NCBI GenBank assembly: GCA_028277625.1
Contig: JANQFW010000099.1
Coordinates: 1 to 49,468 of the forward strand
DNA: 49,468 bases
Reading direction: 5' to 3'
From: Candidatus Gastranaerophilales bacterium
Lineage (GTDB): Bacteria; Cyanobacteriota; Vampirovibrionia; Gastranaerophilales; JANQFW01
Within the stretch, counting starts at the first letter, position 1; each line of letters starts with the position of its first letter. The notes beneath the pieces are model-generated. The model did not search any database and was not told where the DNA came from. It saw only the letters and a program-made list of their open reading frames with translations. Shown here one piece after another: positions 1 through 49,468 of this stretch. The position numbers were made by a program, and so were the translations under genes.

Positions 1-1
1 C

Positions 2-361
2 AAAGCCAAGAGGCGTAAACAGAGAAAAATTAACGCCATAGAAGAAAACAAATTTATTGAACAGGCTTGGGAAGAAGCAAAGCAGGAGGTAAAAGAAAAA
101 GCTTTGTATATCAGAGCTTGGGACAGGCTAGATAACTTTAAGTTGGGCAAGTATAAACTTGTCAAAATCAGCTCTAGTGATAAATTAGCAAATTTAAAGA
201 GTTACAAAGAATTACCGGCTGTTGCAAAGGTGGCTAATATTGTTTTAGCAGGCGATACTAATGTTTTATTAAAAGATGAAAATAATCAAATAAATAATAA
301 TATAATAGACATAAACAGCAGTAAAAAAGAAGAATTAAACAAGAAAAAGCCCCATTATTAG
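2..361 (+). CDS. C-terminal part of an unrecognised protein (5' end outside window)
   Basis: The frame is open from the first bases of the window and ends in TAG, so 119 residues are visible and the true start lies outside. A TTG at 104 could be read as a start but has no ribosome binding site, and the frame continues upstream of it. The visible N-terminal part is strongly basic and likely helical (KAKRRKQRK at its beginning, then Glu/Lys-rich). The tail is Asn/Lys-rich and low complexity. I do not recognise the family. A hairpin terminator-like structure follows at 389-445, which supports this being the last gene of its transcript. Confidence 0.55.
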   Translation, partial: KAKRRKQRKINAIEENKFIEQAWEEAKQEVKEKALYIRAWDRLDNFKLGKYKLVKISSSDKLANLKSYKELPAVAKVANIVLAGDTNVLLKDENNQINNNIIDINSSKKEELNKKKPHY

Positions 362-388
362 TAGCTATAGGTCAATAGTTTAAATAAA

Positions 389-445
389 AAGACAATGATG
401 CGCTCTCTAAGTAGATAAAGAGGGGTAGTTATCGTTGTCTTTTTT
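389..445 (+). terminator. Probable rho-independent terminator
   Basis: AAGACAATGAT (389-399) pairs with ATCGTTGTCTT (431-441) with one G-U pair, and a T-run follows (TTTTT to 445). The loop is long, but CTCT/AGAG can form a smaller inner stem. It lies just downstream of the partial gene ending at 361. Confidence 0.6.
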
Positions 446-569
446 GCTATGTTTCCATTATCCGTATAAAAAGCGTTAATCGATGTCCATCAGCAATACT
501 GAAAGTAGTCAGTAATCACTGCGTACACCTTAAGCAAATCACTGACTAAATCGTAAACAGAGAATGTGC

Positions 570-1007
570 TTAGGCACGGTGTTGACTGCCATTAGCTATA
601 TTGCGAAGTAGATACCTTCTAGTGTGAAAATTTAAAAGCGCTGTTGTTAAAATAATAAAAATCTTGGCTTCCATATAGTGGAAATGTCCACCCTGGGTTA
701 AATTCCACATAGATAATTCTAGTATCAATAGGCTAATCACACCGGTAATCATAAAAATGCCCAGCTTAGCAGGCATACTTCCACCATCTTGTTGATTAAA
801 CACCCAATTGATAGAAGTAATATAGTTTACAATTATACTCAAAACATATGCCATTGCTGCTGATAGCAAAAAGTGTATACCTATTACTTCCGTAAAAAAC
901 AGTAAGAAATAAATATCCACAGCAACTGACATAGCTCCAGATAATGAATATCTAAATATTTGAATAAGCGTATTATTCGTTTGTTTTTTCAGTAATTTTT
1001 CAATCAT
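570..1007 (-). CDS. GtrA-family small polytopic membrane protein
   Basis: A 145-aa protein with four predicted membrane segments. The family signature is visible in FRYSLSGAMSVAVDIYFL near the N-terminus and NYITSINWVFN in the middle. GtrA proteins are proposed to flip polyprenyl-phosphate-linked sugars across the inner membrane for modification of surface glycans. It lies 78 bp downstream of pssA on the same strand and may share its transcript. No GtrB-type glycosyltransferase is adjacent; the window's GT2/GT39 pair is about 40 kb away. The start ATG at 1007 has no clear ribosome binding site. Confidence 0.8.
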   Translation of the reverse strand: MIEKLLKKQTNNTLIQIFRYSLSGAMSVAVDIYFLLFFTEVIGIHFLLSAAMAYVLSIIVNYITSINWVFNQQDGGSMPAKLGIFMITGVISLLILELSMWNLTQGGHFHYMEAKIFIILTTALLNFHTRRYLLRNIANGSQHRA

Positions 1008-1085
1008 TTTGCCGGTTAGAATTAGTTAAAATAATCCAATTTTATATTATAGTATTCAAACAAATATTAAAATACATCAAAACGT

Positions 1086-1586
1086 TTAGATTCTCATAAA
1101 TTTAATATTACTAACCATTAAACTCGAGAGAATACTGGAAATTGTCAGCAAAAATATTTTATCATCAAAGATTAAGCACGACATAACCAACAATCCGCCT
1201 GCAATAGGTATAGGCATACCCAAAAAATGATCTTTAATATTTAAAGTGTTATATTTAGCAAGTCTAAGTGCGCCACAAACTATAAATGCAGCTACAACTA
1301 AAGCATTTATAATAGTTAAGCTCTGCAAATTTAAGCTCTGATATAAAAATACAGCAGGCACTACACCAAATGATACCAAGTCAGCTAACGAGTCTAATTC
1401 TCTTCCGAACTCACTAGATATATTAAAGTATCGTGCAGTTTTTCCATCCATAACATCAAGAAACATTGATATAACAAAAAATATCAAAGCAAACTTAACT
1501 TCGTTATTAATCAAAAATAGTAAGCTAGTTGCTCCGCAAGCAATATTCATCGATGTAAGAATATTAGGCAGCCATTTTATCGTCAT
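1086..1586 (-). CDS. pssA: CDP-diacylglycerol-serine O-phosphatidyltransferase (CDP-alcohol phosphotransferase family)
   Basis: A 166-aa membrane protein with the complete CDP-alcohol phosphotransferase motif. This is D-G-x2-A-R-x8-G-x3-D-x3-D, read here as DGKTAR followed by G, D and D at the correct spacing (about residues 46-69). Start MTIKWLPNILTSMNIACG is typical of PssA, which condenses CDP-diacylglycerol with serine to give phosphatidylserine, the precursor of phosphatidylethanolamine. It is on the short side for the family, with few C-terminal membrane helices. No psd (decarboxylase) gene lies next to it. A related CDP-alcohol transferase of other specificity cannot be fully excluded. 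Confidence 0.85.
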   Translation of the reverse strand: MTIKWLPNILTSMNIACGATSLLFLINNEVKFALIFFVISMFLDVMDGKTARYFNISSEFGRELDSLADLVSFGVVPAVFLYQSLNLQSLTIINALVVAAFIVCGALRLAKYNTLNIKDHFLGMPIPIAGGLLVMSCLIFDDKIFLLTISSILSSLMVSNIKFMRI

Positions 1587-2009
1587 TTATTACTTTCTAT
1601 AAAAATCTATTATATATTTCAGACTATTCATTGATAAAATTAGTCTATTTAATTTTTATTTAAACTTAATAGTAAATCAATAAAAAAAATTAATTATTAA
1701 TAAAAAGTTATTATTAATATCCCTTTATACAATCTCACAATTACTTTTCAGGCTACTAAATCGCGAAAAAAATATTTTACTATAAAAAACTACTAAGTTG
1801 TTTAATGTCTTTTATTCTCAAATTATTTAAACTTATTTTTAATTACTTTTAAGTGTTTGCCCATATTTTTTAATATGCTAACTCAAAAATAATTTTCAGA
1901 TTATTCAGTCATGTTAAACCTGATAAAATAATCCATACTCTGAAAAGAGTAATCAGAAAGTCAAGTTTGAACCGGAATAGAAACTATATAATTTGGTGAA
2001 GAGTTTATT
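1587..2009. other. Intergenic region between divergent pssA and the small ORF/hsp20
   Basis: There are 423 bases without a recognised gene. The stretch is very AT-rich. It holds one clear copy of the dispersed repeat (1871-1954) and a weaker partial copy around 1741-1775. I see no RNA gene and no ORF with a convincing ribosome binding site before 2010. Confidence 0.5.
1871..1954 (+). repeat. Dispersed intergenic repeat, copy A
   Basis: This stretch matches 3743-3829 closely and 12408-12471 more loosely. Shared blocks are ATATGCTAACT, TTTTCAGATTATT, a TGTTAAA block and ATACTCTGA. At its 3' end ACTCT-GAAA-AGAGT forms a short hairpin with a GNRA-type loop. It lies about 55 bases upstream of the ATG at 2010, in the same orientation relative to the downstream gene as the other copies. 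Confidence 0.7.
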
Positions 2010-2147
2010 ATGAATAAAAAAATTTTATATTTATTAATAATAATTGCGTTTTACTTCTACCTAACTTTTCTTTTTCAGATAAATATCAATAGTCTAATAA
2101 AATTGCAAAATCATTCACCAAACACCGTGAATACTATTCACTTTTAA
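2010..2147 (+). CDS. Possible 45-aa single-pass membrane peptide upstream of hsp20
   Basis: ATG at 2010 follows GGTGAAGAG, a reasonable ribosome binding site. The frame encodes 45 residues, beginning MNKKILYLLIIIAFYFYL, with a basic N-terminus and one hydrophobic segment (about residues 5-23) and then a polar tail. The stop at 2145-2147 is 17 bases before the hsp20 ATG, so the two could be co-transcribed. No family is recognised. It could be a translated leader or a small membrane protein, and expression is unproven. Confidence 0.4.
   Translation: MNKKILYLLIIIAFYFYLTFLFQININSLIKLQNHSPNTVNTIHF
2113..2141 (+). promoter_or_regulatory. Triple inverted-repeat element upstream of hsp20
   Basis: ATTCAC (2113-2118), GTGAAT (2127-2132) and ATTCAC (2136-2141) form two overlapping perfect inverted repeats with 8- and 3-base spacers. 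The second, GTGAAT-ACT-ATTCAC, is an exact palindrome ending about 10 bases before the hsp20 ribosome binding site. It could be a repressor operator or an mRNA hairpin. It is not the CIRCE sequence. Confidence 0.4.
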
Positions 2148-2164
2148 AAAAGGGAGATATAGTC

Positions 2165-2623
2165 ATGAAACAGCTACAAAAAAGACCAAGAAATACTATT
2201 CAAGACATACAAGAAGAATTAAACCGCTTAATGGAAGAAACTTTTGGTGAGTTCGGTCAGTTTGAACAAAGAATAGGCTCTCAAATAGGTACCTGGAAAC
2301 CTGCTATAGAATTATTTGAGAAAGACGGCAACTTATTATTAAGAGCAGAACTACCAGGACTGGAAAAAGATGATATAAACATAGAAATATCTAATAATTC
2401 TTTGATACTAAGCGGCGATATAAAAGAAAAAGAAGAAGAAAAAGGCCAAAACTATTATAAAAGTGAACTAAGATATGGCAAGTTTTTAAGAAACATCAAC
2501 TTACCATTAGACATCAATAAAGAGAAAATCAAAGCCAGCTTCAAAAATGGTATTCTTACAATTGACATGCCAAAAACAGAAGAAGAAAAACAAAAGAAAC
2601 TAAAGATAAAAATAGAATCATAA
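2165..2623 (+). CDS. Small heat shock protein, Hsp20/alpha-crystallin family
   Basis: A 152-aa ATP-independent chaperone that holds unfolding cytoplasmic proteins. The alpha-crystallin domain spans roughly residues 45-140, opening with a W-K-P-A-I-E-L-F type segment and closing with the conserved NGILTIDMPK. The C-terminal tail carries an I-K-I, the IxI motif that docks neighbouring dimers. ATG at 2165 follows GGGAG with normal spacing. A 45-aa ORF and a palindrome lie immediately upstream, and a strong hairpin lies downstream at 2653-2689, so this looks like a short independent transcript. Confidence 0.93.
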   Translation: MKQLQKRPRNTIQDIQEELNRLMEETFGEFGQFEQRIGSQIGTWKPAIELFEKDGNLLLRAELPGLEKDDINIEISNNSLILSGDIKEKEEEKGQNYYKSELRYGKFLRNINLPLDINKEKIKASFKNGILTIDMPKTEEEKQKKLKIKIES

Positions 2624-2652
2624 TTAAGAATTTGCATTAAGTAGCTATATAA

Positions 2653-2689
2653 ACAGAGGGTATCCGCAAAATAGTTGGATATCCTCTGT
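2653..2689 (+). terminator. Long hairpin after hsp20, probable terminator
   Basis: ACAGAGGGTATCC (2653-2665) pairs with GGATATCCTCTGT (2677-2689), 13 pairs with one G-U, around an 11-base loop. The following tail (GCTTCTCTC) is only moderately T-rich. Its place after hsp20 and before an extended -10 promoter supports a terminator. Confidence 0.6.
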
Positions 2690-2708
2690 GCTTCTCTCAA
2701 GCTTGCCA

Positions 2709-2717
2709 TGCTATAAT
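2709..2717 (+). promoter_or_regulatory. Extended -10 promoter for the UbiA/MqnP-type gene
   Basis: TGCTATAAT is an exact extended -10 motif (TG-n-TATAAT). No good -35 box is present, as is common for extended -10 promoters. It lies just after the hsp20 hairpin and about 40 bases before the ribosome binding site of the prenyltransferase gene. Confidence 0.5.
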
Positions 2718-2773
2718 ATATCTACAGTTTTAAGGGAAGAAGTTAAACTTAATAGCTTGAGGGGGCAAATAAA

Positions 2774-3646
2774 ATTCTTAATACTAAAGAAAAATTTAAA
2801 GAATACCTGGAATTAGTAAAGTTTGAACACACTATATTTGCATTACCATTTGCATTGTCCGGTATGTTGCTAGCCAGTGATGTGCTGCCAAATTATTTAA
2901 CGATAGTATGGGTAATATTGGCGATGGTAGGTGGGCGCACAGCAGCTATGTGTCTAAATAGAATAATCGATGCAGATATAGATAAATTAAATCCCCGCAC
3001 TGCCCAAAGGGCAATACCAGCAGGAAATATAAAGAAAATATCAGCAATGGTCTTGACCTTTTTGTCATTTACGTTGATGACATTTGCCACTTGGCAGTTA
3101 CCTCTAATCTGTAAGCAGTTGTTGCCATTAGCTATTTTTATACTGGTTATTTATTCCTTCACCAAAAGGTTTACTCATTTATCTCATTTAGTGTTGGGTG
3201 CTGCGTTGGGTGCAGCTGCTTCAGGTGGGTGGTTGGCAGTCAGCGGACAAATAACATTGCCAGTTATATTTTTGGGGCTTGCAATTATGTTTTGGGTAGC
3301 AGGCTTTGATATTATATATGCCCTTCAAGATATTGACTTTGATAAAGAGCATAAATTATTCAGCATTCCTGCACTACTTGGCATAAAAAAAAGCTTATTA
3401 ATCTCTCGGCTGTTTCACTTGCTTACTTTTTTGTTTTTAGCGGCGATAGGGTTTATTATAAAAGTAAATATATTTTATTGGATTGGAGTATTTTTTGTGG
3501 CCACTATGCTGATATACGAGCAATCATTGATAAAGCATAATGATTTATCTAAGGTTAACCAAGCTTTTTTTATGGTTAATGGGATTGTGAGTATTGGCAT
3601 GTTTGCTTGTATACTGATCGATAAAATATACATGTTAATGCTGTAA
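2774..3646 (+). CDS. UbiA-family polyprenyltransferase, MqnP-like, with probable ATT start
   Basis: A polytopic membrane enzyme that attaches a polyprenyl chain to an aromatic quinone precursor. The first Asp-rich motif is in NRIIDADIDKLNPRTAQR and the second in DIDFDKEHKLFSIP. The sequence around GRTAAMCLNR resembles futalosine-pathway MqnP. Homology starts well upstream of the first standard start codon (TTG, 2855): FEHTIFALPFALSG precedes it in frame. The frame upstream to the stop at 2753 has no ATG, GTG or TTG. GAGGGGG (2759-2765) lies 8 bases before ATT at 2774, giving 290 aa, the usual family length. The assignment to the family is firm; the ATT start is inference. Confidence 0.85.
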   Translation: MLNTKEKFKEYLELVKFEHTIFALPFALSGMLLASDVLPNYLTIVWVILAMVGGRTAAMCLNRIIDADIDKLNPRTAQRAIPAGNIKKISAMVLTFLSFTLMTFATWQLPLICKQLLPLAIFILVIYSFTKRFTHLSHLVLGAALGAAASGGWLAVSGQITLPVIFLGLAIMFWVAGFDIIYALQDIDFDKEHKLFSIPALLGIKKSLLISRLFHLLTFLFLAAIGFIIKVNIFYWIGVFFVATMLIYEQSLIKHNDLSKVNQAFFMVNGIVSIGMFACILIDKIYMLML

Positions 3647-3742
3647 AATACTTTGTGAGTAATATAATTAATCTAATGTAGGTGAAGCATTATTTTTTTT
3701 ATAATAAAATAATAGAGGCATAATTAGTAATCAGTAAGTTTT

Positions 3743-3829
3743 TAAATATGCTAACTTAAAAATACTTTTCAGATTATTTAAACGTGTTAAAGTTAATAAA
3801 ATATCCTGATACTCTGATAAAGATTAATC
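3743..3829 (+). repeat. Dispersed intergenic repeat, copy B
   Basis: Closely matches copy A at 1871-1954, sharing ATATGCTAACT, TTTTCAGATTATT, GTTAAA and ATACTCTGA. It ends 29 bases before the mlaE start codon, in the same orientation as the gene. Confidence 0.7.
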
Positions 3830-3858
3830 TTGAATTTATTTTGGAAGCAGTATAAAGA

Positions 3859-4665
3859 ATGATAGATATCCTTAAAGAATCGTATACATATAGAGCTATA
3901 AGAAAACTAGTTTACCGATCCTTGGAAGTTGTTGGAATTTATGGGGAAATGGTTATTAATTTTTTCTATGCACTTAAATATATAATCAAGCTTAATCTCA
4001 ATTTAAGGATTACGCTTGAGCAATTGTCAAAGTTTGGCATTGATTCTTTGCCGCTTTCTTTATCGATGGTAACAGTTTCTGGTATGATAATAGCCTTGCA
4101 GCTGGCATTAGAAATGATGAAGCAAGGCGCAGGCAATTATGTTGGTGCACTGGTTGCAGTTTCTATTGTTAGAGAACTTGGGCCAATTATGGGAAGCTTT
4201 GCGGTTATTGCAATGGCTGGTTCGTCCATGGCTGCAGAAGTTGGGACAATGAAAGTAACCGAACAAGTGGATGCAATGAAGGTATTAAAAGTTGATCCTA
4301 TATGCTATATGGTTGCCCCAAGAGTAATTGCAGGCTTTATAATTATGCCCTTTGTTATAGTACTTGCCAATGTAGCAGGCATTATTGGCGGAATGATTGT
4401 TAGTAATTTAGTTGCAGAACTCAGCCCTCTTAGCTATATAGATTCGGTTTGGAGGGGGCTAAGCGTTAGAGATGTTTACATAAGTTTATTTAAGGGAAGT
4501 ATTTTTGGTATTATAATATCATTGATATGCACTACTTTGGGCTACCGTGTAAAAAGAAAAGGTGGAGCTAGAGAAGTAGGAAAAGCTACAACCAAGGCTG
4601 TTGTGTGGTCCTTTATTACGGTTGTGATAGTTGATTATGTAATGTCTTATGTGTTGTGGGATTAA
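3859..4665 (+). CDS. mlaE: MlaE-type ABC transporter permease
   Basis: A 268-aa inner membrane permease of the MlaE/TGD1 family, which forms the membrane core of MCE phospholipid transporters. The conserved region with E-L-G-P-I, the G-S-S-M-A-A-E-V-G-T-M segment and the TEQVDAM segment are all present (about residues 108-140). Five or so hydrophobic segments follow the family pattern. ATG at 3859 follows GGAAG. It is the first gene of a mlaE-mlaF-mlaD set and is preceded by the dispersed repeat at 3743-3829, which may carry its promoter. Confidence 0.93.
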   Translation: MIDILKESYTYRAIRKLVYRSLEVVGIYGEMVINFFYALKYIIKLNLNLRITLEQLSKFGIDSLPLSLSMVTVSGMIIALQLALEMMKQGAGNYVGALVAVSIVRELGPIMGSFAVIAMAGSSMAAEVGTMKVTEQVDAMKVLKVDPICYMVAPRVIAGFIIMPFVIVLANVAGIIGGMIVSNLVAELSPLSYIDSVWRGLSVRDVYISLFKGSIFGIIISLICTTLGYRVKRKGGAREVGKATTKAVVWSFITVVIVDYVMSYVLWD

Positions 4666-4709
4666 GTGTTATTGTATTAAAGCTCGAATGAGTTATAGGT
4701 AAAACCAAA

Positions 4710-5438
4710 ATGGAAGCAATTAAGCTAGAAAATATATATAAGTCCTTTGATGATAAAAAAGTTTTAAATGATGTAAGCTTTACTGTTGACTATGGCGAGA
4801 CTATTGCAATAGTTGGCTTTAGTGGATCAGGAAAAAGTACTGTTTTAAAAATAATAAGTGGCTTGATAAAGCAGGAGTCAGGATCTGTTGACATTAAAGA
4901 TAAAGAAATAGGCATGGTTTTTCAATACTCAGCTCTTTTTGACTCTTTAAGTATCTTAGAAAATGTTGCTTTTCCTCTTAGAGAAAGAAAAGAATTTAAA
5001 AAAGAATATAAAGATGAAGAAAAGGTAAAAGATATAGTAAAAGAAAAATTAAAAATGGTAGGTCTATCTGGTATAGAAGATAATTACCCAAATGAATTAT
5101 CAGGTGGAATGCAAAAACGAGTTAGTTTTGCTAGGGCCATTGTGACAAATCCTAAAATAATTTTATATGACGAGCCTACTGCCGGCTTAGATCCAATATC
5201 ATCTACTGTTGTTGAGGATGATATTGTACAGCTAAAAAATGAATTGCAAGCAGCATCAATAGTTGTTACTCATCAAATGTCTACTATTCAACGAACAGCA
5301 GATAGAGTAATAATGCTTTATGATGGTGGCATTGTATGGCAGGGGACACCACGAGAAATGATAGAAACTGATGACCCTTACGCAAGACAATTTGTAAATG
5401 CGACAAGAGAAGGACCTATGCTAACAGCGGCAGGGTAA
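4710..5438 (+). CDS. mlaF: MlaF-type ABC transporter ATP-binding protein
   Basis: A 242-aa ATPase that drives the MlaE permease. Walker A is GFSGSGKST (residues 36-44), the signature LSGGM is at 130-134, Walker B ends in the Asp-Glu of YDEPTAGLDP at about 154-155, and the H-loop His is in VTHQMS. The gene starts 44 bases after mlaE and is followed by the substrate-binding mlaD, so the three form one lipid transporter. Whether transport is toward or away from the outer membrane cannot be told from sequence. Confidence 0.95.
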   Translation: MEAIKLENIYKSFDDKKVLNDVSFTVDYGETIAIVGFSGSGKSTVLKIISGLIKQESGSVDIKDKEIGMVFQYSALFDSLSILENVAFPLRERKEFKKEYKDEEKVKDIVKEKLKMVGLSGIEDNYPNELSGGMQKRVSFARAIVTNPKIILYDEPTAGLDPISSTVVEDDIVQLKNELQAASIVVTHQMSTIQRTADRVIMLYDGGIVWQGTPREMIETDDPYARQFVNATREGPMLTAAG

Positions 5439-5519
5439 ATCTCATACTAATATATTTATATATTTTTTTTGTTTTAATTTATAATCATATTATGGTGTAG
5501 TAAAAAAATAAGGGATATT

Positions 5520-6884
5520 ATGAAAATATCAGCAGCTGCAAAAGTTGGTTTACTTACAATAACTTCGTTAGTTATATTAATATATGGTTTAACCTGGTTA
5601 AAAGGCAGATCAATATCTACTGCCGAAAGAATTGAAGTTAAATTTCATGATGTAGATGGAATGAGACCTGGTTCTGCTGTTCAAATTATGGGTATTAGAG
5701 TAGGACAGGTTGAAGAGATATTACCTGTTATTAAAGATAATCAAAGCTTTGTAAAAGTTAAATTTGTTTTTACTGAGCCTAACATGGATATTCCTACTGC
5801 GTCTACAATTTCAATTCAGCAATCAGGGCTTATTGGAGAAAAGTTTTTAGAAATAACCCCGCCTAAGATTGAGACTAAGTTTTTACCTGTCAAAAAAGCA
5901 GATAATATAGATTTAAATTCTAAGATGTGTGTAAAACTACTTGCAGAAGGTAAATATATCGAAGTGGGAAAAGTAAAAAGCCTTGAAAAAATAGACACAG
6001 CAAAATTAAGCTTGAATATTCGTCAACGAATAACCAGTGATTATGCATATAAAATAGATTATCTTATTGATCTACCGGGTGTTAGCATTCCTGCGAGCTC
6101 CTTTTATGATGTTGTAAGAGAAAATAATGATCAATATCTGAAAGTTACTCCGCCTAATGGCATAAATATAGAAATGCCTGAACCTAATAGCAGGTTTACT
6201 GTAAAAGAGCCAATGAGGCTAAAGAAATTCTTAGACCTGCAATTAGAATCAGCTATTTCTTTAAAAGAAACTAATGATAAAATAAATGAGCTTTTATCAG
6301 AAGAAACAATAGAGTCTTTAAAAATAACACTTGATAATACAAAGAATTTAACTGCCGAGGCAACAAAGGCGCTTGAGGAAGTAACCGCTTTAGTTAGTGC
6401 GTCCAGGGATGACTTTAGAAAGTTGATAGTTTTATCTTCTTCTCTTTCTACAAAAGTTGCAAGCTTGACAGATAATGTTAACAATCTTGTTGGTGATCCA
6501 GAGCTAAAAGATAACTTGATAGAAATGACTAAGTCTGTTCAGCAGTCTTCTAAAGTGATAACAACTTTGTTAAACGATGCTCAGTTAAAAGATACTTTGC
6601 TTTATGTTAATAATACCACAAAAGATTTAAGCGATATTATGGCATCTTTAAATGAAATCTCTAAAGACGAAGACTTTAAAACAAATTTAGGCTCAACTTT
6701 GACCAATCTTAACACTACACTTTGTAAAATAGATAATGTATTAGGTGATGTTGAACAGATAACCGGTGAAGAAGAGGAAAAATTAAAAGGCATCATCGAT
6801 GATTCTACGGATATTTCTAAAAACCTTAAGAAGTTTTCTGATAAGCTAAATAAGAGATTTTTACTCCTTAGATTGATGTTTTAG
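5520..6884 (+). CDS. mlaD: MlaD/MCE-domain periplasmic lipid-binding protein
   Basis: A 454-aa protein anchored by one N-terminal membrane helix (about residues 8-27), with an MCE domain at about 36-113 (VKFHDVDGMRPGSAVQIMGI). The C-terminal half (about 240-440) is long, helical and Asn/Thr/Leu-rich. It probably forms the elongated bundle or needle typical of long MCE proteins, unlike the short E. coli MlaD. It completes the mlaE-F-D set and ends 17 bases before lpxK. No mlaA, mlaB or mlaC homologue is visible nearby. Confidence 0.92.
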   Translation: MKISAAAKVGLLTITSLVILIYGLTWLKGRSISTAERIEVKFHDVDGMRPGSAVQIMGIRVGQVEEILPVIKDNQSFVKVKFVFTEPNMDIPTASTISIQQSGLIGEKFLEITPPKIETKFLPVKKADNIDLNSKMCVKLLAEGKYIEVGKVKSLEKIDTAKLSLNIRQRITSDYAYKIDYLIDLPGVSIPASSFYDVVRENNDQYLKVTPPNGINIEMPEPNSRFTVKEPMRLKKFLDLQLESAISLKETNDKINELLSEETIESLKITLDNTKNLTAEATKALEEVTALVSASRDDFRKLIVLSSSLSTKVASLTDNVNNLVGDPELKDNLIEMTKSVQQSSKVITTLLNDAQLKDTLLYVNNTTKDLSDIMASLNEISKDEDFKTNLGSTLTNLNTTLCKIDNVLGDVEQITGEEEEKLKGIIDDSTDISKNLKKFSDKLNKRFLLLRLMF

Positions 6885-6901
6885 ATGGTATTAAAGGAAG
6901 T

Positions 6902-7987
6902 ATGAAAGACTATATTAATAAAATTCATTATAATGAAGCGGATTTAACGTGGGGTGGCAAATTTTTATTTGTCATATTTTCGAAGTTTTATGCTTTAGTA
7001 ATTATTATTAGGAATTTTTTATATAAGTTAAATATCATCAAAAAACATAAATTACCTGCGTTTGTCATTTCTGTAGGGAATCTTACTACCGGAGGAACAG
7101 GAAAGACTCCTGTAACTATTTCTTTGGCTAATTATATATCTGAAACTTACGGTAAAAAAGTTGCGGTGGTTAGTCGCGGTTATGGTGGCAAATTATCTAA
7201 TGATAATATTAATTTAATTTCTAATGGTGAGCAAATTCTTTCTACTGCAGATCAAGCAGGAGATGAGCCTTATTTAATTGCCCATAAGACAAAAAATGTT
7301 ATTGTATTAACCGGCAAAAATAGGGTCAAAAATGCACAATTTGCCATTAATGAGTATAATGTGGATGTTATTCTTTTAGATGATGGCTTTCAGCATTTAA
7401 AAATAGAAAGAGATTTAGATTTATTGCTGATAGATTTAAAGAAAAAGTTCGGCAATAATAAGCTTTTACCTATGGGCCCTTTAAGAGAGCCTGTGCAGAG
7501 TATACGCAGAGCAGATAAAGTTATTCTTGTAAATAAAGATGATCAGGATTTTTCTAAAGATGATTATAAATATTCATCTTATATAAATAAAACATTTGAT
7601 AAAAAAGTTTACCTTTGTAGCTTTAAATATGCTGATATTTATAATATTCAAACAAAAGAGCCAATTAATAGCTCTATAGAAAATTTGTATGCATTTTCTG
7701 GGATAGCTCAGCCAGAATACTTTTTTGATTACCTGAAGGCTAGGGGGTTTAACTTATTAAAAGAATTAGTATTCACAGATCATTATAATTATAAAAAAGA
7801 TGAAGTTAGGATTATGCTAGAAGATGCTAGTGAATTAGGAGCTGGTGCTATTATTACAACAGAAAAAGACATGGTAAAAATTTTGCCTCATATAAAAAGA
7901 ATGAGCACAGAAGTAAGTATCTATGCATTAAAGCTAGATTTAGACTTGGATATGGATAGTTTGTTAGACGGTTTTGTGGCCAAATAA
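6902..7987 (+). CDS. lpxK: Tetraacyldisaccharide 4'-kinase (lipid A 4'-kinase)
   Basis: A 361-aa membrane-associated P-loop kinase that phosphorylates the 4' position of the lipid A disaccharide. An N-terminal membrane helix (about 21-42) precedes SVGNLTTGGTGKTP (57-70), the characteristic LpxK P-loop. The conserved DDGFQHLK and LPMGPLREP segments are present. It follows mlaD closely and precedes a heptosyltransferase-like gene, placing lipid A synthesis and lipid transport in one operon. Its presence is strong evidence for an LPS-type outer membrane. Confidence 0.95.
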   Translation: MKDYINKIHYNEADLTWGGKFLFVIFSKFYALVIIIRNFLYKLNIIKKHKLPAFVISVGNLTTGGTGKTPVTISLANYISETYGKKVAVVSRGYGGKLSNDNINLISNGEQILSTADQAGDEPYLIAHKTKNVIVLTGKNRVKNAQFAINEYNVDVILLDDGFQHLKIERDLDLLLIDLKKKFGNNKLLPMGPLREPVQSIRRADKVILVNKDDQDFSKDDYKYSSYINKTFDKKVYLCSFKYADIYNIQTKEPINSSIENLYAFSGIAQPEYFFDYLKARGFNLLKELVFTDHYNYKKDEVRIMLEDASELGAGAIITTEKDMVKILPHIKRMSTEVSIYALKLDLDLDMDSLLDGFVAK

Positions 7988-8013
7988 GAAGCTTTTATGG
8001 AGCAGCACAAAAA

Positions 8014-9063
8014 GTGAAAGAAAAAATACTGGTTGTTAGATATAGATTTATTGGTGATACTGTTTTAACAGTGCCTTTTTTAAGAAATTTAAGGCGGGCA
8101 TATCCAGATGCTCAGATTGATATGCTTGTTGGACCGGTATCGGGCGATGTTTTATTAAATTGTCCTTATATTGATAATTTTATTGTTTTTGATACAACTA
8201 AAAAGCATAAATATGAAAATACCAGCGAGAAAAAGCAAAATTTTTTTAGTTATGTGAAGCTTTTGCGCAATCAAGGATATAATAAGGCCTATGTTTTAAA
8301 AAGATCTTTTTCCAGTGCTGCTTTAATATATTTAGCCGGCATAAAAGAGCGTATTGGCTTTAATACAGAAGGTCGAGGCTTTTTTCTTACCAAAAAAGTA
8401 AATTATGATAAAGAAAAACATGAAGTAGAGTGTTTTTTAGATGTATTAAAAGCTGATAATATAAAAGTTCAAGATTATTACTTGGAAAACTGGACTGATA
8501 AAACTTCTGTTGAAAAGGTAAAAAATATTTTTGAAGAAAAAAATATAAAAGATAATAAAATAAAAATATTAATACATGCCACAAGCGGAAATAAAGCAAA
8601 AGAGTGGGGGAATAAAAATTTTGTTAAAGTTATTGAATATCTTGTGAATACTAAGGGTGCTTATATTTTTCATGTAGGCACAAAAGCTGATAAAGCTGTA
8701 TATGAGCAAATATTAAAAGAAATAAATATAAATAATAAAGAAAATATACTAAACTTATGCGCTGATATGTCTATTCAAGATAGCTTAGCTTTAATTGATG
8801 AAATGGATTTTGTTTTGGGGGTTGATTCTGGCACTTTACATTTGGCAGCATCGTTAAATAAGCCTGTAATTGGTATTTATGGTCCGATGAGTCCAAATAA
8901 ATGGAAAGCTTGGGGGCAACAAGGGCATGTGGCTTTATACTCAGATAGGGAATGTATTCCTTGTGGTTTAAGTAAAAAATGTAAAATAAATGAGGCTTGT
9001 TTAAGCGATATAAAACCTGAGCAAGTAATTGAAGAATGTAGTAAAATGATAGAGAAGCTGTAG
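8014..9063 (+). CDS. Glycosyltransferase family 9 (ADP-heptose:LPS heptosyltransferase-like)
   Basis: A 349-aa GT-B fold enzyme. The N-terminus, MKEKILVVRYRFIGDTVLTV, matches the heptosyltransferase opening. The C-terminal donor-binding segment, GVDSGTLHLAASLNKPVIG followed by IYGPMSP, is typical of WaaF/WaaC. It would add heptose or a related sugar to the LPS core. GTG at 8014 is preceded by GGAG; the ATG at 7997 is out of frame. It is the last gene of the mla-lpxK run. Which heptosyltransferase step it performs cannot be decided, so no gene symbol is given. Confidence 0.88.
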   Translation: MKEKILVVRYRFIGDTVLTVPFLRNLRRAYPDAQIDMLVGPVSGDVLLNCPYIDNFIVFDTTKKHKYENTSEKKQNFFSYVKLLRNQGYNKAYVLKRSFSSAALIYLAGIKERIGFNTEGRGFFLTKKVNYDKEKHEVECFLDVLKADNIKVQDYYLENWTDKTSVEKVKNIFEEKNIKDNKIKILIHATSGNKAKEWGNKNFVKVIEYLVNTKGAYIFHVGTKADKAVYEQILKEININNKENILNLCADMSIQDSLALIDEMDFVLGVDSGTLHLAASLNKPVIGIYGPMSPNKWKAWGQQGHVALYSDRECIPCGLSKKCKINEACLSDIKPEQVIEECSKMIEKL

Positions 9064-9315
9064 AGTATTGTTTATTACTTACATCATTCAAACAAACTAT
9101 GACAAAAATCAAATGATTATTTATAATACAGGTTCTATTAAATTTTTGTTTATTAAATTTATTTGTTGTTTAAATACATAAAAAGTTAAATTATTTGTTT
9201 ACTAAATGTTGAATATTGTAAATATTAAGATAAAAAAGTTTGTTTTTTTAACAAAAAGGTTTTAAAAGCTTGTATTATAATAATACTGACAGTTAATTAT
9301 TTATAAGGGAGTATT

Positions 9316-10098
9316 ATGCGAATATTAATATCCAATGATGATGGCATCCATGCTACGGGAATAAGAACTCTTATCTCTAAATTGGCAAGAGAGCATGAGG
9401 TTTATGTAATTGCACCTGATCGAGAAAGAAGTGCGGCCGGGCATGCATTGACACTTCATAAGCCATTAAGGGTAAGTGAAATAGAAATGGAATATCCTGT
9501 TGCAAAAGCATGGGAGACAACCGGAACTCCAGGGGATTGTATCAAAATTGGAGTGAGCGTGATTTTAGATAAAAAACCGGATATTATTATTTCTGGAATT
9601 AATCATGGTCCTAACCTTGGGGCAGATGTGCTATACTCCGGCACTGTAAGCGCTGCTATGGAAGGCGCTGTATTGGGTTATCCTAGTATAGCTGTTTCTC
9701 TTTCTAATGGTTGTATAGAACCGGAAGATTTTGATTATGCAGCAGAATTTATTGCAAAATTCCTGAATAGAATAAAATCAATTAAATTTCCTAAAAAAAC
9801 AATATTAAATATAAATGTACCGGCTGTACCTGGTAGTGATATTGCCGGGATCCAAATAACACGCTTAGGTACAAGAATGTACACTGATACTTATGAGAAG
9901 CGTATTGATCCAAGAGGAAAAGTTTACTATTGGCTAGCAGGTGAAATTATTCAAACTGATGAAGAAGAAGGAACTGATATTACTGCTATAAGAAATAACA
10001 AGATTTCAATAACCCCTGTAACCTTTGAAATTACTCATAAAAGTATAATGCCAGAATTAGAAGAAGCATTTTGTGACGGTTGTTGTGATTGCTTGTAA
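9316..10098 (+). CDS. surE: 5'/3'-nucleotidase (survival protein SurE)
   Basis: A 260-aa metal-dependent nucleoside monophosphate phosphatase. The N-terminal MRILISNDDGIHA contains the catalytic Asp pair (residues 8-9). APDRERSAAGHALTL and the GINHGPNLGADVLYSGTVSA segment carry the other metal and phosphate ligands. Length matches the family. ATG at 9316 follows AAGGGAG. A TATAAT box lies at 9276-9281, without a good -35. The protein ends in an unusual Cys-rich tail (CDGCCDCL). A terminator hairpin follows at 10134-10170. Confidence 0.96.
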   Translation: MRILISNDDGIHATGIRTLISKLAREHEVYVIAPDRERSAAGHALTLHKPLRVSEIEMEYPVAKAWETTGTPGDCIKIGVSVILDKKPDIIISGINHGPNLGADVLYSGTVSAAMEGAVLGYPSIAVSLSNGCIEPEDFDYAAEFIAKFLNRIKSIKFPKKTILNINVPAVPGSDIAGIQITRLGTRMYTDTYEKRIDPRGKVYYWLAGEIIQTDEEEGTDITAIRNNKISITPVTFEITHKSIMPELEEAFCDGCCDCL

Positions 10099-10133
10099 AT
10101 AGTTAAAGATAAAGTATTTTATTATAATAAAAG

Positions 10134-10185
10134 CTTGCTTTTTAGTCTGTATAATAGACAGGAAAGCAAGTTTTGTTATTTTTAT
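10134..10185 (+). terminator. Rho-independent terminator after surE
   Basis: CTTGCTTT (10134-10141) pairs with AAAGCAAG (10163-10170), and GTCT/AGAC forms an inner stem. The right arm is followed by the T-rich TTTTGTTATTTTTA. This separates surE from the repeat-flanked ATPase gene. Confidence 0.75.
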
Positions 10186-10226
10186 ACTCTTTAGGCTTTG
10201 TATACTTGAAGTTTTAATAAAAAGTG

Positions 10227-10287
10227 TTAAAATGAAAAATGTAATGCACGAATTAATATAAAATTGTGCAGTGGAATGCAAGGATTA
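10227..10287 (+). repeat. Left 61-bp direct repeat flanking the ATPase gene
   Basis: Matches 11460-11520 at 53 of 61 positions by eye, in the same orientation and without gaps. It contains the inverted arms TGCAC and GTGCA around an AT-rich core (AATTAATATAAAATT). Its right end overlaps the ribosome binding site region of the ATPase gene. Confidence 0.8.
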
Positions 10288-10292
10288 TAAAA

Positions 10293-11441
10293 ATGTTTGA
10301 ACGTAGTATAAAATTGTTAATAGAAAAACAGCTTTATAAAGGTAAAGTTATTGTACTATATGGAGCTAGGCGTACTGGTAAAACTACTTTGTCAAAGCAA
10401 ATATTAAAGGAGCAGGAATTAGAAGGTAAAAAAGCAAAATATTATAACTGTGAACTTTTAAGCGTTAAGTCTGAGCTGGAGACGACTAATGAACAGGCAT
10501 TAAAATCATTTTTTGGAGATAAAGACATTGTAGTGTTGGATGAGGCTCAGAATATTGAAAATATTGGCTTAGCACTAAAGATTTTAGTTGATACATATCC
10601 AGATATCCAAATAATTGCAACAGGTTCAAGCAGTTTTGACCTTGTCAATAAAGTTGGAGAGCCTTTGGTTGGTAGAAGTAGACACTTTATACTTTATCCT
10701 TTTTCTATGCAAGAGATTAGAAATAAACATGACTTATTTGATATTTCAGCTAAAATGGAGAGTATTTTGCGCTTTGGCTTATATCCGTCAGTTTTTGAGC
10801 TTGATGATGAGGGTTCTGCTGATGAACTGGAAGATATAGCAAGCAATTATTTATATAAAGATATTCTTGCTTTTGAGAATATTAAAAATTCTCGCCTATT
10901 GCTTGATTTATTAAAGTTGTTGGCACTACAGATTGGTAATGAAGTCTCATACTCAGAACTTGCACAAAAGTTGAGTGTTAGCATACATACTATTATTAAG
11001 TATATAGATTTATTAGAAAAGTGCTTTGTTGTATTTTCTCTAAGGTCTTTTAGCAGGAATTTAAGAAATGAAATTGGAAAGTCACAGAAAATTTATTTTT
11101 ATGACTTAGGTATAAGAAATGCTCTAATTAATGCATATAATCCTCTTAGTATGAGAAATGATATTGGAGCACTCTGGGAAAATTTTTGTATAATCGAGAG
11201 GTTAAAATATAATCAAGCTAATAAAAATCGGTGTAATACATACTTCTGGCGTATGTATTCTGGGCAAGAAGTTGACTACATAGAAGAGTACTCTGGATTA
11301 TTAGACGGGTTTGAATTTAAATATAATCCTAATATGAAGTTTAAAACCCCTAAAAAGTTTCTTGAAACCTATGAAAATAGCTCTGTTGATGTTATTCATT
11401 CTAAAAACTGGTGGGAGTTTTTACTAAAAAAGGAGCAGTGA
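10293..11441 (+). CDS. AAA-type ATPase with C-terminal DUF4143 (PD-(D/E)XK-like) domain
   Basis: A 382-aa protein of the large and poorly understood AAA_14/DUF4143 family. Domains in order are a P-loop GARRTGKT (about 24-31), Walker B VVLDEAQN, a sensor-like ATGSS, then a winged-helix stretch (YSELAQKLSVSIHTIIKYID). The C-terminal nuclease-like module has E in LWENF, D in EVDYIE and E-x-K in FEFK. The GTG at 10266 would add nine residues, but AAGG at 10280 places ATG 10293 at normal spacing. It is a solo gene between a terminator and an AT-rich gap, flanked by 61-bp direct repeats, which suggests a mobile or self-regulated unit. No physiological role is established. Confidence 0.88.
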   Translation: MFERSIKLLIEKQLYKGKVIVLYGARRTGKTTLSKQILKEQELEGKKAKYYNCELLSVKSELETTNEQALKSFFGDKDIVVLDEAQNIENIGLALKILVDTYPDIQIIATGSSSFDLVNKVGEPLVGRSRHFILYPFSMQEIRNKHDLFDISAKMESILRFGLYPSVFELDDEGSADELEDIASNYLYKDILAFENIKNSRLLLDLLKLLALQIGNEVSYSELAQKLSVSIHTIIKYIDLLEKCFVVFSLRSFSRNLRNEIGKSQKIYFYDLGIRNALINAYNPLSMRNDIGALWENFCIIERLKYNQANKNRCNTYFWRMYSGQEVDYIEEYSGLLDGFEFKYNPNMKFKTPKKFLETYENSSVDVIHSKNWWEFLLKKEQ

Positions 11442-11459
11442 ATATATTTACTAAAAAAA

Positions 11460-11520
11460 TTAAAATGAAAAATTAACTGCACAAATTAATATAAAATTGT
11501 GCAGTTGAGTGCACGAATTA
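11460..11520 (+). repeat. Right 61-bp direct repeat flanking the ATPase gene
   Basis: Second copy of the element at 10227-10287, beginning 19 bases after the ATPase stop. It holds TGCACAAATTAATATA and then, 32 bases on, TGCACGAATTAATGTA, so the unit itself has an internal direct repeat as well as TGCAC...GTGCA inverted arms. Confidence 0.8.
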
Positions 11521-11776
11521 ATGTATTTGCTTTAGTATAGCAGTTTATAATTCGTTTACTATCAGCCCTACTTCTATATACCCACTTATTATTACCTTTG
11601 TATTTTATTTTTTAATATTTTTTATTGAGATAAAAATAATTATAATACATTTGTAAAGAAAAAATAAAAAAACTGAAATTGTAATTGAAAAAATTTTTTT
11701 ATATAGATATAAGGACATTTATATAAACTCATCACTTTCCCGTTTTGTTTAAATAATCAAAGATCGCGAAGAAAAT
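11521..11776. other. AT-rich intergenic stretch after the ATPase cassette
   Basis: Together with the right repeat this is a 335-base gap between genes. It is very AT-rich. I see no ORF with a ribosome binding site, no RNA gene and no strong hairpin. The last bases before 11777 (ATCGCGAAGAAAATAT) faintly resemble the weak repeat copy at 1741-1775. Confidence 0.4.
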
Positions 11777-12277
11777 ATGATAAATAAAATATTCCTACCC
11801 ACACAACAAAAAAATGGCTTTTTAAACCCTGAAAGTAAAAAAGTAACCACCAGGGAACAGGCATTTGAAGGATTTAACAAGATGAAGCAGCAGCGCTATG
11901 ATGATGTGATGGCGCATGAGCAAGCACATTTATCAGCAGCAGGGCATCTTGCTGCTAGTGGTATACATCTTGATTATGGAGCTAATGGCGTTGTGACTGG
12001 CGGGCATGTAATGATTAGAGTGCCTGAGGCCGGAAGTGCTGATATGCCAGAAGATAAGTTAAAGCAAATTATAAGTGATGCACGTATTGCAAGACAAGCT
12101 GCAGATGCACCTTCGTCTCTTGGTGGAGATGCGGGAGAACTCTCAGGGGCAGATAAAAGAATTATAGCTAAAGCATCAAGAGTAGAAAGCACAACAAAGC
12201 TGGCGTTGCAAGAATGCCAATGTAAATCTTGCAATTCTTGTAATGGTGTTGGCAATAAATTAAATATATCTGGGTAA
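11777..12277 (+). CDS. SprA-related / CJM1_0395-type putative metalloprotease
   Basis: A 166-aa protein matching the SprA-related family. Key features are the zinc-protease-like HEQAH (residues 47-51) in a VMAHEQAH context, the GANGVVTGGHVMIRV segment, then a helical AARQAADAP-type stretch. The C-terminus has a cysteine cluster, CQCKSCNSC, that could bind metal. No signal peptide is visible. The family is named for a putative metalloprotease, but activity has not been shown to my knowledge. It stands alone between AT-rich gaps. The start ATG at 11777 follows GAAGAAAAT, a weak site. Confidence 0.75.
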   Translation: MINKIFLPTQQKNGFLNPESKKVTTREQAFEGFNKMKQQRYDDVMAHEQAHLSAAGHLAASGIHLDYGANGVVTGGHVMIRVPEAGSADMPEDKLKQIISDARIARQAADAPSSLGGDAGELSGADKRIIAKASRVESTTKLALQECQCKSCNSCNGVGNKLNISG

Positions 12278-12407
12278 GGGCTTATTATCACTAAGTTTTA
12301 AAATTTTATAAATTTATATAAAAAATTACACTTGATATAGTGGCAAATTTTTTCATGGAGTTTTATAATGAAATAGCATTTTTATCATTTTAAAATTTTT
12401 TTTATAG

Positions 12408-12471
12408 TATATCAACTTAAAAGCATTTTTAGACTATTCAATCGTGTTAAAGCGCATTCAAAAAGAGTAAT
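12408..12471 (+). repeat. Dispersed intergenic repeat, copy C (shorter)
   Basis: Shares TCAACTTAAAA, TTTTTAGACTATTCAATCG, TGTTAAAG and AAAGAGTAAT with copies A and B but lacks part of the 3' half. It ends about 8 bases before the ubiX start codon, in the same orientation. Confidence 0.55.
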
Positions 12472-12479
12472 ATAAATAA

Positions 12480-13094
12480 ATGGATAAAAATTTGCCTATA
12501 ATTTTAGCAATATCTGCAGCAAGTGGTTTTATTTTAGGAATAAAAACGCTTGAATATTTATTGGAACACGACTATAAGATTGAGCTTATTGTATCTCAGA
12601 ATGCTTATTATATAGCTGAGTCTGAACTGGGATTGGTATTGAGCCAAGATAAGAATTTAATTAAAAATAATATTTTAGAATATTTAAATTTAAAAAATAA
12701 AACCGAAAGCTTAAAGGTTTGGCTGGATAATGAATTTCACGCTAATCCTTCAAGTGGCTCTTATAAAACAGCAGGTATGATTATAGTGCCTTCCAGTATG
12801 TCTACTGTAGCAGCAATATCTAGTGGGTATACAAGTAATTTGATTGTTCGAAGTGCTGATGTTTGTATAAAAGAAAAAAGAAAATTGCTTGTAGTTCCTA
12901 GAGAAACACCCTTGAGCAGTATTCATCTGGAAAATTTACTAAAACTTTCTAATAACGGAGCTATTATAGTTCCGCCAACTATTGGATTTTACTCTGATCC
13001 GCAGTCATTGGATGATTGTGTTAATTTTTTAGTTGGAAAAATTTTAGATTTATTTGGTATCGATAATAGTTTATATAAAAGGTGGTCATTATGA
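12480..13094 (+). CDS. ubiX: Flavin prenyltransferase UbiX
   Basis: A 204-aa FMN-binding enzyme that prenylates FMN to make the cofactor of UbiD-type decarboxylases. The N-terminal AISAASGFILG is the UbiX flavin/dimethylallyl phosphate loop. SSMSTVAAISSGYTSNLI and LLVVPRETPLSSIHLENLL are strongly conserved UbiX segments. It is compatible with the MqnP-like gene at 2774, since quinone routes use UbiX/UbiD-type decarboxylation. It overlaps the next gene by ATGA (13091-13094), so the two are translationally coupled. A dispersed repeat lies directly upstream. Confidence 0.93.
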   Translation: MDKNLPIILAISAASGFILGIKTLEYLLEHDYKIELIVSQNAYYIAESELGLVLSQDKNLIKNNILEYLNLKNKTESLKVWLDNEFHANPSSGSYKTAGMIIVPSSMSTVAAISSGYTSNLIVRSADVCIKEKRKLLVVPRETPLSSIHLENLLKLSNNGAIIVPPTIGFYSDPQSLDDCVNFLVGKILDLFGIDNSLYKRWSL

Positions 13095-13615
13095 GCGAAA
13101 AAAAAGTTATTGTTGTTTCCGGTAAGCAGTTCTCTGGTAAAGATACTGTAGCTGCTGTTCTAAAAGATGTTATTCCTGGATTTACAGTTGCACCTATTGC
13201 TTATGCAATAAAAGATGAATTTAGTAAGGAAAGAAATCTTACTATAAAAGAAGTAGATATGAATAAGCCTATTTATAGAGCTGATTTAATACTTTTAGGC
13301 AGTAGAAGACGTGATGAAGATCCTGACTACTGGATTAAAAAAGTTCTTGAGTATGAAGGAAATTTAATAGTACCTGATGTTAGGCTTAAGCGAGAATTAA
13401 AAACCTTTAAAGGATTTAATACCATAACAATAAGATTAAAATCATTAAGAGAAGAGCGTGCGAAGCGTGGCAAACTTGTTTCTGAAAATGATTTTACCGA
13501 AGTTGCGCTTGATGAAATTAAAGAATGGGATTATGTAATTGAAAACAATAAAGATCTCGATGCACTCAAGGCAATTGCAAAAGAAATAGCTGAAGATATA
13601 AAAGAAAAAATATAG
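13091..13615 (+). CDS. P-loop kinase resembling animal-type phosphomevalonate kinase / dNMP kinase
   Basis: A 174-aa nucleotide-binding kinase. P-loop SGKQFSGKDT lies near residue 10. YRADLILLGSRRRDEDPDYW, a VPDVRLKREL segment and WDYVIENN follow in the same order as in animal phosphomevalonate kinases, which are of similar size. Phage-type deoxynucleoside monophosphate kinases share this fold. GTG at 13082 is possible, but ATG 13091 overlaps the ubiX stop (ATGA) and has AGGTGG upstream. Substrate is not determined by sequence; pairing with ubiX, a user of a prenyl phosphate, makes an isoprenoid role conceivable but unproven. Confidence 0.7.
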   Translation: MSEKKVIVVSGKQFSGKDTVAAVLKDVIPGFTVAPIAYAIKDEFSKERNLTIKEVDMNKPIYRADLILLGSRRRDEDPDYWIKKVLEYEGNLIVPDVRLKRELKTFKGFNTITIRLKSLREERAKRGKLVSENDFTEVALDEIKEWDYVIENNKDLDALKAIAKEIAEDIKEKI

Positions 13616-13631
13616 AATTCAAAATAAATCT

Positions 13632-14417
13632 TTATTTAATAAGAATAATAGATTTAACTTTTCTTGCCGAAGCCTCTTTGGCAGAATTAAGAATAAACTT
13701 TATACCTTTCATGTACATGGATGTAGAGCTGCCACCGTCTAGGGCCATTGCAGAGTCTACGTCCATTTGCTTTAAAAGGGTAGATAGCTTTTTTATGGTC
13801 ATAGGATTATCATTGCTTATAGCAATCAATAAAATACTATCCCCCTTTATAGCAATGGCTGATCTTGCGTGCTTTTGTAAAACCCCTGCCGAGCTGCGTA
13901 TAATTTTATTATTTTTTTTTAATACAAAAAATTCTTTCTCTAAATCCATTTTTTCCAACAAAATAGGGCCTGCTTGAATAGAACTAACTAGTGAGCAACC
14001 AGGCTCTGTATGTTCAGAATGATATTTTATTGAATATTTATAAGTATTTGAGCAGTTTAAAATTCTAAATTCTGCTCTATTAAATATTTTATCCAAATAT
14101 TTTTTTAAAACATTATTGTTTATAAGGCTTTCATTTAACCAAGGGTTTCCAATATATCTATTATTTTTGTAAATATAAGAAATAGTCTTTTTATTATTAG
14201 GATCGAAAAAGCCACCATTAATACCAGCGAGTGCATTTGTTTTTTCTACAACGTTTTCTACAGTTTCTAGTGTGTCAGAAAAATATATATCTATGCATTT
14301 GTTGCATATAAGGGTATCTATATCTATTACAAATACGCCTTTTGTTGGTGAATAAAAGTTAATGCCACTCATTTCATCAGATAAAGCCGGTGCTATACCC
14401 ATTACTATAAGTAGCAT
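13632..14417 (-). CDS. Phosphodiester glycosidase family (NAGPA domain) exported protein
   Basis: A 261-aa protein with the NAGPA-type domain: AGINGGFFDP, ARSAIAIKGDSILLIA and MALDGGSSTSMYMKG are the hallmark segments. Family members cleave phosphodiester-linked sugars and are found at bacterial surfaces. The N-terminus from ATG 14417 (MLLIVMGIAPALS) is a short signal sequence without positive charge. The frame extends upstream into KNLSVLLKTITL, which would complete a normal signal peptide but has no standard start codon. The real start may therefore be non-canonical and lie next to the repeat at 14449-14544. It converges with the kinase gene ending at 13615. Confidence 0.82.
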   Translation of the reverse strand: MLLIVMGIAPALSDEMSGINFYSPTKGVFVIDIDTLICNKCIDIYFSDTLETVENVVEKTNALAGINGGFFDPNNKKTISYIYKNNRYIGNPWLNESLINNNVLKKYLDKIFNRAEFRILNCSNTYKYSIKYHSEHTEPGCSLVSSIQAGPILLEKMDLEKEFFVLKKNNKIIRSSAGVLQKHARSAIAIKGDSILLIAISNDNPMTIKKLSTLLKQMDVDSAMALDGGSSTSMYMKGIKFILNSAKEASARKVKSIILIK

Positions 14418-14448
14418 TAACGTAATTGTTTTTAAAAGAACTGAAAGG

Positions 14449-14544
14449 TTTTTTATATCTACCCCCTACCCCCTTGTTTGGGGGAAATTCTAATTGGGCT
14501 TATTTTACTTCGGTTTTGCCGATTTGTTCGCCCTTTAAGTTTTT
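14449..14544 (-). repeat. Structured dispersed repeat, copy 1 (upstream of the NAGPA gene)
   Basis: Matches 24435-24539. Read on the minus strand, both have AGGGCGA near the 5' side, a small variable hairpin (here CGGCAAAACCG), then a C-run pairing with GGGGG. Both end in GGGGGTAGGGGGTAGATATA followed by an A-run. It lies between the isocitrate dehydrogenase 3' end and the NAGPA gene 5' end. Confidence 0.75.
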
Positions 14545-14559
14545 AGAAAAAAAATTTTT

Positions 14560-15576
14560 TTATTTACTGGCAAATATTTTTCTGATTTCTTTTGCAATAG
14601 CTTCAGCCATTTCAAAAGTAGAAGCATGTCCACCTAAGTCAAAGGTAACCTTTTCGCCCTTTTTAAGTACTTCTATAACCGCATTATAAAGTATTTTAGC
14701 TGCTTTTTGTTCGCCTATGTGTTTAAGCATCATTACAGCAGATAGTATTAATGCAGTTGGATTTGCCTTACTTAGTCCTGCTAAACCAGGAGAGCTACCA
14801 TGGACAGGCTCAAATACAGCTATTTCATCACCAAAGTTTGCGCCCGGTGCAAGACCAAGTCCGCCTGTTAATCCTGCTGCAAGGTCGGACACAATGTCAC
14901 CATATAGGTTAGGCAACAGTAGTACGTCATAAACTTCAGGATATTGAACTAACTGCATACACATATTGTCTATCAGTAGTTCTTCAAGCTGAATTTCAGG
15001 ATAGCTTTTTGCAATGTTTTTAGCTGACTCTAAAAATAATCCGTCTGACAGCTTGCAGATGTTTGCTTTTGTTACAACTGTAACCTTTTGTCTGTTTTGC
15101 TTTTGGGCATATTCAAATGCTGATTTTGCAATTCTTTCTGATGCTTGTCTTGTTATCCTTTTAATTGATTCAGCTGTATCTTCATCTATTTGACGCTCTA
15201 AACCTGCATATAGGTCTTCTGTATTTTCTCTAAATATTACTAAGTCAACATTATTAAATTTTGTGTTTATGCCTGGCATTGTTTTTGTTGGCCTTACACA
15301 GGCATATAAGTCAAGTTCTTTTCTTAAAGCAACATTAACGCTTCTAAATCCACTTCCTATAGGCGTAGTTATAGGGCCTTTTAATGCTACTTTATTTTTT
15401 CTTATTGATTCGAGTAGATGCCCTGGTAATGGGGAGCCCTCTTTTTCTATAACTCCCTCCCCAGCATTAACAATTTCCCAATTGATTTTTACATTTGTTG
15501 CTTCTATTGCGATTTGCGCTGCTTCGGTTATCTCTGGACCAATGCCATCACCTGGTATCAAGGTTATATTATGCAT
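14560..15576 (-). CDS. Isocitrate dehydrogenase, NAD-type, isocitrate/isopropylmalate dehydrogenase family
   Basis: A 338-aa beta-decarboxylating dehydrogenase. The substrate loop SVNVALRKELDLYACVRP has the S-x-N-x3-R pattern of isocitrate dehydrogenases rather than the pattern of isopropylmalate or homoisocitrate enzymes. RENTEDLYAG, VTKANI and GDIVSDLAAGL supply the remaining substrate, Lys and metal-binding Asp residues. EPVHGSSPGLAG lacks the Lys-Tyr pair typical of NADP-dependent enzymes, so NAD is likely. ATG at 15576 follows AAGGA. It is the last gene of the synthase-aconitase-dehydrogenase cluster and would give 2-oxoglutarate. Confidence 0.85.
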   Translation of the reverse strand: MHNITLIPGDGIGPEITEAAQIAIEATNVKINWEIVNAGEGVIEKEGSPLPGHLLESIRKNKVALKGPITTPIGSGFRSVNVALRKELDLYACVRPTKTMPGINTKFNNVDLVIFRENTEDLYAGLERQIDEDTAESIKRITRQASERIAKSAFEYAQKQNRQKVTVVTKANICKLSDGLFLESAKNIAKSYPEIQLEELLIDNMCMQLVQYPEVYDVLLLPNLYGDIVSDLAAGLTGGLGLAPGANFGDEIAVFEPVHGSSPGLAGLSKANPTALILSAVMMLKHIGEQKAAKILYNAVIEVLKKGEKVTFDLGGHASTFEMAEAIAKEIRKIFASK

Positions 15577-15796
15577 TATAATTTTTTCCTTTTCTGTTTC
15601 CTTTTAGCTACATTGCTTTTTATTTTTTTCGTTTTTTTTTGTATTTTTTGTTATTGTTTATATAGCCAATTATTTTAAAACAATGCAGTTCTATTCAAAA
15701 AATTAAAAACAATTCTGCTTTTTATTTTTTCATGAATTTTAAATTATTTTTTTATAATTTAAAGCTTTTAATAATGTTATTAAATACCCTTCACTC

Positions 15797-16300
15797 TTAA
15801 ACTAACTGAAAATCACCATGTTTTTCAATATGTTTAGCAAGCCCGCCATCGTTTAATATTTTTATCATTACATCAGGTAATGGAGTAATCGCAATATCTT
15901 CACCTGTTGTTTTATTTTTAACAACACCCTCTTTTAAAGAAACTTCCAGCTCATCACCTTCGTTTATTTTATCTGTATCGCATTCAATAACTAATAAGCC
16001 TATATTAATGGCGTTTCTAAAGAATATTCTTGCGAATGATTTTGCCATTACTCCATTAACACCAGCTAGTTTGATTATTTGAGGGGCATGTTCTCTGGAC
16101 GAACCAAGCCCAAAGTTTTTACCCGCCACAACAAAATCACCTTGTGACATACCAGAGGCAAAATCTTCTCTTGCATCTTCCAAAACATGTTTTGCAAATT
16201 CAGGAAGGTTTGTTCTTAAGTGGAATAATCTTCCTGGTGCTATATGATCAGTGCTTATATCGTCTCCAAATTTCCAGGCTTTGCCTTTTTTTATTTCCAT
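15797..16300 (-). CDS. Aconitase/homoaconitase-type small subunit (LeuD family)
   Basis: A 167-aa swivel-domain subunit. DDISTDHIAPGRLF opens the protein, GLGSSREHAP carries the conserved substrate Ser-Arg, and FARIFFRNAINIGL follows. The specificity loop reads HLRT. In studied archaeal homologues an Arg here (YLRT) marks a tricarboxylate substrate, whereas isopropylmalate isomerases have YLVY or similar. That favours aconitate or homoaconitate over leucine biosynthesis. It forms a heterodimer with the large subunit encoded at 16381-17682. ATG at 16300 follows GAGG. Confidence 0.82.
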   Translation of the reverse strand: MEIKKGKAWKFGDDISTDHIAPGRLFHLRTNLPEFAKHVLEDAREDFASGMSQGDFVVAGKNFGLGSSREHAPQIIKLAGVNGVMAKSFARIFFRNAINIGLLVIECDTDKINEGDELEVSLKEGVVKNKTTGEDIAITPLPDVMIKILNDGGLAKHIEKHGDFQLV

Positions 16301-16356
16301 TTTAGTCCTCTATTTCTTTTTAAGGAAGAATTTTGATAATATCCTTAATTATTAAA

Positions 16357-16382
16357 AAAGGGGGAGGATTAGTCCCCCCTTT
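16357..16382 (-). terminator. Terminator-like hairpin between large and small aconitase-type subunits
   Basis: On the minus strand AAAGGGGG pairs with CCCCCTTT around a 10-base loop, and TTTTTTAATAATT follows. It overlaps the stop codon of the large subunit and precedes the small subunit. It may be a partial terminator that sets the subunit ratio, or an mRNA-stabilising hairpin. Confidence 0.6.
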
Positions 16383-17682
16383 ATGATAAATAACTTTCAA
16401 ACGGATAAACACCCTGTGAAGAAGGTGATGACATTATCTCTCTAGGGTCAGATATATGACCTGTTATCGCACTATAAGCTGCGGTTGCAGGTGAACTCAG
16501 GTAAATTTGACCTTTAGGGTTGCCCATTCTTCCTTGGAAGTTTCTATTTTGAGTAGCCAGACAAACTTCATCGTCACCTAGTATACCTGCATGAACACCA
16601 ACACAAGGACCACATCCGGGTGCTAGTACAGATGCTCCGGCTTCAACAAATATTCTTATTAAGCCTTCTTTTATAGCTTGCAAATAAATATCTTTAGATG
16701 CCGGTACAACAATAAGTCTTACATCACTGTGTACTTGCTGATTTTCTAGGATTTGTGCTGCAATTCTTAAGTCTTCAATTCTACCGTTTGTACAGGTGCC
16801 AATAAACACTTGATCAATTTTAATATCTTTCAATTGGTCAACAGTAGCTGTATTATCAACAGCATGAGGTTTAGATACAGTTGGTTTTACTTGAGATGCG
16901 TCTATAGTTATGACTCGTTCGTAAATAGCATCTGGATCAGCAGTTATTTCTCTGAATTTATCACCTCTACCTCGAGAAATGAGGTACTCTTTAGTAATAT
17001 GATCAGATTCTATCAGACCTGCTTTTGCTCCTGCTTCAACAGCCATATTTGATAGAGTAAACCTATCAGCCATTGACATATGTTTAATTGTCTCACCGCA
17101 GAATTCTAAAGACTTATAAGTTGCGCCATCAGCTCTAATTAGTCCTACTAAATGCAAAATCAGGTCTTTTGCCCCCACTCCTGGAGCTAAGTTTCCGTTA
17201 ACTACAATTTTAAAGGTTTCTGGAACTTTTAACCAAACTTTGCCTAATGCAATAGCAATACCTACATCAGTAGACCCCATACCTGTTGCAAAAGCACCTA
17301 GTGCTCCAGAGGTGCAGGTATGAGAATCTGCACCTACAAGTATTTCACCAGGGTTAACATAATCTTCAATTAATCTTTGATGGCATACACCTTGCCCTGT
17401 TTCAGAAAGGATTGCACCAGTTTTTTTAGCAAAATCTCTTAGTATTCTATGTGCATTTGAAAGTTCTTTTCTGGGACTGGGAGATGCATGATCTATAAAT
17501 AATATTGTTCTTTCAGGGTTTGCTGCTTGCTCAAGATTAATTTTTTGTATTTCTTGTATTGTTAATGGACCTGTACCATCTTGTACTGCTGTAACATCAA
17601 CATTTGCAACAACAAAGTCTCCTGCTTTTACATCTTTATTAGAATGTTCACCTATTATTTTTTCTACAATAGTTTTTCCCAT
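16381..17682 (-). CDS. Aconitase/homoaconitase-type large subunit (LeuC family)
   Basis: A 433-aa [4Fe-4S] hydro-lyase large subunit. Cluster cysteines are visible in FIGTCTNGRIEDL and in the pair of APGCGPC. GADSHTC and ATGMGSTDVGIA are conserved substrate segments. It isomerises a hydroxy acid together with the LeuD-type subunit downstream. Lying between a citrate/homocitrate-type synthase and an isocitrate dehydrogenase with an isocitrate-type loop, it is most likely an aconitase of the LeuC type. Homoaconitase remains possible. ATG at 17682 follows AAGGA. Confidence 0.85.
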   Translation of the reverse strand: MGKTIVEKIIGEHSNKDVKAGDFVVANVDVTAVQDGTGPLTIQEIQKINLEQAANPERTILFIDHASPSPRKELSNAHRILRDFAKKTGAILSETGQGVCHQRLIEDYVNPGEILVGADSHTCTSGALGAFATGMGSTDVGIAIALGKVWLKVPETFKIVVNGNLAPGVGAKDLILHLVGLIRADGATYKSLEFCGETIKHMSMADRFTLSNMAVEAGAKAGLIESDHITKEYLISRGRGDKFREITADPDAIYERVITIDASQVKPTVSKPHAVDNTATVDQLKDIKIDQVFIGTCTNGRIEDLRIAAQILENQQVHSDVRLIVVPASKDIYLQAIKEGLIRIFVEAGASVLAPGCGPCVGVHAGILGDDEVCLATQNRNFQGRMGNPKGQIYLSSPATAAYSAITGHISDPREIMSSPSSQGVYPFESYLS

Positions 17683-17714
17683 TTAAACTATCCTTTTGTT
17701 TATCTCTCTATTAT

Positions 17715-19037
17715 TTATCCTGCAACTTCTGCTGCTGCGCATTTTTTTACGTCTTGTTCGATTCTTTTCTTCAGCTCGCCAACAGGTAAATAATATGGAG
17801 TCACTGTCATTATTTTTGCAGCAATATCAGGATACATATAGATAAACTTAAGTTCGTTATCCATCAATGGTTTTTGGGTGTGAACATTTGCGTATCTTGC
17901 TAATTCTAAGATATTTCTAGCTTCGTCCTCATCGTGGAATTCTAGTTCTAGTTTTTCGTAAACATCTCTAAAGCCTTTGATTCCACCATACTCACCAGTG
18001 GTAATCATACGACCTGTTTCAATTTCTTCAGGTTCTCCACGACCAAGTTCTTCAAATTCGTATAATTCATAATTTTTTCTGTCTTTTAGTGCGCCATCTG
18101 CATGAATACCGGATTCGTGAGCAAAAGCATTATCTCCTACTGCTACTTGATTAACCGGAATTGGCACATCAAAAGCGTATGATGTATATTTTGCTAATCT
18201 CCAGATTACGCTTAGATCAATATTTGGGTCTAAAACGTATTTATCTTTAAATCCGCTTGATTTTAATACACCTAGTACAACAGATGCTAAATCTGCGTTA
18301 CCTGATCTTTCGCCCATGCCATTAATTGCAGTGTTGATATAAGCGTCTACACCTGCATCAATAGCAGCTTGTGCTCCTGCAACAGAATTGCCGGCAGCCA
18401 TCCCAAGGTCGTTATGACAGTGTAATTCAACATCCATTTGTGTTTCTTGTGCTAATTTATAAATTCTGTTATATGTTGTTAAAGGATCGTCGTATCCTAA
18501 TGTATCACAGTATCTAATTCTGTGTGCTCCTGCTTCTTTAGCAGCTTTACCTAATTTTATTAAATATTCTTCGTCTGTTCTTGATGCATCTTCTGCATTA
18601 ACCCCAATAATTTGAGCTCCACAGGTTTGTGCTGCATCAATAGCTTCAACTACTTGTTTAATGATATCATCTTTGTTTTTTCTTCCACCAAATTTACCCT
18701 GAATCATTTGATCAGATGTGGAAATTGATAAGTTAACAAATTTTAATCTTGGTACATTTTGAAATGCTTGGAAAACGTCGCTAGCAAGCGCTCTCATCCA
18801 TCCGCTTAATTTTGTTTTTGTAATAGCGCCTCTATCAACTAACTCTAAGTTGGCATTTAAGTAATTAATTTCGTGCCTTGTTGTTGGGAACCCAAACTCT
18901 GACTGAGCAATTCCCATTTCATTTAAAAGTAGATTAATCATGGTTTTTTGCAGCTTTGCTAAGCCTAACCTTGAAGTTTGTACTCCATCTCTGTTTGTAA
19001 CATCTACTATATATATTGTATTCTTCGATTTTTCCAA
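17715..19037 (-). CDS. Homocitrate synthase family enzyme, candidate Re-citrate synthase
   Basis: A 440-aa TIM-barrel acyltransferase of the LeuA/homocitrate synthase family. RDGVQTSR near residue 17 carries the first metal/substrate residues, ELHCHNDLGMAAGN supplies the HxH metal ligands, and HESGIHADG is typical. The family includes Re-face citrate synthases that replace GltA in some anaerobes, and the DGVQTSR and QSEFGFPTTRHE segments resemble those as I recall them. It heads a cluster ending in isocitrate dehydrogenase. The start is TTG at 19037, supported by AAAGGAGG at normal spacing. Homocitrate synthase is the main alternative. Confidence 0.78.
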   Translation of the reverse strand: MEKSKNTIYIVDVTNRDGVQTSRLGLAKLQKTMINLLLNEMGIAQSEFGFPTTRHEINYLNANLELVDRGAITKTKLSGWMRALASDVFQAFQNVPRLKFVNLSISTSDQMIQGKFGGRKNKDDIIKQVVEAIDAAQTCGAQIIGVNAEDASRTDEEYLIKLGKAAKEAGAHRIRYCDTLGYDDPLTTYNRIYKLAQETQMDVELHCHNDLGMAAGNSVAGAQAAIDAGVDAYINTAINGMGERSGNADLASVVLGVLKSSGFKDKYVLDPNIDLSVIWRLAKYTSYAFDVPIPVNQVAVGDNAFAHESGIHADGALKDRKNYELYEFEELGRGEPEEIETGRMITTGEYGGIKGFRDVYEKLELEFHDEDEARNILELARYANVHTQKPLMDNELKFIYMYPDIAAKIMTVTPYYLPVGELKKRIEQDVKKCAAAEVAG

Positions 19038-19231
19038 ATTAAACCTCCTTTAATCCAGATTTATAAATACCTAACTCGAAGTTTATGGTATACTAACACC
19101 ATTATTTTATATTTAGCTAAAATAGTAAAGTAAATCAATAGCTCAAAACAATTTTTATAAAAATTTGATTTAAATATTATCCTATTTGTCTTACAATGCA
19201 ATTGATTGAGCGAAAGTTAAGGAATATTAAC

Positions 19232-20455
19232 ATGCAAAAAACACCCAGAGGCATGAGACTTCATATAGGAATTTTTGGAAAACGAAATGCTGGAAAATCA
19301 AGCTTATTAAATAAATTAACTAATCAAGATATCTCAATTGTATCAGAAATGGCTGGAACTACTACTGATCCGGTAGAAAAAGCCTTGGAATTATTGCCTT
19401 TAGGCCCAGTGTTATTTGTAGATACAGCTGGAATTGATGATGAAGGTTCTATAGGCGAGATGCGAATTCAAAAAACTCTGGGTATTATTGATAGAACAGA
19501 CCTTGCGATAATTGTTTGTGACTCAAGCGGATGGGACGATTTTGAATTAAAACTTTATAAAATTTTTAAAGAAAGAAATATTCCTGTAATTTGCGTAATC
19601 AATAAAGTGGATATAAATAAACCAAATGAATCAGTTATAAATAAAATAAAAGAATTAGAAACTGATTTTGTATGTCTTTCTGCTATGACTGGTGAAGGCG
19701 TAGATGGCTTAAAACAAAAAATAATAGCGTTAGCGCCGGATGAGTTTATAACACCCCCTGCAATCGTCTCTGATTTGCTTCCTGCTGGAGAATTAGCATT
19801 ATTAGTCGTCCCAATAGATTTGGAAGCTCCAAAAGGTAGATTAATACTACCTCAGGTTCAAACAATAAGAGATTTACTGGACAATGATTCAATGGTAATG
19901 GTGGTAAAAGAAAGAGAGTTAAGAGATGCTATTAATCGCTTAAATAAACCGCCTTATTTGGTTATAACAGATTCTCAGGCTTTTTTAAAAGTCTCTGCGG
20001 ACGTGCCTAAGGATGTTAAGCTAACTTCTTTCTCTATTTTATTTGCTAGATTAAAAGGTGATTTAAAAGAATTTGTAAAAGGTGCTGTTGCAATAGATGA
20101 TCTTGAGTCAGGTGATAAAGTTTTAGTTTGTGAGTCTTGTTCCCATCATTCTATTGGAGATGACATTGGTAGAGTGAAAATCCCAAGATGGCTTAACCAA
20201 TACGTTGGTGGCAAGTTGGATTTTGAATTTTATGCCGGGCATGACTTCCCAAGTGATTTAAAAGAAAAAAATTATAAGCTCATCATCCACTGCGGGGCAT
20301 GTATGACAAACAGACGAGAAGTTTTAACTAGAATAATGAAAGCAAGCGCAGCAGGCATACCAATTACAAACTATGGATTAACCATTGCATACTCTCTTGG
20401 TATATTTGAAAGAGCTTTGCAGCCGTTTCCATTTGCGATGGAAGTCTTAAGTTGA
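19232..20455 (+). CDS. hydF: [FeFe]-hydrogenase maturation GTPase HydF
   Basis: A 407-aa scaffold GTPase on which the diiron subcluster of [FeFe]-hydrogenase is assembled. Domains are an N-terminal GTPase with P-loop GKRNAGKSS (about 16-24) and DTAGIDDEG, a middle dimerisation domain, and a C-terminal cluster domain. The latter has CESCSHH and HCGAC, the C-x-H...H-C-x2-C ligand set. ATG at 19196 is upstream in frame, but TAAGGA sits 8 bases before ATG 19232 and that start gives the family length. hydE, hydG and the hydrogenase are not in the window. Confidence 0.94.
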   Translation: MQKTPRGMRLHIGIFGKRNAGKSSLLNKLTNQDISIVSEMAGTTTDPVEKALELLPLGPVLFVDTAGIDDEGSIGEMRIQKTLGIIDRTDLAIIVCDSSGWDDFELKLYKIFKERNIPVICVINKVDINKPNESVINKIKELETDFVCLSAMTGEGVDGLKQKIIALAPDEFITPPAIVSDLLPAGELALLVVPIDLEAPKGRLILPQVQTIRDLLDNDSMVMVVKERELRDAINRLNKPPYLVITDSQAFLKVSADVPKDVKLTSFSILFARLKGDLKEFVKGAVAIDDLESGDKVLVCESCSHHSIGDDIGRVKIPRWLNQYVGGKLDFEFYAGHDFPSDLKEKNYKLIIHCGACMTNRREVLTRIMKASAAGIPITNYGLTIAYSLGIFERALQPFPFAMEVLS

Positions 20456-20508
20456 TTTTTTAAAATTCGTAAAAAATTAAAAACTTTATTATTATTCCTT
20501 TTTAAAGA

Positions 20509-21627
20509 CTATAAAGGAAATAAAAATCTATAAATTGCAACAATAAATAAATTTAAAAGGGATAAAGGCAATAAAAATTTCCAGCTAAAATTCATTAGCT
20601 GATCAGCCCTTAGTCTTGGTAACGATGCTCTTATCCACATTATCAAAAATATAAGTAAATAAGTTTTGAGCATAAGCCACGCTATTTGCTCAATATTAAC
20701 AAATAAATTTAAAACTATTTGGCTATTAATAATATTTTTAAAAATTAATAAAGATAAATAGTCATTAAATGGCGATAAATAACCACCAAAGAATAATACA
20801 GAAATCAAAACGCATATTATAAACAAAGCTGCATACTCAGCAAGAAAGAATAAAGCAAATTTCATGCCAGAGTATTCTGTATTGTAACCGCTAACCAGTT
20901 CACTTTCAGCTTCTGGTAAGTCAAAAGGAATTCTATTTATCTCTGCTAAAGAACATATGAAAAATACTACAAGCCCTATTGCGGCAGGACACATATTCCA
21001 GCTAAAAATATTCCAGTTTAAAAAAGCATTATTTACAACTCCACCAGACTGCCCTTGGACAATTGTAGGCAGGTTCATTGAACCAGCTAGAACACATATG
21101 CCTATCGCAGAAAGCACAAGGGGAATTTCGTAGCTTATAGCCTGAGCCGTCCCTCTAATACCGCCAAGTAAAGAGTATTTATTATTGCTAGCCCAGCCTG
21201 ACAAGATAATTCCAATAGTGGATATTGAAGAAATTCCTAGTATCAAAAATAACCCGGCAGCAGCGTTTATAGCGATTAGACTTTCGCTGAATGGAATTAA
21301 GCCATAAACTGCCATAACAGGTGCAAAAAATATAATAGGCGCAATTGTAAATAATATTTTATTTGTATTGGTCGCCATTATATCTTCTTTGAATAGCAAT
21401 TTTATTGCATCTGCAAAGGTTTGAAAAAAGCCGTTAGGTCCAACTCTGTTTGGGCCTTTTCTTACAGTAAGTAATGCTAATAATTTTCTTTCTAATAAAA
21501 CAAGAAAAATAACAACAATAACTAAAACCGCAGCAACACCAATAAATGGAAATACAGGCCAGCTAATTTGAGCTAGTATTGTTGGTATATGTAAATATTC
21601 AAATATTTTTATGTATAATTCGTACAT
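20509..21627 (-). CDS. nuoH: NADH-quinone oxidoreductase subunit H
   Basis: A 372-aa polytopic subunit at the junction of the membrane and peripheral arms, forming part of the quinone chamber. LLERKLLALLTVRKGPNRVG, FQTFADAIKLLFKED and LPEAESELVSGYNTEYSG are the standard NuoH motifs. A TTG at 21651 overlaps nuoD, but GGAG upstream of ATG 21627 selects the latter. It is the last gene of the visible nuo cluster and converges with hydF. NuoI and the proton-pumping J-N subunits do not follow. Confidence 0.95.
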   Translation of the reverse strand: MYELYIKIFEYLHIPTILAQISWPVFPFIGVAAVLVIVVIFLVLLERKLLALLTVRKGPNRVGPNGFFQTFADAIKLLFKEDIMATNTNKILFTIAPIIFFAPVMAVYGLIPFSESLIAINAAAGLFLILGISSISTIGIILSGWASNNKYSLLGGIRGTAQAISYEIPLVLSAIGICVLAGSMNLPTIVQGQSGGVVNNAFLNWNIFSWNMCPAAIGLVVFFICSLAEINRIPFDLPEAESELVSGYNTEYSGMKFALFFLAEYAALFIICVLISVLFFGGYLSPFNDYLSLLIFKNIINSQIVLNLFVNIEQIAWLMLKTYLLIFLIMWIRASLPRLRADQLMNFSWKFLLPLSLLNLFIVAIYRFLFPL

Positions 21628-21640
21628 TTTTTGACTCCGA

Positions 21641-22825
21641 TTATCTGTCAACTTCGGGGAGTATAACGTCTAAGCTGCCAAATATAGCCATAAGATCTGA
21701 ATAAAGGCTACCTTTTGCAAGTTCGGGCAATACTTGAACATTAGAAAACGAAGGTGCTCTCCATCGTATCCTATATGGATTTTTGCTGCCATCACTTACC
21801 AAGTAACAACTTGTTATTCCTCTTGGCGACTCTATCAAAGATGTTACTTCGCCTTTTGGCGGTTTAAAGTTAACAAGATTTATGCTTTTATCTGTCAAAA
21901 GTGTATCAAATCCGCAGTATTTACAATTTTCATCACTGCAATTGCAGTTAGTTCTTTTAACAAATAGCTTGTCTGGCGTTCCTCCAGGCAACTTGTCTAT
22001 TGCTTGAAGAACTATATCAATAGACTGCCTCATTTCATCAAGTCGAATCAAGTACCTGTGGTAGCAGTCTCCATTTTCTCTGGTGCAAACATCAAAATTA
22101 AATTCACTATAAACAGAATATCCAGGTTCTTCCCTCAAATCGATTTTAACACCGGACGCTCTTAAATTTGGTCCGGTTATTCCATAGTCCAAGGCAACTT
22201 CTTTAGTCAAAATCCCTACGCCTTTAGTTCTTTCTAAAAATATAGGATTTTTAGTTATTATAGCCTCGTATTCATTGAATAAATCAGGTAACTCTGTGCA
22301 TAACTTTTTGACCTTATTAAGCCAATTAGGAGGGAAATCTTGTTTAACCCCGCCAAAACAGTAAAAATTATATAATAATCTGGCACCTGCTATTTCTTCA
22401 AAAAGGCTTAGCAATTTTTCCCTATCCCTAAATGTATAAAATAGTGGCGATGTTGCACCAAGATCTAATAAAAATGTTCCTAACCATAGCAAGTGAGAAC
22501 TTATTCTGTTAAGTTCCATTGTTATCACTCGAATATATTCAGCACGTCTCGGTACTTTGATTTCAGCTATTGACTCAACTGCATAGCAAAATGAAGCAAG
22601 GTTAAAGAAACTGGATAAATAATCCACTCTGTCAACCATTGGTAAATACTGATAATAAGTCCTTGACTCTGCCAGTTTTTCCATACCACGATGCAAATAT
22701 CCTATAACAGGCTCTATACTTGTTATAATTTCGCCTTCCAAGTCAATTATAAGCCTTAGTACTCCGTGTGTACTAGGGTGTTGAGGGCCAACATTTATTC
22801 TCATTTGTTTTGTTTGTGTTTGCAT
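21641..22825 (-). CDS. nuoD: NADH-quinone oxidoreductase subunit D, with Cys-rich insertion
   Basis: A 394-aa peripheral-arm subunit contributing the quinone-site His and Tyr. MRINVGPQHPSTHGVLRL, GYLHRGMEKLAE and the C-terminal Asp-Arg are canonical. Near residue 300, between the LPGGTPDKL segment and the RGITSCYLVSDG segment, there is an extra cysteine cluster, CNCSDENCKYC, which I do not associate with NuoD. GTG at 22852 would overlap nuoC; AGAGGA precedes ATG 22825, which is preferred and leaves an 11-base gap after nuoC. Confidence 0.93.
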   Translation of the reverse strand: MQTQTKQMRINVGPQHPSTHGVLRLIIDLEGEIITSIEPVIGYLHRGMEKLAESRTYYQYLPMVDRVDYLSSFFNLASFCYAVESIAEIKVPRRAEYIRVITMELNRISSHLLWLGTFLLDLGATSPLFYTFRDREKLLSLFEEIAGARLLYNFYCFGGVKQDFPPNWLNKVKKLCTELPDLFNEYEAIITKNPIFLERTKGVGILTKEVALDYGITGPNLRASGVKIDLREEPGYSVYSEFNFDVCTRENGDCYHRYLIRLDEMRQSIDIVLQAIDKLPGGTPDKLFVKRTNCNCSDENCKYCGFDTLLTDKSINLVNFKPPKGEVTSLIESPRGITSCYLVSDGSKNPYRIRWRAPSFSNVQVLPELAKGSLYSDLMAIFGSLDVILPEVDR

Positions 22826-22836
22826 CTGAATTCCTC

Positions 22837-23325
22837 TTACCGTTGATTCCACGTTAATCGCTCATCGTCTTGAATATAGTCTTTTCTTAGAGGATGTCCT
22901 TGCCAATCATCTGTTAGCAAAATTCTTTTTAAATTAGGGTGATTTTTAAATTTTATCCCCATAAGGTCATAATTTTCTCTTTCATGCCAATTTGCAGCAG
23001 AATATATGTTTGCAATGCTTTCTATTGTAGGATTTTCCTTTGATAAGCTTGCTTTAATAACTATTTGATTTTTAAAAACCGAGTCAAGCAAGTGATAGGA
23101 AACTTCAAAATGCTCAGGAAAGTCTACACTGCTTACAGATAATAAAATATCAAACTTAACATCACTTTCTGTCTTAAAGAATTCAATGATTTTGCAAATA
23201 TGATCAGCGTCAACAATTATAATTGATGTCTCATTGTTATCTGATTTTTGCCATTCACAATTTATATTTAAGCTTTTAAGCTTTTTAAGAGTTTGATATT
23301 TTATTACACTAATTTTTTCCATCAT
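22837..23325 (-). CDS. nuoC: NADH-quinone oxidoreductase subunit C
   Basis: A 162-aa peripheral-arm subunit. The conserved core is ANWHERENYDLMGIKFKNHP, followed by RILLTDDWQGHPLRKDY, the family signature near the C-terminus. The region before it is divergent, as is usual. It lies between nuoB and nuoD. The upstream gap of 116 bases to nuoB holds a perfect 6-bp hairpin at 23364-23379. Two ATGs in a row (23325 and 23322) make the start uncertain by one residue. Confidence 0.93.
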   Translation of the reverse strand: MMEKISVIKYQTLKKLKSLNINCEWQKSDNNETSIIIVDADHICKIIEFFKTESDVKFDILLSVSSVDFPEHFEVSYHLLDSVFKNQIVIKASLSKENPTIESIANIYSAANWHERENYDLMGIKFKNHPNLKRILLTDDWQGHPLRKDYIQDDERLTWNQR

Positions 23326-23363
23326 TGCTATACGCTCACTTCTTGTTTATAACTGTCTTTTTG

Positions 23364-23379
23364 GGTGATACTCATCACC
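23364..23379. other. Perfect hairpin within the nuoB-nuoC gap
   Basis: GGTGAT-ACTC-ATCACC, a 6-bp perfect stem with a 4-base loop in an otherwise gene-free 116-base gap. On the plus strand TTTCTT follows. It could be an mRNA processing or stability element of the nuo transcript; function unknown. Confidence 0.35.
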
Positions 23380-23441
23380 TTTCTTACTGTCATCGCTATA
23401 AGCTTTTGATATAAATTAAGTTTACTTGTAAGCATCAGTAC

Positions 23442-24026
23442 TCAATTGGCCATTACCTCTTTTTGTATGCCCCAATGATAAATTTTCATACCCTCTAAGG
23501 GTAAAGCCAGCTCTGAGTCTTCACTATATTTTACTTTAGGCTTGTGGGCTTCTAAGTATTGTTTGCGCTCTAAAAGTGATTCTGTTTTCATTTTTTTCTG
23601 TAATTTCATAATTGCGTCTAAAAGGGCTTCAGGTCTTGGTGGACATCCAGGTAAGTAAACATCAACAGGTATTAACCTGTCTACGCCTTTTACCACAGAA
23701 TACGAGTCGTTCTCAAACATGCCGCCAGTAATAGTACAAGCGCCCATTGCAATTACATATTTAGGCTCTGGCATTTGTTCGTATAGTTGCACTACTGCTG
23801 GTGCCATTTTATGGGTAATTGTACCTGCTGTTATCATTAGGTCAGCTTGCCTTGGTGTTGCTCTGAATACTTCTGATCCAAATCTTGCAATATCATAGTT
23901 TGATGCACTAGTTGACATCATTTCTATAGCGCAACAAGATGTTGCAAAAGTCATTGGCCATACTGAGTTTGACCGTGCCCAATTATATATATAATCTACT
24001 GCTGTAAGAATTACTTTTATACTCAT
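23442..24026 (-). CDS. nuoB: NADH-quinone oxidoreductase subunit B
   Basis: A 194-aa peripheral-arm subunit that holds the terminal [4Fe-4S] cluster N2. Ligands are the adjacent cysteines in TSCCAIEMM, the Cys in MGACTITGG and the Cys in [11 protein letters not shown]. The C-terminal tail is longer than the core requires and charged. ATG at 24026 is preceded by AAGGAGA. It follows nuoA by 46 bases. Confidence 0.96.
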
Positions 24027-24072
24027 ACACCCACATCTCCTTAATTTGTTGTCTTATGGCATTTAATTTTAT

Positions 24073-24435
24073 TTATTTCCACTTTAAAAAGTCTTTTTTC
24101 CACACGTAAACTAGTCCTAAAACCAGTATTAAAATAAATACAATCGCTTCTATTAGCGCAAATAAACCTAATTTATTATAGGTTACAGCCCATGGAAATA
24201 AAAAAATTGCTTCAATATCAAATATTATAAACATTAAGGCATACATATAGTATTTGACATCAAATTGAAGTCTGGAGTCACCAAATGTTTTCATTCCACA
24301 TTCGTAGGTAGAATTTTTATTTTTGTTTGGTGCTTTTGGGTGCACAACCCAAGATGTTGTTATTGCAGCCATAGCAAAAGCAACAGAAAACAATATAAAT
24401 GCAAATAAAATTCCGTATCCTTGAATATAAAACAT
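24073..24435 (-). CDS. nuoA: NADH-quinone oxidoreductase subunit A
   Basis: A 120-aa three-helix membrane subunit. YECGMKTFGDSRLQFDVKYYM holds the conserved Cys loop, and FDIEAIFLFPWAV is the second hallmark. It is the first gene of the nuo cluster. Its start codon is directly abutted by the structured repeat at 24435-24539, whose GGGGGTAG stretch lies at about the right distance to act as, or influence, the ribosome binding site. Confidence 0.95.
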   Translation of the reverse strand: MFYIQGYGILFAFILFSVAFAMAAITTSWVVHPKAPNKNKNSTYECGMKTFGDSRLQFDVKYYMYALMFIIFDIEAIFLFPWAVTYNKLGLFALIEAIVFILILVLGLVYVWKKDFLKWK

Positions 24436-24539
24436 TTTTTATATCTACCCCCTACCCCCTTATCAAGGAGGAGTTTTTCTTTTGGGTTTGCTTTGAATCA
24501 GCTACGCTGACTTGCTCGCCCTTTTACTTTTTAAGTTTT
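24435..24539 (-). repeat. Structured dispersed repeat, copy 2 (abutting the nuoA start)
   Basis: Second copy of the element at 14449-14544. On the minus strand it has AAGGGCGAGCAAG, a hairpin TCAGC-GTA-GCTGA replacing the CGGCAAAACCG of copy 1, CTCCTT that can pair with AAGGGG, then GGGGGTAGGGGGTAGATATA followed by an A-run. The sequence differs while the hairpin is kept, which suggests the structure matters. Confidence 0.75.
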
Positions 24540-24838
24540 AAAAGTACTCAATAAAATTTTAGCTTATAGGTCCTTAAAAGTACAGTATTGGTATATTGAG
24601 TTCTGATACTTTCAAATAAATTTAAAGTATACTAAAGCTTATAGCGATTATAGAAAAATTTTTATGCTTATCATCAAATGCATAATTCTTAACATTTTTA
24701 TATCTATATCTAAAAGAAAAATTGTAACGATATATAAATTTAATGCTTGAATTTTATCAATTTAAGAAATTGAGTAGATTTAATTCTTGTAATTTTTGTT
24801 TTGTATATTTAGAGAGTAGACTTATTGGGGAGTAGTAT
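24540..24838. other. AT-rich divergent intergenic region, nuoA to ROK-like gene
   Basis: With the repeat this gap is 403 bases. It presumably carries divergent promoters, but I cannot pick a convincing -35/-10 pair. A 28-codon frame at 24664-24750 lacks a ribosome binding site. No RNA gene was recognised. Confidence 0.4.
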
Positions 24839-26482
24839 ATGAGAGTTAGTCATGGTAGTAGTTTTGTCAATTTAAACAGAAAAAATAATGTCAATTTTGG
24901 ACACAAAATAACTTTGGACATTGGAGCAAGTGATCCTAGGGGATCTTGTAAAGTATCATGTGAATCTGATAACAGTGAGGAACTATTTCATGAAAAGAAA
25001 TTTGTAAACGATAAGATAACTGGCTTTAAAGATTCTGATGATTTTTTAGGTAAAGTTTCTAAAATTGTAAATCAAGCCAATGATAAGGCTGTAGCTGAAT
25101 TTAAAAAGCAAGGCAAGGCTCCGGAAAAGCTTTCTGCCTTGGCTCTTTTTGTACCTGGCGAAGTTAGAAATAATGTGGCAATAAGGTTAGCTAATATTAG
25201 GGATAAAAGTAATGAAGGCTTAGAGGGTATAAATTTTGAGTCTTTAAGATCTAGCTTAAATAATATTTCAAGCAATTTAAAAATCAAATCGCTTAAAGAT
25301 CTTGCTGGTGCAGGTCTTTCACTTGCAGAAAAATTTTCTCACAGTCCAGATTATGCAGGAAAATTTAAGAGAAACTTTTATGGTGTAGGCGTTATGACTG
25401 GTGGTGGTTTTGGCAGTGTTAACATGAAAGTACATGATGGTAGTGATTTAGTAGTTGAAACATCAGAAAGCAGTCATGACTTAGCTATCGATAAAAATGG
25501 TGAAGTAAAAAGGCTGGGCGTTATAGGCGCAACAGTAAAAGGTATAATAGGTAACTATGCAGAAAGTTTAGGTATTACAGATAAAAACGATAAAAACATT
25601 CTGATTAAGACGGGTAACGCCAGACTAGCAACCCAGAAAAATATCAAGCTAGACTCTGAAAAAGATAAAAAGGCTATAAGCTTACTTACTTCAAAGGGCT
25701 TATATGATTTTGAGGCTATAAAAGATGGAAAAACAAATTTAAAAGTAAAAGATGTTAACAAGTTTGCAGCAGCAAGAAGAGCTGCTATAGCTCAGTATGC
25801 TGATGCTGTAGCACAACATGCCATTACAAAAATTAATGAAAATGCTGATGTACTAGTTTTAACGGGTCCTCTTGCCCTGGGACTAAGTAATACTATTCAA
25901 CAAAATAAAGAAGATTTTACGATAGATAAAATATCAGACTTAAAAAATGTCCATGATATGGATGGGAATTCTGTCAAAAATCCAACTACATTAGCAGAAC
26001 TGGTAACAGCGAAAATAGATAAGTATATTGCAGACGATAAAACCTGCTCAGCCTTAAGAAAAGCTAGTGGTTTTAAAGTTATATCAAATGATAAGTTTGC
26101 AATAAAAGGTAATACCGGAGGTGGCAAGTTACTACTTGATGATAACACTATTGTCGGGAATGGCTGGGTGCAAATACCTTTGGCATTATATGATAAGGAT
26201 GAAGAAGCTGATAAAGGTGAAGAAATAATAGAGATTGATCCATCTGTGTATGCTATATCTAATGCTTTAAGGTCATTTTCTCAAAAGGAAGTGCCTCGTG
26301 GAAAAGTACTTGCACCTGTATTTAATGATAAAGCCCCAATAGGATACTGGACGCGTAATAATAAACTTCTTCGTAGGCAGTTTGTCTCCCTTAAATCACT
26401 AAAAGGAATGCATTTTCCTGGAGGAACTTCTGGAAAGAATCCTAGGCCTTCAGCTGGCGCAAGAGTTATGCATATTGGCTAA
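24839..26482 (+). CDS. ROK/ASKHA-like protein of unknown function with N-terminal NVNFG tag
   Basis: A 547-aa protein. ITLDIGAS near residue 24 looks like an ASKHA phosphate-1 loop. LALFVPGEVRNNVA, VGVMTGGGFGSV and VLVLTGPLALGLSN occur in the order of the matching ROK sugar kinase segments. It is far longer than usual (about 300 aa for ROK) and carries insertions, so catalytic activity is uncertain. The N-terminal RKNNVNFGHK resembles a short tag I associate with Gastranaerophilales proteins. ATG at 24839 follows GGGGAG. No signal peptide is visible. It converges with rtcB across a perfect hairpin. Confidence 0.5.
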   Translation: MRVSHGSSFVNLNRKNNVNFGHKITLDIGASDPRGSCKVSCESDNSEELFHEKKFVNDKITGFKDSDDFLGKVSKIVNQANDKAVAEFKKQGKAPEKLSALALFVPGEVRNNVAIRLANIRDKSNEGLEGINFESLRSSLNNISSNLKIKSLKDLAGAGLSLAEKFSHSPDYAGKFKRNFYGVGVMTGGGFGSVNMKVHDGSDLVVETSESSHDLAIDKNGEVKRLGVIGATVKGIIGNYAESLGITDKNDKNILIKTGNARLATQKNIKLDSEKDKKAISLLTSKGLYDFEAIKDGKTNLKVKDVNKFAAARRAAIAQYADAVAQHAITKINENADVLVLTGPLALGLSNTIQQNKEDFTIDKISDLKNVHDMDGNSVKNPTTLAELVTAKIDKYIADDKTCSALRKASGFKVISNDKFAIKGNTGGGKLLLDDNTIVGNGWVQIPLALYDKDEEADKGEEIIEIDPSVYAISNALRSFSQKEVPRGKVLAPVFNDKAPIGYWTRNNKLLRRQFVSLKSLKGMHFPGGTSGKNPRPSAGARVMHIG

Positions 26483-26508
26483 TTTGTAGCAAATTTAAAT
26501 TATAGTTA

Positions 26509-26541
26509 CATAAGCACTGATCAATTAAAGCCGTGCTTATG
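26509..26541. terminator. Perfect hairpin between convergent genes
   Basis: CATAAGCAC (26509-26517) and GTGCTTATG (26533-26541) are exact 9-bp complements around 15 bases. It sits between the convergent ROK-like gene and rtcB. There is no T-run on either side, so termination is inferred from position. Confidence 0.5.
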
Positions 26542-26557
26542 CGCTATAATATGGTTC

Positions 26558-27961
26558 TTAATTACCTTTTATAACAAAAATAGGCTTTAATTGAGCGACT
26601 TCTCTGGCAAGACCTGCTTTACAAACAGAATTTATTACTTCATCATAATCTTTATAGGCTTCTGTAAATTCATCAACCGGATAATTGCGCATATTTGTTA
26701 AAACATCAGCCTCTTCCATTTTTTTATTTACATAGCTCTGTAATAATTTTCTTTTTGCTTCATTTCTCCCCATACATCGCCCGGCACCATGGGGCACTGT
26801 ATAATAATTATTTTTAGATGACTCTAAGCCTACCATTATTGAACTACCAGAAATTGACGAACCCGGAATAATTACCGGATGCCCGGTATCATAAAATTTT
26901 GTAGATTTTAAATCCGGACGCCCTGCAGGGAATGCTCTTGTTGCGCCTTTTCTGTGGATATAATATTTTTCACCGTTTATTTCTTCTAACTGCGCTAGGT
27001 TGTGAGAAATTAAATAAACAAAATTTACTTTAGCCTTTGGATAAAGTCTTTCAATAGCAGATTTTATTGCCTTATTAAGCGCTAAATGATTAACAATAGC
27101 AAAATTAGCAGCACAACCCATAGATAATAAATAATCTTGACCAATTTGAGAGTCTATCTTTGCCCATACAAGTTCTCTGTCTGCAAATGGAAGATTGTTA
27201 ACACTAAAATAATCCCATAATTTTTTAAAATACTCTGTTGCAATCTGATGCCCTAAGCCTCTTGACCCACAATGCGTTAAAAATCCAACACCTTCTGAAA
27301 TACCCCAGGAAGATGCAAGTTGTTTATCTAATATTTTAACATTTTGAGCTTCTAGAAAGTGATTTCCACTACCTAATGAGCCAATTTGACCTTCTCCTCT
27401 TTTTATAGCCTGTTCGCTTAATAGGCTTGCATCAGCCGGCAAATGAGTTCTTTCCAGTTTGTTTAGCCATTCTATTGGGATGTCTAAATTTTTCATTAGT
27501 TCATGATCTGTAGTTCCCTTGTTTAAAATAGATAAGTACTCATCTTTGTTTATTTTTAGTTGTTTTTTTGTTCTCATTTTGCCTACACCATAAGGAACAT
27601 ACTCACATATTTTATCGATTAAGTCTCTTCTTGTGCTTTTATCTTTTAAAAGTTCAGGTTTTAAGTCTGTTTGCAAATATGAAACCGAGCAACTTATATC
27701 ATACCCTACAGGCCCTAACATAATAGAATCTTTAGTTGCTACCATGCTTCCTATAGGGCAACCATAACCCTCATGCGCATCAGCATTAAGGTTTATTTTG
27801 CTCACACCTTCGGTTAGAGCTGTATTTATAGCTTGTTGTATTGTTTTGTCGCTAAAGTCCTTTACTATTTTTTCTGTTGCAAATATATCAATAATTTTTC
27901 CATTAGATAACTCAGGGTTTATAATGAAATGAGCATTGCTTTTTTTTATTAATTTTTCCAT
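26558..27961 (-). CDS. rtcB: RtcB family RNA-splicing ligase
   Basis: A 467-aa GTP- and Mn-dependent RNA ligase that joins 2',3'-cyclic phosphate (or 3'-phosphate) ends to 5'-OH ends. SLGSGNHFLE, HCGSRGLGHQ, HRKGATRAFPAG and PHGAGRCMGRNEAK match the metal- and guanylate-binding motifs, including the guanylated His. The segment holding the metal-ligand Cys reads DISCSV rather than the usual DIGCG, so the glycines around the Cys are replaced by Ser. ATG at 27961 follows GGAG. It lies 22 bases downstream of a CPBP protease gene and probably shares its transcript. No rtcA is adjacent. Confidence 0.9.
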   Translation of the reverse strand: MEKLIKKSNAHFIINPELSNGKIIDIFATEKIVKDFSDKTIQQAINTALTEGVSKINLNADAHEGYGCPIGSMVATKDSIMLGPVGYDISCSVSYLQTDLKPELLKDKSTRRDLIDKICEYVPYGVGKMRTKKQLKINKDEYLSILNKGTTDHELMKNLDIPIEWLNKLERTHLPADASLLSEQAIKRGEGQIGSLGSGNHFLEAQNVKILDKQLASSWGISEGVGFLTHCGSRGLGHQIATEYFKKLWDYFSVNNLPFADRELVWAKIDSQIGQDYLLSMGCAANFAIVNHLALNKAIKSAIERLYPKAKVNFVYLISHNLAQLEEINGEKYYIHRKGATRAFPAGRPDLKSTKFYDTGHPVIIPGSSISGSSIMVGLESSKNNYYTVPHGAGRCMGRNEAKRKLLQSYVNKKMEEADVLTNMRNYPVDEFTEAYKDYDEVINSVCKAGLAREVAQLKPIFVIKGN

Positions 27962-27983
27962 TTTTCAAGGCTCCAAAAAATTT

Positions 27984-28544
27984 TTATAGATTTTTATTAT
28001 AATGCTTTATATAAGGAATTGCTAGAATATTATTAATGACATGGACTAAAAGCGGCACTAACAAATTGCCTGTTAAAATATATAATCCACCCAGGTAAAA
28101 TCCGACTACTACAGTGTAAATGCCGTAATTGACAGTTTCTTTGTCACTTATATGAAACAATCCAAATATTAAAGACGCAAAAATAATTCCAAATTGCTCC
28201 TGTAGTATACCCCTAAAAAATAGTTCTTCTGCTGTACCGGATATTAGTCCTATTATGATGGCTTGATACCAGTTTGTATCTTGAAAGACGTTTGATACTC
28301 TTGTAAATGATTTTTTTATAATTTCAAAAAAATTTATATATTTAGATAAATATCTTATTGAAATAAAATTAATAGTAATTAATAATAAACATGCCGCAAA
28401 TGCCAGTAAAATATCTTTTAAATTAAATGATATTAAAGCAAAAGGGTTAACGTTAATATAATATCCCCATATTAACGCGACAACAAAAAGAAAACCTTCT
28501 GTTAAAACAATAACTTTAGTTAAATTATACTGACCTGTTTGCAT
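27984..28544 (-). CDS. CPBP family intramembrane glutamic protease
   Basis: A 186-aa membrane protein with the ABI/CPBP motifs: GTAEELFFRG (E-E-x3-R), FGLFHI (F-x3-H) and HVINN (H-x3-N) near the C-terminus. It contains about five membrane segments. Family members cleave membrane peptides or have lost activity and serve other roles. All the catalytic residues are present here. It is the first gene of a two-gene unit with rtcB and is divergent from mutS2. Confidence 0.88.
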   Translation of the reverse strand: MQTGQYNLTKVIVLTEGFLFVVALIWGYYINVNPFALISFNLKDILLAFAACLLLITINFISIRYLSKYINFFEIIKKSFTRVSNVFQDTNWYQAIIIGLISGTAEELFFRGILQEQFGIIFASLIFGLFHISDKETVNYGIYTVVVGFYLGGLYILTGNLLVPLLVHVINNILAIPYIKHYNKNL

Positions 28545-28651
28545 ATTTTTTATTCATTTTCTGTTATGTTTATTTTATCCTGGTTCAAACTATTTTTTAG
28601 TTTTAAATAAATAAAAAGAAAAATCAAAATAAAATAAAGAAAAATAAAATT

Positions 28652-31024
28652 ATGTATAAAGAAGAAAAAACTTACAAGCTCCTAGAATGGAATATAGTAT
28701 TAGAAAAATTGGCAAGCTTTGCAACCTGCTCAATTGGTAAACAGCGTTGCTTAGACACGCCTGTTTTTACAGATATAAAGAAAATACAAGAAGAATTAAC
28801 CCTAACAACACAGGCAAAATTTTTATTGGACAATCAGATACATCCTCCAATGGGTGGTATATCAAATATATTTGAATTTGTTGACCTTGCTCGCTCAGGG
28901 CATACCTTAAGAAGTACAGAATTAATTGATGTGGCCAAAGCAATTGGAGCTTCAAGGCGTTTAAAATCTTTTTTATCAAGATATCAAGAGGAAGCTCCTG
29001 AGTTAGCAGAGTTAAAAGAAAATTTATACGAAAATAAAGAATTGGAAGAAAAGATCCTTGATATATTTGATAACGCAGGCAATGTTTTGGACTCAGCAAG
29101 TCCAGAGTTGAAAAGGCTAAGACATAGCCTAAAAGATCAGACTTTCAACTTAAAAAATAAGCTGAATCACTTAATTCAATCTTCTCAAGTTTCAAAATAC
29201 TTGCAAGAATCAGTCTACACTCAGCGAGAGGACAGATATGTAATTCCGGTAAAAGCTGAGTTTAAGTCATTAGTGCCAGGCATAGTTCACGATACATCTT
29301 CAAGTGGTGCAACATTTTTTATTGAGCCAAAGGCTATAGTTGAATTAAATAATTCAATACGAGAAACAGAATTAAAAATAGACCAGGAAATAAGAAGAAT
29401 TTTTGCCGAATTATCTAGTAAAATTGGAGAAAACTGTGACGAAGTAACTAGAGCAACGTACGCTCTTGCAGAACTTGATTTTATTTTTGCCAAAGCAAAA
29501 TATAGTATTTATTTAAAGGCAGTAGAACCTGATTTAAACAATGATAAATATTTATCATTAAAAAGCGTTAAACATCCTGTATTAATGACAGTTATAGAAG
29601 ATGTTATACCTAATGATTTTGAAATAGGTAAAGATTGGAATAGCTTGATTATAACAGGTTCTAATACAGGTGGTAAAACAGTTTTATTAAAAACTGTCGG
29701 TCTAAGTGTTCTTATGGCAAAGGCAGGCTTGCATATTCCAGCTTATGAGGCTAATATTTATCCATTTAAAAATATATTTGTTGATATTGGTGATGAGCAA
29801 AGCGTAATTCAGAGTTTATCAACTTTTTCAGGTCATATGGTAAATATTATAAATATACTAAATGCGGTTAATGATGATTCTTTGGTGCTATTTGATGAAG
29901 TAGGTGCTGGTACCGACCCATCAGAAGGTTCTGCACTAGCGCAATCAATACTGGAAGAGCTTTATCATAAAGGAGCCAGAACTATAGTTACTACCCACTA
30001 TGGTGAGCTAAAGTCACTTGCTTATACACAAAAAGGATTTTATAACGCAAGTGTTGAATTTAATGTAGAAACCCTTGCACCAACTTATAAATTGTTAATG
30101 GGAATTCCGGGTAAAAGCAATGCAATTACAATAGCAAGCAATTTAGGTCTAAGTAAAAATGTTGCAGACAAAGCGCAAGAAATATATTTAACCCAGAAAG
30201 ATCCTTCAGGTATTGTTTTAGAAGAATTGCAAAGCACTCAACAACGTTTATCAAAAGATGCGCAAAAAGTTGAGCAAACAAAGGATGAACTAGAAAAGTT
30301 AGAAAAAGAATACAATGAAAATATAGAAAAATTAAGGCAGGACAAGAAGAAAACACTTACCGTATATAAGAAAAAGTTTGAAAGTGAAATACTTGCAGCT
30401 CGCTCTGAGTTAAAAGAGATTTTAAATGAAATTAAACGCACCAAAAGTGAAAAACTGCTTAGAAGAGGTGCTGGAAAAATAACTAAAGTAGAGTCCGGGT
30501 TAAGAGATATTACAGCTGGGGAATCAGAAGGATTAGAGCCTGAAATGGAAAAAGTTGACTGGGATAAGGTAAAAGTAGGGGATCAGGTTTATTTAAAAGA
30601 TTTAGAACAAGATGCAACTCTTTTGAGTATGCCTGATAAAAATAAAAATGTACAAGTTCAAATAGGGTTGCTAAAAACCAATGTTAAATCTTCCAAAATA
30701 TATAAATCTGAACGTAAAAAACCAGTAGAAGAAATAAAAATTCAAGAAAAATATAAAAACTTTAAGCTTACTAAAACCAGAGTGACTAACAAGCTTGACT
30801 TAAGAGGATTTAAGGTGGAGGATGCCCTTATTGAGGTTGATCTTTATCTTGATGAGGCTGCTTTGTCTAATCTAACACCTGTATATTTAATTCACGGCCA
30901 CGGTACTGGTGCATTAAAGCAAGCGATACGAGATTACTTAAAATCCTCTGCTTATGTTGCAAAGTTTAGGCCCGGGGATAAGTCCGAAGGTGGCGATGGA
31001 GTAAGCGTAGTTGAGCTTAAATAG
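28652..31024 (+). CDS. mutS2: Endonuclease MutS2
   Basis: A 790-aa MutS-family ATPase with a C-terminal Smr nuclease. The core and lever helices precede Walker A ITGSNTGGKTVLLKTVG. FDEVGAGTDPSEGSALAQSI is Walker B, and TTHYGELK follows. A long coiled coil (about residues 515-600) leads to the Smr domain with LDLRGFKVEDAL and HGHGTGALK. MutS2 acts on branched DNA or collided ribosomes rather than in mismatch repair. The length matches the family. It is followed by the tad-like genes at 31128, with no clear terminator between. Confidence 0.96.
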   Translation: MYKEEKTYKLLEWNIVLEKLASFATCSIGKQRCLDTPVFTDIKKIQEELTLTTQAKFLLDNQIHPPMGGISNIFEFVDLARSGHTLRSTELIDVAKAIGASRRLKSFLSRYQEEAPELAELKENLYENKELEEKILDIFDNAGNVLDSASPELKRLRHSLKDQTFNLKNKLNHLIQSSQVSKYLQESVYTQREDRYVIPVKAEFKSLVPGIVHDTSSSGATFFIEPKAIVELNNSIRETELKIDQEIRRIFAELSSKIGENCDEVTRATYALAELDFIFAKAKYSIYLKAVEPDLNNDKYLSLKSVKHPVLMTVIEDVIPNDFEIGKDWNSLIITGSNTGGKTVLLKTVGLSVLMAKAGLHIPAYEANIYPFKNIFVDIGDEQSVIQSLSTFSGHMVNIINILNAVNDDSLVLFDEVGAGTDPSEGSALAQSILEELYHKGARTIVTTHYGELKSLAYTQKGFYNASVEFNVETLAPTYKLLMGIPGKSNAITIASNLGLSKNVADKAQEIYLTQKDPSGIVLEELQSTQQRLSKDAQKVEQTKDELEKLEKEYNENIEKLRQDKKKTLTVYKKKFESEILAARSELKEILNEIKRTKSEKLLRRGAGKITKVESGLRDITAGESEGLEPEMEKVDWDKVKVGDQVYLKDLEQDATLLSMPDKNKNVQVQIGLLKTNVKSSKIYKSERKKPVEEIKIQEKYKNFKLTKTRVTNKLDLRGFKVEDALIEVDLYLDEAALSNLTPVYLIHGHGTGALKQAIRDYLKSSAYVAKFRPGDKSEGGDGVSVVELK

Positions 31025-31145
31025 AACTTATTTTTATTACCTTATGTAACAAATTATGTTTTTTTATAAATTAAAGTCTAAATATTCCTTAAAATTTATC
31101 GATTAATAACCTAGTGAGTTATTAATCATGGGATTTTTGCATATT

Positions 31146-33014
31146 ATGAATACAAAGAAAAAAGCTCAGCAGTTGCTTGAGTTTGCATTGATATTACCGA
31201 TTATAATAGTGATTTTGGTTGTTGTTGTTGAGTTTGGTTATATAATAAATGCAAGAGTATCATTGTCAGAGGCTGTTAAATTATCTTTAATAAAAGTAAA
31301 TCAATTATATTCTCAGCCTGGGAATGATGCAGCGAAAGAAGCTGCTATTATATCTAGTATAGAAGATGAGCTAAAAACATACTTTGACGATCAAGGGCTT
31401 CCCTATTCTGACTCACTAACTGTTGCTGTAGAAAGAGTTCCTGATAGTTTAACTTCCATTATTAGAGTAAATTATGTCTACAAGCCTTTTTTCTCGTTAA
31501 CAAACTTTTTTGGTTCAGAAATAATACCTGCGGAATATAATTTTACATCAACACAAGTAGTTAATGATGTGCTATTACAAGCAAATGATTTGAATTCTTC
31601 GCTATCAACAATGGCCCTTTCGTCCTTTGGCAAGACTGCCATTGATTTTGATGGAAGAACTAGCATCCTGGAAAAACAAGAGTATGAAATTGATGCAATG
31701 AACATATTGGACTTTAGAAAAAGTGTTGTATTTTTAGTTGGTGTTGGTACCAATGATTATACTTATGCAAGGCTTGTAAACTGGTATGGAGAAGACTTGC
31801 TACCGGCAAATCTTGTTATTAATATCCAAACAGGCACTCTTTTCGTAAAGTCTCCATATTATTCGGTTACATTTTTTGATACACAAATACCTTATACATG
31901 GGTAATTACATCATTAGGGTTTTCTCAAGCAATATATAGCAAAATGGGTACAAATCCCGATCATCCAGAAAGAAGACTTTGGTTTCAGGATCAAGAACTT
32001 TCTTTTAATTTAGGGTTGCCTTGGTGTAGCCAAGAGGCTTGTATAAACTGCGGTGATTGTACGGCGGACTTGACTGATATAAATATAGATAATATTAATA
32101 AGCGTGGCATTAGTATGCTTCTTGACTCAAATAATCCTTCTTATGGAGCAATGGAAAAAATTAAAGTAGTAAGCGGGCATACCAGGCCAGAAACAATATA
32201 TAATCATAACTTTATAAGAGATAATTTTGTTTTAAGACTGTACGTACCAAATTCAACCAAACCTGCTGATTCTGAAAATGGCTTTAAATTTAGCTTTGAG
32301 CTTGACGCTTCAGGTGTTTTAATGTCTGGTGGAACCTCTATTGATATAATTGATGTTATTATGGACAATGATAATGATAATATCCCAAATGCTTGGGATG
32401 ATGATCCTGAATATATAGACGTGGATGGCAATGGGGTAATTGATGGTAATGAAACTGTTAATATCGACCCTACGTTGGTAGAATATGGATTGCCTGAGAA
32501 TGTTGATGTGACTACACTTGCAGTAGGTGCAGTTGTAAATTCAGCAGCCCCTGACTGTAGTGGTTCTACTTCTCAATATACAGTTACAGCAAATGAACCC
32601 GCAGAAGATCCTTTATCAGTACCTTCACCTCACTTAATATATTATACAGGGCCTTTTGACTTAGCAGGAGCTATCAACACAACTGTTGAAGCTAAAACTT
32701 TTTTACCGGAGTTTCAAAAAGTAGCTTTAGTTGATATATCATTTACAAAGGTAGGCTCAGAGATGATTGGAGGCGTCTGCACTGCTGTAAATGAGAGTAT
32801 TGGCCCATTTAAATATATTACTTATGACAATGCTGGAGTTCTTTTTGCAATTAGACGCTTTGCTACCTGGGATGCTGACCCAGCTCTGGAAATTGCTCAA
32901 AAAGTTCAGTTTATGAATGGAATAGAGGCTGCTGGGTCTATATCTCTTGATGATTCTCCTGAGTTAAAAGTATTAGAATCCAGTTTGTTTAATGCTTCTA
33001 ATAAAGTGCAGTAA
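31146..33014 (+). CDS. TadE-like pilus/surface protein with Asp-rich calcium-binding-type repeat
   Basis: A 622-aa protein from ATG 31146 (ATG 31128 would add six residues). The N-terminus, KKKAQQLLEFALILPIIIV, is the TadE-type prepilin-like signal: a charged end, a conserved Glu, then a hydrophobic helix. The remaining ~570 residues are far longer than classical TadE. They contain CSQEACINCGDC and an Asp/Asn stretch (DNDNDNIPNAWDDDPEYIDV) like thrombospondin type 3 or dockerin-type calcium sites. It is probably secreted or surface-exposed. It is paired with the TadG-like gene 18 bases downstream. No tadA/tadB/tadC assembly genes are in the window. Confidence 0.7.
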   Translation: MNTKKKAQQLLEFALILPIIIVILVVVVEFGYIINARVSLSEAVKLSLIKVNQLYSQPGNDAAKEAAIISSIEDELKTYFDDQGLPYSDSLTVAVERVPDSLTSIIRVNYVYKPFFSLTNFFGSEIIPAEYNFTSTQVVNDVLLQANDLNSSLSTMALSSFGKTAIDFDGRTSILEKQEYEIDAMNILDFRKSVVFLVGVGTNDYTYARLVNWYGEDLLPANLVINIQTGTLFVKSPYYSVTFFDTQIPYTWVITSLGFSQAIYSKMGTNPDHPERRLWFQDQELSFNLGLPWCSQEACINCGDCTADLTDINIDNINKRGISMLLDSNNPSYGAMEKIKVVSGHTRPETIYNHNFIRDNFVLRLYVPNSTKPADSENGFKFSFELDASGVLMSGGTSIDIIDVIMDNDNDNIPNAWDDDPEYIDVDGNGVIDGNETVNIDPTLVEYGLPENVDVTTLAVGAVVNSAAPDCSGSTSQYTVTANEPAEDPLSVPSPHLIYYTGPFDLAGAINTTVEAKTFLPEFQKVALVDISFTKVGSEMIGGVCTAVNESIGPFKYITYDNAGVLFAIRRFATWDADPALEIAQKVQFMNGIEAAGSISLDDSPELKVLESSLFNASNKVQ

Positions 33015-33032
33015 TTAAATTAGGTGAAACAA

Positions 33033-34394
33033 ATGAAATATATAAAAAATAAGAAAAGAAAAGGTGTATCTCTAATAATCCTTGCATTGGGTATTGTTGC
33101 AATAATGGGATTTGCCAGCTTTGTTACAGATCTTGGCATGATAATGAATGCCAGAAACGAGCTACAAAAAGTTGTAGAGTCAGCAGCTCTTGTAGGGGCA
33201 TCGAATTTAGAGCCTCAGCAGAATTCAGCTGGTCAGGTTATAGTTGATACCAGTCAAGCTGTAACAATCATGACAGACACTTATAACCAGATGATAAATT
33301 CCAATTCCATGTTGTCCAACGCAGCAGCACCGACTATAGATTTTAATGCACAGTCAAAAGCTGTTAAGATATTTACGACCTTGGATGTCAGGACTTATTT
33401 TGCAAGAATTATAGGAATAAATGCTGTTAGAGTAGAGGCGCAGGCTGCTGCCCTTTCTTCTCCATACTATTTAAATTCAAATTTTCCCAAAGGATTTAGC
33501 CCAGGAAGTATAATCAGGGAAACTAGCGGTGATACTGATATTAGAAAACCAGTAGGGGATAATGAAAATGTTAATATTTTATTTGATGGAGCTCTAGGAT
33601 CGCCAGATAATAAGGCTTTAACACTGGGGCCTGGCGGATATTTAACTGTACGTTTTACTATGCCGCTTATGGATGGTGTAGGAGCTGATTTATATATAAG
33701 GGAATTAGGAAACCTTGAGGGTTATTATTTATTTGCAGGGAATGATGCAGATCCTGATAATCCATATGTAAATGAAGTAATGTCAGGAGCTGGGATTAAT
33801 TGGGTAAATATAAGCTGTACAGGTATACCTGTAGATATTGATCCAACAAACAGTCCAATAGGTTCTTATCTAGCTAATGTTAATTATTCATCAGGCACAA
33901 CCAAAGAAGCTAAATTTTATGGTAGTGGTATTTTTGATATAGGTAAAACCTGCACTGATTCTACAGGAAATGTACTATATGATGGCAATGTAAAAGGTGT
34001 AAAATATTTAAAAATTATTGATGACAATACTGTTGATGGATTTTTAAGGGAAAATTTGACTAAGCCGGTTGTATTGATAGGGGAAAATTCTTCAATAACA
34101 GCAGGGGTTGATATTGATGCAGTTGCTATTTTGCACCATACAAGGTTAATAAGTACAGTTGAGTATAATAAAGATACTGACAGTGATAATTTAATAGACT
34201 ATTTGGAGACAATCATCGGCACAAATGTCTCAGCAGCTGATAGTGATGGTGACGGTATAAGTGATGCTCTTGAATACTCTGGATGGTATGGAGCATCTCA
34301 GTCTATTATTGATGCAGGAAGTCAGCAAGCTCAATTTACAAATCCGCTTGATGCTGAAGCTGATGGAGCTGGGATAATTTATATAGATAATTAA
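33033..34394 (+). CDS. TadG-like pilus assembly/surface protein
   Basis: A 453-aa protein with a basic start and a single membrane helix: KRKGVSLIILALGIVAIMG, then a LGMIMNARNELQKVVESAAL segment, the TadG/Flp-assembly N-terminal pattern. The large exterior part has no recognised enzyme domain. Its C-terminus has DTDSDNLIDYLE and DSDGDGISDALE, calcium-binding type repeats, as in its partner. GTG at 33024 is possible, but AGGTG precedes ATG 33033. The two genes likely encode interacting surface proteins. It ends 21 bases from the convergent cdd. Confidence 0.68.
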   Translation: MKYIKNKKRKGVSLIILALGIVAIMGFASFVTDLGMIMNARNELQKVVESAALVGASNLEPQQNSAGQVIVDTSQAVTIMTDTYNQMINSNSMLSNAAAPTIDFNAQSKAVKIFTTLDVRTYFARIIGINAVRVEAQAAALSSPYYLNSNFPKGFSPGSIIRETSGDTDIRKPVGDNENVNILFDGALGSPDNKALTLGPGGYLTVRFTMPLMDGVGADLYIRELGNLEGYYLFAGNDADPDNPYVNEVMSGAGINWVNISCTGIPVDIDPTNSPIGSYLANVNYSSGTTKEAKFYGSGIFDIGKTCTDSTGNVLYDGNVKGVKYLKIIDDNTVDGFLRENLTKPVVLIGENSSITAGVDIDAVAILHHTRLISTVEYNKDTDSDNLIDYLETIIGTNVSAADSDGDGISDALEYSGWYGASQSIIDAGSQQAQFTNPLDAEADGAGIIYIDN

Positions 34395-34415
34395 AAAATA
34401 AGTATTTATGGTCTA

Positions 34416-34817
34416 CTAGGTATCCAGGCAAAAAGAATGTGGTAATAACTCGTTAATTGTATATATTAACGCACTATTATCATCTTTTTCTACAATCACT
34501 TTCATTTCAGAAGAAAATTCAGCTATCCATTGTCTGCATGCCCCGCAAGGAAAGCATTTTTTTGTGTTAGGGCTATAAATAGCTATCGCTAAAATATCAT
34601 CTTTATTTTTTCCAACGCTAATGGCTGTAGATAAAGCATTTCTTTCTGCGCAGAGAGATAATCCATAGCTTGCATTTTCAACATTACAGCCTTGAACTGT
34701 AGAATTGTCTTTAAATAAAATACTTGCCCCCACCTTAAATTTTGAATAAGGTGCATATGCGTTATTTGCTACTTCTTTAGCTTGCTCTAATAACATTAAA
34801 GCTTTATTTGTATCCAT
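34416..34817 (-). CDS. cdd: Cytidine deaminase
   Basis: A 133-aa homotetrameric zinc enzyme of pyrimidine salvage that converts cytidine and deoxycytidine to uridines. The motif CAERNA supplies one Zn Cys and the catalytic Glu; PCGACRQ supplies the other two Cys. AYAPYSKFKVGA is typical near the N-terminus. Length matches the family. It is the last gene of the run that includes recG, 20 bases downstream of it. Confidence 0.96.
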   Translation of the reverse strand: MDTNKALMLLEQAKEVANNAYAPYSKFKVGASILFKDNSTVQGCNVENASYGLSLCAERNALSTAISVGKNKDDILAIAIYSPNTKKCFPCGACRQWIAEFSSEMKVIVEKDDNSALIYTINELLPHSFCLDT

Positions 34818-34837
34818 AAAAAATTCCTCATTTAGCT

Positions 34838-37291
34838 TTAGCCAGACCCGAGCAACTCAAGCCCTTCCTGTATTTTTTGTTTAATAATTGTAGACAGCGC
34901 GGGAAAATCATCTATGTTATGCTCTTGCGAAAATTCAAAGGCGGCATCTCTAGCAAGCTCTAATATACTTGCATCTTTAACAATATCAGCCAGTACTAAA
35001 TCTGGCAAACCGCTCTGTCGTGTACCTACAAATTCACCGGGTCCCCTAATTTCTAAATCTTTTTCCGCAATAATAAATCCGTTGTTTGTTTGCTCCATTA
35101 CTTCCAAACGCTCACGCGTGCCTTGAGAGCTTATATTTGCAGATAATACACAATAAGATTGAGTTTTACCACGACCAACACGACCTCTTAATTGGTGCAG
35201 CTGAGACAGTCCAAATCTCTCTGAGTTCTCAATAAGCATAACTGTAGCGTTAGGTACATCAACTCCAACCTCTATAACCGTTGTACTAACTAATATATGA
35301 TATTCTCCATCTCTAAATTTTTCCATTTCTTTGTCCTTGTCAGCAGGAGCAAGTTTGCCATGGACAAGTCCTATGTTTAAGTCTGGAAATACTGTTTCTT
35401 TTAGCTTTTCAGCTTCTTGCGTGGCAGCTTTTGCCGATAAATTCTCGGATTCTTCAATCAAAGGAAAAACAATATAAGCCTGATGGCCTTTTTCTATTTC
35501 TTTTCTTATTAATTTATACGCTTTACTCTTTTCTTTTCCTGTTACAAGAACAGTTTTTATTGGCTTTCTACCTGGAGGCAATTCATTTATAATGCTTAAA
35601 TCTAAATCGCCATGCATCGTTAATGCTAGTGTTCTGGGTATTGGGGTTGCTGTCATAGTAAGCATTTCAGGACAAACATCGTGCTCATTAAGAGTGCCTT
35701 TATTTTTTAACTCTGTTCTTTGCTTAACTCCAAACCTGTGTTGCTCATCAATTACAATCAATCCTAGATTATTAAATTCAACATCGTCTTGTATAAGGGC
35801 ATGTGTGCCAACCGCAATGTTAATCAAGCCACTTTTAAGATTTTGCCGCATTTCTCTTCTTGCTTTAACTCTTTGCTTACCTACAAATAACCCTACACTA
35901 AGCCCTAATGGAGTGAGCCAGTTTATAAAATTTTTATAATGTTGCTCTGCTAAAATTTCGGTTGGGGCCATAATAGCTGTTTGAAAACCGTTTTCTACAG
36001 CAGCCAGCATTGATAAGCAAGCAACAACGGTTTTACCGCTACCTACATCTCCCTGCAAAAGTCTGTGCATTGGTTCAGGTCTTGCAATATCTTCAAGTAT
36101 TTCTTCAAAAGCACTTTTTTGCCCTTTGGTAAGTTTAAATGGCAATGACTCTATAAATTTACTAACAAGTCCGTCTTTTTGAGTTTCTATTTTAAATCCA
36201 GGGCTACAAGTTTTTACTTGTTTTCTCATCTCTGCAAGTCTAAGCTGTACAAGGAAAAATTCATCAAAAATCAGCCTTTTTTTAGCAGCTTCAAGACTTT
36301 GTTTACAGTCAGGAAAATGCACTTGGCTTATGGCAGTTACTTTGTCTATTAAATTATATTTTTCTTGGATATATTTAGGTATGGGATCAGTTAAATTGTC
36401 TGCGAATATTTGAATAACATTATATATAGCTTTTCTTAAGGTTTTTACATGCAAGTTCTCAGTAAGCGAATAAACCGGTACTATACGTGCAAGATGTAAT
36501 GATTTTCCCTGTGAATCAGAGCTGGCTTCGTCAGAGTCAAAATCTCCGGTTAAAAGCTCTGTTTGTGCCTTGTCTATAGAAAAACATCGGGCATAATCAT
36601 CGTACTTTACTTTTCCTGAAAGAATTATTCCTGCACCTTTTGGATATTGAGATTTTAGTCTCTCCATAATATATCTGTTGGATTTGCCATGGAACCAACT
36701 TGCGGTTACAGTGCCTGTTCCATCATAAACAGAAATAGTTACTATGGTTAAGCCTGAACGCTTTGCACTTGTAAATACTCGTGTATTTTTAATGGTTCCA
36801 AATACAGTAACTTCTTGGTCCAACTCTAAATCGGCAACATTTGTTCTTTCTGAATAGTCCAAATGCTTTCTTGGATAATAATGTAGCAAATCATAAGCCG
36901 TATATAGTCCAACTTTGTTTAATAATGCGCCTACTTTGGGTCCAACACCTTTTACATACATAATGTCAACATCTTCAGGCTTTTGGTCAGTGGTGGTTGT
37001 TTTTTTCTTTTTAGGTGCGGGGTTTGGATTTTCTAAATATTTTGTTAATTGTTTTATATATTTTATTCTATTTGATAACGTTGTTGTTGCATAGCTTTCA
37101 AAGACATCAGACAGGTAGCTCCATCCGGGATTCTCAGGATCTGCTTTTTTAAACACTCTTAATTCATTAAGGACAAATCGGGAAAAATTATATTTTTTTC
37201 CTCTAATATCAATATAGTTGTGATTTACTTCCACTTCTATAGCTTTTTTTAAAAGGTCTATATTGTCTTTATGTTTATCTATTATGGCCAT
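34838..37291 (-). CDS. recG: ATP-dependent DNA helicase RecG
   Basis: An 817-aa branched-DNA helicase that remodels stalled forks. It has an N-terminal extension of about 110 residues, then MYVKGVGPKVGALLNKVGL (helix-hairpin-helix-like), the wedge OB domain, Walker A LLQGDVGSGKT, the DEQH box in VIDEQHRFGVKQR, and helicase C motifs (QLRGRVGRG). The gene starts 4 bases after the cyclase gene ends, so translation is probably coupled. It lies among envelope genes only by operon position. Confidence 0.96.
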   Translation of the reverse strand: MAIIDKHKDNIDLLKKAIEVEVNHNYIDIRGKKYNFSRFVLNELRVFKKADPENPGWSYLSDVFESYATTTLSNRIKYIKQLTKYLENPNPAPKKKKTTTTDQKPEDVDIMYVKGVGPKVGALLNKVGLYTAYDLLHYYPRKHLDYSERTNVADLELDQEVTVFGTIKNTRVFTSAKRSGLTIVTISVYDGTGTVTASWFHGKSNRYIMERLKSQYPKGAGIILSGKVKYDDYARCFSIDKAQTELLTGDFDSDEASSDSQGKSLHLARIVPVYSLTENLHVKTLRKAIYNVIQIFADNLTDPIPKYIQEKYNLIDKVTAISQVHFPDCKQSLEAAKKRLIFDEFFLVQLRLAEMRKQVKTCSPGFKIETQKDGLVSKFIESLPFKLTKGQKSAFEEILEDIARPEPMHRLLQGDVGSGKTVVACLSMLAAVENGFQTAIMAPTEILAEQHYKNFINWLTPLGLSVGLFVGKQRVKARREMRQNLKSGLINIAVGTHALIQDDVEFNNLGLIVIDEQHRFGVKQRTELKNKGTLNEHDVCPEMLTMTATPIPRTLALTMHGDLDLSIINELPPGRKPIKTVLVTGKEKSKAYKLIRKEIEKGHQAYIVFPLIEESENLSAKAATQEAEKLKETVFPDLNIGLVHGKLAPADKDKEMEKFRDGEYHILVSTTVIEVGVDVPNATVMLIENSERFGLSQLHQLRGRVGRGKTQSYCVLSANISSQGTRERLEVMEQTNNGFIIAEKDLEIRGPGEFVGTRQSGLPDLVLADIVKDASILELARDAAFEFSQEHNIDDFPALSTIIKQKIQEGLELLGSG

Positions 37292-37295
37292 AAAA

Positions 37296-39269
37296 CTATT
37301 GTTTTTCTTTTATTCCTTTTACTTCATAGATATTTAATTTTTCAGAACGCCCTTTTACAAGAACTGAGTTGATTTCTCTTATTTCTAAAGTGTCATTTAC
37401 TTTATCATAAGTAGATGAACTTATCAACAATTTTGTTTTATATACTTTATTAAAAGACTCTAAACGGCTTGCAATGTTAACAGTATCGCCTATAGCTGTA
37501 TATTCCAGCCTATCTTCTGAGCCAATATTGCCAACAAATGCAATACCAGTATTTATTCCAATACCAATTTCTATATTTGGCTTACCCTCTTTTAACCATT
37601 GATCTTGGAGGGATGATATTTTGTCCAGCATTTCTATAGAGGCATTAACAGCGTTTTGAGCGTGATCTTCAGTTTCAATCGGAGCTCCGAAGATTGCCAA
37701 AAGAGCATCTCCCATAAATTTATCTACAATACCGTTATGCTTAAGGATAATAGGCACCATTGCGCCAAAATAATGATTTAGGATAGAGCTAACCTGTTCC
37801 GGCTCCAGAGTTTCTGCAATGGTAGTAAAACCTCTTATATCAGCAAACAAAACAGTTATTTGCGCACGCTTGCCGCCAAGTTTGGTAGAGTCTATATTGT
37901 TTAAAATACTCATCATAACGTCTTTAGAAACATATTTTGCCATAACTTTTTGAATGAGCTTTTTCTTGTTGTCAGCCTGAAAATATTTAAAACCAGAGCC
38001 TAAAGCAGTTGTGCATAATATAAAAAGTTGCGGTGTTATTATGTCTAAAGCTAAGTTATTTGGATAGCTTACAAAAATACAAAGCTGCAAATATCCTAAA
38101 CTAATTATTGTTATTAAAAGAAATCCATATAATGGAGGCATTGTCATTACTATTAAAAAAGTTAAAGTGAATATTATCAATAATACCAGGATTGAGACAT
38201 ATTGAGGAGGTTTAACCATAAAATTATTATTTAAAATATTATCAATACAAGTTGTTTGTATATCAATCCCAGGGTGATCTTTCCTCATAGAAGTTGTTTT
38301 TATATCCTTAAGCGCTGTTGCTGTAACTCCTACTACTACTATTTTATCCTTAAATTCATCAGGTGAAATTATAGGTTGTTCACCTTTTTTCAGTTGGTTA
38401 TAAGATTTTATTATTTTCCATGCGCTAAAATTATTATAAGAATGTAAGTTATTTGTACTTATAGGCTTGTACCATTTTATAAAGCTGTAAATACCATTTG
38501 TGCTAGAATTTAGTGGCATTTTTAGTTTTGAACTATCATTGGTGCTTAAGTATTTATCATCAATAACCAATTTGGGGTTATTATTTAATTTTAAAAATAC
38601 AGCTAAAGATAATGAAGGATAATAATTGCCTTTATAATACACGATAGGCTCATTTTTTCGAATAATACCATCATCATCAGGTTGAGATAATACTGAACCT
38701 ATTGACTTAACAGCATATAATAATTCTTTCAATGTGTAAGAAGAACTATTATATGCTGTTTGGGAGATTATGCTTTTTGTTCTGTTATCTTTTATATTTA
38801 AAGCAAATTTTGTTTTTAATAAATTTGCAAGCTCAGCTTCGTTCTCATAGTTAAAATAATCTTTTTGTTTGCTAAAAAACATGCCTAAAGTTAGATTATC
38901 AAGCTTAGATATCCTGTTAAAAAATTTTTTTTCATCGTCAGTGTTATCATAAGATATAATCACAGAGTCAAATACTACAACCTTTGCATTGCCATATTTT
39001 TCCAGATATTCAAAAATGTCAGCATAATAATTTCTGTTCCATGGCCATCTGCCAACTTTCGTGATAGATTGATCGTCAATCAAAACATTAACTATATTGC
39101 TAGAGGAGTTTTGTTTTGTGGTAAGGTTTGTAAGAAAATCATAGGCCTTTGGCTCAATAAAAGATTTGCTTAAATAATAGCAAACGCTTAATGCTATAAA
39201 ACTTAAAATTAAAAATATTATTATATTTAATATATTATTATATTGTTTGAAATCTGTTATTTTCATCAT
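37296..39269 (-). CDS. CHASE2-domain class III adenylate/guanylate cyclase
   Basis: A 657-aa membrane receptor cyclase. One N-terminal helix (about 14-34) is followed by an extracytoplasmic CHASE2 domain (VLIDDQSITKVGRWPWNR near 63-80, to about 330). Three close membrane helices follow, then the cytoplasmic cyclase domain from about 465. Metal-binding Asp residues are in LFADIRGFT and KFMGDALLAIFG, and TAIGDTVNIASRLE follows. It should make cyclic AMP in response to a periplasmic signal. Its start overlaps the flippase-like gene (ATGA), so signalling is translationally linked to the envelope genes. Confidence 0.9.
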   Translation of the reverse strand: MMKITDFKQYNNILNIIIFLILSFIALSVCYYLSKSFIEPKAYDFLTNLTTKQNSSSNIVNVLIDDQSITKVGRWPWNRNYYADIFEYLEKYGNAKVVVFDSVIISYDNTDDEKKFFNRISKLDNLTLGMFFSKQKDYFNYENEAELANLLKTKFALNIKDNRTKSIISQTAYNSSSYTLKELLYAVKSIGSVLSQPDDDGIIRKNEPIVYYKGNYYPSLSLAVFLKLNNNPKLVIDDKYLSTNDSSKLKMPLNSSTNGIYSFIKWYKPISTNNLHSYNNFSAWKIIKSYNQLKKGEQPIISPDEFKDKIVVVGVTATALKDIKTTSMRKDHPGIDIQTTCIDNILNNNFMVKPPQYVSILVLLIIFTLTFLIVMTMPPLYGFLLITIISLGYLQLCIFVSYPNNLALDIITPQLFILCTTALGSGFKYFQADNKKKLIQKVMAKYVSKDVMMSILNNIDSTKLGGKRAQITVLFADIRGFTTIAETLEPEQVSSILNHYFGAMVPIILKHNGIVDKFMGDALLAIFGAPIETEDHAQNAVNASIEMLDKISSLQDQWLKEGKPNIEIGIGINTGIAFVGNIGSEDRLEYTAIGDTVNIASRLESFNKVYKTKLLISSSTYDKVNDTLEIREINSVLVKGRSEKLNIYEVKGIKEKQ

Positions 39270-40255
39270 TTTATATCTATCAGCTCGTTTATGTTGAGAA
39301 CTTCATTTTTTTCTTGTAGCTCTTTTTCTGTAGGTAATTTTTCTTGTTTTCTTTTTAAATAAAATATACCACCAAAAGAACTTGATACCAGCACAATTGC
39401 AAACCATAATATACTAAAAGCTAAAGCCGAAGAACTATTTATACCAATTAATTTTAAAAAATAAATATAAGTAGCCTCTCTTGGCCCAATACCGTTGAAT
39501 GCAACCGGTATAAATCCTACAATAGCTGTCATGGGGTAAACAATAAGATAATATAAAACAGGTATTTTTAATCCTAATGCTAACCCGATAAGTATATGTA
39601 TAAATATTATAATCGCATGAAACACAAATGACCATATTAAAGCCCTAAAAATTAATTTAGGTGACTTCCAATAAACATTTGTATCGTCTAATATTTTTTT
39701 TATTAAATTTTTATGACCCATTGTTTTTTCCATAAAAATAGGAAAAATAGGTGTTAAAAATAATACCATACAGGTTAAAAGAGTCATCAGAAGCTTAAAG
39801 CTAAGCGGAACAGTGGATCCTGTAGGTAAAAATACAGTTATAGTTGCCATCCATATTATTATTACTACGCCCGTAAAGCGTTCTGCTAAAATTGTATAAA
39901 GAGCAGGACTTTTTCTCTTTTTTTCATCAGATTTAGATAAATAATACCCCTTAGCAACGTCACCACCTATTGTTGTAGGTAAAAACAGGTTAAAATACAT
40001 ACCTATAAAATAAAAATCAATATAATTTTTTAATTTATTTTTAAACCCAATAGCTTCAGATAATAATTTCCATTTATATGCACTTACTATTTGACCAAAC
40101 AAATATAAAATAATGCAAATTATAAAATAGAAAATATTTATACTTCTTAATTGATTATAAACTTGCTTTATATCAGAGTTTAGCAATAGAACTGTTATAA
40201 AAACAATGCTTACTATTACTTTTGCAGTAAACTTGATATGCTTTTTGTTTATCAA
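39266..40255 (-). CDS. Lysylphosphatidylglycerol synthase transmembrane-type (UPF0104) flippase-like protein
   Basis: A 329-aa protein with about eight membrane helices. FNLFLPTTIGGDVAKGYYL and NGIGPREATYIYFL are the hallmark segments of the UPF0104/AglD family, related to the MprF flippase domain. It may move a lipid-linked substrate across the inner membrane. The start is TTG at 40255, overlapping the GT2 stop as TTGA, with AAGGA upstream. Between a GT2 and a cyclase, it probably handles the GT2/GT39 lipid-linked sugar, but this is inference. Confidence 0.85.
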   Translation of the reverse strand: MINKKHIKFTAKVIVSIVFITVLLLNSDIKQVYNQLRSINIFYFIICIILYLFGQIVSAYKWKLLSEAIGFKNKLKNYIDFYFIGMYFNLFLPTTIGGDVAKGYYLSKSDEKKRKSPALYTILAERFTGVVIIIWMATITVFLPTGSTVPLSFKLLMTLLTCMVLFLTPIFPIFMEKTMGHKNLIKKILDDTNVYWKSPKLIFRALIWSFVFHAIIIFIHILIGLALGLKIPVLYYLIVYPMTAIVGFIPVAFNGIGPREATYIYFLKLIGINSSSALAFSILWFAIVLVSSSFGGIFYLKRKQEKLPTEKELQEKNEVLNINELIDIK

Positions 40256-41232
40256 TTTAAATCATCCTTATTGTATATTTCTTTAACCCTATAAATGGTT
40301 TTATTTTGAGATTCATAATAGGTTCTAATCATTATTTCAGCAAGAATACCCGAGCTTATTAGCTGCACACCCATCATAACAAGCAAAACACTTAATATTA
40401 ATAATGGCCTGCTTCCGATATCCATACCAAATATAAACTTATCTACTAGCAAATAAGTACCTGCTAATGACCCTATCCCTAAGAGTAACATTCCAAGCCT
40501 GCCAAACATATGCAGGGGTCTTGTTATAAATTTTCTAAAGAATACAACAGTTATTAGGTCTAAAATAACTTTAAAGGTTTTTAAAATATTATATTTACTC
40601 TCTCCAAACTTTCGAGCATGATGTTTTACCGGAACTTCAACTATGTTTGCTCCTTCTATACTTGCCAAAGCAGGTATAAACCTATGCATTTCGCCATATA
40701 AAGACAAAGCTTTTGCAATATCTTTTGTATAAACTTTTAAAGAGCAACCATAATCGTTCAGTTGGATTCCTGTCATTTTGCTTATTATATTATTAGCTAT
40801 CATTGAAGGAATATTTCTTATTAAAACATTATCTTTTCTATTTTTTCTCCATCCGCTGACAACGTCATAACCTTCATCAAGCTTTTCAATTAACATAGGA
40901 ATGTCTGTTGGATCATTTTGCATATCACCATCCAGTGTAACTACAATGTCGCCCGATGCATGATCAAAGCCTGCAGCCATCGCTGCAGTCTGCCCATAAT
41001 TTCTTCTGAATTTTATAACTTTTACATTATACTGATCATCGGCAATTGATTTTAAAACTTCGTCAGTGCCATCGCTAGATCCATCATCTATAAAAACTAT
41101 CTCAAAAGTTTTGTTTAAGCCTTCTATGACCTCTTTGATTGAATAATAAAGTGGGTTTATATTTTGGACTTCATTATATACTGGTATAACAACTGATATG
41201 TCTAGTTTGGTTCTTGTTAAAATTGCTGCCAT
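40252..41232 (-). CDS. Glycosyltransferase family 2, polyprenyl-phosphate sugar transferase (ArnC/GtrB/DPM1-like)
   Basis: A 326-aa GT-A enzyme. DISVVIPVYNEVQNI, then IDDGSSDGTDEVL and VTLDGDMQNDPTDIP (the DxD-type site), match enzymes that load a sugar onto polyprenyl phosphate. Two C-terminal membrane helices anchor it. ATG 41232 lies one base after the GT39 stop and is preceded by AAAGGTGA, so it is preferred over the upstream TTG-type start at 41259. It likely supplies the donor for the GT39 enzyme encoded just upstream. Confidence 0.9.
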   Translation of the reverse strand: MAAILTRTKLDISVVIPVYNEVQNINPLYYSIKEVIEGLNKTFEIVFIDDGSSDGTDEVLKSIADDQYNVKVIKFRRNYGQTAAMAAGFDHASGDIVVTLDGDMQNDPTDIPMLIEKLDEGYDVVSGWRKNRKDNVLIRNIPSMIANNIISKMTGIQLNDYGCSLKVYTKDIAKALSLYGEMHRFIPALASIEGANIVEVPVKHHARKFGESKYNILKTFKVILDLITVVFFRKFITRPLHMFGRLGMLLLGIGSLAGTYLLVDKFIFGMDIGSRPLLILSVLLVMMGVQLISSGILAEIMIRTYYESQNKTIYRVKEIYNKDDLN

Positions 41233-41233
41233 A

Positions 41234-42922
41234 TTATTCACCTTTAACAAACTTTGCATTTATATTTGAAATTAAGCTATACTTCACCCCATGATTCATT
41301 AAAAAATAATTATACCTTTGTTTTAGCTCATCTAAATGCCTATTTCTCACAACTATAAAGCGCGGGGAAGAATCATTATAAACTTTGTCAAAGTGCTTAT
41401 AGTCATGATCTTTAATATGGGATATTTTTTTTTGTGAATAGAATACAACACTTGGTTTTATCAGGCTATATGTGTACAATTTAGCACCAGGCATTTTTTT
41501 TACAAAGTTCACATAATTTATAAGGTCTTTTTGACCTGCATTGTAGACTATAGGCATTATATTAAATAATAGTATAATGGCAACTCCAGCCATTAAAATT
41601 GGTTTGCTGCTAAGTATAAGCAATTTTTTATTTTTAATTGCAAAAAATATTGCGAGACATGCCACTACCAAAAATAGGCATATAGATGGAATGTTAATAA
41701 ATTGGGTATCTGTTTTTACTTCATTTGGAAGAATATTATTAAAGAAAAATATTTGTCCAATGCCAATAACTAAGCATATTAGAGCAAATCCTATGGCTGA
41801 GTACTTTATGCTTTTGTTGTTTTTATTATCATTAAAGTATTCATACCAAAGATAGCCTGTAATAAGTGCAACTGTAGGAAATAATGATAAAATATAAGTT
41901 AACAGTTTAGAATTAGCAGCACTAAAGAATATAAATACTGCTAAAAACCAAGTAAAACAGTATAATAATGTTTTTATTTTAATATTAGCATTTTGATATA
42001 GGGCTATTTTAAAATTTTTAAGTTCGCTTATGTCAAGATTTTTAACTAGTTGTCTTGTATATTTTATTAAAGAAGCTATAAAATAGGTAATCCAAGGAAA
42101 TGCACCAACAAAAATAACAATAAAGTAGAAATAAAATGGTTTAAGGTGTCCTAGTTTAGTAGTTGCAAACCTATTAAGGTTATGATCCAAGAAGAAATAA
42201 TCAACAAAGTCTTTTCCATGAATTTTTATAATTTGATAGTACCAGGGTATTATTATCGCGGAAAAAATTAATAATCCAGGTAAAACATATTTCAAATTTA
42301 AGTTTTTCTTTAACTGGCCAGTTAAAAGGAAGTAAATGCCAAATATAATTGCCGGAAGCCCGAATCCGACAGGGCCTTTTGTAAGAACAGCCAGTCCGCT
42401 AAAAGCGTAAGCTAGCCACCACCAATATTTTTTATACTTATCATCAACAAATGATCCAAGATATCCCGAAAATATAGTGGCACAAATAAAGAATGCCAAT
42501 GTCATGTCGGTTATGGACATTCGCCCTATTGCTATTATCTCTAAAGATGTCGCTAATATAATGGCACTAATAAGACCAAAGGTATTTGATATAACAATCC
42601 TACCCCATATAAAAGTAAAGAATACTAATGCTGTAGCCAGTAATGCTGATGGAAACCTTGCGGCAAACTCGTTAATTCCAAATATTTTATAAGATCCTGC
42701 AATTAACCAGTAAAAAAGTACAGGCTTATCAAACCTTAATTTATAATTAAAATAAGGTGTAATATAGTCGGATGACTCCACCATTTCTCTTGCAGCCTCT
42801 GCATAGCGAGGTTCATCAACATCAATAAGCTTGTAGCTTCCTAACTGAAAAAAGAAAAAGAAAAGACAAATTGCTGTTAATATTAGTATGCTGAATTTTT
42901 TAGATTTGAGGAGATTTACCAT
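41234..42922 (-). CDS. ArnT-like glycosyltransferase family 39
   Basis: A 562-aa polytopic GT-C enzyme. DVDEPRYAEAAREM and FDKPVLFYWLIAGSYKIFG are the ArnT/PMT-type periplasmic loop signatures. In ArnT this protein moves 4-amino-4-deoxyarabinose from undecaprenyl phosphate onto lipid A. No arnA or arnB aminoarabinose genes are seen, so the sugar may differ. ATG 42922 is preferred to a TTG at 42961 because the latter adds a charged tail without family similarity. It is the first gene of a run of six overlapping or nearly overlapping genes. Confidence 0.88.
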   Translation of the reverse strand: MVNLLKSKKFSILILTAICLFFFFFQLGSYKLIDVDEPRYAEAAREMVESSDYITPYFNYKLRFDKPVLFYWLIAGSYKIFGINEFAARFPSALLATALVFFTFIWGRIVISNTFGLISAIILATSLEIIAIGRMSITDMTLAFFICATIFSGYLGSFVDDKYKKYWWWLAYAFSGLAVLTKGPVGFGLPAIIFGIYFLLTGQLKKNLNLKYVLPGLLIFSAIIIPWYYQIIKIHGKDFVDYFFLDHNLNRFATTKLGHLKPFYFYFIVIFVGAFPWITYFIASLIKYTRQLVKNLDISELKNFKIALYQNANIKIKTLLYCFTWFLAVFIFFSAANSKLLTYILSLFPTVALITGYLWYEYFNDNKNNKSIKYSAIGFALICLVIGIGQIFFFNNILPNEVKTDTQFINIPSICLFLVVACLAIFFAIKNKKLLILSSKPILMAGVAIILLFNIMPIVYNAGQKDLINYVNFVKKMPGAKLYTYSLIKPSVVFYSQKKISHIKDHDYKHFDKVYNDSSPRFIVVRNRHLDELKQRYNYFLMNHGVKYSLISNINAKFVKGE

Positions 42923-43204
42923 ATACCCTTTTTTACCCCTTTTTATTAGAATTTTTCTCAATTTATTATTAGTTAGCTATATTGTTTATTTAATTAGTTT
43001 TTAGCTTTTTAATTAAATATATAAAAAATGCAAAATATATTCTTATCCTACTAGAATATTAAATAAAAAATAGGATTAAACATCAATTTTGATTAAGCAA
43101 ATCATTATATTTCTTAACCTAAAAAAATTGAGCAATAAAATTTTCCGGTTTTCTGTTTTAATAATAGTAAAGTTTTATTTTGAAGAGTGAGGGCACCTAT
43201 AGCG

Positions 43205-44266
43205 ATGCAAAACATAATAAAAAAAACATTTGTGTTAGTTTTTTTAATTAGCTGTTTACTATTGTCAGTAGTTCAGCCATCATTAGCTTGTAGAATGATT
43301 GCAGTTCTTCAGGCTCCAAACAGTCAAAAGGATAGCTTAATAACAGAAATACTTTTAAAAGGAGAAAATTCTCTTAGAAAACAAAGCAAGCCTAAAAGGA
43401 AAACAGTTTTTAAAATTTATAAAGCAACCAAACTGGAACATAGTTCGAGCTTGCACTCAAGGTTGTACAAGAGAAGGCTTTTAAAGGGTAATATAGATGG
43501 CTGGGGCATTAAAGCCTATACAAATAGTCAATCTATTACAAAATATACAGGCATAAAGCCTGCGTATAAAGATAGACAATTTAAGAAATCAGTAAAAAAA
43601 CTTACAAAAAAGCAGCCAATAGTTGTTTTAGCTCACATAAGAGCAGCGTCGGATAAAACTACGCTTAAGCTTGATAATACTCATCCCTTTATTTATAAAC
43701 ACTGGAGTTTTATGCATAATGGTACGCTTGTTGGCATGACTAAACCTGATGTGCAATCTAAAATATTAAATAAATACGCACTCCACAATCATAAAGTAGT
43801 TGTGGATTCGGAAATGATATTTCATTATATACTCTCAAAAATAGAAGAAGAAACAGGCATGGATTCTCAATACCTTAGAATTAAAGATATTGGCATTAAT
43901 AAGTTTAGAAATATATTTGTAAGGTCTGCTTTAGAGTTATTGGAGGTTACAGACAGAAAATATAAAGTATTACCTGATGGCTATAAAGCTACTTATAGTC
44001 CTATAGCAAATTTTGTAATGACTGATGGAGAAACCATTATAGCGTTTAAAAAAGGTACTAGCCTATACTTAGGTAGTTATGGACATAATAATAAAAGTTA
44101 TATTTTAGCTTCTGAGGTTATACAACCGAGAGGCTATCATAAAAAACCTGAAAAATTTATTAAATGGCAAAATATTCCAGAAGAGCAAATTATAACTATT
44201 TATAGAAACCAGCAAAGCGGTAAGATAAACTATGAGACTGCTCATATCGCTGAATATTTGTTTTGA
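43205..44266 (+). CDS. Exported class II glutamine amidotransferase-like (Ntn hydrolase) protein
   Basis: A 353-aa protein. From ATG 43205 there is a signal peptide with a KK n-region and a hydrophobic core, ending QPSLA before Cys29. GATase II motifs follow: CRMIAV at the new N-terminus, AHIRAAS, NTHPFIYKHWSFMHNGTLVG. In this fold the catalytic nucleophile is an N-terminal Cys, here apparently freed by signal peptidase (S-L-A before Cys fits the -3/-1 rule). The lipobox is poor because -3 is Ser, so a lipoprotein is less likely. GTG at 43187 is an alternative start. It is a solo gene; the substrate is unknown. Confidence 0.72.
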   Translation: MQNIIKKTFVLVFLISCLLLSVVQPSLACRMIAVLQAPNSQKDSLITEILLKGENSLRKQSKPKRKTVFKIYKATKLEHSSSLHSRLYKRRLLKGNIDGWGIKAYTNSQSITKYTGIKPAYKDRQFKKSVKKLTKKQPIVVLAHIRAASDKTTLKLDNTHPFIYKHWSFMHNGTLVGMTKPDVQSKILNKYALHNHKVVVDSEMIFHYILSKIEEETGMDSQYLRIKDIGINKFRNIFVRSALELLEVTDRKYKVLPDGYKATYSPIANFVMTDGETIIAFKKGTSLYLGSYGHNNKSYILASEVIQPRGYHKKPEKFIKWQNIPEEQIITIYRNQQSGKINYETAHIAEYLF

Positions 44267-44338
44267 TTTTGAGCTATTAATACTTAGTATATTCTTTTAT
44301 TACGAGGATATAGCTTAGTCACTTTAAATATTTTAAAA

Positions 44339-44403
44339 CTATGATAAAATAAAGAAACAAGGACAGGGGTGCGTCAACACCCTTTTCAAAATCCTTATCA
44401 TAG
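44339..44403. terminator. Nested hairpin element, bidirectional terminator candidate
   Basis: CTATGATAA (44339-44347) and TTATCATAG (44395-44403) pair exactly. Inside, GGGTG (44367-44371) pairs with CACCC (44378-44382). On the plus strand TTTTC follows the inner stem; on the minus strand a T-rich TTGTTTCTTTATTTTATC follows. It lies between the amidotransferase gene (+) and the small peptide gene (-) and would suit the 3' end of both. Confidence 0.55.
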
Positions 44404-44404
44404 A

Positions 44405-44521
44405 TTATTTACTTATAAGACGAGTTAGTAATTTAGCTAGCTCGTTTTTACGTGTTATAACAAGGAATATAATTAGTATAATAATCAACTCTTCCTTGTT
44501 TGCTACAAGTAGTAAATACAT
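44405..44521 (-). CDS. 38-aa hydrophobic peptide with very strong ribosome binding site (type I toxin-like)
   Basis: On the minus strand AAAAGGAGGTGGTAGG precedes ATG at 44521, the strongest ribosome binding site in the window. The 38 residues begin MYLLLVANKEELIIILIIFL and end with a charged tail containing R, K and S. One membrane helix covers about residues 12-23. Size, single helix, basic tail, strong site and surrounding hairpins fit type I toxin peptides. The 5' leader can form CCTGAGA...TCTCA...AGG, which would hide part of the ribosome binding site. No known toxin family is recognised, and expression and toxicity are unproven. Confidence 0.5.
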   Translation of the reverse strand: MYLLLVANKEELIIILIIFLVITRKNELAKLLTRLISK

Positions 44522-44625
44522 CCTACCACCTCCTTTTGAGAAAGTTCGATTTTGAGTCGTATCTCTCAGGAAATGATTAAAGGATTCCTAGTCCTTGCTT
44601 AAGGCAATTCTAGCATAAATAAAGC

Positions 44626-44659
44626 TTATGGCTAATTTTTATATTTTGGATAGCCATAA
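44626..44659. other. Perfect 9-bp inverted repeat upstream of the small peptide gene
   Basis: TTATGGCTA (44626-44634) and TAGCCATAA (44651-44659) are exact complements around a 16-base AT-rich loop. It sits about 100 bases upstream of the peptide ATG on the minus strand. It may be an operator or the end of another transcript; no T-run follows on either strand. Confidence 0.4.
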
Positions 44660-44689
44660 CTCAAGTAAAATACCTTAAAAAAAATGAAC

Positions 44690-44785
44690 AAAATAAAAAA
44701 GGTTCTTTCCAGAACCACCATCGTTAGCACATTACCAAATTTTCGTTTAATTCTTTTTTCTGTTTCCTTTACCCAATTATATAAA
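44690..44785 (-). ncRNA. Candidate small RNA of about 80 nt
   Basis: On the minus strand TATAAT (44776-44781) is followed about 60 bases later by a compact intrinsic terminator. This is GGTTCT-GGAA-AGAACC (44701-44716) with a GNRA loop, then TTTTTTATTTTG. Because the upstream reductase has its own terminator at 44878-44900, this second one implies a separate short transcript. There is no good -35 box and no ORF with a ribosome binding site. Confidence 0.35.
44701..44716 (-). terminator. Intrinsic terminator with GGAA loop
   Basis: Minus strand GGTTCT-GGAA-AGAACC followed by TTTTTTATTTTG. It is a textbook intrinsic terminator, about 160 bases downstream of another one. Confidence 0.75.
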
Positions 44786-44877
44786 GTAATTGTTTTAATA
44801 AAAATTGCTAATATCTAAAAAAATATAACAAAATATTAAGCAAATGAAAAATTAAATATATTTTTCCAATAAAAGAA

Positions 44878-44900
44878 GGTCTTCTTTTTATAAGAAGACC
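44878..44900 (-). terminator. Intrinsic terminator after the reductase remnant
   Basis: GGTCTTCTT (44878-44886) and AAGAAGACC (44892-44900) pair exactly around 5 bases. On the minus strand the T-rich TTCTTTTATT follows. It lies 40 bases after the stop of the gene at 44941. Confidence 0.75.
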
Positions 44901-44940
44901 CAAAATACGGCATTCTGTTTATTTAGATGCATTAAGTTGT

Positions 44941-45762
44941 CTATTGTTCCCTAATATTCAAAAATTTAATAAAAAAATCTTCACAAGCCGAAACGCAATA
45001 ACCACAACGTACACACTTTTCATGAATAATTTTAGCCTGCCCATACTCCAACACTAATGCCTCTTGTGGACATGCCCGAATACAATTTTTACATCCCTCA
45101 CACCACGGCTCAATATGAATAACTCGCTTCGAATTTTTACTTAAAGCATTTTTATCAACAGGCAATTTTGAATTTTCCACAACATAACTGTTAAAGTCAA
45201 TCTCCTCAAGCGAATCCATACCAATAGCAAGCGAATCAATATTTTTATTATTAGTAATATAAGATATAGAGCGCAAAATATCCTCAACAAGGTATCCACC
45301 TGCAAGAACCTTCATTGCATATATACCTTTATTATTTCTTTTTGCTTTCTCTATGGCATTTTCCACATCATTTAAACTGCCGTCTTTTATGCCTATGCCT
45401 TTATAATTAATCAAAGGCATAATAACATCTATTTCTTATATTTCAATATTTTTTTTGTTCAAAGATTTAAGGCAATTATCTACGCTTAAAATCATATCAT
45501 CATATGTTTTAGCATAACTTCTTGATGAAATTACTATATCATCAGGCTGTCCCATTTTATTTAAAGCAAGGCCTATCGCTTGATAAGTCTCGTATAACTC
45601 AGCAGTATCCCAAAAACTAATGCCTTTGTTCGTATACGCATGAATTAGCAAATCACATGCCGCATCTAGTTTTAAATTTGCATGATAAACACTTAGTGCT
45701 AATGTACCATAACACAAGCGTGATACTTCTATACCAGACTTTCCTAAAATGTTTTTTTTCAT
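44941..45762 (-). pseudogene. Broken Fe-S aldo/keto reductase (in-frame stop plus internal deletion)
   Basis: The N-terminal piece (45762-45436) opens with KKNILGKSGIEVSRLCYGTL and has FWDTAELYETY with the catalytic Asp and Tyr. It ends at TAA. Five codons later in the same frame the C-terminal piece continues with EIDVI-MPLINYKGIGIKDG and two ferredoxin-like clusters (CEGCKNCIRACP and CVRCGYCVSACE). Intact relatives have about 55-65 residues between these parts, including the catalytic His, and a Lys where this has Arg (SSRS). The gene therefore looks both interrupted and deleted. The C-terminal piece could still be translated from ATG 45420 as a small ferredoxin-like protein. Confidence 0.8.
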
Positions 45763-45819
45763 TTCGGCTATTCCTTAAAATGCTTATGTAAGTAAGAATT
45801 TTTTGTTATTATCTATAAG

Positions 45820-46584
45820 CTAAATAACATCCCACGGCAATTTTTCTTCGGCAATATGTACAGATAAGCCCAAAGGTTTTATTAAATCTTTTAAAGTCGG
45901 CAATATCAAGCGCTCAGTTTCAAAATGCCCTGCATCTACCAAAATTATGTCATCAACATCAATAGCCGTATGATACTTAACATCACCTGTTATAAAAATA
46001 TCAATACTTTTTAGCTTATTCACCAAATCACTGCCGCTGCCCGGACATAATGCAACATTTTTAATAACTTGTTTACTAGAATTATTAGTAACTTTAAGGT
46101 TTTCAGCATTTAAAACTTTTTTTAACTGAGCCAAAAATGCATCAAGCTTAACTTCTTCTTGCAATTGACCTATACGTCCAATACCTACATTTTCGCTAAC
46201 TTGCTCAATAGGCATAGTGCTTTTTAAATTTAACATCTCTGCCATTACATCAGCAACACCGCCCTTGGCAGAATCTAAATTAGTATGAGCAGAATATATC
46301 TGCAATTTATTCTGTATCGCATTGGTGATTATTGATCCCACATGGTTACCTACAGAAATTTTATTTAGTTTGCCAAAGATTAAAGGATGATGAGTAACAA
46401 GAAGATTACTCTTGTTTTCTATAGCTTGTTCCATAACATCCAAATTAGGAGACAACGCAAGAGTAACACTTTCTATGTTGTCATCATGCAACTTCACTTG
46501 CCATCCTGAGTTATCCCAATCACACGCATATTCTAAAGGAGCAAATTCTTCCAGCTTTTTGACTATAGTATTAACTCTAACCAT
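45820..46584 (-). CDS. NIF3/YbgI family dinuclear metal-centre protein
   Basis: A 254-aa protein of the Nif3-like family, which forms toroidal hexamers with a two-metal site. The ligands are visible in VTHHPLIF, SAHTNLD and DAGHFETE. It contains CDWDNSGWQV near the N-terminus, as in YbgI. It has been linked to GTP cyclohydrolase-like or cell-wall functions, but the role is not settled. ATG 46584 overlaps the end of coaBC by eight bases and follows AAGGA at normal spacing, better than TTG 46590. Confidence 0.9.
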   Translation of the reverse strand: MVRVNTIVKKLEEFAPLEYACDWDNSGWQVKLHDDNIESVTLALSPNLDVMEQAIENKSNLLVTHHPLIFGKLNKISVGNHVGSIITNAIQNKLQIYSAHTNLDSAKGGVADVMAEMLNLKSTMPIEQVSENVGIGRIGQLQEEVKLDAFLAQLKKVLNAENLKVTNNSSKQVIKNVALCPGSGSDLVNKLKSIDIFITGDVKYHTAIDVDDIILVDAGHFETERLILPTLKDLIKPLGLSVHIAEEKLPWDVI

Positions 46585-47779
46585 TATCAAAATCCTTAAT
46601 CTTAAATATATACCGTAATATTAAATATGCTAACTCTTGCTTTGCCTGCTTAGCTAATTTGTACTGCTTTTTATTTTTATCAATTATTGTTACTTCATTA
46701 TAATCACTGTTAAATCCTCTATCAGGCAGTGATATATCATTTGCAACAATAAAATCAAGATTTTTTTCATCAAGCTTTTTTAAAGCATAGTCAGTCACAT
46801 TTTCACTTTCTGCGCAAAAACCAACAACTGTTTGCTGCAAGGTTTTTATAGCTGCCATTTCTTTTAAAATATCCGGATTCTTTACTAATTCAACAACTAG
46901 CGCATCTTTTTTTTCTTTTTTTATTTTATTTTTACAAAAGTCTACCGGTCTAAAATCGGCAACTGCGGCAGTCATAATCAATACATCCGCAGAACTAAAA
47001 TGACCCTTAACTGATTCATACATCTCAAGTGCCGTATTTGTTTTAACCACAGAATAAGGCTTATTTATATCTACAGTAGAAACTAAAGCAACGTCTGCGC
47101 CATAATTATAAGCAGCATCCGCAATAGCAATACCCATTTTGCCGGAACTATGATTTCCAATATACCTGACAGGGTCAATAGGCTCTTTGGTTCCCCCAGC
47201 TGTTATTAAGATTTTTTTACCTGACAATAATTTTTTTTTCTCAAAATTTTTAACAATAGCATCAAAAATAGTTTGAACATCCGCAAGCCTGCCAACACCT
47301 TCATACCCACATGCCAAATTGCCGGACTCAGGCCTTATAATTTGATAATTATGCTGTTCTAACTTTTTAATATTCTGCTGAATAAACGAATTTTCCCACA
47401 TGTTGCAATTCATTGCAGGAGCTAAAATAATGTCTTTGCTAAAAGCCGCCACCACGGAGGTTAATAAATTATCACAAATACCATTAGCGATTTTTCCGAT
47501 AGTATTAGCAGATGCCGGCACAAGCACAAATAAATCTGTATCATCAGCTAATGATATATGTTCGGGCTTCCACTCTTTGGGGTTAAATTGCTCACAATAT
47601 ACCGGGTTTTTAGTCAAAGTGCTCAAGGTTGTTTCTGTAATAAATTCTTTAGCATTAGGAGTCAATATTACCCTAACATCCGCACCATTCTTTACAAGTA
47701 GCCTAATCAGCTCGCAAACCTTATAAGAGGCAATCCCTCCGGTTATACCAATAATTATTTTTTTATTCTTCAAGCTCAT
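46577..47779 (-). CDS. coaBC: Bifunctional phosphopantothenoylcysteine decarboxylase/synthetase
   Basis: A 400-aa coenzyme A biosynthesis enzyme. The N-terminal CoaC part is an FMN decarboxylase with IIIGITGGIASYK, His in KPEHISLA, PAMNCNMW and the catalytic Cys in NLACGYEGVGRL. The C-terminal CoaB part, from about residue 190, has ILITAGGTKEPIDPVRYI and HSSGKMG and joins cysteine to phosphopantothenate. ATG 47779 overlaps the gmk stop as TAATG; GTG 47794 would add five residues and overlap gmk. The gmk-coaBC order is common in bacteria. Confidence 0.95.
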   Translation of the reverse strand: MSLKNKKIIIGITGGIASYKVCELIRLLVKNGADVRVILTPNAKEFITETTLSTLTKNPVYCEQFNPKEWKPEHISLADDTDLFVLVPASANTIGKIANGICDNLLTSVVAAFSKDIILAPAMNCNMWENSFIQQNIKKLEQHNYQIIRPESGNLACGYEGVGRLADVQTIFDAIVKNFEKKKLLSGKKILITAGGTKEPIDPVRYIGNHSSGKMGIAIADAAYNYGADVALVSTVDINKPYSVVKTNTALEMYESVKGHFSSADVLIMTAAVADFRPVDFCKNKIKKEKKDALVVELVKNPDILKEMAAIKTLQQTVVGFCAESENVTDYALKKLDEKNLDFIVANDISLPDRGFNSDYNEVTIIDKNKKQYKLAKQAKQELAYLILRYIFKIKDFDNG

Positions 47780-48363
47780 TAAATTGTTCGACACTTTTCT
47801 GCTGTAATTATAGATTCTAATCTTGCAAGCGTGTCGTCAATATCATCATTAACAAGCTGATAATCAAAATTATCAACAGCCTTCATTTCTTCTTTTACAA
47901 TATTCAAGCGTTTTTGAATTTCTTCATCAGACTCAGTACTTCTTTTAAATAACCTAGACTGAAGATCATCTATCGATGGAGGCAAAATAAATATTAATAT
48001 AGCTTGAGGCATTTTTTCTTTTATTTGCAATGCACCCTTTGCATCGATTTCCAAAATCACATCTTTACCTTCAGTAAGGGCTTGTTTTACTGCACTGGCA
48101 TAAGTACCATAATAATTTCCTGCAAACTCAGACCATTCTAAGAATTCGTCTTTTTCAATCAAGTTTTTAAAATTATCTTTAGATGTAAAAAAGTAATCAA
48201 CACCGTGTGTCTCACCGCCTCTTGGTGCTCTTGTAGTAACAGAAACAGAAAGATACATATCAGAGAACTTTTTCATTAATAACGACAATAATGTGCCTTT
48301 TCCTACACCGGAAGAACCGGATATAACTATTAAACGGTTGTTTTCATTAATAAGGTTTTCCAT
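47779..48363 (-). CDS. gmk: Guanylate kinase
   Basis: A 194-aa enzyme that phosphorylates GMP to GDP. The P-loop SGSSGVGKGTL lies near residue 15. SVSVTTRAPRGGETHGVDYFF is the GMP-binding segment, and the FLEWSEFAGNYYGT and ILEIDAKGAL segments follow. Length and order match the family. It heads the gmk-coaBC-NIF3-like run and is separated from the truncated gene upstream by a terminator at 48463-48488. Confidence 0.96.
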   Translation of the reverse strand: MENLINENNRLIVISGSSGVGKGTLLSLLMKKFSDMYLSVSVTTRAPRGGETHGVDYFFTSKDNFKNLIEKDEFLEWSEFAGNYYGTYASAVKQALTEGKDVILEIDAKGALQIKEKMPQAILIFILPPSIDDLQSRLFKRSTESDEEIQKRLNIVKEEMKAVDNFDYQLVNDDIDDTLARLESIITAEKCRTI

Positions 48364-48462
48364 ACTTACCCTCTTAAGTCCAATATTATTATATTAAATT
48401 ATTATACAATATTTTTTTTATTTAAAGGGAAGATTTTAATCACCTTCTTAAACAAATTAAAA

Positions 48463-48488
48463 AGAGTAGATGTTAAATTATCTACTCT
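48463..48488 (-). terminator. Intrinsic terminator after the truncated hypothetical gene
   Basis: AGAGTAGAT (48463-48471) and ATCTACTCT (48480-48488) pair exactly around 8 bases. On the minus strand TTTTTAATTTGTTT follows. It ends the transcript of the gene at 48519 before gmk. Confidence 0.75.
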
Positions 48489-48518
48489 ATTATCAGCAAT
48501 ATGAAGAAACCCAGGAAG

Positions 48519-49371
48519 CTATGCTGGACTTTTGTTTAGTCCATCATTTGGAGTGAATTTTCGATAAGGAACCATTTTAAGCAGAAGCCCAACGGGCTTA
48601 GTAGTACGTTTGAGAATATCAGTCGCATTAAAAAGTGAATTAATAGAACCATTATTTTTAAACACTGCCGGATTTTCTAAATATCTGATAAGTTCTTCTT
48701 TGTTGTCAGGAAGTTTTTTTATTGCTTCCTCATAACCAACAAGCTTGTGCTTAGGAGTTTTTATCTCTTTTGCATTCCAGCAGAATACTTCAAAAGCTTT
48801 ATTGGTTATGGGGGTTTCTACATTTGCTATTTCTCCTAACCTAATTATCACTTTTATACTAGCCAAGTCTTCAGTTATATATCTGTGATTTGCAAGCTTA
48901 TCAGCAGTGGGTGGTTTGGAGCTATAAACATTTTTACAAGCCTGAAAGGCATCATAGTACGCTTTATACTCACCTATTCCATAATGTCGATTTAAAGCTT
49001 TATTTATTGGTTCTGTTTTAATATTAAAAGCTTTTGCTATAGTTATTCTTTCCTTATCCATGCCTTCCATAATATTGGCAACTTCAGGGGTAATGCCTTC
49101 AATATAGTGATTATAAGAGCTATTCATTCTCTTCTCAAAAGCTTCATTACTTTCATCTTCCAATTTTTTGGGGTATTCTGCATTATTATCTACCTTCTTC
49201 ATACTTTTTAAAAGATTATCAGGATTCAGAACAACTGCGCAGTGATAAATATAATTTTCCCCGCCAAGAATAATATCAAGTGCAGATACAGGATTAAATT
49301 TTATTATATTCTCTTTGTTCTCTTTTAAGGGAAAGACTTTATTCAGCGTTAAAATTACATCATTAATTTTA
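48519..49371 (-). pseudogene. 5'-truncated gene of unknown function, probably cut by an insertion sequence
   Basis: A conventional reading starts at ATG 49202 (227 aa), but the same frame stays open upstream to about 49371. It encodes plausible protein (NPVSALDIILGGENYIYHC) with no ATG, GTG or TTG start, then runs into an insertion-sequence-like end. The upstream part therefore seems to be lost. The remaining protein is charged and mostly helical, with no signal peptide or membrane helix. I do not recognise the family. It has its own terminator at 48463-48488. It could still be expressed from ATG 49202 as a shortened product. Confidence 0.55.
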
Positions 49372-49468
49372 GAGGCTGTCTGAAAAGTATTAAAAAATAG
49401 GTAAAAATATTGTTAGGAATGTAACAAAGGAGAAAAGTCTATGTCAGCAAATTACCCTAGCAATTTAA
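49372..49468 (+). mobile_element. Left end of an IS5-type insertion sequence (runs off the window)
   Basis: GAGGCTGTCTGAAAAGT (49372-49388) resembles the terminal inverted repeat of IS5-group elements. About 50 bases on, AAAGGAG precedes an ATG whose product begins MSANYPSNL, very like IS5-family transposase starts (Y-P-S/T-D/N-L). The other end and any target duplication are outside the window. Confidence 0.6.
49441..49468 (+). CDS. Start of a putative IS5-family transposase (partial)
   Basis: ATG at 49441 with the strong site AAAGGAG upstream. Only nine residues, MSANYPSNL, are visible before the window ends. The Y-P-S-N-L opening and the inverted-repeat-like sequence just upstream point to an IS5-family transposase. 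Too little is present for certainty. Confidence 0.45.

Follow-up and report, generated by a model that had tools for sequence, protein, structure and literature searches.

A type I toxin-antitoxin-like element with a 38-aa membrane peptide and a predicted antisense RNA, one copy of a multi-copy family in Gastranaerophilales

The stretch of DNA that we analyzed, 49,468 nt from a Candidatus Gastranaerophilales genome (hereafter, the window), carries one copy of a type I toxin-antitoxin-like element at 44323-44615. On the minus strand, an extended -10 sequence, TGCTAGAAT (44607-44615), with a weak -35, predicts a transcription start at ~44600 and a toxin mRNA of ~250 nt (44350-44600), the ends of which are approximate, as they are placed from the -10 and from the 3' hairpin and its T-rich tract. 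This mRNA would begin with a 5' arm, AAGGACTAGGAATCCTT (44580-44596), able to form a local hairpin or to pair with the arms of the 3' hairpin, and would continue into a leader hairpin (44525-44578) that locks the Shine-Dalgarno (SD) sequence, with the anti-SD TCATTTCC at 44569-44576 and the ribosome binding site AAAAGGAGGTGG at 44526-44537. The ORF that follows (44405-44521; 38 codons, MYLLLVANKEELIIILIIFLVITRKNELAKLLTRLISK) encodes a hydrophobic 38-aa peptide, the putative toxin. Past the ORF lies a 3' hairpin (44359-44396; outer arms AAGGA/TCCTT, inner arms GGGTG/CACCC), which is probably both the terminator of the mRNA and the 3' partner of the 5' arm. On the plus strand, an antisense promoter (44323-44350) comprises the -35 TTTAAA (44323-44328), a 16-bp spacing, and the extended -10 TG-A-TAAAAT (44342-44350). 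Together with an intrinsic terminator within the ORF (44420-44449; ACGAGTTAGT-AATTTA-GCTAGCTCGT, then TTTTT), this conserved promoter predicts an antisense RNA of ~93 nt (44357-44449), the candidate antitoxin, whose predicted fold leaves the middle free between a 5' hairpin and a terminator hairpin.

A first-pass annotation, made from the letters alone, had pointed out the minus-strand ORF of 38 codons and its strong ribosome binding site; both are present, and AAGGAGGTG occurs once in the window versus 0.19 times expected per shuffled window. The leader hairpin that it drew, CCTGAGA on TCTCA-AGG, is real and larger than claimed: UCAUUUCCU also pairs with AGGAGGUGG, so that the entire ribosome site is covered rather than part of it. 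The nested 3' hairpin proposed at 44339-44403 stands in its conserved part (44359-44396); its outermost arm (~44340-44347 with 44396-44403) was not seen in the other copies that we read and overlaps the conserved antisense -10. Three features go beyond that annotation, namely the pairing of the mRNA's 5' and 3' ends, the antisense promoter, which lies partly outside the interval annotated, and the antisense terminator in the ORF.

Two features of the adjoining minus strand are recorded here in their own right. A second, unrelated dispersed repeat (44680-44830) adjoins the element, with ~19 matches in the same genome and many in a genome of the same genus (G001), some copies being spaced ~310 bp apart. 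Its conserved part runs from a promoter-like TACTTTATATAATTGGG over ~90 nt to what resembles an intrinsic terminator, GGTTCTGGAAAGAACCTTTTTT, and it is possibly a multi-copy small RNA gene. At 44941-45762, an in-frame stop near 45421-45435 divides what resembles a single reductase/ferredoxin-type gene into ORFs of 159 and 108 aa, and the gene is probably broken.

The element in the window belongs to a multi-copy family that is dispersed, and often tandem, in genomes of the order Gastranaerophilales. Of 286 genomes of this order, at least 67 match the combined leader covariance model (E <= 0.001; a lower bound, as the filters lose weak matches), in three families and often with several copies per genome. 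The leader models were built stepwise, since a single MAFFT alignment of all leaders misplaced stems between families. Among 386 genomes sampled across the phylum, matches are confined to Gastranaerophilales, an order that NCBI taxonomy places within Candidatus Melainabacteria, beside Cyanobacteriota. An exact-pattern scan of 84,980 named genomes found 33 stretches (among them MFRL01000055, CALVFT010000001, and CACWHC010000014); those with an organism given are all from Gastranaerophilales, Melainabacteria, or Cyanobacteria bacteria, and the remainder are labeled "uncultured bacterium" or "Bacterium." The 2.9-Mb genome of the window itself has several matches, among them partial copies and two copies in tandem on contig C4, and G001 has three copies in tandem. 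A covariance model built from another family's leaders alone recovers the window copy (24.7 bits, E ~0.0004), and a copy from another family, with ~36% peptide identity to the window's, has the same predicted fold (z = -5.86). A weak model match at 14228 (E 0.69) was rejected as a second copy in the window, as that stretch has no ribosome site of this kind. The neighbors at the inspected loci are ordinary chromosomal genes (shikimate kinase, a DnaX-like protein, triosephosphate isomerase, a HIT protein, and an ABC ATPase). Strict patterns, which divergent copies could escape, found no match in viral contigs; thus, a phage origin is without support. Altogether, an ORF of at least 18 codons follows 74 of the 78 distinct leader hits, and 72 copies entered the statistics given below; these copies are not independent, many being close relatives.

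The leader and its lock recur across these copies. In the window, the mRNA (44339-44600) folds at -70.7 kcal/mol (z = -4.57), and none of 200 shuffles is as stable. In an alignment of 41 leaders, which was fitted to the model so that its covariation figures lean towards it, 20 of 24 pairs have changed on both sides, 90.3% of cells pair (72.5% when shuffled), and the covariation score is 0.556 versus 0.246 for shuffled alignments and at most 0.147 for slid structures. The inner loop of the leader (CUnnAAA) is conserved. In computed folds, predicted occlusion of the ribosome site averages 0.84 over copies and reaches 0.98 in the window. Removing the first 26 nt in silico lowers SD occlusion to 0.68; trimming the 3' end in silico leaves it at 0.84 before and after, and the site stays closed.

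The two ends of the mRNA are also complementary. In the window fold, the outer arms of the 3' hairpin bind the opening ~20 nt of the mRNA. Minimum-energy folds of 63 of the 72 copies contain at least nine pairs between the first 26 nt and sequence past the stop codon, versus 20% of dinucleotide shuffles, and each of the 72 is more stable than its own shuffles by over 2 sd (mean z -6.5). In an arm-swap test, which superseded a version whose wide segments let the anti-SD blur the outcome, 5' ends of the AAGGACTAGGAATCCTT type pair at -22 to -23 kcal/mol with their own 3' ends and at -12.9 kcal/mol with those of the other type. Likewise, GGGTAAGCCC-type 5' ends pair at -20 kcal/mol with their own 3' ends and at -11.3 kcal/mol with those of the AAGGACTAGGAATCCTT type. 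The 5' and 3' arms, as compared by computed pairing, switch together between subfamilies. Because each end can instead use these arms to fold into a local hairpin, the local-hairpin and end-to-end states would be exchangeable.

On the opposite strand, beyond the 3' hairpin, copies carry a sigma-70-like promoter (TTGAAA or TTTAAA, 16-17 bp, and often an extended -10 TGnTATAAT or TGnTAAAAT), with the -10 mostly 7-8 nt from the hairpin. This promoter scores higher than 95% of shuffles in ~92% of the 72 copies, compared with 6% for the other strand and 7% for sequence further downstream. Promoter-like sites for the sense mRNA, directly upstream of the leader, pass the same threshold in 44% of the 72 copies (opposite strand, 1%). 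Inside the ORF, an antisense hairpin and T-run resembling an intrinsic terminator (score >= 12) is found in 97% of the 72 copies versus 4.9% of codon-shuffled ORFs, and the same scan on the sense strand gives 19%. These figures come from a wider scan with its own codon-shuffled control, as a short-loop version had missed many copies of the gut family. The coding sequence thus holds a conserved inverted repeat because the antisense terminator lies there, and the toxin codons doubling as the predicted terminator of the antitoxin would be a clean, testable case of one DNA segment serving both strands. Over the 3' UTR and roughly the last 14 codons, the predicted antisense RNA is perfectly complementary to the mRNA. 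We regard the conserved promoter and terminator as the strongest single new result, by which an inferred antitoxin becomes a specific prediction.

These antisense signals also bear on whether the locus might be a cis-regulatory leader, a riboswitch or RNA thermometer controlling a small peptide, next to unrelated antisense signals. The hairpin by itself closes the ribosome site and its inner loop is conserved, as such a leader would have it; however, it has no Rfam match, is a single short hairpin without a junction, and is accompanied by an antisense promoter and terminator in nearly all copies. Of the explanations that we weighed, we find this one the least probable.

The peptides are 21-41 aa long and mostly hydrophobic, with a mean best 15-residue hydropathy of 2.58 (72 copies). 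They measure 35-41 aa in the family to which the window copy belongs and in most copies of a related family, and 21-24 aa in most gut-type copies (e.g., MIFAISEKALIIILIIIIVLSIIF). AlphaFold2 predicts, at moderate confidence (mean pLDDT 75.5), two helices in the 38-aa peptide, at residues 9-22 and 26-37. In four groups, pN/pS is 0.23-0.58, an uncorrected estimate that is partly confounded by the overlapping antisense signals. Four loci (L057 1501-1577, L113 1237-1313, L081 1301-1373, and L070 808-883) share the leader and antisense terminator and encode quite different peptides, as though the RNA frame had stayed constant while its peptide was exchanged or diversified. A non-toxic small regulatory or structural membrane protein, its translation controlled by the leader hairpin and an antisense RNA, would yield the identical anatomy, and the peptides are conserved. 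However, the strong divergence of the peptides at these four loci argues against it, as does the patchy, multi-copy, tandem distribution with decayed copies, a pattern common among type I toxins and rare for a single housekeeping protein. We therefore consider such a protein unlikely and favor a toxin-antitoxin-like module.

Degraded copies stand beside full-length ones. We looked for loss of the reading frame or of the ribosome site in relatives, and full-length relatives keep both. Four partial copies in the window's own genome (C24:4555, C89:58953, C14:380, and C112:37232), read by eye, are without a usable toxin start or ORF and retain the 3' hairpin and the antisense promoter, although the -10 of C112 is degenerate; C24:4555 and C89:58953 retain the antisense terminator too. 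At C89:32809, the leader is the sole part retained. At L025 (1456-1982), L026 (1321-1688), L027 (200-900), and L028 (1383-1901), the toxin start or ORF is lost and the antisense promoter and 3' hairpin are kept; it is possible that such truncated copies are orphan antitoxin RNAs or decay products. L029 (1341-1418; G000:C89, ~32840) has a family leader without the strong ribosome site, upstream of a different ORF beginning MISFGCCYGQGGFWPH. Degraded copies retain the antisense half more often than the toxin start, although such copies are few and detection favors the G+C-rich 3' part. This bias would fit a harmful toxin having been lost.

Dispersed, tandem, and truncated copies might also be expected of a non-coding, MITE-like mobile repeat, in which the inverted repeats AAGGAC...GTCCTT mimic end pairing and the ORF is incidental. 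The element is indeed missing from the orthologous neighborhood in G001, a region that is rearranged and so offers no clean empty site. Against such a repeat, conservation reaches past the inverted ends into promoters on both sides, an ORF follows nearly every leader hit, pN/pS is below 1, and the antisense terminator is one-stranded. We consider a MITE-like repeat very unlikely.

Taken together, the peptide, the locked ribosome site, the end-to-end complementarity, and the antisense promoter and terminator are conserved in sequence and predicted structure. The type I-like anatomy recognized in the first-pass annotation, a small hydrophobic peptide with a strong yet occluded ribosome site, holds across many copies, and conserved copies in relatives are found in many genomes of Gastranaerophilales. 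The plus-strand antitoxin that it had supposed is now backed by a conserved promoter and terminator, the RNA itself being a prediction. We judge it likely that the locus is a chromosomal type I toxin-antitoxin-like module with a 38-aa membrane peptide and an antisense RNA.

As to transcription, RNase III decay, the opening step, and toxicity, we infer the following course. The minus strand would give rise to an mRNA of ~250 nt for the 38-aa membrane peptide, and as this mRNA emerges, its SD would already be locked in the leader hairpin. In the complete mRNA, the 5' end could bind the arms of the 3' hairpin, which would leave the RNA stable and closed. An antisense RNA of ~93 nt would be transcribed from the plus strand, starting just past the 3' hairpin of the mRNA and stopping at the terminator in the toxin ORF. 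By analogy with TxpA/RatA, this RNA probably binds the 3' half of the mRNA and marks it for decay, most likely by RNase III. Should the antisense supply fail, surviving mRNA would be opened and the peptide, by analogy with other type I peptides, would act on the membrane. We suggest only tentatively that this may be an order-wide, multi-copy type I family with a double lock, that is, a standing SD hairpin plus exchangeable 5' and 3' hairpin arms. If so, the activating step would be something other than simple 3' trimming and could involve, for example, a helicase, a standby site, temperature, or cleavage of the leader. Orphan antisense copies might then serve in trans as anti-addiction RNAs.

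Among known systems, aapA/IsoA of Helicobacter and relatives combines a long-distance interaction between the 5' and 3' ends of the mRNA with SD-sequestering hairpins, and 3' trimming activates it (PMC6733600). Compared without direct alignment, the Gastranaerophilales family has no recognized similarity to aapA/IsoA and resembles it in being multi-copy and chromosomal, and in its short helical peptide, SD-sequestering hairpins, and 5'-3' long-distance interaction, which is here predicted (63 of 72 copies). They differ in that the SD of full-length aapA is trapped by a 3' anti-SD, whereas here the strong upstream anti-SD suffices as a lock, and in that 3' trimming frees the aapA SD and does not free this one in silico. 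In hok/sok, the 5' and 3' ends of the mRNA pair (fold-back inhibition), an antisense RNA exerts control, and 3' processing activates (PMC8167048). End pairing and antisense control are both predicted here; however, the predicted antisense RNA covers the 3' end rather than the translation start, and no other minus-strand ORF of at least 25 aa overlaps the toxin start in the window as a mok-like coupled frame would. Since the site stays closed after in silico 3' trimming, the way in which hok and aapA are activated cannot be carried over directly.

In txpA/RatA and bsrG/SR4 of Bacillus, the antisense RNA pairs away from the ribosome site, with RNase III decay for TxpA/RatA and 3' UTR pairing for SR4 (PMC12390103, PMC6563280). 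The present family resembles txpA/RatA in having a convergent antisense RNA over the toxin's 3' end, here predicted over the end of the ORF and the 3' UTR, and differs from both in the added end-to-end pairing of the mRNA. A relationship with RatA itself was rejected: the window's Rfam score (24.9 bits versus a threshold of 49) was not reproduced in 20 loci with other copies and is attributed to chance. Nor did Pfam or NCBIfam connect the peptide with TxpA. In the published literature, type I systems are described as confined to Proteobacteria, Firmicutes, and Tenericutes, apart from one candidate in Microcystis (PMC12390103). That candidate, msoT1/msoA1 of Microcystis aeruginosa, belongs to photosynthetic cyanobacteria and has a toxin of 63 aa with two predicted membrane helices, whereas the present family has peptides of 21-41 aa, is multi-copy, and occurs only in Gastranaerophilales in the phylum search. 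Searches of open-license papers, which cannot prove absence, found no description of a type I system from Gastranaerophilales or Melainabacteria. Pfam, NCBIfam, PHROGs, and Rfam gave no family match to the peptide or the RNA, only irrelevant weak protein matches. The many copies of this design suggest a previously undescribed family that would work like a type I system, with an RNA and a peptide that match no known database family. Such a covariation-supported family in many uncultured Gastranaerophilales would extend type I systems to another lineage, and it yields covariance models for finding further copies.
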